Shown here: piece after piece, positions 1 to 64,000 of the stretch
Layout: the number at the start of each line of letters is the position of its first letter
Numbering within the stretch: the stretch's first letter is position 1
Source of the DNA: Cheilinus undulatus
Taxonomy: Eukaryota; Chordata; Actinopteri; Labriformes; Labridae
Direction: 5' to 3'
Length of the DNA stretch: 64,000 bases
NCBI RefSeq assembly: GCF_018320785.1
Contig: NC_054872.1
Location: 18,868,769-18,932,768 of the forward strand
Notes under the pieces: generated by a model
What the model was told of the DNA's origin: nothing
Database searches by the model: none
What the model saw: the letters and a program-made list of their open reading frames with translations, nothing else
Position numbers and translations under genes: made by a program

Positions 1-880
1 ATAAACATCAAACTTCCTCTTGCAGATCAGCTGTTTTAAATCAACTCAGGGCAAAAACAAATAATGACAACATATGTTGAAAGGTGATTTAATACGAAAA
101 GGCTACTGATGATAACATTAAAGCAGAAACACAGTTAGGGAGAGAAAGTAAGCAGAACAGGTGAGAAACAGGTGAGCTGGTGTGTGTGTATCCTATGAGG
201 AAAGGAGGGGGTGTGCAGGGGGGAGGCAAGACAAGTTTGTGTCAGTTTAATTTTGTGGAAAACACCAATAAAATCGATAGCATCAATTAAGCTATGATTA
301 AAATAATCAATCTCTGTGATAAAGGATTTTTTTTTTTAAATAATAGACAGACAAAAACTTAAAATATTATCTTTATGATTGCAACAAGGAATATGATCAT
401 TAAAAGGAATGCTCATTTTTGTGACTTTTTTCAGATAAAGGTTAATTTTTCTAAAAAAACAACAGTCTGTGGCAGTTTTTGGTATATTATCCTTGTTGAT
501 GCTTAATTGTAACTCATGTCAATGTGAGTATCTAATGTCAATGACAGTTTTTAAGGAAAGAAAATTTGTTTAATCTTCAATCTTTATCAGGAGTTCAGAC
601 CAGGAAAATTCATTTGAAAATGGCCAGTCAAACTGGAATCAGCACCAGTCTGATTTAATTACTAGAAGGGCACAAAACTGTTTAAAGAGAATGGAATTTT
701 ATAGAAAAAGCCACATAATTTTGTTCTGGAAGCACACAAAATTGGTGCATTAAACTTTAAAATATACAACATTTCAATTATTTGTTTTAAAATTTAGCTA
801 TTATTTACAGCACAAACCGAGTGGAAGATGGAATAATCATTCATTAACCATAATCGAGGAAAAGAGTCCAATGAATAGTG
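1..880. other. Non-coding AT-rich sequence, nothing recognised
   Basis: No supported gene, RNA or diagnostic repeat; short T and A runs only. Confidence 0.5.
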
Positions 881-889
881 ATTATGATT

Positions 890-1420
890 TTTGCCATAAT
901 GGCCCAGCCCTACCTCAACCCCACTGAACACTTGTGGGATTAGCTTCGGCGTGCTGTTTGTACCAGAGTGACCAACACAACCACACTGGCTGACTTGCAA
1001 CAAATGCTGGTTGAAGAATGGGATGCCATCCCACAGCAGTTCATGACCAGGTTGGTGACCAGCATGAGGAGGAGGAGGAGCCGTTGGAGGAGCTGTTGTG
1101 GCTATATATGGTTCTTCCACACGCTACTGAGGCTCCTGTTAGTTTAATGAAATAAATTGTTTAATTACCAATATGTCTTGTTTCTTCAGACTTTGCCAGT
1201 GGCAGAATAAGCTGTTTTGCATTGGCCAAGAAGAGTTGGCAAAATTTCATTGGTGCAGTCCACATACTCAGCACTGCTGCTCGAATGCACGTTTCTTACA
1301 AACGTGGAACATTTCAAAAGGGAAACAGGCCTTCCAATGGTATAAGATTTATAACCAAGAAGCATTGTGACAACACAGAAATAATGTAGCAAACACAAAT
1401 TTCCTTACTTTTTGTGCTAA
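890..1420 (+). mobile_element. 3' end of a Tc1-like transposon with decayed transposase
   Basis: The plus strand encodes the C-terminal hallmark of Tc1 transposases, L-N-P-T-E-H-L-W-D, then a stop, then L-R-R-A-V, followed by L-A-D-L-Q-Q-M-L-V-E-E-W-D-A-I-P. The in-frame stop and later frame loss show it is dead. The end near 1418 (reverse complement CACAAAAAGTAAGGAAATTT) matches another copy at 15552, identifying the terminal repeat. The 5' half, including the first catalytic aspartates, is missing. Confidence 0.8.
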
Positions 1421-4400
1421 ATTTATATATTTTATAAATACAACGGAGGCTGTATGTCCACATAACTACCACAAACACAGGCCAAAGTCTGCCCATCATT
1501 TACTTAAAAGAAGAAAAAGCCTGGTGTTTCAGATTGGAACAGTCCTCCAAAATAGACCTCCAGGTATGCAATCAAAGCAGGAGTGTAAATGCCTTAAACG
1601 TAGTTTTGTCAAACCCTACTTTGCATCTAAAAATACCACCAAACAGCCACAGTTAATTTTGAATTTGAAAATTAATTGAATATATATATATTGGTTTACA
1701 TTTTTTGAAACTTCTAACAGAAAAGATGTGTATATTGTTTCAGACAGAAATTCACAACTTGAAATCCAAAGTTTTCTGTTGTAAAAGCCTTAAAGGGCTT
1801 CACAATAAATTCATCATTATTGCAATATTTAAATTACCAATAAACATAATGTAAAAGTCTAAATTTGCCATGATAACCCATAGAATTGGTTTTGTGTAAA
1901 CAAACAATGCTATCTTGCTTTGTGTGCATTTGTTTTACAAGTTGGATGAAGGCTTCTGCATAAAGCTATGGCAGGATTAATCAATGTTATATTGCACACT
2001 GAAATTGTTCTTATATCATACAGGACTAATATGCAAGCATGATGTAAGCATGCTTTAAGCTCACATACATATAGCACATACACACATGAGAGCCTCATTG
2101 TCTTCACCACACACTTGTCTGTGTGCACACTTGAGTTTTAACCTCCTGTTGTTCAGTGGACTGAGTTTAAAAGCAGCACATCCTGGACCCTAAGCCACTC
2201 AGACTCACTAACACTGCCCTGCTACAAAGCCAGCATACCCACTTGGTGTCATGGTGTCCCCATGGCAACCTATATTTACACCACTTGACTGTGCAAGAGT
2301 GCAGTCTTCAGTTTAGTGGCAGCTATGGATTTGAGACCCAAACACAACAATACTGAGTTATTCAGGGAAAAAGAAACATAAATAGGCAGAAACACAGTAA
2401 GAATTCAAAACTGTTTCTGTTTGTGGAGTGAGTTTTAGAGACATATGAGCCCAGTAGAGCATCTGTTTGCAGTTGCCAGGCACACAGTTTCGTACTTCAG
2501 CATATGCCTTAGTGCTCATATTACAGCCATGTGCTTAAAAACCCCACTATAAACCTGTGTGGAGCAATCTGGCTGAATGAAAAAGCCACTCTTACTCTTG
2601 TCATTCATATACCCCATACAGTTCACAACATGCTCACTTTATACAGACAGTCAGATTCTAAAAACAGAGCAATACGAAGCAGGAATTGCGAAAACATACA
2701 TTCAAAAAACAACATTTTTCAGACAAATTTCTCCTAATGTTTAGTTTCCTTATTTCATAAATGGCAGTAGTCTAAAAAAGAGAACCACCAATACTGAAAC
2801 AGCTAGGGTTTTCCAGGAACATAAACCATCTGCCAAGCAGTTGATTAGTCACTTGATTACAGGCAGAGACTTTTCCCTGTAGACCAACAAGTAATAACGC
2901 ACTTTTGTTGTACATTTAGAATTAACTGCTTCTGCATAAGTCTCACTGTAAACCCTGATAGCTATCCAGACCCACACAAATTAAGTTAACTGAATTTGAT
3001 ATTTGTATATGTACTTCCTACTAGGTTTTGTCAAGTAATGTTTATTGCAGGGTGAAGAAAACCAATTAATTGTTGTTTCACGTAAAGTCAACTTTAAATA
3101 AACAAGTAACATCTAAGGGATGGATTGAATTTGCTGATTTACACCAATATCCAGTCGGTGGAGGTAAAAAGGTTAAAGCAACACTCAAGCAAGCAGAAAA
3201 AGAAGAAATTTCCCAGTCTGGGCTGTCTGAGCATGTGCCTAAGCCAAGTTTGCTGCACTGTAAAAAGAGGTGAGGAAAACACAAAAACTTGTGATTTCAA
3301 CTTTTGTGCAGCTCTAATGATATTTTTTAAATTAAAAGGTATGGTCTAGGTATTATAAGGCCTGGAACTGCATCTTTGCTCTGATTGTAAGAAGTCTGCA
3401 GTTTTGTAATATTGTAGACATCCTAAAAAAAAAAATGTATTTATATCTGCACACATGTGGGCAGAGTATGGCAAACTTCTGTTTTCCTATTTTGGCTGTT
3501 CTTGATAAAGTAGTAGAGAGGAGGACCCATGCGTCTTATTATTAGGCTAACTTGTACTTGAGAAAACACAACTGTCCTGCTCTGTAAGACCAAAGAGTTA
3601 AAGGTTGTTAAAAAAGTGGTGCATTAACTTGAAAATCCAAAATAGCTTTTTCATATCGATATTTTTTTGTTAATAAACACATTTTTAGTTTTAAGTAAAC
3701 AGTACTCAATCACTTCAATTACTTTTGTAAATGTACTGAAATTATTTGACAATCATGCCTTAATTTGCAGAGTTTTCCCTGGAAAGCCTTCGGGCATTGT
3801 GCACCATGAGTGAAGTCTCACTCAGAGAAGTCCCAGTGGAGAGCAACCACAATCACAATGGATGGTATACTGACCATGATAGAAGAAGACTTCCTGGTTC
3901 AGTGTGCACCTTTCAGTTATTTTCTGTAGTAGTCATTTAAGTTGCCCCAGCTTTAGTGGCATAAATGTTCAAGATTTAAGTTATGTAAGAAAAGTATGGG
4001 GAAAATTACAGAGGATAAAGGACATAAGGAACTTTTATGGTTGTTGTGATTTGGATTTAAAAATAATTTTTAAGTATAGGAAAGTTTCTAAAGTGCACTT
4101 TAACTTAAAAAAAAAGTTAAATTTACCCGACTTCAAACTACAAGTAAAATTGAGTTGATATAACTTAAAATGGCTGAGCAGCCTACCAACTACAAGTAGT
4201 TAGTTTCACTTGAAACTGCCTACTAGTATGAAATAGTTTTTTTTTGTACTCTTCACTTAGTCATTTGTACATCTTACTTAGTTTATCAATTGTAAATTAT
4301 AAAATACTTGAAGCTATCCAAATTCAAGATAAAGTGCATAACACTTAAAAGCTTTTGTAAATGCAACACACGATATCTGGTTTACTGTACTGAGGTAAAA

Positions 4401-7400
4401 AGTTATTCTTACGTTGTTTTTAAAGACAATCAGTTTGCAGGATTTTTTAAGTAAGGTTTACTAATTGGGTTTTACAGTGTAGCAGTGAGGAAAATACTGT
4501 CGGTCACTGTCAATCCCTCAGTGTGAGAGTATAGGTATGGGGAAGTGCTCTGAGGGGGGACCTCAGTGACTGACTAGGAGCAAAATAAATGTAAAAAATT
4601 GAACTTTATTGTATAGAGATAGTCATCTTGACTATATGTTGCAGACACAGCATGACACAGCACAGTTGGCATTTAAGTTTTCTATTATTATTTCAGGTCT
4701 GCTCTCAACGCTCTACAATTACAACCAGCCATAACTCTCAGCAAAGCTCCTCATATACTCAACAGCAGGTTGACCAAATGTCTCATTCAACACACCAAAA
4801 GACTTGAAATCAATGATACACAGAGTAGTGCTTTACCTCACTCAAAGGCATGTGGCCAAAAGGCCAATCAATGTATCTCTCTAGTACGTGCCTCTTTTAG
4901 TAACTATCTTCCTGCCTTTTTACAAGGTGGAAGTAAACAGAATTAAGATCACAAGAGGCTTAACTACTGTTGTAGCTCTGGGAAGAACTGTCTGACTTGT
5001 GTTTCATCCAAGAAAATCAATACAAGCATGGCATTAAAGTCCAGAACATATGAAAGTAACAACAACAAACACTACCAGTATAGTTTGGCTGCTTTTGAGG
5101 ACTTTTTATTGAAAGTTCAAAGCCTAAAATAAAACATGTTGATCATTCTTCTGGTGTTTTACTGGATTTGATAAAATCCTTGTTATTTAATTATCAAGGA
5201 ATGACCTCCATCTCTATAAAAAACAAATGGTAAGAGCTTGGTTAATCTGTTCAAAGGAGCAGAGTCACCAACAGTAACATAATGACCCATGAGAGATAAA
5301 ACTAACACCACGTCTCAGTAGCTAAATGAATTGTGTCTCATTGGGATCAATTATAGCTCCTTCCCCTACAGTAACTAACAGGGTTTGGATTCAGGATGTA
5401 TTGAAATGACCTCCGGTTAGGTCTGAACCAGTGATCTAGGAGTGTCTGTTTCACAGCTACTTAGAGGACAAAAATCCACTTACTCTAATAGCACCCCACC
5501 CCACCCCACACTATCCTCCCCTGTCCTCTCTTCTCCCAACGTGACACATCACATCACAGTCATCTCGTCCTCTTGTGACCACTGACAAAGCAGCGTGCTG
5601 TTTGTGTTCACACCAGACATGTTCCAAGACAACAACTATGAGCAATACATCTGTTAAAGTTGGCCAAAGTAAATAACTCTTTTCCTCTCAGTTGTAACAA
5701 GCCATATTTCAACTCAGTCATCTCAAGCTGTTCATAGCTTACCAGGATTTAGCTGACATTACTAGACATTTCTAGCTTGGTACTCCCTAAATTAATGGAA
5801 AAACTGCAAAGTTCATAATGCTTGTGTCAAAGTCATACTCTACTGAACAGAGTTGGTACAATGCCAGAATTTTAGTATTTAAGATAGTTTAAGTGGAATC
5901 ATAAAGTATGGAAAGCATGGGAAATTTTTACCAACATTTATACTGAAGCAATGTTCTTAATACTTTTGGAGCTCATATCTATTAGCCTACTAATTGGGCA
6001 TCATTACAGAGGATTGCTAAATCAATAGTTTATTCTCACAACTACTGTTTTAATTGGAGTACAAAGTTAAAAGCTGTGCACCAGCTGTAGTAAACATGCA
6101 GCTCATGGGTGGCAAACAGGCCCACAGCACAGGAAAAACAGAGAGAACAGAGAGGTAAAGGGAAAGACAGATAATGAAGGTTGGGGAAAAAAAGAAGATG
6201 AAGAACCCTAAGGTGACACAGAACCTCATGCGGCTCCAGATTTAGAAGGAAAAAGAATTTAAAAGGGTAAATAAGCTGAGGGAGTAGGGCTGGATGAGTC
6301 CAAAAAACAAAACAAAAAAAAAATGCAGCCTTTCTTAAAGGAATTATCAGAATGATTTTTTTAAAAAGACATAAAAACAAAAAGAACTGAGAATAATAAA
6401 GATACAACTATTCATTAGGTTTGTTGATTCAGCTTTACTGCACAAACTTCCTACATTCTGCCATTAGATCTACTGGCTGGTTAAATCAACCAAAATCTTC
6501 ATATCCGCTGCTAATACCAGTAGTTTACTTTTAAAGCTTTAGACTGCTGCTACCTTTCTCATGTTGATAGTATTGTGCATCCCTAATATTACTGTCAGTG
6601 GTAAGTAAACAATGTTTATACTGAGCATTTGGCCAGGCATTTATTTTTTTTTTTCAATCAACAGAAGCTATACTGATATGAATGTTACTGTCTTACTCAA
6701 TAGCTTAATTGAAAATATATTGAGATGTCAAAAACTGAATATTGCCCTGCCTTGGGAGGGAGTCAAACATCAGAGAAGAATAGAGGGAGAGAAGGAATGT
6801 AGAGACAGAGCAACAGGAAGTAATAATTAGTCTGTTCTCTATTCCCTAAGCTGCTTGTCCAATTAGAGAGGCGGGGGGAGCTCCAGCTGGAGACACAAGA
6901 AGAAAAACACCTACGTTACATGTTGGAATTAGCAGAAAGACATAGGGTTCAGACACTAGGAGCCTTTGGTTTAAAAATAACAGAAGTAACCAATATGAAA
7001 ATCAGGACCAATCCTCATGTTTAGTGTCATAATTCCTTTTGTATGTTTTCCAAATAAGCAAGGAGATTTGATGTCTTTCAGTCACTGTTAACTGTCCTTG
7101 TTAAGTAATATCCCTAGATCATAGCTTAAAAACTGCATGTTGCTGATCTTTCACTGAGCTGATGTAAGAGTTTCATACTGCAGCCAAGAAATTTAGGGTT
7201 TGTTCTTCCCAACAAAAAGCATCTTCTCTGAATCAGCTGTTAGGTACTGTAGACTAGCTAACGAGCATTTAATTGATGATACCAGATATACATCAGCTTT
7301 TTGATAATGGTGAACAATGATGACAATACTAGCATTGATGTGTAACATGAAGAAGCAAAAAGGCTTAACTTGAATTCCATCTTGAATATTGTCATTAGGA

Positions 7401-7440
7401 TTGCAAAGACTGAGGGGGTTTTAAAAGAAAAACGACTAGA
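1421..7440. other. Long non-coding stretch, no gene recognised
   Basis: Only short or low-complexity frames. A (TA)n run lies near 1681-1692. A possible splice-like exon around 3770-3900 (ttgcag before, ATGAGTGAAG inside) has no coding support and is not called. Confidence 0.45.
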
Positions 7441-7444
7441 AGTC

Positions 7445-7990
7445 AATCAAGTAGGTCCGACATCACCCCAATCCTGTCTTCTCTCCATTGGTTGCCCATA
7501 AAATATAGAATTGATTTTAAAATCTTTTTATTGATATTTAAAGCACAGCACCATCTGGCCCCTCCCTATATCACTGAGCTCTTAACTCTTAACTACACCC
7601 GAAATTGTAATTTAAGATCCTAATAGCACTTTCATTTGCTGTTCCCAGGTCCAGACTGGCTATGAAAGGTGACTGGGCATTTGCCACTTGAGCCCCTAAA
7701 CTCTGGAACTGCCTGCCAGAGGATATAAGGCTGACACACTCACTAGATTTTCAAAATCTAAGCTTAAAACTTATATAGAAAGGCTTTTATAATTGAAAAT
7801 CCTTGTTAATCTTGGGCTTTATTTAAACTGTATCTATCTCCCAATCCTCCCTATAATCTTTGTTGTATTTTATCATGTGTATTCATCCTGTCTTTTTTTT
7901 TTACTGTTGTTTGTTCCTTTTTTTTAATTTGTCCCAAAAATGTGTTTTGATAAGTGCTATATATATATATATATATATAAATATATTATT
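7445..7990 (+). mobile_element. Degenerate 3' end of a jockey/L2-type LINE
   Basis: Broken plus-strand translation keeps the C-terminal pattern of fish L2/Rex1-like LINE ORF2 (H-W-L-P-I-K-Y-R-I-D-F-K, then W-N-C-L-P-E-type motifs), with frame breaks. It ends in T-rich sequence, an (AT)n run at 7962-7980 and a short A/T tail. A better-preserved relative lies at 54814-55560. Confidence 0.65.
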
Positions 7991-8211
7991 ATCATTATAA
8001 GTTCTAGCTCCAGTTAAACGCACCCTGTGTGTTTTCTGACCGCAGACAGAGCAGAGACACGCACTTGCTCACCAACGCTCACACATTAACACACACGCTC
8101 ATCTAAATATAGATGTACTTAAAGAGGATGAGAAATAGTTTGATTTTACTGATGCAGCTCTTTATATTTAGGTCTGTTGTAAATAAATTACTTTCAAAAT
8201 AATCTAAATGC

Positions 8212-8212
<1 letters not shown>

Positions 8213-8244
<32 letters not shown>
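8213..8244. repeat. (TTA)n microsatellite
   Basis: Uninterrupted trinucleotide repeat of about ten TTA units. Confidence 0.95.
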
Positions 8245-8245
<1 letters not shown>

Positions 8246-8507
8246 ATTGAAGCAATGGGTGCATAGTGTAGTAAAATAAAGGTGTGGTAGAATGTTAAAG
8301 TAAAAGGTTTGATCTGAAGAGCATTAAAATGTACAGTTTGAGTCAGAGTTGGACAGGACAAACTGTGTGTAAGCATTGATAGCCTGTTCAGTACAAGAGG
8401 AGTTAGTTTAAACATTTCTTAATAGACCTGAATGCTTCGTGATAATGACTTTCAGCCGTATGAAGGACATATTTTCTACTCATATATTTTTTTTCCAAAA
8501 TTAAAAA

Positions 8508-8582
8508 AAATCTCATCTTGTCTCGTGGGCCCAAATCTTGTCTCCTCTCGTCTCGTGGGATAAATGTCTCGTCACACCCCTA
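8508..8582. repeat. CTCGTCTCGTGGG-type interspersed repeat end
   Basis: Two close copies of a TCTCGTGGG-containing motif followed by a CACACCCCTA end, a pattern I associate with dispersed fish DNA-transposon ends. Its partner end was not found. Confidence 0.4.
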
Positions 8583-8960
8583 GCTGTCATAATTACTTTT
8601 TCTTTAGTAGCAGTTGTAAATTTACACTTTTGCTGATATATACGTGGCTGTTCTGGGAAGGAGAAGCTGGGGTGGAGAAGGGTTGTAAAAAGTGGACTGG
8701 AGAGGGAGCCGCAAAGCATAGTCAGGTTAGAGCAAATTAAATATGGCATTATGAGTGCGATTAGCCAATAGCGTGTATAAAAGCAAATCAGCTGGCCATC
8801 AGCTGATGAGAGCTTTCATGAGATCAGCTGATCTCAATTATATAGCAGTGCCTGACTCTGTGGCCTGCCTGAACTAATGCTATACAGTTGATTTACTCGA
8901 TCATGTTATAAATAGGCAAGTTTGTATAGATATGGATGTGCCATACCTACTATATCATAT

Positions 8961-9765
8961 AGGGTAGGGGTGGGTAAAAATATCGATTAATCGATGCATC
9001 GCAATATTTTCCCCCCAAATTCAATATCGATTCAGCAAATCCTCTGAATCGATTCACCTTCTGGCCAGTGGGAGTCGCTGTGTATGTGATTCGCATTGTA
9101 TGGACGGAGGCCGTACTTAACCAAACAACAACCAACCATAACCATGTTATGTGAGGTTTATCACAATTTCCAAGAGGAAAGGAATATCATAACATATATA
9201 ATAAAGTTGTCCAATTTACTGAGGTTTCCTGAACGCATCATATTTTTGTCTTCAGCTCGTTAAGTTCGCCAATTAACTTCAATTCTGATGATTCCACTGC
9301 AGATTTCTACACTGGATTAATACTGTTAACAAACAGGACTTGCTCAAAGTTTTGGAGCATTTATCAGCATTTATCTGAGCAGCTGAAGAAGAGAACTGTC
9401 CTGAAGCAGCTGAAGTGAGGGATATGTGAGCCACCCTGGTCATTTTTTTTTTTTAATCCCAAAAAGTCCCACACGGCTGACTTCAAGTGTTTATTCCGAG
9501 GGAACAGCTCTTCCTCTTCCATGCTGTAGCTTGTTTGGGACTGCGACATGCCTCCACCTGCAACTACAGGAAGCAACAGGAGGCGATGACATGCGGTTGT
9601 TGTGTAACTTTGTTTTCGTTCTGGGCGAGTTGCGCTGTCATACCAATATGGTTCCCGGCATAATCTTTTCTGGAAATTGACGGTATTTGGGAAACGTTAC
9701 GATTAACTAATCGTAAAGTTTAACACCGCAATTAATCGTGAAAACAGGTAATCATGCCATCCCTA
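8961..9765 (-). mobile_element. hAT-type element with target-site duplication and ZBED-like remnant
   Basis: Flanked by the direct repeat ATATCATAT at 8952-8960 and 9766-9774, fitting the 8-bp duplication of hAT elements. The ends are similar inverted repeats (TAGGGGTGGG left, TAGGGATGGC on the complement of the right). Inside, the minus strand near 9400-9560 encodes H-L-K-S-A-V-W-D-F-L-G-L, a pattern typical of the BED-finger start of hAT/ZBED transposases, then breaks. At 805 bp it is an internally deleted, non-autonomous copy. Confidence 0.7.
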
Positions 9766-10004
9766 ATATCATATGGTGTGCACTGAAATTTTTGCTTCAT
9801 CTTAGGTGTGCATTGAGCAAAAAAAAAAAAAAAAAAGGTTAAAACCACCAGTCTACACTGTCCATTTATATTAATATTAGTGTTTCTTAGTAGCATTTCA
9901 TCATACAACACTGAAAAGATAGGAACGAAATGCAACCATTATTTTTGAAGTTGCCTTACGTCCCAGTCAAAGCCTCCAGTAACTTCCTAAAACAGGACAC
10001 CTGT

Positions 10005-10198
10005 GGGCACACAGATGGTCAAGTGGTTTAAGACGCGCACCATGTATGCAGGCAGCCCGGGTTCGAATCCAGCCTGTGGCTCTCCACCACATGTCTCTCC
10101 CCATTCTCTCCCCATTCTCTTCCCTGTTTCCGAGTCTATCCACTGTCCTCCTCTATCTAATAAAAGCACGAAAAGGCCTAAAAAAAAATCTTTAAAAA
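10005..10198 (+). mobile_element. tRNA-derived SINE copy 1, with 11-bp target duplication
   Basis: Pol III-like A box (TGGTCAAGTGGTTTAAG) and B box (GGTTCGAATCC) head, a conserved body (CTCTCCCCATTCTCT, AATAAAAGCACGAAAAGG) and an A-rich tail. Direct repeats AGGACACCTGT at 9994-10004 and 10199-10209 are exact, showing L1-type insertion. Two reading frames across it are not genes. Confidence 0.9.
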
Positions 10199-10209
10199 AG
10201 GACACCTGT

Positions 10210-12345
10210 AACAAGGTGACACAAAGTTGTTGCACAAGTAGCAGTATTAAGAGGTTACGAGACTCTGAAATCTATCAAAACTTCTGCAAGAGAGCATACA
10301 CTTTACCACCTCAGCCTTATCAGGGGGTTTTACTGGCATGGCACAGCAGTTGGTGTAAGAGGAGTCAGTCCAGCCTGCACACACACATGCAATCCGTCTG
10401 TCTTCCTCCCTGACAAACCCACATACCACAGAGACTAACGTATGACTGCTGTCCTCCAGAAATAAATCTGAGTAGCCTATAACAGCTGCATAAGAAGAGA
10501 ACAGACAGATACACTCTATTAAACTGATACAGGCTTACTTGGGTGTTTAAGAAGTGCTTTCTTTCATCTGTGATGGAGGTTGGCATACAGGAGACAAAAA
10601 GGTTGGAGAGTTTGACCTAAAGACAGTCTATAAATACAGCTAGTCTAGATGTTTTAAATGTTTTGGGTGTATTGTGGCACGGCTATGGAGTAAATGTATT
10701 CAGAGATAGAGTGCTGCTTTGATTTCTGCTCAGACAGCCTCTTAATTGCTTCCTGCTGTGCCTGGGTTTATAACCCCTAATAATAACCACAGTATAGCTG
10801 TATTGTAATTAAAGCTTCTAGTAAAATGTGATTAAGGAAAGCACTTAAAGCACTTGATTAAGAAAAGAAGTGCTTCATGTTGTGTGTATTATGGTGACAA
10901 GTTCCCCAAAGATATTATGTTTTAATCTACCAGTCTACTTCTGCTTTCCTGACTCCTTATTAAATGAATTAACTGTTTAAAGGTTATACAGTATGCTTTA
11001 GATTTAACATGTACTTTGGTCAAGCTCCTATCCTTGCAGAACAAGCTCATGGAAGCATTGCATCCACACCCTTCTATTTAAAACATCGCTGCATGTGACA
11101 TGGACACAGATATTACCAGATACATACTGTACTGCTGCCAAAGACGCATAGCCTCAAACACTCCCACTCTCTGGCCTATCTCAGCTTTCTTACAAGTTAT
11201 ATTTAACCCATTATAAAAATAACTCCAGATGTGGCCACATACACTTAAACATGTTCCACGTTGCCTAAAGTAAATACAGTACAGCTCTGAAGTAAGGGAG
11301 GAAAAGGAGGGAACTCCCTTAGTCAGCAGTGCTGAGCTGGTGGCTGACCACATCAACCTTAAAGTTCTAAGCAAAGGAGATTTTGTGAAGGATGTGAAGG
11401 GTGTGGAGCTTTTGTATAACGGTCGTTAAATCTTCCTCTATTTATGACTGAAGCAGGAGAAGACTTGGTTATATTTACAATACTTTAGTGTACTTATGCA
11501 AGTATTTTAAGAAACTGTATGGACTGACAGACACACATGGCACTCAAATGCCATGCAAACTGACATTCTAGTCCACTAGGCACAGTTTCAAATTCAAGAG
11601 CATGAGCAGCACAGTTAGCAAATAGAGTTGATTTCCCCCTCATATACAGTGCTCATGAATGCACAATGGTATGCAAATAGATCATTCACAAAATTAGGGC
11701 AGTGGGTGGCCAACAAATAACTGGAAGTTTAATCTAGGTCTTTATTTCTCTGTAAAATCTGCCATCCTGGTCTTCTGAAATTTGTGTTTCATAACTAAAT
11801 AACACAAAACCAGATTAAAATGCACGAACAAGAGATGCATTTCAAATTAAATTCATGACCTACCAACAACAAGGCAGATGGCAGAAAAACTCAGAATGTG
11901 AGTGATGAGGTTTTTTTATGCTGTGGTTTTTTATACATGATCAGGAAAAGTTTGATTTTAGTACATTATTTCGAAAAAAGACACCTGTATGTATGCACAA
12001 TGTATAGAGCATGAAATCTCTGCTGCAAAAAATGGTATCAAAACACATTTTAAGATAAAAAATATTGCACTGTCTGCGATTTGAAAATTGCAGCAAGTCA
12101 TACTGCAATTTTATCTAATTTGCAATTAATTGACCAGCCCTAATACAAACAGGAATATAGGCAGACATACAGTAAAAAACGTGTGTTAATGTGTGCCCAT
12201 TAAGATTGATGTGGATGATAACTATAATAACAGTAACTGAATAACTTAAACCTTTTAGACCAACATCTCAGCACAGTAGATAGTTATAGGAAAATAGCCT
12301 AACCTAAACTAAACTGACCTAACCTAACTTTACCTAACAACCTAA
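10210..12345. other. Non-coding stretch, nothing recognised except a CCTAA-rich patch
   Basis: No gene supported. A degenerate (CCTAA)n run of about 55 bases lies at 12298-12352. Confidence 0.45.
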
Positions 12346-13448
12346 CCTGACCCTGGCCTGCCCACACAAAAGGCTGGGCCCTGACAAACCCAGTGAATGG
12401 GCCCTCTTCAGCTGTGATTTAGTGATGGAATCAATGCATGTGTTTTGGATCAGCAGCATTGGTGCTAGTGTCCCATTTACCAGTTGCTTCATTTTAAGTG
12501 TGTCAAGCTGTCATTAGGTTCTGATGTTAAAATAATTTATTTGTGCCACTTTTTTAACCCCTTTTCACCACTATTTTGCTCATATATACAACTTTTTCCC
12601 CTTTGACTCATTTTTTTCAACATTTTAACCAATTTTTGCCATTCTTTAACCGCTTTTCACTACTTAATTCAATCATTTTAGCTACTCTTTAACCCCCTTT
12701 CACTAATTTATCTGGCCATTTTTGCCATTTTTATCCCATTTTTGATACTGTTTGATCCTTTTTGACCCATTTTTCGCACATTTGTGTTACCCTTTGGCTC
12801 CATTCCACTGCTTTATCTGGCCAATTTTTGCAACATTTCTGCAACTCTTAACCCATTTTTGCTACTCTTTAACCCCACTTCACCACTTTGCCACGTAATT
12901 TTTTGCCACTTTTAACCCAATTGTGCAATTATTTAACTAGTTGTCCCTTAAAGATGTCTCAGCTCCTTTTTTGTTTTCTGACATTTTTATGTTTGTGGAC
13001 ATCATGGCTTAGCTATGAAGTCAGGCAAAACTTTCCAAGTGGTTTATGTGCACATCCACATTGTTAACATTAGCAAAAAGGTCATTCTGTTTTAATCCAA
13101 TCCAATCCAACTTTATTTGTTAAGCACTTTAAAAACAACCACAGTTGACCAAAGTGCTGTATGGGAGAATAAATAAAAATATATAAAAAACACAGCAGCT
13201 CACAAGAGATAAAGAGAAAGAAAGATAGAGGTTTGCATTTTGAAAAAGGCTACACTTTACTACAGTGTAAATAAATACAATTCATTTGTGTTGCTTTGGT
13301 AAGTGTTACTATTCCAGCTAAATATGAAATATGGTTATCAAAAAAACACTTTACAATGGAGCATGATTTTCCTGGTGTCCATGGGCCCCCCATTTGACTG
13401 GGCCCCAGAAGGCTCTCCCTTTAATCCTCCCTTATGGGTGGCCTTGCC
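12345..13448 (+). repeat. Minisatellite-core interspersed element, copy A
   Basis: Three parts. A 5' block (12350-12540) has GGCTGGGCCCTGACAAACC-like sequence. The core (12540-12950) is degenerate repeats of TTTTTGCCACTTTTAACCCA type. A 3' block ends in CCATGGGCCC...GGGCCCCAGAAGGCTC and TTATGGGTGGCCT. The same three blocks in the same order occur at 25265-26505. A LINE tail is inserted in the 3' block (13097-13230). I know of no autonomous partner. Confidence 0.75.
13097..13230 (-). mobile_element. LINE/SINE 3' tail inserted in element copy A
   Basis: AATCCAATCCAA followed by CTTTATTTGTTAAGCACTTT and an AAAGTGCTGTA block: the reversed tail of a common fish retroelement. A better copy is at 23468-23570. 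Confidence 0.55.
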
Positions 13449-13485
13449 TGACCTGACCTAACCCAACTTATCTTAACATATATAA

Positions 13486-14141
13486 TGTAAATAGTCTTAA
13501 TGTCCCAATTTTAGTTTCCTGTAACAGCAAGAAATAAAATTAGGTGGAAAACATACATTTTATCATAGTATCGATGCAACCTTGATTATTTTTCCTGTCC
13601 CTGGCAGTCAAGTTAAAAGAAGCCCTTAAGGGGACAAGAGCGTTTGTTTCTTCTGATGACTCAATCACTTAAAAAGCTCATGAAGGCAATCTAATTTGTA
13701 AAACTATATATTGCGATACACATGGAACATATTGGCAATATTCTTTTTCCATCCATTTTTTCCAACACTGCTGAGAAACACAGTTTAACTCAAACCAAAG
13801 AGCAAAAACTAAAAGAAATACAAGCCAGAGGAATTCACCAAAATAATTTCTTTCTAAAAAGGACTTTAAAATGTGCTCTTAAAAGACCTTGATTATGCTT
13901 GAAGTACTGAAGCTAGTAGCCAAATTTTTTGTTATATTTTACGTAACACACTTTGCGAGATCAGTACTCATTTAGTCTCTGAGGAGAGGGGGAAGTTTCT
14001 TTCTGTGTCCAGACTTAATTATGGGCTAGTACTGCTCTGAACTAAGGCTTTATTCAGATAGCCCTCACTCTGGCTTTTCTCTATCAAACACACAGCTTAT
14101 ACACCCACTGCTCAGATTTCAGTGACAAGGTAGAAATGAAA
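13486..14141 (+). repeat. Source (or sister) copy of a 650-bp duplicated segment
   Basis: Near-identical to 30392-31045 in the same orientation: a few substitutions and one-base T-run differences over about 655 bases. No terminal repeats or gene are visible at this locus, which suggests it is the original and the other copy the duplicate. Confidence 0.9.
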
Positions 14142-15550
14142 AGAGCCATCTCTTCCTTCTTTAATTGTCTGCTCAGTGACTGTGCTGTGTGTTCAAGTCT
14201 GTGTGTGCTGATGTCATTTATGAGCTGTCTTTCATTAGAGCTATGTAGTAAAGTAGCTAATCCCTGTGTGATGACGAAAGAGAGATCCCAACACAAAGGG
14301 AGTTGTCATGGTGATATATATGAACAGAAATGTCACACACAGACCAGATAAAGAAGGTATTTTGGCTCCTTCGCCAGATGACCCATAGACCAGGCAGTCT
14401 ACTTTGTAATTAAGGCCAAAGAGCTCGCCTTGCCTGTTTAAAATCACCGTGTTTTAAAGGTTCTGGTGTAAAAAAAAACCTTTGGCTGAAAGATCAGACT
14501 GATTGTTAAATCACCCCCTCAACACTCTAACAGCATCACGCCCTTCTCATGTTGCCTGTGAAGAACTACCATGTTTCACTTTGTGTCTGTGCAGTACTTC
14601 CGCTGAGCCTTTACCACACACCTGCATTATAGATGGAGAAGTTTAGACAACAACTAACAACTAGCATTAGACAATAAAGGTACGAGTGCTTGACAATGAC
14701 AGAAATTTTCTTTAAGTAACAATAACATGCTTGCTTAAGAATGGATGAAGTTGCATCTTTAGCTTTATAGCACTGCTATTGGTATAATTAGCATCCATGT
14801 AGCACATTATCTTACCTGATTGTGAGCTATAAAAAACCCATAAGTACAGTGGTAAGTTTTTGCTTGTACTGTATATAAACTAGTCAAGACCAAAAAAACC
14901 CTTACAGTCTCTTGATAGTACAGATTTAAAAAATAGAAACCACTCAAGGTTGCTGCCAACCTTTCTAAACAATAATAGAACTTTCTATCATTTAAGTATA
15001 AAAGTTAATACAAATTTGAGATAGAAATACTGAGAAAAAGCCTTCCCAATTCCTCCCAAATGCAATACAAATACTGGAGCTACAAGACATTGTCTTTGGA
15101 AGTGTTGAACACTGAAAATATTTTGAGAAGCAGTACATGTAGAAATAGGTAAGGAAATAAGACTACCTCCTGTCAACTTTTATGCCTTCAAGGAAATATA
15201 CTCAACCCTTTGAGGGGCTATATAGGGCTTTTCCACAAGTGTCTGTCAAATGAACAGCGGGTGAATCACCTAATCATAGCTGGCTACTTTTTTCCTACTG
15301 TGGACTTAATTGGTTGACCAACAAGTTGTGACTCACAATCCCTGTACATTTTAGAAGCTCTAACTTCTGCAAAAATGTTTGTGTGCAAAGAAAAGATTCC
15401 TGTCCGTCTGTGTCAACCATGTTAAGGTCAGAGAAGAGCTCATGCTTTCAGACCCTCCAGCTGGCTACTTATTTAACAGTGAGGTGCTGCAGAGGAAGGG
15501 TTAATCTCTTTAAAATAAAATGGAGAAAATGCATTGTCTTCAATATAAAC
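14142..15550. other. Non-coding, nothing recognised
   Basis: Only short frames on both strands without family resemblance. Confidence 0.45.
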
Positions 15551-15551
15551 C

Positions 15552-15710
15552 TAGCCCAAAAAGTAAGGAAATTTGTGTTTGGAAGATTATTTCTTTGTTG
15601 TAACAATGCTTCTTGGCAATAAATCTTATACCGTTGGAAAGCTTGTTTATTTTTCTTGTAAATGGTGCCACATTTGTAAGAAACATGAATATCTGGGTTG
15701 CACCGCTGTT
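15552..15710 (-). mobile_element. Terminal fragment of a Tc1-like transposon
   Basis: Starts with TAGCCCAAAAAGTAAGGAAA and stays similar to the reverse complement of 1265-1418 for about 150 bases. It is therefore the same family in opposite orientation, retaining only one end. Confidence 0.7.
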
Positions 15711-16456
15711 AGTGCTGGGCAATTAATCAAGTGTTCATTTCAGTAATGATTTAAGCCTTCCATGATTATGAAAAAAAGGTAATTGAGAATGGAGAATTTC
15801 TGTGCAACATGCTGTGCTCGTTTTGTCCATTGTTCTTCTGATAAGCGGTAAATGGTGTAAACTCTCCTCTTCCTTAACGGCACAGCATGTGCTCTGCCCC
15901 TCCAATCAGATTACTTCTCGTTTTAATCTAAGTGAGGAGTCAGGGAGCTAGGGATGCACAATACTGGATTTTAGCCAATATCATATGCCAGTATTTCCTA
16001 ATTAATTTAAGCCTGTACCGATATCAATACTGATGTATATATGTAGTTCGGACGAAAGATTGTAGTCTTTTGAAACACACTTTAAAGTTTAAGGAATGAG
16101 AATGAACAAAGAAAAAGTTTGTTAGTCCCACCCAAAACTCCACAAACTTAACTAGATACGGTCAACAGCTGCAGCCAATGGCTGATATTCAAGCCAATAT
16201 ATCAGTTTTAAATATTACCATAAATTTTCATATCTGCAGAAACTGATATCATGCTGACAATAGGATGCAACGACCAAACCAAAAAATATTATTGTTGATG
16301 ATCCATGCTGCATCCGCATGTTGCTATTGTGTTTGAAAACCTGGTTTTCTCAAGCTGAGATGCTTGGGAGTGAGCCATCTGTCATTCATACTACCTTTGT
16401 TGAGAGTTGCACATGCTCAATAGCGATAGATGGGAAAAGAAATACAGAGAGAAATG

Positions 16457-16676
16457 GCGGCACCCGGGCGCGCAGTTGGTCAAGTAGCTTAAGGCGCTAC
16501 CTATGTACGCGAGCAGCCAGGTTCAAATCCAGCCTCTGGCCCTTTACCGCTTGTCTCTCCCCACTCTCTTCCCTGTTTCCAAGTCTATCCACTATCTTTC
16601 CTTTATCAAATAAAGGCATGAAAAAGGCTTGAAAATTAGTCTTGAAAAAAAAAAAAAGAAAGAAAGAAAAAAAAAA
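16457..16676 (+). mobile_element. tRNA-derived SINE copy 2
   Basis: Same family as 10005-10198: A box TTGGTCAAGTAGCTTAAG, B box GGTTCAAATCC, body ending AATAAAGGCATGAAAAAGG, and a long A/AAAG tail. Short direct repeats AGAAATG at 16450-16456 and 16677-16683 fit a target duplication. Confidence 0.85.
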
Positions 16677-16683
16677 AGAAATG

Positions 16684-18440
16684 CCTGATGCAACATCTGC
16701 ACATCCTAAAACTTTAAAAGTCTGGGAATATTTCACTCTTGACTGTAATGTCATCCACTGGCAATGTCATCCTAGCTTTTAACATTAATGTAACTCCACA
16801 ATGCTGCAGACAGAACCTGGCACCTCTCCCTTTATACTTCTAACTCAATTGAATAACATTACGGAGGCTTTTTCTTTCCTCATCCCATTTTCTACCTCTG
16901 ATGTTAGCATGTTACATAGGGAGTGATGCACGCCATTGCTTTCACTACTTGTCAACACATAAACAGTGGAGCGAACTCTAACAACATACAAGAATACAAT
17001 AATTAGGCTTACATTTGCAAAAGAAAATCATTCTAACTTACTTCAATACTAACTATGGGGAAAGCCAAGACAAAAATATTGCTTGAAATTAAATTTTAAT
17101 AGTATAAGCAATAAAGTGTTATTAAATATATTTTTATGAAGAACTCTGACTTATTGTATTATATTTAGTTCATAAATGTTTGTAAGTATGTCAAAGCTCT
17201 TTTTTCAGCTGTCAGTGGAAAAAAAATACAGCTGTCAAAGTCATCAAGGGATCCCGCACTGCAGCTTCCGACTAGTCGACTAATCGATCAGTGGTCTGGA
17301 CTAGTCGACTATAGGAATAGTTATTAATTGCATCCCTAGCTGACAATATGCCATTGCTATCCAGAGAGCATCCATAGAGGAAGCAACGAGAAGCACGCTG
17401 GCAGGAGAGCCAAAACAGTTTTGATGAGTTGAACTTGGAAAAATGCAAAATGACTCACAATCAATTACAGTTATGGCTTCCCCTCAAGGCACTGCTACAA
17501 GAGATGCAGATGGTGTAAATCAACAGGTAATCTTGTTCTGATTGTTATCCATCTGAACAATTGTGATTATGAGTTTTGCTCTAATAAAGCAGCTATAACC
17601 TGTATTGTGTCCACTGGTGTGAACAAAATCTCTTCTAATAGCATTTACCACAGCAGGTGTTACTTTAAAATTGCACTTAAGCTCCCCAGCACCCTGAAAC
17701 TAAAACAGCTAAATGGCTCAAGCAGTTAAAGTTTATTTTATAACTTCTATTTTATAGTTTTCTAGTTTATTTTATAACTTCTTTTTAGTGTCCAATTGAA
17801 AATATACGACTAAGGTGATAGCACATCCTACTACTGATGCTTCAGCCACGCCCCAAACAACACAACTAAAAGCATAGCTTCTCTCATATGACAGCAGCAG
17901 TTGCTCCTTTCACAACGATAAAGGCCATGTCATTCTGTTTCTAAACTATCAACAAACTACTATGTTGCACTATGCTTTAGTCAAGTACTGTTCACACTAT
18001 ATGTCAGCGAGAGATAAAAAGCTGAAGGTAAATGGAGAGCAGGCTGATCCCTCTGCTGGAACTCTCTCTGTTGTCACTTCTGACTAAAGGATACAAAATG
18101 CTTTCAAACCGTTGCTGTAGAGGTTCATAACAATGCAGCCGCTCCACCGACTAATGAAACTAGTTATCTGCTTACGACAGGTATAAAATGACACGCAAAG
18201 ACGCTATTGGCTCTATTTGGCTCAGAAACGCAGCAGTCATTTTAGAAAACTTATCAACAGTACTTCTATATTTAATTACTCAAGCAACGGTTTATATTGC
18301 GCAGTTTTTTTAGAAGCTGAACACATTAGGTTTTCCCACTGGAATTCAACTTATTATCAAAATAGGTTGTTTAATTTTACAGAAAACTGAATACATGATG
18401 GTTTAAGTCCTTTAAAATGTGTATTTGATGTGGAATAACT
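16684..18440. other. Non-coding, with palindromic ACTAGTCGACT motifs
   Basis: No gene recognised. Two copies of ACTAGTCGACT lie near 17270-17310 next to an ATTGCATCCCTA end, probably a fragment of a DNA transposon. Confidence 0.4.
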
Positions 18441-18443
18441 TAC

Positions 18444-18472
18444 CCAGATGGCGGTTTTGAAGCCTCAGTCAT
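18444..18472 (-). CDS. Possible first coding exon of an unidentified minus-strand gene (partial)
   Basis: Read on the minus strand, an ATG at 18472 opens M-T-E-A-S-K-P-P-S and runs into a strong donor, TCTGG|GTAAGTT, in phase 2. The start has G at -3. It lies at the edge of a CpG-richer patch (18480-18960) in otherwise CpG-poor DNA, as expected near a promoter. I found no following exon between here and position 1, so the gene would have a long first intron running out of the window. I do not recognise the peptide. Confidence 0.3.
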
Positions 18473-18479
18473 TGCAGTG

Positions 18480-18990
18480 ATTAACAAACGATATCCAACT
18501 TCGGCTGAAGATGGGTTCCCAAAATCCGCCGTTGCTCTCAGACTCGGCGAATATCCATAAGGCTTTCACCTGCACATCAAAACGTGAAAAAAATATTGAA
18601 CTATCGTCGAGTTTTCTGACATAACACTTCAAAAAATACGGCATTCATGAGGTAAAAGGTAATATTTTTATATCAACGTACAGGTCCAACAAGCGACTTT
18701 GCGCAGAGATGACAGTCACAGTGACATGAACCACGAATACCGCGAAGTGTCCGTTAACGTCACCAAAGTACGACACAAAAACCGTTAAGCTTTAAGTAAC
18801 TGAAAGTACAACTTACTTTAATCAAAACGCTTTAACCGAGTCATTCTCATTGACTTAGTTGTCAAATCCACAGAATGTAATCTTCGTATCCCCCGGCTGA
18901 ATTTCCCTGGAGCATCGTCAGGTTAACTGAATAAATATGTATCCGGTACTGTGTTTCAAAATAAGAGCTCAGCAATCAGGTAAACGAGCG
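18480..18990. promoter_or_regulatory. CpG-enriched patch, candidate promoter
   Basis: CG dinucleotides are clearly more frequent here than in the flanks. No diagnostic repeat is visible in it. It sits directly upstream, on the minus strand, of the possible first exon at 18444-18472. A promoter is the simplest reading; no TATA box or other element is assigned. Confidence 0.35.
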
Positions 18991-19120
18991 TTCAGAGTAT
19001 GTTTTCTCAACTGTATTTCTCTCAACTTTTAACATGCCTACTTTGATGGACTGACACAAGCGCACGCTTAGATTAATAAAAGGAATTAGACATTTTATAT
19101 TTATAATTTTATCATATATA

Positions 19121-19678
19121 CAGTGCTTAACAATTTATTAGACCACCTGTCATATTTATCTCAGAGACCATCCAGGATCATGAAGTGCTTTAATGCGGAC
19201 TCTTTCATTTTCAGTGAGCTCTCCACGTTTTACCATTTTGAACAGGAATGAGAGATTTCAAACTGGATTTACCTTTTTATACCCAAATTTGAGCCAGCTC
19301 ACTGGACTTCTCTGAGAAGTCAGAAATGAATGAAGCATAACATTCAACCACTAAAACTCTTTTTTTTTTTTCTGTTCAGGAATGCAAGTAAATAACTATA
19401 ATTTGACATACTAATCAAGAAATTTTAATGTGCTTTACTATTTTTCAGTTTTTTTGTAAATTAGTAAATTTAAAAAATTCATGGATAACAATAATAATTA
19501 TATTTTAGCATTAAAAATATCATTTGGGTAAAAGAGCTTCTACATATTGGTGTATTAACCATTGGAGAAACATGAAAAATGATTTGGGTAATTACCAGTG
19601 CTGTTCATTTAGGGCAGCTGTGGCATAAACCTTATTTTGGTTAGGGTTAGGGTGGTCTAATAAATTTGTTAAGCAGTG
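19121..19678 (-). mobile_element. Tc1 deletion derivative, family with CAGTGCTTAACAA ends, copy 1
   Basis: 558 bp with terminal inverted repeats (CAGTGCTTAACAATTTATTA left; complementary right end to 19678), flanked by TA. On the minus strand an ATG at 19236 opens M-V-K-R-G-E-L-T-E-N-E-R-V-R-I-K-A-L-H, the helix-turn-helix start of a Tc1-type transposase, then stops; the catalytic part is deleted. Related copies are at 22775-23293 and 29860-31126. Confidence 0.9.
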
Positions 19679-19747
19679 TATATATAAAAGATAAAATTAA
19701 GGCAGCTCAGAGAGACATTAAAGTTATTTTGAACAATACATATACTT

Positions 19748-19794
19748 AGGCTATGTTCACACTGCAGTTAAAAGGGACTTGAATCAGTTTTTTT

Positions 19795-19825
<31 letters not shown>

Positions 19826-20125
19826 ATTTTTCCTCACATGTGACTAGTACCTGTTTTTTCTGATTGTGTGAACAGCGCAAGTCACATTGAATCTGAGCTT
19901 TTCAAGTCAGTTTCAGGCCATTTTTGTATGTGGTTCTAAATCAATCTCTTATTTTGAAGGCAATAGTACAGGGTTTCCGGTCTCCTGCCGCTGCGCATGT
20001 CCCTCTTGACGCAATTTCTCTTCATCCCGCCTTCGTCAGCAGATCTCACGTCAATCATCCTCATTGGGAATTCAGTGAGCGCCAGCTGGAGAGCGACGGC
20101 AACAAATACAAGTGCACCTCGAAAA
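19748..20125. repeat. Degenerate interspersed repeat with (TTTTG)n and CpG-rich 3' half
   Basis: TGTTCACACTGCAG near the start, GTGTGAACAGCGCAAGTCAC in the middle and a CpG-rich end follow the pattern of a common fish repeat. A (GTTTT)5 run is at 19798-19822. Confidence 0.5.
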
Positions 20126-21725
20126 CACAGCAACAATAACAAAATGTGTCTCTGAAAATCTATCTTCGGAACTGACTATAAAGTAAAATAAATTACATTA
20201 AGGAGATGTTAGCGATTGTTAATAATATATTCTCATTGTCGTCGTTGATGTTGTTTTTCCCATAATAATAATCATTGTACGAGTTGATAATGACTGCCTT
20301 TAAGTAGGCATAAACAACGTCAAAAAGTGAGATTTATCAGTCTAACAGTTTTATGCACAATGTCTCGTTGAAATTCAATTATGAGATTCAAATCTTACTT
20401 TCAGCATGTTTCTCCCGGCATGCTTTGTGCTCCCTGCACTACCTGTTTCTCAACCACAAGAGGTCACTAAAAGACCATGCTGTAATTATGAGCTGCCCAA
20501 TTAACACAAAACAGGAATAGTAATAATAATAAGAATAACCTAATGCTGAAAAATATGTTTTTTTTTATTCAGCAATTGCCTCTTGCTCCAAGGATTCTCA
20601 AGACATTTTTTTTTTCTTTTTTTTAACCTTTATTTAACCAGGAGAATCCCATTGAGATTAAAAACCTCTTTTTCAAGGGTATAGTCATGTGCATCAAATA
20701 TGATGTACACCTATAACCAAGCGAAAACAACTCTCGACCCATTTCTGGGTCCTCACCCACCAGTTGAAAATCACTACCTTAAAGGTTTATGTTGTTAATT
20801 CTTTCACTACATGAATAATGTGTCATGCATAGAGATTTTTTTTGTTGTTGTTTTTAATCAATACATGCTGACTGGAATGACTTGAAATTTTTCATTCTTT
20901 TAAAGTGTGCCTTGACAGAACATCCAACAACTATCCAACAGAGCAACCACTGTAAAACACAGGCAAATGAAAAAGAAACCCCAGATACGCTTGTGTCATA
21001 AAATGGCGTACAGTAAATGAAAACATATAACCTGATGCAGGAGAACAGATATTGCAACAACAGTGAGCATAATTTTCTTATTTATGTAAGTTACACTTGG
21101 CTCTAAAGAGATGTTAAAACATTTATCTGAGTTGAGTTTGACTTATGGTGTTCATTTAAGAGCTGATGAGTATTTTTGGGTTGCTGGGTAATTCTGATTT
21201 AGGTCTGTACTTTTGTTCTGGGGCTCTGTTGTCTGAAATGATATGCGTTCTTATTTTTTTTCTCTTGTTTTGATTGCTTTTAGCAATGTAAGGAAGGAAG
21301 CATCATGTTTCCTGGGGCCTCCAAACATCCCTTAGGACAGCCATAATAGTAACAAATAAATAGTAAAAATTAGATAATTCACAGATAAAACTATCCCCTC
21401 AACCATAAATTAATCAGCATCATTGCTCAGATCATTTTGAAGATTTCCATCTTTCACACAGCAATACAATAGTTATATATTAAGGACAGTGTTAACCTTT
21501 TTATTGAAAGCTTTAGTTATTTTACGTATGATACCATTTTACCACATTTTGTTTGATGTGTTTGCCTGAGAACATAAAACAGCTGTGAACTTTTGCTGCT
21601 GATAAGGATCTTTTCAGTCACACTTAGGGGACGTACAGGAAGCTGTGTACTTCTCATTCTTTCTGTGATCATTGACTGCCGGCATTCTCACAGATCACCC
21701 ATCATAGTTTATTCTAAGACTTCAC
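20126..21725. other. Spacer upstream of receptor 1
   Basis: No gene seen. A LINE-tail repeat lies at 20613-20700. The last few hundred bases before 21803 may hold the receptor 1 promoter and 5' UTR, but no core element is clear. Confidence 0.4.
20613..20700. repeat. ACCTTTATTTAACCAGG-type retroelement tail, copy 1
   Basis: CTTTATTTAACCAGGAGAAT then CCCATTGAGATTAAAAACCT and TCTTTTTCAAGGG. The same block recurs at 56668-56745. Confidence 0.6.
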
Positions 21726-21802
21726 AACTAGAGACCCACACACAATAAGAGGAAACAAGGACCCCGAGGTGCAGCTCCCTGAAGACATTACAGAGAAAAA
21801 GC

Positions 21803-21809
21803 ATGGCAG
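21803..21809 (+). CDS. Putative 7-nt coding first exon of receptor 1
   Basis: ATGGCAG followed by donor GTGAAT. The start has a strong Kozak context (A at -3, G at +4). It ends in phase 1, exactly what the exon beginning at 24262 needs; the join reads M-A-E-N-I-T and continues the acidic, Tyr-rich N-terminus. About 75 bases upstream read as plausible 5' UTR. The alternative is an in-frame ATG at 24216 read through the tandem acceptors, which would give a hydrophobic FAGFAGF leader unlike chemokine receptors. RNA data are needed to settle it. Confidence 0.5.
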
Positions 21810-24800
21810 GTGAATACATTTTACAAACCGCACTCTTTTTTACGTATACAGTATTTGATTCCTTAGAGATGGTTAAGTGTGATAGTTCTATAAACCTAGA
21901 CAGTAAGACTTTGCCAGCATGGCTTGAATTTCTGCTTTTTGACATAGAAGTGCTATAAATGTTCATTTTATTATGTTGGATGAAAAAAATGTAGTGAGGA
22001 AGAATGAAATATTAGCAATATAACTTTACAAGATGGTCTACCAGTGCCTCCTTGGGTTTTGTTTTTTTCCATATTGTAATATTCTGTCTCGGATACTTAA
22101 TTTCCTAAGAATCGACACAAACTATAGCAAAAGAACATTTAAGAGGAAGATAGTGGAAAATAATTCTTTACAAATAGGCAACACTGAGGTGGGCAACCCT
22201 GGTATAGTTGCAGTCACTCAAATACATTTGCACTGCTTTGTCCCCGTTCTTTTTAAAAAGTTTATTTATAACCACCACCTTTGCATGTGAGGCACTTTTA
22301 CTAGCACACATCTCCTGTAAATATACTGATAAAGTGCAATGTCTCATGTTAAAAGTAAGCTTTATATTGTACTGTTTCAACATTGATCTGCAGCTCCTTT
22401 CTGTTAATACTGTCCTGTACTCCTGCACTCAAGGATGATGATTGTGGCATGCCACCTCATCAATAATAAGCCTTCAAACATGCAGCTCACCTGATGTGAT
22501 TTCTGAATATCTAGGGAAACATCCCAAAAGTCAGGGGATGTTATCTGAATGTGAAATATTGCTTAAGAATACAGTCAAACAGCAGAAATAAAACCTTAAA
22601 CCTTACAGAATGAGATAGGGCTAGATGGCAATTCATTATCCCAACACATCATGCTCTTTTGCTTAACATCTATACACTCATCAGCTGAAATACATGCATA
22701 AACAGGATCCTATAACCATGCATTAAAGGAGAGTTGTCAGAATGAGGGCTGCTGCCTATGAAGGGGCACCACCTGCACTTCATGATGCTGGATGGTCACT
22801 GAGACAAATAAGACAGATGGTCTTATAAATTTGTTAAGCACTGTATACAGTGCTTTAATGCGGACTCTTTCATTTTCAGTGAGCTCTCTACATTTTACCA
22901 TTTTGAACAGGAATGAGGAATTTCAAACTGAATTCATCCAAATTTGAGCCGGCTCACTGGACTTCTCTGAGAAGTCAGAAATTAATCAAGCATAACATTC
23001 AACCACTAAAACTCATTTTCTGTTCAGGAATGCAAGTAAATAACTATAATTTGACATATTAATCAAGAAATAATAATGTGCTTTACTATTTTTCAGTTTT
23101 TTCTGTAAATAATAATTATTATATTTTAGCAATAAAAATATCATTTTTGTTAAAGAGCTTCTACATATTGGTGTATTAACCATTGCAGAAACATAAAAAA
23201 TGATTTGGGTAATTACCAATGTTGTTCATTTAGGGCAGCTGTGGCATAAACCTTACTTTGGTTAGGGTGGTCTAATTAATTTGTTAAGCACTGTATATAT
23301 ATATGTATATATATTACATATGCTTATTACATATGCTTATTAACATGAGCAGAGTTAGAGGGGGAGCTAGTTAAATCTGCAATTTTACAACAAAACATCC
23401 ATGTTCTTTTAATCTGTTGTGTTTTTAAAGATTTTTTATTTAAATGCACCATATCCATCAAAAATGTTCAATCTCAAAAATCAAATCAAAATCAAATCAT
23501 CTTTATTTATATAGCACTTTACACACAACACAGTTGATCCAAAGTGCTTTACAGTAAACAACATTAAAGGCGTTTAAAAAAAAAAAACTCTAAAAAGAAT
23601 CTGTAATCATGTCTTTTGCACAAACTGTTGACATTATAATGTCTGACAACCAGACCACAATTACTTCCTGCCATCTATAAATCAAAAACTCATGATGTTA
23701 TAAATGATGCAGATTATGTAAGTACAGTTGCCTCGGTACTGTTGTCATGGTAACATGCAAGCAAAAACAACTTTCAAGTAAAATTTTTTATCAAACTATT
23801 GTGATAGTTCTTCATTGTCCGGATAGAAACTTAAACTTCATCTTTACTGTGTTATACTGTATCACCACCGTTATTAAAAATAGAACGTCGAGTTTGCTGC
23901 AGAGAACACCAGCAGGAGGCAATATAACTTTCATTATCGATGGCACTGAAGGCTGACTTACCGAGTAGAAGTGATGAAACTTTATTTTTGTATACTGTCA
24001 CAACCAAACTGTGGAGTTTAATTGAATTTCCCTTACATGGTGCACACAAATAGACAGAAAATGACATTTCAAAACAGTATTGTGTATTTCCATGGCATAA
24101 CTTTCACTGGAAGAAAGTCTGTATGTAAACAACATCCTATTTAAATGTTCAGCTTTAAGAACCAGAAACAAGGCTGTTTAGATGCAATATTGGAAATGTG
24201 AAATACAAGTCAGTAATGCTTAATTTAACAAAACTGTTTGCAGGTTTTGCAGGTTTTGCAGAGAACATAACCCCTACCACATGGGATCCGTACTCAGATT
24301 ATTATAGTGGGAACCACGAGGACTCTAGTCCTTGTGAATTTGGGGAGTTGTGGAGTTTTGGGAAGGTGTTTCTGCCCACTTTCTACAGCGTGGTCTTCAT
24401 TCTTGGCTTCATAGGTATGTATTTCATTGTGTGTATGTGTGTGAGAGAGTGACAGAAGAGGGAAGGAGTGAGAGAGACATTTGAGTATGAGCATTTTGCT
24501 ATTTAGCTGTTTTGTTTTAGACTCAAGATGCAGCTTGAAAAGCACTGTCCATTAACAAACATTTCACTTGAAATGCATCATATTTAACTAATATTCTCAA
24601 AAGGTCACATGTTATGAAAAATACACTTTTTCGGGCTTTTCTAACAAAAATATGTGCCCCTGGCCTGTCCACAATCCCCAAGGTATCAGAATCTTACAAA
24701 ATTGAGAAAGTGAAGGAAGTCTGAACACTTTCTAAATGCACTGTTAATATGAGGAATATTTCACTCAAAATGTGTTATGTAGTTTCATTACTCTCCCTCT

Positions 24801-27483
24801 GTGGCTAATAATGACGCCATAGACATCATTACTTCCTGAAGACATGAAGCAGAAGTTAAGTGACAATATGAAAGAAGCTAAGACCCATGTTGTTGCTTAT
24901 GAATAAGAGCATTTTCTCCTTTCGCAGGTGGAGATTTTGGAGCAAATTTAAGAGCATAGCCATTACTCCAGGTACCACTGCACCACTGATAAATTACCAG
25001 AGCTTTTGCCGTATTTTTAGAAAAAAGCTGCCACTTATTAAGACAGCACTGTCTTTATAAATGATAGCGTTTGCTTACACTTGTTGGTATTTAAACACAA
25101 AATATACTGAATATAATATTGGGTTCATAGGACTTCTTTTTTCTGTGGTGCTGAAATTGGTATCCTGTGATTTGTATTAGAATTGTACTGAAGTTTAAAA
25201 ATCTAAAAAAAAAAAAAATAAATAAAAAAATCACCCCTATTCGGCATGATAAGATGTTTTTTTCTGGAGCCAACCAGGCCCGCCCACAGATTGGGCTGGG
25301 TCCCTGAAAAACCATGAGACTGGCCCTTGCTAGTTGAAATTAACTGATGATGTCAATGTATGACTGTTGGATCAGTGGAAGTGGTGCTAGCGTCCATCAC
25401 TGGATTTTGATTTTGGAATTATTTATTCTTGCTACTTTTTAACCCATTTTCACCACTTTAACTGCCTATTTTTGCTACTTTTATCTATTTTTGGCTGTTT
25501 GTTGCCATTTGACAACTACTTTTTGGTACTTTTATTCCATTTTCCCCAGTAATTTTTTACAATTTTTGAAAATATTTTGCCACTTTTTACCCATTTTTGC
25601 AACTTCTTCTTAGCACTTTTATTTTGCTGCTTATTACCCAATTTTGCCACTTATAACCAATTTTTGCCATTTTCATTCCATCTAGTTTTATTTTTGACCA
25701 TTTGTGCAGCAACTTTGCCACTTTTCACCCATTTTCGTGACTTCTTCTCAGTAATTATATCCCATTTCTGTAGCTTTTCCCCATTTTCCACTTTAAACCA
25801 TATTTTGCTACTCTCTGCCTATACTTGCCACTTTTACCCATTTTTGCTGCTTTCTGCCGACTTTTGCCACTTACCACTTTGTACCTGTTTTTGTGACTTC
25901 TTTATGGCAATTTTATTCCATTTACCACTATTTTTGTACATTTTTGCCACCTTTTTACCCATTTGTGCAACTTCTTTTGGCACTTTTATGTTATGTTTGC
26001 TCTTTTTTTCACCTATTTTTGCCACTTTCCATTAATCTTTACCCATTTTTGCTGCTTCTTTGCTAGTTTACATTTGCATTTTTTTTTCACAATGTTGTCA
26101 TTGTTTCTCATTTATGTTGCTATAGTTTTCTATGTGTTTTTCTGGAATCCTTATGTTTGTGTACATAATGCCCTTGCTTTGAAGTCTGACATTACTTTCC
26201 TAATCATTTGTTTCATTATGCCATCTAGATTGTCAACAGCTTCTATAAAAAGATAACTGTGTTTATAGAAAAAGGTGTATACTGTATCTTTAAAAAGGCA
26301 ATATTTTACTACAGTATAATGAATAATTTTTCTTTTTGTTGCTTTGTTAAGAGTGGTCATTTTTCATGTTAAAAACATAAAATATCGTTATCATGGAATA
26401 AATTTACAGTGGACTGGGATTTTGTGGACCTCCATGGGCCTCAAATTTGGCTGGTCCCTAGAGAGCTCTCCCCTTTATCCCCACTTATGGGTGGCCTAAG
26501 GGCCAACCATGCACCCATGAAAACATTCTGGGACAAAGTTTCCCCTTCTCATTATAACTTATGTGCATGCATATTTCTTTCTCTCCAAAGGTAACAGCCT
26601 GGTGGTGTGTGTCCTGGTGATATACCGAAACCAGATCAACCTGACGGACATCTGCCTCTTCAACCTGGCTCTCTCCGACATCCTCTTTGTCCTCACGCTC
26701 CCTTTCTACGCTCACTCCTCAAGGGTTGGTCAGTGGACCTTCGGGAGTTTCATGTGTGCTTTCATCTCAGGCTTGCACAGTACCGGCTTCTTCTGCAGCA
26801 CCTTCTTCATGGTGGTCATGAGCATTGACCGCTACATAGCCATCATTTATGCTCACAAAATGCTTCGATATCGCACCTCGAGGGCAGGTGTCGCTCTGAG
26901 CATGGCTGTCTGGATGCTGAGTTTGGGTGTCTCTCTGCCTGTTTTTATGTTCACAAAGGTGAACGGGTCCCAGGAGGTTATGTGTTACTACGACCCAGAG
27001 ATGGATGCTTGGAAGCATTATAACATCTTCACCACGAACATTCTGGGGCTTCTTATCCCTTTTTTGGTCATGATTGGTTGCTACTCCAGGATCATCCCCA
27101 TACTGATGAAGATGAAGACCACAAAGAAGCACCGTGTGGTCAAACTCATCATTTCCATCATGGTGGTCTTTTTTGTTTTCTGGACCCCGTACAACATTTC
27201 CCTCTTCCTAAAATTTTTAAAGTCTGTACTGCCCGGTGACGTGTGCGAGGTGGAGGAGAATGTAAGGCTCGCAGTAACAGTGACGGAGACATTAGCTTAC
27301 ACTCACTGCTGCCTGAACCCCATCATTTATGCCTTTGTGGGACAGAAGTTCATGAGGCGGGTATTACAGCTGCTTAAAAAGTGCGTCCCATGGATTTCTC
27401 TGTCCTCTACTTGGAATGATCCAGATAGCTCATTCAGGAACAGCACCAGGTCATCGGAGGTCGTCTCCACTCTTGTTAAGTAG
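21803..27483 (+). CDS. Chemokine receptor 1 of the cluster (CC/XC-type GPCR), 3 coding exons
   Basis: Class A GPCR expected to bind chemokines at the leukocyte surface and signal through Gi. Proposed exons: 21803-21809, 24262-24414, 26591-27483, giving 350 residues, usual for the family. Seen directly: acidic, tyrosine-rich N-terminus; Cys27; TM1 ending G54-N55; D83 in TM2; ECL1 W-T-F-G at 102-105; Cys109; D-R-Y at 133-135; CYYDPEMDAW in ECL2; FWTPYN in TM6; Cys in ECL3; NPIIYAFVG in TM7; Ser/Thr-rich tail. The intron after TM1 splits the Gly codon (phase 1) with clean sites: ATAG|gtatgt and ctccaaag|GTAAC. The second and third exons are firm; the 7-nt first exon is inference. The loop after DRY (IAIIYAHKMLRYRTSR) departs from the common LAIVHAV form. 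It could be a CCR1/3/5-like, XCR1-like or fish-specific CCR; I cannot choose without a tree. First of three same-strand receptors. Confidence 0.9.
22775..23293 (-). mobile_element. Tc1 derivative copy 2, with inverted end, in receptor 1 intron 1
   Basis: Body and right end match copy 1. At the left, about 70 bases of the element end lie in inverted orientation (22775-22843), separated from a second end (CAGTGCTT at 22848) by TATA, a head-to-head junction of two element ends. A further terminal stretch is missing between CAGTGCTT and TAATGCGGAC. Confidence 0.8.
23468..23570 (-). mobile_element. LINE/SINE 3' tail in receptor 1 intron 1
   Basis: CAAATCATCTTTATTTATAT and AGCACTTTACACACAACACA then AAAGTGCTTTACAG: the reversed tail of a widespread fish retroelement, ending in repeated CAAAATCAAAT. 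Confidence 0.65.
24598..24975 (-). mobile_element. Partial, inverted copy of the TTAA-flanked MITE in receptor 1 intron 2
   Basis: AGGTCACATGTTATGAAAAA and AAATATGTGCCCCTGGCCTG then TCCACAATCCC match the complement of the right end of the element at 29225-29788. Only this end is clear; the distal boundary is approximate. Confidence 0.55.
25265..26505 (+). repeat. Minisatellite-core interspersed element, copy B, in receptor 1 intron 2
   Basis: Same order as copy A: CCCGCCCACAGATTGGGCTG block, then a core of about 650 bases of TTTTTGCCACTTTTACCCA-type units, then a 3' block with TCCATGGGCCTCAAATTTGG and CCACTTATGGGTGGCC. A 152-residue frame in the core is low-complexity and not a gene. It ends less than 100 bases before the exon at 26591. 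Confidence 0.75.
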
Positions 27484-29220
27484 AAAGAGGAGGATGAATG
27501 TTAGCTGTTCAAAGGGCGTATTCCTGCATATGAAACAAATGAAAATTTCCCACTATCTTTGGGGTGTTTGAATATAAATACACACATTTCACCCAGACTT
27601 TATCTGGGGTTTTTCCTTTCAGCTCCTTGACAAAATGTCCATGTGAAATTGATGTGAGCTGATATTAGTATGCAGCAGGAAATATTCCGGAAAATGTATC
27701 GTAAGTTAGTGAGGCGTTGTTGATGTTTGTATCTCACGACCAGTGAGCAGCCAGTGTGGTCCTGCAGGTGTTAGAGCTGCCTCATACTTGCTAATGCTCT
27801 GCAGTATATTCTTTTCCACTCTTACATCCCTGAAAGACTGGGTGCATGTTTGCTGTGAGACATCTGTGGTGCGTTCATGTGTGCTGCGTTTTTTTGGCTA
27901 TTTCTCCCTGCTGTCAAAGCCTTGTCTGTCTTCATAAGTTCTACCACAATAGATCTCCCCCATTACTTTAGCTCTTTTTTTTTTACACAGTCAAACAATT
28001 GTAAAGCTTGTAAAGCACTCCAGATTGTGCTTTTGACACCAGCATAATATGTTATCTCTCTCTCTCTCACTATCTTTCCTGGTCAGTAAGTTATATGAAA
28101 GCAATCAAACCCACAAACCCCACGTCAGCACTCAACAAACTCAAAACCAGGCAGAATATTACCCTGAAAAATAACTGCACAAGGGCTATAAGCAGTCACA
28201 GTCTCACCAATTCAGGTAACTTAACCCAAGTCTCTTCATTTCTGCAAGCAAACACCCACAATAATATAATTATTCCAGCAAGCTAATTATCACAGCAGGT
28301 TAATCCAAACAAGCATCACAGCCTCACCGGAAAGTATTTACACACAACCAAATAGTCAGTTTAATACAGTAGATAGTAAAGCCACATAGCCACATAGAGA
28401 TAAGGGAATGTTTTCATCACTCACCTTATTTGAAGAAGAGTATTCCTCCATCCTGTAGTGATGATGTTATTACCATAACCACACAGCTAGCTGGCAATGC
28501 TAAACTCTGATAGTAGCTCAACAATCCTACAGCTAACATCACTAAAAGTCCGTCCCTCTCAATTTTCCCTTTTCATCATTACGCTGGTTTTGTTGTCCTG
28601 TCATCAGATTCAGTCTTATTCTAAGTAAAGTTGTGATTTAACAAAAACTCTAGATCTTCTGCCTCTGGGCCAGGGGTGGGAGCCAAAAGTGGCCATTGGC
28701 CCATTTTTAAGTGGCCCGCAGCAAATTCTGAAATAGAAATGAAAAATGGCCCGTGTAAGAACATGTGGCTTATGCTTTACTGTATATTTTAACTGTGGTT
28801 ACCTTGGGGGCTCAGATGTAGCCATTGTAAAGCATCAGTTTCATCAGAACTAGACCACATTTCTTTATTAAAACAAGCACAAAGAGCCACACTGAAAGCT
28901 TCTCTTAGTAGAAAAGATATTTTTGCACTTTTCCCCAACCTGCCACGGCATGAGTTTTATCCAAACAGGGCTCCATTTTTCATAAACTACAGGCTCAGGT
29001 TTCTACTTGAGCTGCACATGCTTGCTACTCTATTTTGTCCTGTTGCTCTGATGTGCTTGTTATATTTCACTCTGTTAGAGATATGAAAATAGCAACTTTG
29101 GGAAATTTCAGGAACAGACCACCCTGAGATGTGCAAGAGTGCATGTGTGATAACTGTGATAGAATTCCCCTATGGCTTGTATGGATAGTTTGTCTTAATA
29201 TAGCTTGCAAAGTTTCTCTT
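27484..29220. other. Downstream of receptor 1, non-coding
   Basis: No clear AATAAA close to the stop at 27481. A GGGGTGGGAGCCAAAAGTGG and TGGCCCGCAGC patch at 28670-28770 looks like a fragment of a dispersed DNA element. Otherwise nothing recognised. Confidence 0.4.
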
Positions 29221-29224
29221 TTAA

Positions 29225-29788
29225 AGGGGACATATTTTACCCTTTTAAGACAAGTTTATATTGTTCTCAGGGGTCCCCAAAACATGCCTGTGACGTGTAT
29301 TGCTGAAAAACACTCCAGTATTGGATTTTTGCATGTCTAAAAATCCCTCTGTTTCAGCCCTGCTCAGAACAAGCTGTTTTTGTGGTTTTAAATGGATGCA
29401 GGAAATGAATGCAGCACTCCTGATGTTACAGACACTTTTATCCAAAGTGGGACCTGACTGGGATTTGAACCACTGTTCTCCCAGACTGCAGTCTGCAGGG
29501 TAACCCACTGAGTATCCAGCATCTCGGCTGAAAACTGACAGGATCAGTAGAGGAGGATGTAACCTTTCTCCAAGTGGGGGAGGGCCAACCATAACCTGGG
29601 GGCAGGTGCTTACACCCCATGTGAGGTCACTAGGTATAAAATCTGAGAACGGCTTGTATCAGCACACATTTCCTGAAAGGTGGAGAAAGAGGGTGGGAGA
29701 GGGAATGGATTTTTCTGGTACTTGATGGGATTGTGGACAGGCCAGGGGCACATATTTTTGTTTGTGATTTTTTCATAATATGTCCCCT
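29225..29788. mobile_element. TTAA-flanked MITE with an internal tRNA-like retroelement fragment
   Basis: TTAA at 29221-29224 and 29789-29792 flank inverted ends AGGGGACATA...TATGTCCCCT. The TTAA duplication is piggyBac-like; no transposase is present. Inside (29420-29525) is a block (CTTTTATCCAAAG, GGGATTTGAACCAC, CAGTCTGCAGGGTAACCCAC) that looks like a tRNA-related repeat inserted into or carried by it. Confidence 0.75.
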
Positions 29789-29859
29789 TTAAGTTCGACT
29801 TTTTCCACCTACTGTATCAACTAAAGCATGGTGATAAAACACACCCTTCTTTGGATATA

Positions 29860-31126
29860 CAGTGCTTAACAAATTTATTAGACCACCCTAACCAAAGTAA
29901 GGTTTATGCCACAGCTGCCCTAAATGAACAGCAATGTAATTACCAAAATCATTTTTATGTATCTGCAATGGTTAATACACCAATATGTAGAAGCTCTTTA
30001 ACCCAAATGATATTTTTAATGCTAAAATATAATTATTATTGTTATCCATGAATTTTCAAATGTACTGATTTACAAAAAAACTAAAAAAATAGTAAATCAC
30101 ATTAATATTTCTTGATTAATATGTCAAATTATAGTTATTTACTTGCATTCCTGGACAGAAAATGAGTTTTAGTGGTTGAATGTTATGCTTGATTAATTTC
30201 TGACTCCTCAGAGAAGCCCAGTGAGCCGGCTCAAATTTGGGTGAATCCAGTTTGAAATTCCTTATTCCTGTTCAAAATGGTAAAACGCGGAGAGCTCACT
30301 GAAAATGAAAGAGTCCGCATTAAAGCACTTCATGATGCTGGATTGTCTCTGAGACAAATATGACAGATAGTCTTATAAATTTGCTAAGCACTGTAAATAG
30401 TTTTAATGTCCCAATTTTAGTTTCCTTTAACAGCAAGAAATAAAATTAGGTGGAAAACATACATTTTATCATAGTATCAATGCAACTTTGATTATTTTTC
30501 CTGTCCATGGCAGTCAAGTTAAAAGAAGCCCTTAAGGAGACAAGAGCGTTTGTTTCTTCTGATGACTCAATCACTTAAAAAGCTCATGAAGGCAATCTAA
30601 TTTGTAAAACTATATATTGCGATACACATGGAACATATTGGCAATATTCTTTTTCCATCCATTTTTCCAACACTGCTGAGAAACACTGTTTAACTCAAAC
30701 CAAAGAGCAAAAACTAAAAGAAATACAAGCCAGAGGAATTCACCAAAATAATTTCTTTCTAAAAAGGACTTTAAAATGTGCTCTTAAAAGACCTTGATTA
30801 TGCTTGAAGTACTGAAGCTAGTAGCGCAATTTTTTGTTATATTTTACGTAACACACTTTGCGAGATCAGTACTCATTTAGTCTCTGAGGAGAGGGGGAAG
30901 TTTCTTTCTGTGTCCAGACTTAATTATGGGCTAGTACTGCTCTGAACTAAGGCTTTATTCAGATAGCCCTCACTCTGGCTTTCCTCTATCAAACACACAG
31001 CTTATACACCCACTGCTCAGATTTCAGTGACAAGGTAGAAACGAAATTCGCATTAAAGCACTTCATGATTTTAGATGGTCTTTGAGACAAATATGACAGG
31101 TGGTTTAATAAATTTGTTAAGCACTG
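29860..31126 (+). mobile_element. Tc1 derivative copy 3 with 650-bp passenger and repeated right end
   Basis: A complete derivative with both ends (29860-30393) is followed at once by 30394-31045, a near-identical copy of 13486-14141, then by a second copy of the element's last 80 bases (31046-31126, from TTCGCATTAAAGCACTTCAT to CACTG). All parts share orientation, so the mosaic is bounded by two Tc1 ends. The M-V-K-R-G-E-L-T start of a transposase is readable on the plus strand near 30280. Confidence 0.9.
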
Positions 31127-31774
31127 TATATATTTTGCAGTTGTGATTGTTCAGGGTGATCTGACGTGCATCATCACCTTCTGTCTCACTTCTACTATTG
31201 TTCTAGTGCTACATAATGCCCCTTCTCTTCCTGCTGACATAAATGGAAACCTCACAGTGCTTAAAGGGGTGAAAAAAAAGGTAACTGAAACTTTGTTGCT
31301 CTCGTTTGCACCAGGCTGTAACCACAATGCTTGCTAGTCTCTACAGAACATGTCACTGCACTTATTCCTTTTCACACATTCACACTTTTGGTGATGAGGC
31401 TACACATTGGTAAAAAACACACCCCTACAGTATTTTGCTTAAAAGCTGCACAATTTTAGAGGAGGAAAAATACCCTCAGGATTGTTTTTATAACGTTGCA
31501 GCTTTGAAGGGAAATGATGACTCAAAGTTTCAAATATAAACGTTAAGGAAAGGGTTGTTTAGCACCTTGTGTAAACAGAATTTAGTGTGCTGTTATAGCA
31601 AACTTATCAAAAATACGTTTGTGTCATCCTGTTTTATTTCCTCAATGTTTTAACTCATTTTTCTACGTACAGTTTATGTGATGTATTCTGTATTTACAAT
31701 TTGTGTTTTCTTAAAATTTTCTTTTTTTTTTTTTTTTTTTACGTTTACTGAATATAGATTTTGCCTGATGCACC

Positions 31775-32521
31775 TACTGATCACTTCATTGGGTGCACCT
31801 GATCAGCTGCCAATCAGTGCAAATATCTAATCAGCCATCACACGACTGCAACCAAGATATTAAGACGGGTGTTCATGTTGACAACAATGTGCTGAAGCAT
31901 CAGAATGGGGAAGAAAAGTGTTTGTGGATGCCAGATGGGTTGGTCTGGGTATTACACAAACTGCTGATTCTAGGACTTTCTCACATGAAAAGCTTTTGCT
32001 AACAGAGGATGGTCAAAAAAGAGAAATAATCCAGTGAGTGGCCACAGATGGCAGAAGTAAGAGGAGGTTGGTTTGAGCTGATGGAAAGGCAACAGTAACT
32101 CAGATAACCACTTGTTGGGCATCTCTGAAAGCACAACACATTAAGCCATGAAGCACAAGAGCTACAGTAGAGGAGATAAAACCAGGCGCCACTACTGGCG
32201 GCTAAGAACAGGAAACTGAGGCTACAACACACAATGCCGGATCTGATAAAGTATTGAATTTTACTGCACCATTAGGGTTAGATTTTGGAGTAAAGAGCAT
32301 GAGTGTAAGAGACTAGTAGCCTAACAAACTACCAACATCCACGGCACACTGAAATTCATTTAAATCCCATTTCTTCCCCATTCTGATGCTCAGTTTGATC
32401 TTCAGTAGATCATTGTCCATGCAAACTTGCCTAAACTTGGTTGCTGCCATATGATTGGCTAAGTAGATTTTTGTTTTAATGAGCAGTTGAATTGGTGTAC
32501 CTAATAAAGTGGGCTTGAGTA
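31775..32521 (+). mobile_element. Degenerate Tc1-like element (GTACCTAATAAAGTGG family)
   Basis: Ends TACTGATCACTTCATTGGGT and, on the complement of the right side, TACTCAAGCCCACTTTATTA are inverted repeats. The interior (GAGCTGATGGAAAGGCAACA, GCTAAGAACAGGAAACTGAG) follows the 5' half of a well-known fish Tc1-like transposase gene, with stops; the catalytic half is missing. Confidence 0.75.
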
Positions 32522-34006
32522 CTAGTGCATCTCAAAAAATAATAATATCATGAAAAAGTTATTTTTCCTGTGATTTAATTAAAATAGTTCAACTTTATAT
32601 ATTGTGGATTCATCTCATACAAAAATGAATCATTCCAAGACTTTTTGTTTTAATCTTGATGATTACGGTTTACAGCTCCCGAAAATCCAAAATCCGCTGT
32701 CTCGAAATCTTGAAATATTGTGGAAAAATCAAATTGGCAAAGGTTTCCTGAGCCTTCATTCTCTCACTCTGGTTCATCACACACAACTGCAATCATGGCG
32801 AAGACTGCTGACTTGACAAATATTCAGAAGACAATCATCAACATCCTTCACAAGGAGGATAAGCCACAGAAGGTCACTGCTGAGGAGCAGGCTGTTCTCA
32901 GAGTCTGTATCAAAGCATATTCATGTAAAGTTGTCTGGAAGGGGAAAGTGTGCTAAGAAAAGGTGCATAACCAACAGGGATGAGCTCAGTCTTCAGATGA
33001 TTGTCAAACAAAGCAGATTCAAGAACTTAGGGGAGCCTCACAAGGAGAGGACTGAGCCACCACACTCAGACGGTTCCAGGAAATGAGCCACATGTGTCAT
33101 GTTGAGTGCTCTTAAACCAGAGACAATGTCATTCACGTTTCACCGGGGCTAATGAGGAAAAGAACTGGACTGCTGCTCAGTGGTCCAAAGTCCAGTTTTT
33201 AGATGAAAGTGAATTCAGCATTTAATTTGGAAATTAAGGTCCCAGAATCTAGAGGAAGAGGCACAGAATCCAAGGTGAAGTCCAGTGTTTTCAGTTTCCA
33301 CAGTCAGTGATGGTTTGAGGTGCAATGTCATCTGCTGCTGTTGGTCTCCTTTGGTTTATCAAGTCCAGAGTCAACACTGTCAGCCATCTACCAGGAGATT
33401 TTAGAGAACTTAATGCCACCATCTGCTGAGAAGTTTTATGGAGATGCTGATTTCCTTTTCCAGCAGCACTTGGCACCTGCCCACAGTGAAGTCCAAACTA
33501 CCAGAAACTGGTTTGCTGACCATGGTGTTACAGTTTTTGACTGGCCAGCCAGCTGGCCTGACCTGAACCCAATAGCGAATCTCTGGTGAAATATCAAGAG
33601 GAAGATGAGAGGGACCAGATTCAACAATACAGACAAACTGAAGGCTATCTGAGCAACCAGGATTTCATGACAACCCAGCAGTGCCACGGACTGATTGGCT
33701 CTATGCCACATTAATGCAGTAAGTCGTGCAAAAGGAGCAAGACCCAGTAGATAAATGGACACAATTTTATAGGAGGTTGACTTTACTGTACAATAAATCC
33801 TGTTTTTGGACCAATGTTTTGTGATTTTCTAATATTTTGAGGTAATGAATTTTGATTTTCATGAGCTGTGAGCTGTAATCATCAAGTTTAAAACAAAGTC
33901 TTGGAATATTTCACTTTGAATGAGATGAATCAAGAATTATTACTTTTTGAATTAAATCACAGTAAAAAAGTAACCTTTTTGTGATATTCTTATTTTTAGT
34001 ACTACT
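32522..34006 (+). mobile_element. Near full-length Tc1/mariner-like element with dead transposase
   Basis: Ends are inverted repeats of about 60 bp (left CTAGTGCATCTCAAAAAAT..., complement on the right to about 34006). The plus strand carries transposase pieces in several frames: start around 32795, then A-P-A-H-S-E-V-Q-T-T-R-N-W-F and W-P-D-L-N-P-I-A-N-L-W near 33475-33588, the catalytic-core signature, then stops. Frameshifts show it is inactive. Its left end shares a TA with the preceding element. Confidence 0.85.
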
Positions 34007-35330
34007 GTCTTGATGCATAAACAATGAAATACTCCAGCTTTATCATGTTTTTTTTTAAGTTTTGTTGTAGTTTGATAGAGAGCATAACAGTTTTTATATC
34101 TTGTATCTAATGTTGATCCTGCATTATATTTCTTTATTCAACAGAAGCACAAATTCAAAGCTTAATATTTCTTTGCTTATATGAAATAAAGTTTGAAACA
34201 ACTGAAAAGCAGATGACTATGTGCAGTATTTATGATATAATAGCTCTATACAGTCATTACGTTTTTTAAAATGTTCAGTAAATAAGTTGTCATTTGACTT
34301 TGTTTCACAGACAATTTGTAAGATACTAAAGTCGTACCTATTTCATATCAAAACTAAGCAAAGGCATTGATGTTCTCATCGTAATCCTGATAGGCTGAAA
34401 GTTGTTTTCAAAAGCTCATGTCACTGAAACATTGAGTTGAAAAGAACAAAGAAAAAGAGAATAGCTCCTCATTCAAATTTAATTCCCCTGTGCTGGTTTC
34501 CTGCCACATGTTTGCATAGAAAGGGACATTTCTGAGAAACCACAACAGCACCTCTGTACAGGTTTAGGGAGGAAACAGTGCGACTCCGATCTCACCTTAC
34601 CAGAAATGAGTCCTTCAACAGGATTTGACACAAAAAGTGAGCAGATCATGTAGACAGGATGACATGCAAGCTTGATGCGCCACAGGAGCACTGATTCAGA
34701 AGACAATGAAGTAAGAACATTTACATTTTAAATGTTTTGAATACTGTTTACTAGATGTACTTCATCGGCATCATCCTACAGCTGTAAACACAACTCTTTG
34801 CAAGTCAGTGTCATCAGCCACAGGAAGTTAGGGGTCTATATGGGCGTCACAGCTGGTGGCTCTGCAGATGAATAGGTTTAAGATGCGGTTTAAAGATCAC
34901 ATCTATTTGATTATGGTCAGCCCAGGAGGAAGTGTGTAATATTCATAGACAGACGAGTATCTTATATTTATGTCTACACCTGTGAGAGTTGTTACAAATG
35001 TTGCTCTGACATCACAGTACACTCTAAGAGACACAGGCAATGAAGCAAATCCTCCGAAGTTTTAATGGTAGATTTTGGGATTTTTTTTAAGTTGCAGTCA
35101 GGCGTGAGTCATTAAACGGTGATCTGAAAGTCAGCCTAAAGGGCAGGAAATTCCACCAATATCTCTAGATTTCCTCACTTTTACAAGCTTTCCTTCAAGC
35201 CTTGTTTTTAACATTTAGTTCTATCTCTGTTAAGTATTGGTTTCTCAGACTTATCATGATGGTGTGGAAGATTGTGCCAGTCATGATATGAAAAGAAGAA
35301 AAACATACAAGTCGTCTTTCTTTGCTTCTC
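34007..35330. other. Spacer upstream of receptor 2, nothing recognised
   Basis: No gene or diagnostic repeat. May hold regulatory sequence for receptor 2 if the leader exon at 35334 is real. Confidence 0.35.
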
Positions 35331-35333
35331 CAG

Positions 35334-35400
35334 GATTTGATCTGTCCATTTCAACTCTCTTGAAGGTTATTTTTCTCAGCATTTCAAGAACAAGGATAAA
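35334..35400 (+). other. Candidate non-coding 5' UTR exon of receptor 2
   Basis: Pyrimidine-rich acceptor (tttctttgcttctccag) at 35333 and donor GTAAGT at 35401 bracket a 67-base segment with no ATG. The receptor 2 start codon lies 4 bases inside an exon whose own acceptor (tatccctaacag) ends at 38360, so an upstream leader exon is expected. Inference only. Confidence 0.35.
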
Positions 35401-35629
35401 GTAAGTAACGGTTCTTTTATTGGTTTATATTCAGTATTCTTGGCTCAATTGAGGCAAATTCAAGAAGAACAAGAGTCAATGGGAAAATGAGTCATCTATT
35501 CAGAAAAAGTAGTACTTTTAATTTTGATCAGTAACTTTGAGTGTTGTTCAATTCAAACTTTTGCATTTATCTATGATGTCAGAGTTAAGAAGGTGGTTTT
35601 CAAAGCCCTCATAAAAGACACTTGACTGG

Positions 35630-35885
35630 GGGCAGCTCTGGTTCAGTGGCAGAGTTGGTTGTCTCTCAAGCAAAAGGCTGGGGGCTCAATACCCCAGCTT
35701 GTGTAGTCGCATATCACCTTGCCCTAGGACAAGACACTGAACCCTTAAACTGCTGCCACAGCTGAATCAATGACATGTGTATGAATGGCACTGGTTAAAA
35801 CTGATGGGCTCTTTACTAGACAGGATCAAACATCGATTGGTGAGTAGTCAGATGACCATAAAGCAACAATTGAAATAAAATAGAT
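35630..35885 (+). mobile_element. Old tRNA-derived SINE (CAGTGGCAGAG head)
   Basis: Head GGTTCAGTGGCAGAGTTGGT with a decayed B box, then TAGGACAAGACACTGAACCC and a diverged tail (ATGAATGGCACTGG), matching the common fish SINE pattern. Target duplications were not identified. Confidence 0.7.
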
Positions 35886-36224
35886 AGCTATTAATCCTGA
35901 GGGAAATTCAAGGTTAATCTCCTTAGAGTTTCAGGAGCTGAATAGTTTCAGGGTACATCAATCAAAATTTTTAGATTTAAGTTTGACTTACCATGAACTG
36001 TGTGAGTGAGAACCTTTTAAGACCAGTTGTATTTCAGGATCTCCAAAACCACTGTTTATTTCTCAGGGCTAAGCAGTGCTTCTCTTTGTTGGAGGGTTGG
36101 GGTATAGCATTCCCTACAGACCAGAGTCTGTTTTCAAGATTTTTTTTTTTGTTTTGTTATAGTACAAGAAAATGAAAAACTACAGAAGCCTTGTTTAATA
36201 TCCCTTAATTTTGTAAACTTGGAT

Positions 36225-36490
36225 CCAAGGTTAGTTACTGGTGACTTACACCAAAAAGCTTACTGGCTTGAATCCCAGCAGGGCAGGGCCTTTCTGTGCA
36301 AAGTTCTTCCCATGCAAGCGTGGGTCCTCTGCGGGTGCTCCAGCTTTCTCTTACAGACCAAGGATGTATTTGTTAGGTTAATCAAAGACTTCAAACTGAC
36401 TTTAGTTGTGAGTGTTCTTGGTTGTTTGTCCACTGCCTTTTACCCAGTAACAGCTGGAATTGGCTCCAGCCGCCACATCCAAAGATGGCT
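36225..36490 (+). mobile_element. Old SINE (GGGCCTTTCTGTG body)
   Basis: Follows the familiar fish SINE order: CTTGAATCCCAGCAGGGC, GGGCCTTTCTGTGCAAAGTT, GCGTGGGTCCTCTGCGGGTG, TGTTAGGTTAATC, then CAGCTGGAATTGGCTCCAGC. The 94-residue frame across it is not a gene. Confidence 0.75.
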
Positions 36491-37019
36491 AAGCTGGGAC
36501 TAAATGTTTCTGGAATAGACTTTTGACAAACACTCAAAACTTAACATCCAAGAGTTACAGAGAACAGGGAAAACTCATAAAAAAGATCTGAGGTCATGCA
36601 AGAGCATCAGACAGTACAGTGAGAGCACTTAAATCATGTGCAAAGGTGGTGCTTCATAAATGTATCAGTCATACAGTCTGAGCTAACTTTAAACCTAAAG
36701 ATATTGGTGAAAGAGGCCCATTGCCTCCGACCATTTATCTCTGATGGCCACTCTCACAGACTGTTCAACTGAGACGCCGTAAATATCTTAGAAAGGAAGT
36801 GCCGTAATTTCCCAGTTCAATGAAGCTCTAGTTTTAGATGTTTTTCAAAAATTCAACTTCTTTCATAAACAAAGTCTGGCAGTAACATTCATGACATAAT
36901 CACATTGCAAACATTGCAGACTGAGATGAATGTCATAAATAAAACAGAGAAAAAGGTCAGAGGCCTAACATGGGATTAAATTATACATAGACCCATTTTA
37001 GAAGTAGTTACACCAATGA

Positions 37020-37265
37020 TGGCTCACTTTAGCCAAGTTAGTTTTAGCTAAAGCTATAATAGCTATGCTAGCTATGTTACCACGTTATTACATAAGCCAG
37101 TGTAGCTAAATTAGCTTTAGCAACATGAGTTTTAGCAAATTTAGCTAAAGCTAACTTAATTGATACATAGTTTACATAGCTGCTTTGTGAGCTTAGCTTT
37201 AGCTATGTAGCTCAGTTATCTACCTTGGTTACACAGCTACTGGAGCTGCATTAGCTACAGTTGTT
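37020..37265. repeat. Cluster of AGCTA/TAGCT motifs
   Basis: Roughly 250 bases packed with TAGCTA, AGCTAAAG and TTTAGCTA in both orientations, degenerate and without a fixed period. Confidence 0.6.
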
Positions 37266-38364
37266 GCATTAGAGTGTTTTCATGGTGAACAGCTTTTTTC
37301 CTGTAAGCAGACTGTTACTCAGCTTTATTAAATGTAAATCAGGTTCTGCTAACTTTTGTCTTTGTATTCTAACCAATACCTTAACCCTAACCCTAAACAG
37401 AAGTTAAATCTGATTTTATTTAACAAGTTTTAGATGAGTTCTGAGATATACACCGTCTCAGGTGAAAGGTTTGTGTAAGTGAGAGATGTATGGTCTACAA
37501 GCAAACCACTCTTGAACTCTCTAGAGATTTCTACATTCAAGCCCCTGACCCGGGCTCCTTGACATAATTAGAAGAAACTGAAATAGTAAAACAATCCACA
37601 ACTTTTGACATAAGATATTTGGAGCCTGTAGGGAACAAGAGTTTCTCAAAAAAGGAATTAGACTCAGGAAAGAGTTTAAATTCTGGATGTTTTTGCTTAA
37701 TGTAATGTCTATCAAAAAAATTTGAATTTGACGATTAAACTTGGAATTTAACTGCGTAAAAGATTCAAATTGACCGTCATGAAGAGTTTTCCCCACATCT
37801 ATTTATTTATTAAACATGTGTCCCTTGCACAGCTGTATGTTTCCTTACATCTAAGGGGGGAGTGGTGGAAAGTTTGCTCCACATCTGGGTCAGATTTCTG
37901 ATTTAACAGGTGGTGGGTCTTGAGGTTAGACCATCAAAGAACCACAGCTCTAAGTGTTTTGCACCTGCATCGTTCTGCATCTCTGTCCTGTCTGCATTCT
38001 TACTTCCTCAAAACTATGTTTTTTTTTTACCATTTTCCAGACTGATTGTCCTCACTTTCACCTACTGAAATGGCCCTCTTCTTTCTTAGTTCCTTATCAC
38101 TTAAATATCAGACATCTTTTCTTAGTTGCATTCAGTACCCTGTTTGTGACTGCCTGTAAATTTGTCAGCTGTTGTTAATCAAAACTTAACAATCAGCTGA
38201 CTCATCTTTCCTGTTTAGAATATTGGCATATGAGTCCTTCCTCCCTTTGTGGGTATAATTTATCATGCATTTCATAATAGTGGTTTTTCATGATCTTCCT
38301 TTACATGCTGTAAGCTTGATTCAAAACCAACCACTTCATTTTCTGTTCTATCCCTAACAGCAAC

Positions 38365-41346
38365 ATGAGCGAACCAGAGAATGAATCGTATTTTTACAAC
38401 TACCAGTATGATTATAACTCCACCAGCTGTGATCAGGACTCCAGTCCAGAGTTGTCTGCCAGAGCCATGCTGATCCTTTGCTATGTGCTGTTTTGCCTGG
38501 GTCTGCTAGGTAAGTCTTTAAAAACTTGATTCCCAAATGTGTGGACCTTAGCTTTTAAAGGATAAAGCAAATATTCTATTATACCATTGTTTTCACAGGT
38601 AACAGCACTGTTATCTGGGTTCTTCTGAGATATATAAAGCTGAAGAGTATGACGGATGTGTGCCTCCTCAGCCTCTCTTTTTCTGACCTCATACTGGCTG
38701 TTTCCCTGCCACACTGGGCTTACAACTCCCAGAGCCTCACATCATGCAAAATGATGACAGGAATCTATCAGGTGGGTCCAAACCTACTTTATTTATTCAT
38801 AACAGTTCAATCACAAAAGAAAAAAATAATCAGAGCAAATCCTCATACCGGACAAATTTAGACTTCTATTTCAGGACCAAAGTTAAACTGAGTAGAATCA
38901 CCTTTGCTCCTGACTCTGGTCTCTATGTGTAAGTCAGATCATCCAGAGGGAACTCAGAAGTGCTTGATGAACACCTCTTGATGTTAACATTGATAAATCT
39001 CTTTTAAAGTCCCTACAAGTTATTTTGGAGAAAACGTGAAAACACCGAGATCTATGTGGGCTGAATTTTGAATAGACTGTTAAAAAGTTTTTCACCATTT
39101 TCGTAGCTAGGTTTAATTCAGGCAGGACAAATATAGGGACCCATGAGTCCATGGGGCACTTTAGGGAATTACCCCACCTGCTACAGCTATAAAAAACCAC
39201 AAACAGTTATTTTTCTATATAATATGCTGTTAGCTGGTGTCTGTGCCTTCATTAAAGAAGCCAGGCTGCGCTGGTCATAATTAACCATAAGATCAAGGGG
39301 AAAGCTGATTGCTGGAGTACTTGTCTATTTTTCGCTTGAACAAGGTGAAGCAGGAACAAACATCTTACCTGCTGAAGGTGTGTTTTAATCCATATTTCTC
39401 TTGTCTTTATTCCTGGATAATTAAAAGAAGCAGACTGTGGCTTTGACTCTCTCAAAGCAGCCTCAGTTCAATCGCTTATGTCTGTGTGGTGATGCTAAAT
39501 TTGAGGGAAGTATCTGCTGATAGGCATGTTCTATTCCTTCCAAGTTTGTCACAATAAAAGGCCCCAAATGGTTATCATCTTTGAAGACTTATATTTTGAA
39601 GAGCAGTATTAAGAAATTGAGTGTTTTTAGCTGCAACTTAACAACAAAACTTCTCATAAATGGAAGAGAAACAACTTCACATAACTCAGCTGGGATGTTA
39701 AAAACAGGATGATGCAATGCAACATAGTAGCTTGGCAGACAGATGGTTCCTCCATTCATGATGTCGCTTTTTTTTTTTTTTTAAGCCATCATATCTTTTG
39801 TGAGTGGGAGTGGCTTCAACGACACGCCTACACAGTCCTAGAGCACATACTATTGCCTCATTTTTTCATGATTTTGAAGCTAAATTTCATAAACTTAAAG
39901 ATTTTTTTCATGAATGAAATTTGGCCGACTGGTTCATAACACTGTGGCATGTTATACCTCAAACCATAAACACTGTTCCCCACTTTACAGGGACTTTAAA
40001 TATTTCAAATCTTTTTCTCGTATTTTATTGAGTCCATTATTCCTTTGTGCTGATCTATTGGTATGGTGATCTCACATGATAAAAAAACAGGCTGGGAAAT
40101 ATTGTTAAACTCTGCAGAAAGATTGTTGGCACTGACTTGAATGATCTTGGCCATGTTGTTCAAGTTGAGACTCTCTGCATGCAGAGTTTAGATTTCTGCC
40201 TTGAGGGATGAGGTTTACTTATGTCAGGAGGGCCAAATCGAACAGACACCTAAGGTCAATTGCTCGATCAGCTGGTGGGTTTTTAAATGGCGCTACTGTC
40301 TCTAGTCTTAAGACTGTCAGAACTGTGTATTGACTCTCACTGCTTATCTGTCATGATGAAATCCATGGAAGTTATGTATTAAGTACAAAATTGGCTTAAT
40401 TACATTAACTCCCATTGTTGTATCTTGGCAGCGCAGCAGTGAAGGTTTCCCACTACCACTGTAAACTTTGCACATCTTAAGCCCCCCTTTTGCCATGCTG
40501 TTCCTTAAATTTCATCATTTTGGTTTCCATATTAGCCTGGGGTCCCAAACAGTTCCCTCCCTTCCTACAGGCAAACAGCGCCTCTTGCTGTCACATTACG
40601 TCCTGACTTTGTTCTTCTTCTGTTCCTCCATACAGCTGGGTTTCTACAGTGGCACTTTGTTTGTGACTCTCATGAGCGTGGATCGCTACCTAGCCATCGT
40701 CCACGCAGTTGCAGCCATGCGAGCCCGAACGCTTCGCTTCGGTATCACAGCCAGCATCGTCATCTGGATAATCTCCATCGTCATGGCCATCCCTCAGGTG
40801 GTGTTCGCCTCCTTGGAGACGGATGAAGAGAACCGCTCTCAGTGCCAGCCACTGTATCCAGAAGACTGGCAGTTTTTCTGGAAGATGCAGAGAAACTGGA
40901 GTGAGAACTTGGTCGGGCTCTTTCTTTGCCTCCCCATCATGATCTTCTGCTACATGAAAATTCTCCTTGTTCTATCCAAGGCCAGGAACTCCAAAAAGGA
41001 GAAAGCTGTGAGGCTGATCTTTGCCATAGTGTGTCTGTTTGTGGTATGCTGGGTCCCTTACAATGTCACAGTTTTCCTTCAGACGCTGGAGCTGCTCAAA
41101 GTTCTAAACACCTGCAAGGCCTCGACAGCTATCAGCAGCGCCATGGGTTTTGCTGAGATCATTGCGCTGTGTCACTGCTGTGTCAACCCAATCATCTATG
41201 CCTTTGTAGGGGAGAAGTTTAGAAAGTCCCTGTGCACCATGCTAACAAGGTGCCTGGGGTTGAGGCAATGGAGAGGAATGACTCCCAGCACCAAAGACAC
41301 CACAGAGAAAGAGACATCAAACACACCTGTGAGGTCAGAGTATTAG
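38365..41346 (+). CDS. Chemokine receptor 2 of the cluster (CCR-type GPCR), 3 coding exons
   Basis: Exons 38365-38509, 38599-38771 and 40636-41346 make a 342-residue seven-helix receptor. Splice sites: CTAG|gtaagt and ttcacag|GTAAC (phase 1, in the TM1 Gly-Asn, the same place as in receptor 1), then TATCAG|gtgggt and catacag|CTGGG (phase 0, at the start of TM3). Visible features: N-terminus ESYFYNYQYDYN, a good tyrosine-sulfation type ligand-binding stretch; Cys22; N50; D78; Cys98; D-R-Y-L-A-I-V at 122-128; sequons NRS and NWS in ECL2; CWVPYN in TM6; NPIIYAFVGEKF in TM7; Ser/Thr/Glu tail. Oddity: between the TM2 Pro86 and Cys98 there are 11 residues rather than about 16-17, and the W-x-F-G motif of ECL1 is absent. 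A continuous frame starts in the intron at 40468, but the acceptor at 40635 marks the real exon. CCR family is certain, subtype is not. Confidence 0.92.
38772..40635 (+). other. Intron 2 of receptor 2
   Basis: 1.86 kb, phase 0, GTGGGT...TACAG, at the ECL1/TM3 boundary. No transposon ends recognised inside. Frames within it are not conserved. Confidence 0.85.
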
Positions 41347-41412
41347 TGATGACAAACACCTGGCTGGCCTTGGGTTGTTGCATGTAAATATGATTATGTT
41401 GCCTTTGTTGTT

Positions 41413-41418
41413 CATTAA
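41413..41418 (+). terminator. Variant polyadenylation signal ATTAAA for receptor 2
   Basis: ATTAAA lies about 67 bases after the receptor 2 stop codon, followed by a T/G-rich stretch. This would give a very short 3' UTR; no canonical AATAAA was noticed closer. Confidence 0.45.
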
Positions 41419-41464
41419 AGAGATACAAAGATAGTCAAATGTTGGCATGTGTATGGTGCATGTT

Positions 41465-41640
41465 ACAGTGTCATTTTGCAGATGCTTTTGTCCAAAGCGA
41501 CAAACATCTGAGACATAGACAGGTGATCATGGTGTAAAGGATCTTGCCCAAGGGCCCACACTGGATACTGATATTGCACAGACCAGGTTTTGCACTTCAA
41601 ACGCCTGCATCGCAGTCAGCATTGAAAATGAGTTACCCAG
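41465..41640. mobile_element. Retroelement fragment (CAGATGCTTTTGTCCAAAGCGAC)
   Basis: CAGATGCTTTTGTCCAAAG, CTTGCCCAAGGGCCCAC and a decayed tRNA-like end follow a common fish repeat that is also present inside the element at 29225-29788. Confidence 0.55.
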
Positions 41641-42235
41641 CCTGGATGGCATGTGGTTTGTCCTTCTAAGAGCTCTGAACCTCAAGAGTGTCAGTTTTTT
41701 GAAGGGATGTTGTATTTTGATACCAAAGAGATTTATATGAAAAATATATTAACGCTTTGTCAATCATTGTAGATTTTATCTTATAAAGTTGTCATGTGTG
41801 GTCTGTTTGTTATTTGAAAGTGTTTTATTCTAGTTTATTGTGTTTTCTGTCTTCTTCATGGTTTCTTTGTAATTCTTTCTAAATTCAGGTCTTGTGTTTT
41901 TCCTGTTTTATTATTCACTCTCTGCAGTGGTCAGTGTCTTGACTTTGACAGTCTTGATTTAGATTTAAAGTGTTTTAACCACAGCCCTAAGTTTACTTTG
42001 TGTACCCCACTGAATTCGACTTTTTCTTCCCTTGTGTTTCTGACTCCCTGTGTTTATTGTCTTATGGTCATGTTTTGATTTTGAATTGTCTCCTGTTTTA
42101 TTTTGTTATTTCTCAGTCCTTGTGTTTCTTTTCGTTTCATACCAACTTTGTGATTGTAAATTATTGGATGTTATTTCTGCCATTCAGTGGACTTTTGAGA
42201 GCTTTAATATGTTCAAAAATGTATAAAACTTTGCA
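41641..42235. other. Non-coding, nothing recognised
   Basis: T-rich sequence downstream of receptor 2; a 90-residue frame at 42000-42272 is low-complexity. Confidence 0.4.
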
Positions 42236-43222
42236 GGTACATTACGCCAAGGCCACCCATAACAGAGTATAGAAGGGAGAGTTTCCAAACTGGGGTCCCA
42301 TGGAAGTCAGCAAAATCATGGTCTATTGTAAAAGTTAAGCTGTGGTAACCATATTTTATTTTCAGTCCAAAAAATAACCACTCTTATTCTTAAGAGTAAA
42401 AATGAATTTAATTTTTTGGGCTGTAGTACAATATAGATTTTTTTTCAAAAGGTATCCCCCTCTTTAGAATAGCATCAAATAGAGATAAAAACAATAGAAA
42501 TAGAAGTTTTTCATGGGTGATGTTAACAAAGTGTATGGGCACAAATGCCAGACTTTAGAGCTAAGCCTTGGTGCAGAATCATCGTTATGCCAGAAAATGA
42601 AGACACTGAGACAAGTTAAATTAAAAAAAGGATAATTGTGAAAAGAAAGCTAAAGTGTGAAAAAATGGGTTAAAAGCAGCAAAAAAAGAGATGGGGAAAA
42701 GGGTAAAAACAACAGATGGATTTAAAGTGGCACAAATTGGTTAAAAGACGTGGAAATTGATCTTCAGTGGCAAAAAATGGGTAAAATGAAGCAAAAGGGG
42801 ATTAAGAATGACAATGGGAGGTGGAGAAAATAGTTTAAAGCAACAAAAATGGATTTAAATGAGCAAAATGTAGATAAATTGGGTGAAAATCAACACAAAT
42901 GGGCTAGAAGTCGAAGAAAAAAGTGGCAAAATTGATTTTAAAAAGCAAAATGAGTAAACAGTGGGAAGAAGTGGCAAAAATGGGTGAAAAGCAGAAAGAA
43001 TTGGACAAAGGTTGCAAAAAGAGGTGGGGAAAATGGGTGAAATGCCACAAAAATTGGTTGAATTGGGCAAAAAGTATCTAAATTGTTGTAAAGCAATAAA
43101 AACAGGTTAAAATGGACAAGCGGCAAAAAATGATTGAAATGCAACAAAATGGGTTAAATTGGTTATAAAGTTGCAAAGTGGAACAAAAAAAGGGAAAAAG
43201 CAGCAAAAATTGGTGTTAAGTG
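42236..43222 (-). repeat. Minisatellite-core interspersed element, copy C (inverted)
   Basis: Begins with AAGGCCACCCATAACAGAGT and GGGGTCCCATGGAAGTCAGC, the complement of the 3' block of copies A and B, then about 600 bases of AAAAATGGGTTAAAAGTGGC-type units. The core resumes at 43735-43930 beyond an inserted or linked segment. Confidence 0.7.
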
Positions 43223-43513
43223 GCTTTTTTTTTTTTTTTTTAATTTTCAAATGTAGCGCAGTGGTAGCCTGACACGCCATGCAAAAAGCTTCAATAGGAA
43301 ACATTTGAGAAAAGGCAGTCTTTGAAAAAAACTCAGAGGGTGATTGGATGAATGTTCTGTCCGTCACATCTCTACAGACCAATGAGAGCAACAAAACACA
43401 TGACGTAGCTGCTATCGAGTTGCGCGTGCACAGCTACTGAAAAATAACACAAACATGGCGACTATAGACATGTAAGTACTCGACTTTGTCATTTTGAAAA
43501 GAAAACAACTCAC

Positions 43514-43606
43514 TGCTGTTTTTTGTTCTTCTTTTAACAAAGACATATCATCAAATTCTGATAAAACTGACGCTTTAGCAGCATCCACGCTAATCTCTTC
43601 CTCCAT
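43514..43606 (-). pseudogene. RecQ-helicase-like first exon, isolated
   Basis: Minus-strand ATG at 43606 encodes 31 residues, M-E-E-E-I-S-V-D-A-A then S-E-F-D-D-M-S-L-L-K-E-E-Q-K-T-A, ending exactly at a donor, GCA|GTGAGT. The L-K-E-E-Q-K-T-A pattern resembles the start of the RecQ-like helicases repeated in fish genomes, where it precedes the ATP-binding G-K-S motif. No such second exon follows in the next kilobase. It lies between two minisatellite-core blocks. Most likely a fragment of a mobile or duplicated gene. Confidence 0.45.
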
Positions 43607-43734
43607 AACTGCACAGCTGTTGCTGCTGCTTGTTAACGTCACGACTCTGCTGCGCCTGAAAGTGCTGCCCCTCATTGCTGATTGGTCCTGTCACTTTCTA
43701 ACTGGGCCCAAACAGTTCAGATGGGAGCTTTGCA

Positions 43735-43930
43735 AGATGGATTTGCCAGTGAAAAACAAGGAAACGGGCATATCCATCTGCTTTGCAAAGTTAGTGCAGT
43801 GGTTGAAAAGCAGAAAATATGGGTATAAAGTGGCAGAAAGTGGCAAAGATACAAATGTGTTAATATTGGCCAAAAGGGGCATAAAAGATATCCAAAATGT
43901 GTGAAAAGTAACAAAAGTGGGGAAAAAAAG
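43735..43930 (-). repeat. Further minisatellite-core block next to copy C
   Basis: Units such as AAAGTGGCAGAAAGTGGCAA in the same orientation as copy C. Confidence 0.6.
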
Positions 43931-44103
43931 TGCCTCAATGAAAAAAAAATGTTTTATTTGTTTAACATTTGCTCTTGTGACTTGTATTTGTAGTGCAAAA
44001 TAAACTGAGTTAAACTTGATTTTGTCTTCATTCTTTTGGATTGGTTAGGTTTATTACTTCCTGAGCATTGATCTTTGTGTTTGAAACTTTCTTCTGTTGT
44101 GTA

Positions 44104-45504
44104 CAGTGCATATAAAAAGCATTCACCCCCTTGGATGTTTTACCCTTTTGTGGATTTTATAACTCAATCATAGTCAATACAATCAGGCTTTGAGACAGCA
44201 CAATTGTACAAAAAAACCCTCTTTTATGCCAAAGTGAAAAAAATTTCTATAAAGTAATGTTAATTCCATAAAAAATATGTAAGGTAAAATAGGCGACTGC
44301 ATAAATATTCACCCCCTTCATGTCAGTATTTAGAAGATGCACATTTGTCTGCAATCACAGCACTGAATCTATGTGAAGGTGTCTCAGTCAGGCTTGCACA
44401 TCTTGACACTGCAATCTTACTCCATTCTTCTTTGCAAAAATGCTCAAGCTCATCAGGCGTGAACAGCCCCTTTGAAGTCTCGTCACAGATTTCCTATTAG
44501 ACTGAGGTCTGGGCTTTGACTCGGCCATTCCAGAACATTCACCTTGTTGTCTTTAAACCATTTCTGTGTAGCTTTTACTGTATGCTTCAGGCCATTGTCT
44601 TGCTGAATAATAAATGTTCCCAAGCCGTAGTTCTCTTGCAGGCTGAATAAGTTTGTCCTCCCGGATTTCCTGTATTTTGCCACATTTATTTTACCCTCTA
44701 CCTTTCAAGCCTTTAAGATTTGCAGACGAGCATACCCACCACATGATGCTGCCATCACTGTGTTGTGCAGTGGGGATGGTGTGTTTGTGGTGATGTGTAG
44801 TGGTTGGTGTCTGCTAAACATAGCGTATTGTCTGACTGCCAAAAAGCACAATTTTGGTCTCATCAGACTAAAGAACTTTCTTCCATTTGACCATGGAGTC
44901 TCCCAAAGCTTTGGCAACTAGTCCAGATTTAATCTGAGTTTTCTTCAACAGTGCCTTTCTCTTTGCCAATCTCCCATAAAGCTTTGACTGGCAACAGTAT
45001 GCAACATCTCTCTCATCTCAGTTGCTGAAGCTTGTAAATCCTTAAGAGTAGTCATAAGTGTCTTGGTGGCCTACATACATGGGTATGTTCAATGACTTGG
45101 ATTTTTTTTTTAATCTATCCTCTGATTTATTCTTTTCAATATCTTTTCCCTGAGTTGCTTGGGGTGTTCCTTTGTCCTCATGGTTCAATGGTAGCCAGAA
45201 ATGCTGTTTCACCAGGGCCTGGACCTTTCAGACTCAGGTGTCTTTATACTACGATCGCTTGAGACACATTCACTGCACTTAGGTGATCCCAATTTCAGTA
45301 ACTGTGAGACTACTACTACTAATTGGCTGGACCTCTTTTAAATTAGGTCAGTTTTGGGCATTTTATTTAACTGTCATTACTCTGTAGAAATTTGTTTTCA
45401 ATTTGACATTAAAGGTTTGCATTTTTTTCTGTCAAAAACAGTGACTGATGTATAAAATCATTAAAAGGGAAAAACCAAGGGATTTAATGCTTTTATAGTC
45501 ACTG
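44104..45504 (-). mobile_element. Near full-length Tc1-like element, transposase on minus strand, dead
   Basis: Inverted ends CAGTGCATATAAAAAGCATT (left) and, complemented, CAGTGACTATAAAAAGCATT (right). On the minus strand, 44483-44683 reads I-I-Q-Q-D-N-G-L-K-H-T, K-A-T-Q-K-W-F-K-D-N, then W-P-S-Q-S-P-D-L: the second and third catalytic blocks of a Tc1 transposase. A frame of 70 residues at 44705-44917 adds a further piece. Frame breaks and stops make it inactive. Confidence 0.88.
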
Positions 45505-47015
45505 TGTGTATGTCGTGTGTTTGTGTGCATAGCATCTTGTCAGTTCACTGAATCACCACGTGTGAGATTGAGGTGTACCTCAGGGGATATTTCTAGGAAG
45601 CTTGTCATTCTTTAGGACTGATAATGTGTAGAGCAGAATCCTTTTTCATTGATGGCTAATGGTACTTTTACCCATTATGCTTCTCAGGTTGCCAGATTCT
45701 TGAATTTTTTGTCTCCAGTCTTTCAGTACAACAAAAACTAAGGTAGTAGAGCAGGTGTCCATGTATGGAGGCTACAATCCTTCATGCACCGACTGATTGC
45801 AGACTCAGTTCACTGTTTGATTCATCTTACCCCCCTATTTCTGTTTTTTTTTTCAGATGTCATATTAGATAGAGAAAAAGTCTTTAAAGTCTATATTATA
45901 AAAATGCAAAAAAGTTATGATTCTGATACTTGTTTTGGTCAGAACTCCTTATCGTCTGACGCCTGACATCAGAATATTTCCATGCACAGACATATAGATT
46001 TCTAAAAAGTTTTCCATTTATCAACAGTCTAGTGCTGACAACTTTGTGTTCCTTTAAACATCAGAGCAAATACCATGTATAAAGAGCTTTGCAAGCATCC
46101 AGCTGTTGATGCTTGCCTGCGGGTTTGGTTTGAGTCACTTTGCAGCTTTTAAAACTTGCGGTTCTAGGTGTCTGCTGTTGTAAGAGCAGCATTGTGAAAG
46201 CCTGACAGGAAGTTACAAACCCCACAAGTGTCATCTGCTACCCCACAAGCCCACCCAATGCAGGGTAAGGGGCTGAGAGGAACATCCTCTTTATTGCTCA
46301 TTTTGCCAAGCCTTTCACACGACTTGGCAAGTTGCCTTCATATGAATGATCAATACTCTGAATCAGCCGTCCACCTCAGTGTCCCTTCACCCGGAATCAT
46401 CACCTTTCTTGTCAGCAGCACTGGTAGGTAATATTTTTCCCTTGTACATGCAAATGATGTTCTGTGACTCACCTGGTGTATTTATTTCAGCCAGACAGTA
46501 AAATTGATAGTTATTTTTAGCATGATGAGGCCATTATCTGTCCACATTCTTGGAATTGTTGTCTCCAATCTTTCAGTCCAACAAAAACAAAGGTAGTAGA
46601 GCAGGTGTCTTTTAGAGATTTTAAGATCAGTTAATCTATGTGGTCCATTACACTTATTTAAAAAAATCTTTCAAACATAGGCTTGACAGGAAACCATAAA
46701 GGCTGCTACTAGCTGGTCTTACAGCAGCAAGACACTAATTGCTGGAAACTCTGCACTCACCTTCTTTCCATGCATGGTTGTTAAAATTCCTGGTCACTGT
46801 GTATCTAGAGCATTTTACGGCCCTGGTGAATGGAGCCAAAACACCTTAGTAAAGATGTGGCTGCTCCTTTCTGTAGATCTTAAAAACCTTTTAGGTTGAT
46901 CTCTGAGTAGTGGCCTGGAACTGGCGGCTGGGTTTAGTCTCTTTTTGCCTTTAACTCTTATCCTATTTAGTTATAAATGCTCTATCGCTGACATGCATAC
47001 TATGTGAGTTGTGTT
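45505..47015. other. Spacer with a duplicated 60-base segment
   Basis: Segments 45694-45758 and 46547-46609 are direct repeats (TCTTTCAGTACAACAAAAAC / TCTTTCAGTCCAACAAAAAC, both with GGTAGTAGAGCAGGTGTC). No gene is supported; a frame at 46228-46431 next to a possible donor could be a leader exon of receptor 3, but there is no real evidence. Confidence 0.4.
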
Positions 47016-47023
47016 GATGGTCA

Positions 47024-47516
47024 CAGTGTTAATTTCATTGACTAAAACTGTGACTAAAAAAATTCGTCAACTGGCTTTTTTTCCATGACAAAAACTAGAC
47101 TGAGACTAGCAAAAATAGATCTGTGATGACTAAAACTGACTAAATGTAAGTTGAGTTTTTGTCAAGATGACTAAAACTAAAGTGTAATGTAGTTTTCGTT
47201 GGACATTCAAAATCCCTATTTCTCCACTGTGGGTAAATCTGTCCAAAAACAAGGCAGCTGTAGCTATTCTGTCTCTCAGCTGTAGAGAGCAGGGACCCCA
47301 GGTTTGAACACACTGACTTGGTACCAGATTAAGGCAAAAAGATAAATGCTTGGACTAACAGTAAAGACTAAAATGTGAGGACTTTTTATGGACTAAAACT
47401 AGACTGAAACTAAAAAGTATAGAAATTACTTAAATGTGACTAAAACTAAAATCCATTTCATTGAAAGACCAAAACTACGACCAAAACATTAAAAATAGCT
47501 CCAAAAGTTAACACTG
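47024..47516. mobile_element. hAT-type MITE (ACTAAAACT-rich) with 8-bp target duplication
   Basis: Ends CAGTGTTAATTT and AGTTAACACTG are inverted repeats. Flanks GATGGTCA (47016-47023) and GATGGCCA (47517-47524) match at seven of eight bases, as expected for hAT. The interior is rich in GACTAAAACT. No coding capacity. Confidence 0.8.
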
Positions 47517-47923
47517 GATGGCCACCTTAGTTTTTCTTAATAATAGGAATGCAATGTAAGCAAAAAGTTGATCATGAAACATGAAGAAAAAAAAGAGTTA
47601 GAACTATGGTTTTAATTTTAGAATAACATTTATTTCTACATATCTTACCATCATTTGGGCTTTAGAGGAAACAACTGAACACTGGTACGTGCTAAAACAA
47701 CAAAACCCTTTTACCAGTGTGGGTGTAGAGCATCTTACAACTGGTTGAATCTGAAACAAGCAAACCTGATCTAATGTGCATGTTTTCAATTTAATAGTCT
47801 GAAAAATGTAATCTAGTGCGCAACTCTTTATATGCAAAATTCTCAACATCAGCTCACTGATAAAACATGCTGTAAGCCCTTTTTAGTTTAATCATCTTAA
47901 ATGTTGGAAATGTGCTGAAGACA

Positions 47924-47981
47924 TTAACTCACTGAGTGCCAGCCCTATACGTATTTATGTCAGTGGCACTCAATGAGTTAA
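47924..47981. repeat. Short inverted repeat, hairpin-forming
   Basis: Arms TTAACTCACTGAGTGCCA (47924-47941) and TGGCACTCAATGAGTTAA (47964-47981) pair at 17 of 18 positions around a 22-base loop. Confidence 0.85.
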
Positions 47982-48170
47982 AGACCCAAAAGCCTTGTTA
48001 TTTTTCCTCTTTTTACTTACGTCAGGACTGCACAAACAGATCTAGTCATTGTTCAGGTTACTCAGGCAGTAACTGAGTAGCAATAGCTGTCTTTTTACTG
48101 TGGGCAGATTCTTTTACCCTTTTCTTGTATAAATTAGGTCATGCTTTCTAACTTCCCAGCTCAGATAGCC

Positions 48171-51100
48171 ATGGCTGCAGCCTTCTCTGCTTCGAGTGCC
48201 TTTGATGGTTCAAGTGTGAACTCATCTCTTGACAACATAAGGTAAGACCTAACTGTCATCATCACACCTATATCACTGCTTCTGTCAGTCCATGCTTTGC
48301 TGTCCTCATCTGTTTTCACTTGTGTTGTTTTTGTTCATTCATGACCTAGTTTAGGATTTGATCAGATAGCTGAACACTCCGGTTTCCAGTCTGGCATCCT
48401 TCTCCCAGAGTGTTTGTTCAACTGACATGCATTAGTCGTGTTGCTTCACATATGTTTGGCACTGTAGTCCATTTTTGGCTCTGTTTCATGGAGTTGTTCG
48501 CATGTTCTAGGAGATCTGATCTCAGGTTGGCAGCCTTTAGTACAGGATTAGCGCAACTCAGACGCATAAAGAGACAACATTTAGAGGCGGTCCGGGAAAC
48601 ATCCACCCACATTCTTGGCAGTGTGAACACATTTTGTAAAAACAAAAAAGAAAAAAAAATCTTTGAGTTATTGTTGTAATGCATCACTGGAAAGATTTGA
48701 AAGTTTTACTGTAGCTGTAACAATCAGTCTGGTTCCTCATACTAGCTGACTCAACTTCTACTTCAGCTTTACTTCATTGTCCTAAAGGGGAAATTTGTTT
48801 TACAACCATAAAACATGTAAACAACGTAGATATATATGCATAGGTACAAACAAACAAAAGATTTACCTTCAAAAACCTGCAGATTTATCACCACATGAGT
48901 GGTCATTTGACTGAAAGAACAATCTATTTCTTTAACTATGTGCAGCAAATTTAGGTGGCCTGCTGTGATGCCTGTCAGTTATTTCCTGTATACTGAAGTG
49001 AGTGGAGGATGCTGCTGCAGTACTTCGAAAATATTGAAAAATAAGCACTTTTAGAATTATAATTCATTTCCTAGCAAGTGTTTGGGTTTGCTTCTCTAGG
49101 TCCTACCAACATTTTAAAACTGCACACGCCATTGTAATTTATTGTCTCATCTTTATTTTGTTAGACAGGAAGGGCTGAGCCCCATACTTGAGCTACACAA
49201 ACAGAAAAATCTATTAAGTAGCAACAAAACATGAGGAGCATATAAAACAATAGTGCAGTAATGCTCTGATGCAGCAAAAACCGCTGCAAAAACCACTTCC
49301 ATAATGTCCTGACGTCATTAAGTGACACTCAGTCATGCTGTGTTCTGTCACGATCAGAAGCAGGAACCCGAGCAGATCTGATATCTACACCCAGAATCAC
49401 TTGTAGTCAGGAAAACAGGGTCAAATAAATTGTACTGGTGTAATGTCCACTTGTAGTTGTCCACAGCAGAGCAGATTCTGAGTTCAGTTTGAAGCAGCAG
49501 ACTGATCATCCTCTTCCCTGCTAATCTGGTATAAAAAAAAAAAAAAAAAACTGCATGAGCTGCATCTGTCAACAGAGCCACTCTCTTTACTATCAGATAT
49601 GTTCCATAAATCTGGTGTCATAAGCCCTATTGACACGGGACAAGTATTACCTTGGGACATCTGGTAATTTGTAATTATGGCGCAGGATGTCTGGGTGTTT
49701 AATCCTGTATGAATTGGAGTAAAACTTTCAGAGATATTTACCTACAATTCTAATATTAGCTGTGTGCCAACTGTACATGCAACCTGTTGGAATTAAAATT
49801 GGCTAGCATTCATTGTGTGTGCCGCTGCTTCATTGTTCAAAGCAAATGTGAAATGGTTGAAACTTGCTAAAAAGTGATCATAATGGGCAAATACATCTTG
49901 ATTATACAGTCTACAAAATGGGCAAAATGTGGCCAAAGAGAGATAAAAACGGGCAAAAAAAAAAAAAAAAAATAGTGGCAATGGGCAAAAAATCACAAAA
50001 CAAAACAAAAGTTCAGAGTGGGGTTGCATTTTAAGATTTTCAGTTTTTACGTGTTAAAAAAGGGCTAAATGGATAGGAAAATGGTGAAAACAGGCAAAAA
50101 GTAGTGACAATACATATTAGGGATCATTTGAACCCAGTAATAACTTGTTTATACAGTATAAAGCTGGCAAAATTACACCAAAAAGATGAAAACAGGCAAA
50201 GAAAATTGTGAAAATAGGGCAAAAGTGGCAACAAATTTTGGAAGAAAGTTCAAAGTGGGGGAAAAAGTGGAGAAAAATGTTAAATGTAAAGAAAAAGGAT
50301 GAAAATTGGTAGGAAAATGTCAAAAAATAGGCACAAAGTAGTGATAGGAAATATTAGGGATGGTTTTAACCCAGAAATAACTGAAATATACAGTCTAGAG
50401 TTGACAGAATGGGTAAAATGATGTCAAAAAGTGATGAAAACAGGCAAAAAATATTAGAAAATGGGCAAAAAGTGGCAAAAACTGCCAGAAAGTTCAAAGT
50501 GGTTACAAAAAGTTTGAATGTCAAAAAAGAGCTGAAAATGGTGAAAAGGGAAAGATAGAAATAATAAAGATTAGGGATCATTTGAACCCAGAAATTTCTT
50601 GATTATACGGTCTAGAAAATGGGCAAAATGTGTCCAAAAAGTTATAAAAACAGGCAAAAAATGGTCCCTACTGGCAAAAAAAAAAAAAAAAAAATGCAAA
50701 AACATTGACAGGAAGTTCAAAGTAGGGGGGGAAAGTGACAGAAAATTTTTTAAGTGTTAAAAATAGAAGCCTGAAATTGGGTAGGAAACTGGTGAAAGGC
50801 ACAAAAATAGTGATTATGGAGATTTGGGATCATTTGAATCCAGTAGTACCTTAAAGTCTACAGCTCACATACAAGGCAAAGACATGTTACACGTTCACTG
50901 ATATATAGATTACAATTACAACTTTTAATACATCCTGTTGTCTGAAATATAGCAGTGATCTGAATCATTCTGTTTCATCTGTATGTGTTTCTCCTCAGCT
51001 CCACCACAGCATCCTTCTTTGACAACTTCACTGAATACCCCAGTTATGACTACCCTCCTGACACCTTTGAGCCTTGCCGTTATGGGCGACATGCCGCCAC

Positions 51101-52079
51101 TTTTCTTCCCATCCTGTACTCCATATTCTTCATCGTTGGCCTTGTGGGTAACTCTCTGGTCATCTGGGTCATTGTCTGTGGTGTTCGTCTGCGCAGCATG
51201 ACCGACGTATGCCTCCTGAACCTGGCTGTCGCTGACCTTCTCCTGGTTTGTTCCCTTCCCTTCCTCGCTCACCAAGCCCGGGACCAGTGGCAGTTTGGAG
51301 AACTCATGTGCAAAGGTGTTCTGAGTATTTATTACATCGCTTTCTACTGTGGGATCTTCTTCATCAGTCTCATGAGCATCGACCGATACTTGGCGATAGT
51401 GCACGCTGTTTACGCTATGAGAGCACGGACGAGGTCGTTTGGAATGATTGCAGCTGGTGTTACATGGCTGGCTGGAGTTTTGGCATCTTTCCCTGAGCTC
51501 ATCTACCTCAAACTGCAGCATGATGTACACAATATGACGTACTGCTACCCAGATTTTCCAACAAGTTCTTCAGATGAATCCAGCACGGATACATATCACT
51601 TCTGGAGGGTGTTCAGCCTCCTCAAAATGAACATTTTAGGCCTTTTAATCCCTTTCATCATGATGGTTTTCTGCTACTCTCAGATCATCTGGAGGCTGCT
51701 GAACAGCCGCTCCTCCAAGAAGCCGGCCATCCGTTTAGTCGTCATCGTGGTGGCAGTTTTCTTCTGCTGCTGGGTGCCCTACAACATCACAGCCTTATTC
51801 AGAGCCCTGGAGTATCTCCATATTTATGCGGGATGTGAGAGCAGCCAAGCCATCCTCATAGCCCTGCAAGCCACCGAGGCCGTGGCTTACTCCCACAGCT
51901 GCCTCAACCCATTCCTGTATGTGTTTGTTGGGGAGAAATTCAGGAGGCACCTGCTGAAGCTGGTCAACAGGACTCCCTGCAGACTGTGTCAGGCCATCAA
52001 GGTGTATCTGCCTCAGGACAGAAGTGGATCAGCGTACTCTCAGACCACCAGCCTGGATGAGAGGAGCACTGCTGTGTGA
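48171..52079 (+). CDS. Chemokine receptor 3 of the cluster, CCR4/CCR8-like GPCR, 2 coding exons
   Basis: Exons 48171-48241 and 50999-52079 give 383 residues. The intron is phase 2 (AAG|gtaaga, ctcctcag|CTCC) and lies in the extracellular N-terminus; unlike receptors 1 and 2 there is no intron in TM1. Features: Ser/Thr-rich N-terminus with NSS and NFT sequons and sulfatable tyrosines, Cys50, N75, D103, W-Q-F-G at 121-124, Cys128, D-R-Y-L-A-I-V at 152-158, FCYSQII in TM5, CCWVPYN in TM6, NPFLYVFVGEKF in TM7. The middle (ASFPELIY, LKMNILGLLIPF) and the tail (SGSAYSQTTSLDE) resemble vertebrate CCR4, hence the tentative subtype. ECL2 carries a Ser/Asp-rich stretch. A TATAAAT at 48128, about 43 bases before the ATG, could be a core promoter, or ttcccag at 48153-48159 could be an acceptor for an upstream leader exon. 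Confidence 0.93.
48242..50998 (+). other. Intron of receptor 3
   Basis: 2.76 kb, phase 2. Its second half is the tandem repeat at 49850-50880. The first half, including an 89-residue frame on each strand at about 48410-48690, has nothing recognised. Confidence 0.85.
49850..50880 (-). repeat. Tandem array of about 235-bp units built of minisatellite core
   Basis: A marker, TTAGGGATCATTTGAACCC and variants, recurs near 50117, 50352, 50571 and 50823, with a weaker start near 49875; spacing about 220-250. Within each unit are AAAATGGGCAAAATGTGGCC-like subrepeats in the orientation of copy C. It ends about 120 bases before the coding exon at 50999. Confidence 0.75.
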
Positions 52080-52915
52080 AGAGGATGAATGCGGCAAAGG
52101 TGGTTTTATATTGTGTTCCTAGTGTTATTTCCTGTATGGGCATGCCCACAATGACATTTCTGTTGAAGTCAAAAAGAAGTTGATGAAGGCAATGCCTCTT
52201 CAGTTTTTGGGACATTTTAAGATATTGATTCTTACAGTTTTAAGTTGCTGGGTGTGCAAGTTTTAAGTTTGGCACTTTACCAAATAACAGGGGTTAAAAA
52301 AAAAAAAAAGCGTAATTATTCTTTACAGACAAGTCTGTTTTGGCAGCCATCGTCAGCCATCTATTATCATCAAAAAGATGATGTATGCCTCAGAAAACAG
52401 ACTAGCAAGACTTCCTTTTCCACGTGGCATTTACATCTACAATATAAAAGACGTCATTTCTTTGTCCATGACATTACATAGCAGATCATTCCACCTTTCA
52501 GACCACGGGATCTTAGTTATACTGCAGCTACAGCGCTCAATGAGTCAGAAAAATCCAACTTACAATAAAGGGATATGAAACTTGCCAAAGAAGCAACATT
52601 ATGATCAAGTTAGGTAAATGTAAAATACAAGCTTGGTCAAGTCTGTGGCTCAATTCAGTCAATAAATCCATGAGGTTCAATCTGTGGCTCAATCTCTCAA
52701 GACACTTTATGAAGAAGGCAGCTCTAGACTACTCTTTGTCAGGATTTTCACAAAGACCCAACATTAATCCCCCGTGAGCTGAGCTCCAAGCAATGTTTAC
52801 CACAGTTTCTCTGGCAAGGGAAAACTTCCTTTTACCAGATAGGAATCATTTTTTAAAAAAACCGACCCAAGTTGACCGGCCATCTGCCAAAGCTATACTG
52901 GGGTTGAATATATAT
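52080..52915. other. 3' flank of receptor 3
   Basis: Contains the probable 3' UTR and its AATAAA at 52564. Nothing else recognised. Confidence 0.4.
52564..52569 (+). terminator. Polyadenylation signal AATAAA for receptor 3
   Basis: AATAAA about 485 bases after the receptor 3 stop codon; a second one lies near 52660. Plausible 3' end, not proven. Confidence 0.4.
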
Positions 52916-53770
52916 AGAGGCAAATGCAGAAAGAGCTAAGAGATAGCTGAGGAAGAGAGAAGGGAGAGAAGCAGAGGGAGAGAGGATGGAGATGCAGAAC
53001 AGAGAGGAGAGAAATACAGTTAAAAGAGAAGACCGATGCAGAAAAAGAGGAGACAAAGATGCAGAAACAGAGAAGAGGTAGAAATGGAGCTAGAGAAGAC
53101 AAAGATGCATGAAGAGAAAAGTGATAGATGTAAAAAGTCAGGAGAGGAAGAAGCAGAAGGAGACAGAAGAGTGGAAATACAACAAAAGAATAGGGAGATG
53201 CAGAAAGAGAGAGGAGGGTGATGCAAAATAGAGAAGAGGGAGATGCAAGAAGAGATGGGGGAGATGTAGACAAGAGAGGGAGAAGCAGATAGAGACAGAG
53301 GATTAAAATACAGAAAAGGGAGAAGAAGATGCAGAATGAAACCAGAAGGAAACAGAAAAACAGAGAAGAGGGAGATAGAGAACAGAGGAGACAAAGATGC
53401 AGAAAGAGATGGGAAAGATGTAGGAAGAAAGGAGAGAGGGATGCAAAGAGAGATGCAAAGTAGCAATGAGGAGGATGCAGAAAAAAAGACAGATGCAGGA
53501 AGAGAGAAGAGTGAGATGTAGGAAGAGACAGAAGATGAAAATATAGAAATAGGAGAGGGGGATGCAGAAAAAGAGCAGTCAAAGATGCAGAAACAGAGAA
53601 CTAATATATAGAGAAGGACAGAAGAGAGAGAAGTAGAAAGAGACAGAAGATGGAAATGCAGAAAGAGGAGAGAGATACAGAAAAAGAGAAGAGCAATATG
53701 CTGAAGAGATGGGAGAGAGAGCAGAAAAAGGAGGTAGATGAAGAAAAAAGTGAGATAGAGAAAAGATATA
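52916..53770. repeat. Polypurine tract of about 850 bases (GATGCAGAAAGAGAGAAGAG type)
   Basis: Nearly all A and G on the plus strand, with spaced C and T in GATGCAGAAA-like units of irregular 20-45 bases. Minus-strand frames of 229 and 255 residues here are Leu/Ser/Phe low-complexity translations and are not genes. Confidence 0.85.
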
Positions 53771-54813
53771 TCCCCAAAGCCTGCCATAACATGATCGGTA
53801 AATACAGCTCAGACGTCAAATGTACTAAAAATGGAAACCAGAGCACCACATAGTGAAATATCCTGACCCAGCAGTCTCTGATTCTACATCTTTATGTAGA
53901 ATCTGTTACAAGAGCTCAAAGAAGGTTCATCTGGGTTTATTTTAGGTTGAGAGACACAAACTTGAAGAGAAAAAATCCAAATGCATTTGAAGTTTCTGTG
54001 AGATCTAAATGCATTTGAATCTAGTTAACACAATTTGAATTTCCAGGGGAGTTTATAATGACACAGATGTGCACCAGCTGTTAGCAGAAGCTTAGAAAGA
54101 CAGTGTGTTAAATGTATCAGCTGTCAAAGTGCTGCCTAAGCACCTTAAATAAGGATCTGGTGCTAAAAGACACAGCAGTAATAGTGCAACTAGCTTATGC
54201 CTAACTTGATCAGCATTAAATAATGGGAAGCATCATTAAATAAATATGCACATGTCCATTTTGTCACATTGAATCTCTTTCATTGCTCACAAGGCAGCTG
54301 TAAATGTTTCTATAATGCGTTTCAGAGCATGCAGCAGGTTTGCAGGCAACTTCACCCTGAAAACCCACAACCTGAAAGCGGAAGAGGAAACCCATGCATA
54401 ACCTTTGCACACTCTGTTAGATGTACAAAATGTAACTGCAGCTTTTTTTTTTTTTTTTTTAGCAATAGCACCTGTTAAAACTTGCACAACCTTTGAAGTT
54501 CAAAGAAAAACAGTCACTTGATAACTTTTGTATTTCTAATGTTTTAAGTCTTTTGTTGAAAATGCATATGTCAAAACTTGAAATCTATATTCTGCTCTCT
54601 ATTCTTGCTTGGACAACAATATTATAGACAGGATATTTGTAACAGCCAAAGATGTGTGTGTGTGTGGGGGCCTCTGGGGCCCAAATATATGGAGGCCCGA
54701 AGTTGATCAAAAACATAACCACATATGTTTTTGTTTTGAACCACATATTCGCAATATCACCAAGAAAGCATTTTATCATTAAAAGAATATAGGCCGAGTA
54801 CGACTATTTCTCT
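53771..54813. other. Non-coding, nothing recognised
   Basis: A short (TG)n at 54653-54667 and a T run at 54442-54460 only. Confidence 0.4.
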
Positions 54814-55560
54814 CTTAAGCCAATGCAGAGACATTAATCCATGCTTTTATCAACTGTAGAACTGATTACTGTAATGCTCTCCTTTCTGGTCTCCCCAAAA
54901 AGAAAATCTCACATCTCCAGCTGCTCCAGAACTCAGCTGCAAGAACGCTGACAAGGACCAGGAAGAGAGGTCACATTACACCGATTTAAGGTCTCTGCGT
55001 TGGCTACCCGTCTCTTTTAGAATAGATTTTAAGGTTCTTTCATTGGTTTTTAAAGGTCTTAATGGTCTTGCCCCTTCTTATTTATCAGATTTGCTTTTAA
55101 CCTATGAGCCCAGTAGAGCCCTCAGGTCTTCAGGAAGTTCTCTGTTAACAGTACCCAAAACCAGAACTAAAACTTACGGTGAGGCATCTTTGTATCACTA
55201 TGGACCCCGTCTGTGGAACAGCTTACCTGAAGACCTGAGGGCTGCACCTAATATTAATGTTTTTAAAAACAAACTCAACACCTACCTTTTTAGCCCGGCT
55301 TTTAAGTAAAATTTGGTTTGTCATCTTAATTTTGTCTGTCTTTTAGGTTTTATCTCATGTTTTAATTTTCAGAACTGCCTTTCAGTAGTTTATCCTCTTA
55401 CCATAACTTTATCGAGTCCTCTTTTGTGTTTTATACTTATTTTACACAGTTTTATTGATGTATATTTTATTGTTTTTATTCTTATTTTAGTATCCTCTTA
55501 TTCTGTTTTTATTTCATTTACCGTCGCTTTGTTTTAAGATTTTAACCAAACCTCCAGTAT
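54814..55560 (+). mobile_element. 3' end of a jockey/L2/Rex1-type LINE, ORF2 C-terminus
   Basis: Plus-strand translation gives [21 protein letters not shown], a frameshift near 54985, then R-I-D-F-K-V-L and Y-G-P-R-L-W-N-S-L-P-E-D-L-R, stopping at 55309: the end of a LINE reverse-transcriptase polyprotein. A T-rich 3' UTR follows. Everything upstream, including the polymerase core, is absent, a typical 5' truncation. Confidence 0.85.
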
Positions 55561-56667
55561 TTCCTCATTCTAAAGTTTAAGATAGTGTTTCCACAGTGCG
55601 CACGTTCCTGTGTGTAAGGAATTTATTATATATGACACATCTGCCAAGGTTTGGACTACAGAGTGGGGAAGAGGGTGGGGGTACTGGGTGGGATAGTGGT
55701 GGAGTGAGGGTTGCTGGGGTTGGGGGCGGGGTTTGTTGCTAGCCCCCAGGCTGGTGGTGGCAGCCTGGGGGCTAGCACCAAATCTGCACATATGGGGTCG
55801 TTCAGGGACCCTGCCATGTCTGCAGGCAGGGAGTTCATTTTATCAAAAATAAGATGACATTTAAAAGTTTTTGTAGTTATCATGTATTAGACTCTGTAAA
55901 GGTTGGGAGAACTGGATAGAGAACTTTAGAAAAATATGTACATTTTTTATTTTTTTACAATGATGATTTTATATCAAATATTTATGTATTATAGCGAGCA
56001 ATATATTGTTAGTTCTTCTATTTTTCTGTGATTTGATGTAGGCTACTGTACTCCAATTTTATATTGACATGTACCTTCCTTATTTTACATTTGATATATT
56101 TTTTACAATATAAATTATATATATATATATATATATACATATATATATTCATGCATGTATTTTACTACTTGTTTTATTGTCAAGATGCAGATGGTTAAAG
56201 GGAGGGGATTTTTACCTCAGACTGAATCTGCTTGATGTAAATGCAAATGATACAATAAACTGAGCCATTTTGTTAATCCACCCTGTTGTTTTTTCTGCAT
56301 TAAGCCTGGTCATTTAAACACTGAACAATATTTCTCATCCTGCTTTTCTTCAAAGTCTTACACCTCCTGAGCAGCTGTCTTTAAATATTAATTTTCATTA
56401 AGAAAAAATAAATCTGCAGCCTTACTTTTAATTTAGTATACATCAGTAATTTCATTTAGTGTCAGATGTTCGAGGAAGAACTGGGATCCAGGTGGACCCT
56501 TCAGTAATGACATGAAACTTTAGGTCCAGTTGGGACGTTTTCAGCCACTAACTCACTTTGTTATGGACTTGAGTGGTTATGAATAAAAATTTACCTTGAT
56601 TAAAAAAATATGGCTGCATATTTCCAATATTTATACACACTCATTACAACAAAAACTTGGAGTATTG
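55561..56667. other. Non-coding, GC-rich patch and (AT)n
   Basis: A G-rich stretch lies at 55660-55780, with an inverted repeat GCTAGCCCCCAGGCTG / CAGCCTGGGGGCTAGC around 55738-55775, and an (AT)n run near 56118-56137. Confidence 0.5.
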
Positions 56668-56745
56668 TTTACTTATTTATTTTACCAGGATAAAACCTCA
56701 TTGAGATTAAAAATCTCTTTTTCAAGAGTATCCTGGCCAAGACAG
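56668..56745. repeat. ACCAGG...CATTGAGATTAAAAATCTC retroelement tail, copy 2
   Basis: Same block as 20613-20700: TTTTACCAGGATAAAACCTC, ATTGAGATTAAAAATCTC, then TCAAGAGTATCCTGGCCAAG. Confidence 0.65.
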
Positions 56746-57715
56746 CAGCACTGAACAGATTTTCCGACATACATAAAAAACAGTCATATGACATAATACA
56801 AGATCTGTTGTCCATATGCAGAAAAGTAGTTCACTCTGAATCTGAGACAAAATATATATAAAACTGGTAAAATAAATACTATTAATAATGACGAATATAA
56901 AGTAAGAATAACATGTGGATGAAAATAGCTGAAAAGGTGCCACAACATAAATAAACAAATGTGCACCTGGACGGACTGGCTGGGGTCTTCACGGACCACA
57001 AACAGAAATTTCTAATAGGCACCCAATCAACTGGTGCAGCACAATAATTTTTTCATGTGTGACATGAAACCTTAGTGGGTAACAAATACCTGAAATAATA
57101 AACAGAAATAATCATTAAAATAAAAACATATAACAAAATATTTAGTGCTGGGAACTGGCATGGACCACCAGTGCAGTGATTAAGGCTTATCAACTAATTA
57201 AATAAAATAGATAAATAAATAAAAGAATGAAGAAAAATCAGGGTTTTACAAAGTGCTTTGACATGCAGATGTATACACAACAGCAAAACATAAAAACCAG
57301 GCTTGGAAAAAGAACATGACTATTGGACTCTACCAAAGGCACATTTACTCTGGTTGAAAGTGACTTAAGTTAAAGTAAAAGAACTGTTCTCTAAATCTAC
57401 TCAAGTAAAAGTTGATAATAATTCATTCAAAGTTTACTTTATGTACTGTGCAGATCTCACATCCAAACTCAACAGCTCACATCTGAACTCATATACACCC
57501 TCGGGAATGATGGGGAACTCCGCCTACTCATCTCCCCAGATTTGAATTCACAGTGGGCGGAGCTTAGATTAGCTGAACACTGATACTAACACTGGTGGAT
57601 AAACAATGTCGAATAACTCCAGCACTGAAGATCATTTTACTCATAGAGTTTAAGTGACATTTTGGGAGTTAAAGTCATCTCTGCAGTGTTTGACCCTGAG
57701 ATATTAACACTTGTT
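56746..57715. other. Non-coding, nothing recognised
   Basis: AT-rich with short frames only. Confidence 0.4.
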
Positions 57716-57717
57716 GA

Positions 57718-58959
57718 ATCAAGAAATCCCTTAAATAGAAGCTGTCAGACAGAGTGAAGTAGGCTACAAGATCTCAAAAAGAAATGTATCATGCCATGAT
57801 CCAAAGAAATTCAAGAACAAATGAGAAACAAAGAGGTTAAATCTATCAGTCTGGAAAAGGTTACAAAGCCATTTCCAAGGCTTTGGGACTCCATCCAAGC
57901 AATGACGACTCATCCAGGAGGTCACAAAAGGACCCAGAACTACATCCAAAGACCTGCAGGCCTCACTGGCCTCAGTTAAGGTCAGAGTTCATGACTCAAC
58001 CATAAGAAAGACACTGGGCAAAAATGGCATCCATGGGAGAGTTCCAAGGCCAAAACCACTGCTGACAAAAAAAGAACACTAAGGGCTGTCTCACATTTGC
58101 CAAGAAACATCTTGATGATCCCTGAGACTTTTGGAGAAATATTCAGTGGACTGACCAGACAACAGTTGAACTTTTTGGAAGGTGTGTGGCCCGTTACATC
58201 TGGAGTAAAAATAACACAGCATTTGATTAAAACAATTAAAACATTAAGATAATAATGCCAACAGTCAAACATGCTGGTGGCAGTGTGATGGTCTGGGGCT
58301 GCTTTGCTGCTTCAGGACCTGGACCAGTTGCTGTGATTGATCGAACGATGAATTCTGCTGTCTACCAGAAAATCCTGAAGGCAAATGTCCTGCCATCAAT
58401 TCATGCCCTCGAGCTCAAGCGCTCTTGGGTTATGCAGCAGGACAACGACCCAAAATATACCAGGAAGTCCACCTCTGAATGGCTCAAGAAAAACTAAAAC
58501 AAAATTAAGGTTTTGGAGTTGCCAAGTCAGGGTCCAGACTTAAATTCAGTTGGGATGCTGTGGTGGGGCTTTAAACAGGCAGTTCATGCTTGAAAATCCT
58601 CCAATATGGCAGAGTTAAAACAATTCTGTGAAGAAGAGTGGGCCAAAATTCCTCCACAGTGATGCTAAAGACTCATCACCAGTTATCACAAATGTTTGAT
58701 TTCAGTTACTGCTGCCAAGAGTGGCACAAGTTGTTAGGTTCAGGGGGCAATTACTTTTTCACATAGGGCCAGATAGGTTTGGATTTTTTTTTCCCTCTTT
58801 AAAAAAGTAAATACTCATTCAGCCACTACATTTTGTATTTACTTGGGTTGTCTTTGTAAGATATTAAAATTGGTTTGATGATCCAAAACATCTTAGCGTG
58901 ATAAATATGCAAAACCTCAGGAACCAGAACAGGGGCAAACACTTTTTCATGTCACTGTA
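57718..58959 (+). mobile_element. Tc1-like element lacking its left end, dead transposase
   Basis: Right end GGGGCAAACACTTTTTCATG then TCACTG at 58932-58958 is a typical terminal repeat; no matching left end is present near 57.7 kb. Transposase pieces on the plus strand include G-G-S-V-M-V-W-G-C-F-A-A-S-G-P-G and V-M-Q-Q-D-N-D-P-K-Y-T near 58270-58460, then a stop and a shifted W-D-style ending. Several frame breaks. Confidence 0.85.
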
Positions 58960-61900
58960 AGTGTCTTTTTTAAACATCGTGTTAGTTCATGTAGAGCATA
59001 GCAGTCATAAACCAACCTCCAATCAGCTGGCTCCAAATCTCTAAACCAATCACAGCTCTTTCTGTCCATTAAGTATGACATTCCTCTTTCTCATTGCTGC
59101 TCCATCAGAGCTGATAACAGTACACAGCTGCTGGCAAAGCTGTGCCTCCACCACCCCAGCCTCCTCCTTTCTGGCCTTTGTTGAATCCTGGCATTCAGCA
59201 CTCATTCCCTGGATAGTCAGAGCATGCTGCATTGTTAACCTAGAGAGAATCTTTTTAGCAGAGCCTGCATTCCTGAGCAAAACTCTGTATCCATTTTCCA
59301 ATAAATCTGTGATGTAAGTGTTCCTGTCTGAAGATCATTGAGGAGAAAATGAGCTCACAGTTAAGAGAAAAGGACAAATCTTCTATTCAGGATTAAAAAA
59401 TTGCCAATTAACAAAAAAAAGGAGGCTCTAACAAATTATAAACAGAGATGTATGAAAAATACAGGCAAGCTGAAGTATTGAAATCTATGTGACTAACACA
59501 AACTGAAATACCAAGAACTGCAATTGCACAAGAAGTAAGGAGGAGGGCCTCTTAATTTCAATGAATCATATTTCCACTTAAAGAAAAATGTCATCTCTTC
59601 TGAAACTTAGCTGTAAGAGAGGCAGGACTTGCCCTGATATTTTCAGGGGGCTTGAGATGTTTCCAGCTTTTATTTTTACAGAGATGTGGTGCACCTTTAA
59701 GTTTGTATCAAAAAAAAAAAAATGTAATTTTTTTTTCAAATTTGCACCCAAAAAGTACATGGTGCATGGTTGCTTTGCTCCAAGACATGAAGCAGACCCA
59801 TTTATTAAAACAGAGAACATCATTGTCCAACATGAAACATTAACCACTATGGTAATTATGTGCTTAATTGTAAAAATGTGTTCCCTTAGTAATCTGATTT
59901 CTAGTTTTCTGACTTCACTTGCAAATGTATGAGGAGCTTATGCAAAGATCACTGTTTTAATTTGCTTTACTAATACACATAGGGCTATTTTACTCACATA
60001 TCCCCCATGCTAATTTTATTATACACTTATTTTGCATGTGCCATCATCAAATGATGAAATGCACATCAGCTCAATAGGGCCATCTAGTGGTCTGAAAGTA
60101 CATTGCTGCAAGTCTGTAAGGGCCAAATCTTGTGTGATGATCATTGTCAGGTCTCTGTGAACCCTTAGCTTTCTAAGAATCTTTCAACAGTAGAAAGTCA
60201 ACGTTTTACTAATAGAGGCAGCTAAAAAGTAGATAAATTGGTCATTTGACTTTCATTTGTTTTCACCATGAAAGTAAGTGTCAAATGGGGGTTTCTTTAT
60301 GACTGAATGCTAAAATCAGTGGGTGAAGGACACCGAAGGTTACCCAGAAGCTGCAGCGAATGAGCTGTCACATAAAGTGGGGAATTGTCTGGTCACTAAG
60401 AAATAAACATCACCAGGAAATCAATTAATGAAAATATCATGCTGCTGTAGGTAGGCGAGGTAAACTACGTGACACAAACATAACATGAAAAACAGAAGTG
60501 ACACACTTTGCCGGCATGCAACACCTTCACACCTGACAGCTCTTGCATGAGATTAAGATCAAAATTTACCCTGGTGGGATTCAACACATACATCCTCTGT
60601 GGTTTCATGCAAAGTATTTGCTGCTAAAAAAACGAGGTAGATTTGACACCTGATTATGTTGCCGTGCCTCAAAAACATGTGCAGACTTGATGCTGCAGAT
60701 AACCTGAAGGTAAAGTGTGCTCTTTTTGAACAACAACAAATTAATCAAGGCATGAATCTGTTCCGTCACATGATATAAAAGCCTTACCTATGGTAGATTA
60801 GCATCATTTACGATCTAATTTGGTTTCTAAAGTAACACAAACAAAAGGACTAAAGACTCTGGTAATTTTTCTCTTTTAAGATATTTGAGCATTTACTGGC
60901 ATTAGATATGGATTTGGTAGGCGGGGAGTTTATGTGGTGTATCAGTGATGTAGAGAATTAGGCACAAAGGCTGTCTGCATTAGAGATAAGATCAGTGACA
61001 CCCCCACCAAAGGATTTTGTATAGGTTATCACTTGTACACATCTTTATCAGAGACAGTAACTGTTCACACTCATTCTTGTTTTTTAAGCCCAGCATGGTT
61101 TTATCGCAGGAAGCGGAGTTTTCCAGTCATTAGTCTAAATATCTGATACATCACAGTCTTTTCACATGACTACAAGAAGAAGTCTTATTTTTTAGACTTA
61201 GAGTATCCTACTGGACCAAGGTATGCTGTCTAATTTGTTGGTGTAAATAACAAAAGCAAAAAAGACACAGCACAAAGTTTCTTTGTTTTTAATTTTTAAC
61301 AGAAAAAAAGTTTTTTTTGTTTGTTTATTTCATGAATTTTGGAGGGGAACCCAGAAACAAGATTTAAGCTCATTTGTTTGATTTTCTTTCTCTAATTTGT
61401 TTTCACCCCATTTCCCACAATAATTTGTACATTTTTGGGCAATATTTTCAGAGATCTTGAGGAATAACATCACCAACATTGGAAAACTAGCTTTGTTATG
61501 GCAAGAAAAGGAGATAAATCTGTTAAGATATTTAGAAAACATTTAAATTGACACATTATTGTGATTAAAAAAAAGGATGAAATATAATGTATAGATGTTT
61601 GTCTCCTAAGGACTTCAATGCCTCATAGACTTTTTGAAATCATGTTTTTTTACACACGTCTGGAACCCTCTGAAACAGCTCCACGACCCTCTTTTGGGTT
61701 CTAACCCACCAGGTAAGAACCACTGCTGTAGGAGCACCTGAAGTCACAAGCATGAACTCTGACTCATTTATGTGTGTTAGGTAAACTCCCAGTTAAGGCT
61801 AGACTACCTCCTGGTTACGCTTAGACTGCTGAAAGACCTGTCACACTGAGCTCCTTTTCTCTCTCTTTCCGTTTGCATGTTACTTTGCTTTAATCTTCAT

Positions 61901-64000
61901 GTCTTCTAAGAAAACTCAACTATAAGAGTTGTCACTGAAAGTCATACTCATATCACTATTATGCTGTTATTACTAATATTACACATTTTTTAACGTTGTT
62001 TTCAGCTGTTCTGCTTTTTATTTTAAAAGTTTTTCTTGCCTCTGTGCTTCCACATTGGGGACACATTTCTTTTCTGTAAATAATATAACAAAGAGTACCG
62101 GCTCCTTTAGTGCTGTTTTAAGCTAACTTTTGAGATGAATTATCAATGAGAAAAATGACTAATCCAGTGTAAGATCAGTCATTTATTGTTGCTTTTCTCT
62201 TCCAATTTGATAAACTGTTAAACCAATCAGGGGTTTTCCCTTCCTACTTATGCCTGGAAAGAAAAATCAGCTTGCCCAACCACCTTCAGATTATGAAATG
62301 AACAACAAAAGTTTCTGGACGCGACGTGTGGGTGTTTGTGTGTAAATGTGCACACAGGATCTGAGAGACAGTAGTTCCTTGTACGTTTAATGGCAAAATA
62401 ACCGAGGACAAAATAAAATATTTACAACACTTAGTAACATGTAAACACAATCTTCTGTACAAAGAAATATACATGCAAAAGTAAAAATAAGTCATAATAA
62501 GACATTCAAAATGACATTGCTGCAGTCTTGTTCTATGTGTATTTAAAATATGACATGAGGTTTACATCCTGGGTGTGGGCAAACTGCTCAACCCTCTCTG
62601 TACATCTTTACATCACATGTAGGCAGGGTTTCCCAAAAGCATTTGATTACTTACATCATATTCTTTCATGAAGATGCCTGAACAGAATAAGACTGAGTAA
62701 GTAAAAGCATGATTTTGGGAAAAGCCAGATCCACAACAATAAATAAAAATGAGACAAAATGAGACTAAGACTATACAGACTAACACACGGCATTGAACTC
62801 AACATGTTATTGACTTCTTTAAATAAGGTTGTCGGACATTAACCTTTTCAAATCTGCAAAATAAAATAAAAAACATCCACCTCTCTAGTTTGAAGCGTTC
62901 AACCAGCACTTTAAAAAAAGAACAATCTTCTTCACTTCTAACATCAACTACTTCATATTAAAACTGAAAAGCTATCCTTTTTATGGTGGCTACCTGTTGA
63001 TGCCGAGTGTGTTTTTAAGGGGAAATATTTGAACTATTGGTGGTACAAAACTTTGGGTATCTCCTTTAACATGGAAATCTCCAATCAAGTGAAGTCCATG
63101 GTGAATGGGCCACAATAAGAGATATTCTCAAGACCTAAATCTAGGTAAAAATGTTGATAAAATTTGCCTTATGACGTCAAACTTAGGTACTAAAAAATCT
63201 AGCGACATACACCAGAATCTACCTATAAAAGCCAAACAAACTCACACAGCAAACCACTTTTGTGCACAGCTTGAAAAAAATACAAGTGAAATATTAGGTT
63301 TTTTTAGCAATAAACCACCAAACAATTTCTTATTACAAGAAGAATAAATAAAGCCAGACTGAACCTTTGTAAACACTTATATGTCATGGTTCAGAGTGGT
63401 TTTTATAACTTAACGTGAGAAAAAAAAAAAAAAAACACATTTAAGAAGGAAAAGAAAGCAAAGTCAACTTTGGTATTGTTACAGAAAATAAGAACATGAC
63501 AAATGAAAGCATAAGTGCCTATATTTTATAGATACACATTTTTTATACATTAATCCCTCCTCTTGTCTGGGGGTTTTTGCAGATATTAATACTGAACTTA
63601 ATACATAAGAGTTAACACAATACAGACATCTATCGCAGTACCAGGTACGTACATGCCTTTTTAAAAATACGGCTACAACACAAGTCTTCATAAATAGTTG
63701 CATAAATGTTAAAGCTGCAACATTGCACATGGGGGTCAATGCAAAACACGAGTGCATTTCTAGTAGCGTTTTGTTCAAGGTGAGATCCAGCTGCTGAGGG
63801 TCCGCAGGGAGCGACTGCATGGACTCACTAATACTCGGCGAATGGAATAGCTTTTGTTCATTTGAGATCAATTCTTCAAAGTGAGAATGAAAGGCAGGAA
63901 TACGTTATTTACAAATAAGGCGGATGCAGATAGGAATCTGAGAAGCTTTTTTCCCATTAGCTGTGAAGCTTGTTCAAGTTTCTCTTTGTGTCAAAAACTG
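58960..64000. other. 5 kb without a recognised gene
   Basis: Frames at 59050-59301 (minus) and 59588-59932 (plus) have no family resemblance. 62.3-63.9 kb has the look of a 3' UTR on the minus strand, and a minus-strand frame at 63479-63871 opens after an acceptor-like CATTCTCACTTTGAAG, but it uses no ATG and I do not recognise it. No diagnostic mobile element seen. Confidence 0.35.

Follow-up and report, generated by a model that had tools for sequence, protein, structure and literature searches.

How does a small transposon come to enclose DNA from elsewhere on its chromosome, and does the resulting unit move? The question is raised by a locus in Cheilinus undulatus, where a Tc1-type MITE is joined to some 650 bp with a near-identical counterpart 17 kb away and then to a second MITE 3' end. 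The genome that we examined comprises 1.17 Gb in 46 contigs, and the window, i.e. the whole 64,000-nt stretch under analysis, corresponds to C8:18868769-18932768; other coordinates are positions within it. Of the 58 reading frames listed in the window, ten long ones were scanned, and three of these are seven-transmembrane receptors (26521-27483, 40465-41346 and 50964-52079, the last nearest to CC chemokine receptors), and the window is part of a chemokine-receptor cluster, that is, of a vertebrate immune-receptor cluster.

Anatomy of the composite

All parts of the composite lie on the + strand. The left TA of the insertion site (29858..29859), placed from the sequence and by flank scoring, is followed by a complete Tc1-derived MITE of 534 bp (29860..30393), which runs from its 5' terminal repeat to an inner 3' terminal repeat. 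Next come the TA of the MITE/passenger junction (30394..30395), which with the preceding TG forms a TGTA overlap with the source, the captured passenger of 651 bp (30396..31046), present at two places in the genome, and two bases, TT, foreign to both source and MITE (31047..31048). The structure is completed by 78 bp from the 3' terminus of another MITE copy (31049..31126), with variants unlike those of the inner end, and by the right TA of the insertion site (31127..31128). The outer inverted repeats span 33 nt and are 97% complementary, five flanking bases included.

The putative parental segment, with its TA, occupies 13488..14141 on the + strand and has no MITE adjoining it. The passenger matches 13490-14141 in the same orientation, from which it departs by 11 substitutions and a single internal indel of 1 base, further gap columns being edge effects of the range chosen for alignment; identity is 98.2% over 656 columns when counted from 13486, and source and passenger measure 654 vs 653 bp with the TA included. 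The order MITE, passenger, MITE 3' end in one orientation, proposed in a preliminary description, is borne out by sequence and alignment, and base-by-base comparison confirms the near-identity of source and copy that it had reported. Its view that a Tc1-type element has here acquired host sequence is likewise supported.

The match is no coincidence: when the window is compared with itself (E <= 1e-20), no repeat exceeds the passenger in length, the remaining repeats being MITE pieces and one 142-bp pair (85%). On its left the composite is flanked by an abundant repeat (29400 to ~29800; 3368 candidates, best 40 scored), and on its right by sequence that is single copy in the genome (31129-31700). 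An abundant interspersed repeat, unrelated to the MITE, also lies beside the source (12900-13450), and shows no likeness to 29400-29800 at the same threshold in the window self-comparison. It ends at ~13450, 36 bp before 13486, and is absent from the passenger copy; a plain segmental duplication carrying that repeat is therefore not indicated.

The MITE family and the two 3' ends

The element at 29860-30393 is an ordinary high-copy MITE of Tc1 type. It has the features expected of Tc1/mariner MITEs, namely a TA target duplication, terminal inverted repeats, many copies and no room for a transposase gene. A genome search with a query two bases short at each end gave 2450 first-look candidates, of which the best 40 were scored, all of them near full length (matched stretches of 529-541 bp). 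Inside the MITE, 28 codons remain from the beginning of a transposase reading frame (30277..30360, + strand), a remnant that matches Pfam HTH_38 (E 2.4e-6; 27.6 bits, cut-off 27) and, below cut-off, positions 1-28 of the Sleeping Beauty profile HTH_SB (E 0.016); the 3' repeat begins directly after these codons. DNA folding gave a weak hint of hairpins (z = -2.7), and a literature search with 25 letters of the terminal repeat returned no match in the collection searched.

Two further copies of the family are found in the window, both on the - strand: one has both ends present (19121..19678), and in the other (22775..23293) positions 1-470 are followed by the last ~67 bp inverted (CACTG-TATA-CAGTG). 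A tree of 41 copies is nearly star-shaped, with two of 38 inner branches well supported; the 29860 MITE forms a supported set with four copies from other loci, and the three window MITEs do not fall together, an argument against the whole elements having arisen locally from one source. The variant 67G was considered as a private local variant of these three and rejected as such, as it has 123 exact matches genome-wide; it occurs in none of 38 sampled copies. Six of the 123 lie within 204 kb (C8:18803555-19007261), a clustering whose p-value is biased, the region having been inspected after three of the six were known. With the three 67G loci that lie beyond it, the window has nothing but MITE sequence in common, and segmental duplication was rejected as the cause of the local MITE cluster on the same grounds, three 4-kb stretches having been compared. 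In another variant of the family, seen at four loci (L054, L068, L071 and L073), the first 45-59 bp recur as an inverted copy after positions 1 to ~479, so that the terminal repeat is lengthened.

The preliminary description had taken the final segment of the composite for the last 80 bases of the same Tc1 over again. It is 78 bp long, and when the inner end (30316-30391) is aligned with the outer one (31049-31124), 10 of 76 positions disagree, far more than between passenger and source (11/~654; Fisher p=1.2e-5). Two MITE copies therefore contributed the two 3' ends, as judged from the sequences themselves. That the outer segment simply repeats the inner MITE end is rejected in view of these differences and of the distinct variants; of the earlier picture of a Tc1 element joined to a captured segment with a duplicated end, the structure stands but the duplicate does not.

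Relative to other copies, the inner end carries 485T, 508A, 510A, 515T and 525C, and the outer end has changes of its own together with 490T, which numerous other copies also have. When a 30-mer of the inner end was searched with up to two mismatches, its sole other match in the genome was the MITE at 22.8 kb in the window, and a related exact pattern likewise occurs at two genome places. The inner end and that of the 22775-23293 MITE have these rare variants in common, yet they differ at 5 of 67 positions (92.5% identity), so that the MITE at 22.8 kb is not, on this comparison, an obvious immediate donor. Among the matches listed, the nearest to the outer end are four copies with 96% identity over 80 bases; genome searches with the end sequences named no donor for either 3' end. 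The excess of differences at the 3' end of the 534-bp MITE (5/76 vs 11/454, p=0.064) falls short of demonstrating a chimeric join within it.

Insertion ends, switch points and the origin of the composite

Flanks of family members can be used as indicators of which ends belong to the insertion. In a first set, 29 genome copies provided 58 sides, of which 50 were kept after the 8 without TA had been dropped, and these reveal a strong preference for TA-YAT, with A right after the TA on a single side of the 50. A second set of 30 sides, from which matches <400 bp and sides short of the element end had been dropped, is weaker but points in the same direction (A after TA on one side of 30). The left flank at 29858 (TAT) falls at the 94th percentile of the first set and at the 43rd, i.e. 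average, of the second; the corresponding values are 78th and 87th for the outer right flank (TAT), and 4th and 10th for the inner right flank (AAT). Since the outer flanks fit TA-YAT and the inner AAT fits it poorly, the outer pair (29860, 31126) probably represents the original insertion ends, and the inner junction more likely reflects a template switch, despite its MITE-TA appearance.

Both putative switch points show overlaps. At the entry, TGTA is common to the source and to the MITE end with its TA, and an overlap of at least 4 nt was obtained in 916 of 200,000 random draws of source position from the 3 kb around the source. The preliminary description was right that sequence is shared here, but its 9-nt TGTAAATAG counts the passenger's own first bases. 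At the exit, AAATGAAAAGAG in the source faces AAATG-AAAGAG in the MITE, a likeness that may be summarised as AAATG[A]AAAGAG, and two filler bases follow in the copy; the GAAA noted earlier near this point is thus present but is part of a longer similarity. Similarity as good was found in 112 of 20,000 random pairs of 24-mers, the exit window having been picked with the junction already known. The exit breakpoint is internal, at MITE position 457 of 534, and the entry breakpoint lies exactly at the terminus.

With regard to age, 16 of 530 positions in the 29860 MITE depart from the family majority, which is itself biased towards this very MITE because the sampled copies are those most similar to it. 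A capture as old as the MITE insertion would predict ~6% divergence between passenger and source, and 1.7% is found (p=4.6e-8); if all the passenger changes are assigned to the copy branch, the comparison (11/654 vs 16/530) is not significant (p=0.17). An appearance of youth could also result from constraint on the passenger or from later gene conversion, the two copies being 17 kb apart.

The explanation that we prefer, with a probability of roughly 0.6, is that a resident Tc1-type MITE underwent gap filling or template switching, which would make the composite a single-copy Pack-TIR. A MITE would have inserted at 29858, its true ends being 29860 and 31126, and would later have suffered a break or a replication stall. 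During repair, in the order and direction that we propose, the growing strand would have run along MITE sequence through a 3' terminus (the inner end, 30393), changed template at the TGTA overlap, copied ~650 bases of the DNA lying 17 kb upstream and rejoined MITE sequence at the AAATGAAAGAG motif, with two additional bases left behind. Because the inner and outer 3' ends differ, either one or the other would have been copied from another MITE of the family. Transposition of the composite would be unnecessary. The distance from source to composite, 16.9 kb start to start on the same chromosome, agrees with the cis bias reported for Pack-TIRs (PMC8277862). Counting against gap filling is the left breakpoint exactly at the terminus, which recalls a transposase cut.

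In an alternative explanation, the TA at 13488 received a MITE in some haplotype, and this MITE, along with the 650 bp on its right, was subsequently copied into the 29860 MITE via their homology. Such an insertion would produce the inner junction exactly as it is, MITE-TA-source, and a duplication at C8:18.804 and 18.817 Mb (L073 and L074, see below) does carry a MITE with neighbouring DNA. However, the source TA is followed by AAT, the kind of site that is rare in both flank sets, and in the assembly the source is empty, with no MITE match nearby; we consider this origin unlikely. Alternatively, two MITEs may have stood side by side and a break between them been patched with 650 bp from nearby, so that the outer ends would not stem from one insertion. 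This would account for two ends of different variants, other MITE copies are present in the window, and at L074, 82 kb off, two same-orientation MITE pieces lie 430 bp apart. Against such a pair, which seems to us quite improbable, a second MITE piece was found in the flanks of only one of 40 other genome copies, and that one inverted, and the inner right flank fits the target preference poorly.

The passenger is present in the genome at two places only, source and composite (two candidates, both scored), and among the matches listed in a search with 12900-14700 (best 40 of 5346 candidates) this pair alone lies to the right of ~13450. An independent high-copy repeat, one of the possibilities that the preliminary description had named as speaking against capture, is rejected as the nature of the passenger, and two copies alone are what that description had taken in advance as the mark of a one-off event. 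We found one composite in the 1.17-Gb genome and no sign of its multiplication; an active composite is rejected, and mobility is not indicated. The earlier suggestion that the unit could in principle move as one agrees with its anatomy (97% outer repeats, preferred flanks), but a single composite was found in the genome. An aberrant transposition, either by reading past the MITE end or by a composite formed elsewhere that then hopped (end bypass or FoSTeST), would be in keeping with the 97% complementary outer inverted repeats, the preferred target site and the TA on both sides. It is nevertheless improbable: the composite is single copy, the right border of the source has no MITE end, and multicopy cases far from their parents are the ones read as transposed in PMC8277862. 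Of the two routes named in the preliminary description, template switching is favoured over aberrant transposition. Finally, the junctions do sit in a high-copy repeat, but that the assembly joined reads from different MITE copies is very improbable, given the passenger's own 12 differences from the source, the unique right flank and a chromosome-scale assembly (46 contigs, this one of 54 Mb).

Comparison with Pack-TIRs and local recurrence

Tan et al. 2021 (PMC8277862) report 370 Pack-TIRs in 100 animal genomes, including 115 of TcMariner type, and eight cases in zebrafish. They attribute most single-copy cases to gap filling, since the parent is often near on the same chromosome (<15 kb away in 56.9%), microhomology is present and capture followed insertion of the element; breakpoints are mostly inside the element and close together, at a median of 4.6% of its length. 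As in the Pack-TIRs defined there, our composite consists of non-TE DNA between ends of one TIR element family, has a unique best parental copy (98.2%, the criterion being >=90%, with a length ratio within 80-120%), and that copy is not beside a TIR element of the flanking kind, no MITE match being found near 13.4-14.2 kb. With the single-copy gap-filling class of that report it has in common the single copy on the same chromosome and near its parent (16.9 kb, just beyond the 15-kb proximity class), microhomology at both breakpoints, and a capture apparently later than the insertion of the element. It departs from typical cases in that report in that its left breakpoint is exactly at the MITE terminus and in that it has the 3' end twice, from two MITE copies. 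A conservative catalogue filter of that report (no TE <=100 bp of the parent), which is not part of the definition stated there, would also have excluded it on account of the repeat ending 36 bp from the source. The composite is thus best read as fitting the Pack-TIR definition, within the single-copy gap-filling class.

Other systems resemble it less. At rice transposon excision sites, foreign filler DNA of 1-123 bp is reported (PMC4423477); there too filler is copied during repair at a DNA transposon, whereas the composite keeps element sequence on both sides and its filler is 651 bp. Plant Pack-MULEs, as described in PMC8277862, also have TIR ends flanking captured host DNA, but they belong to the Mutator superfamily and about a third are multicopy by transposition, unlike this single copy of Tc1 type. 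A literature search judged on titles and starts of abstracts brought up no closer case than the Pack-TIRs. The capture event is real and ordinary in kind, with hybrid ends that are mildly interesting, and the composite is probably a repair scar of a kind known from other animals rather than a new mobile element. It illustrates cleanly how nearby DNA can be shuffled by small transposons within a vertebrate immune-receptor cluster, and its unequal ends allow target-site preference to separate an authentic end from a repair-made one, an inexpensive test that could serve for other Pack-TIRs as well.

A second MITE-bounded duplication lies ~82 kb to the left of the composite, at C8:18.8165 Mb (L074, C8:18815500-18819500). 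Here 266 bp of one MITE and 13 bases are followed by a segment of ~845 bp, made up of ~415 bp of other DNA and positions 1-426 of a MITE. The counterpart of this segment is 12.9 kb away at C8:18.8036 Mb (L073, C8:18802000-18806000), with 97% identity in the interval and 93% over the whole segment; other matches in this search were short pieces (best 40 of 139 candidates). That MITE-to-MITE ectopic repair serves as a local duplication engine in the chemokine-receptor cluster is a tentative and rather doubtful idea, and two examples are insufficient to establish a local process. A broken MITE would invade another MITE of the family, copy past its terminus into unrelated DNA and return by microhomology, and the products would be the hybrid ends, the rare 3'-end variants shared with the 22.8-kb MITE alone, and the second duplication ~80 kb off. 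If such recurrence were true, it would suggest that MITE clusters act as seeds of small segmental duplications. In the one copy of 40 noted above for a second, inverted MITE piece in its flanks (L044:783-1580), that piece is truncated and abuts a complete MITE, terminus against terminus (CACTGTACAGTG).
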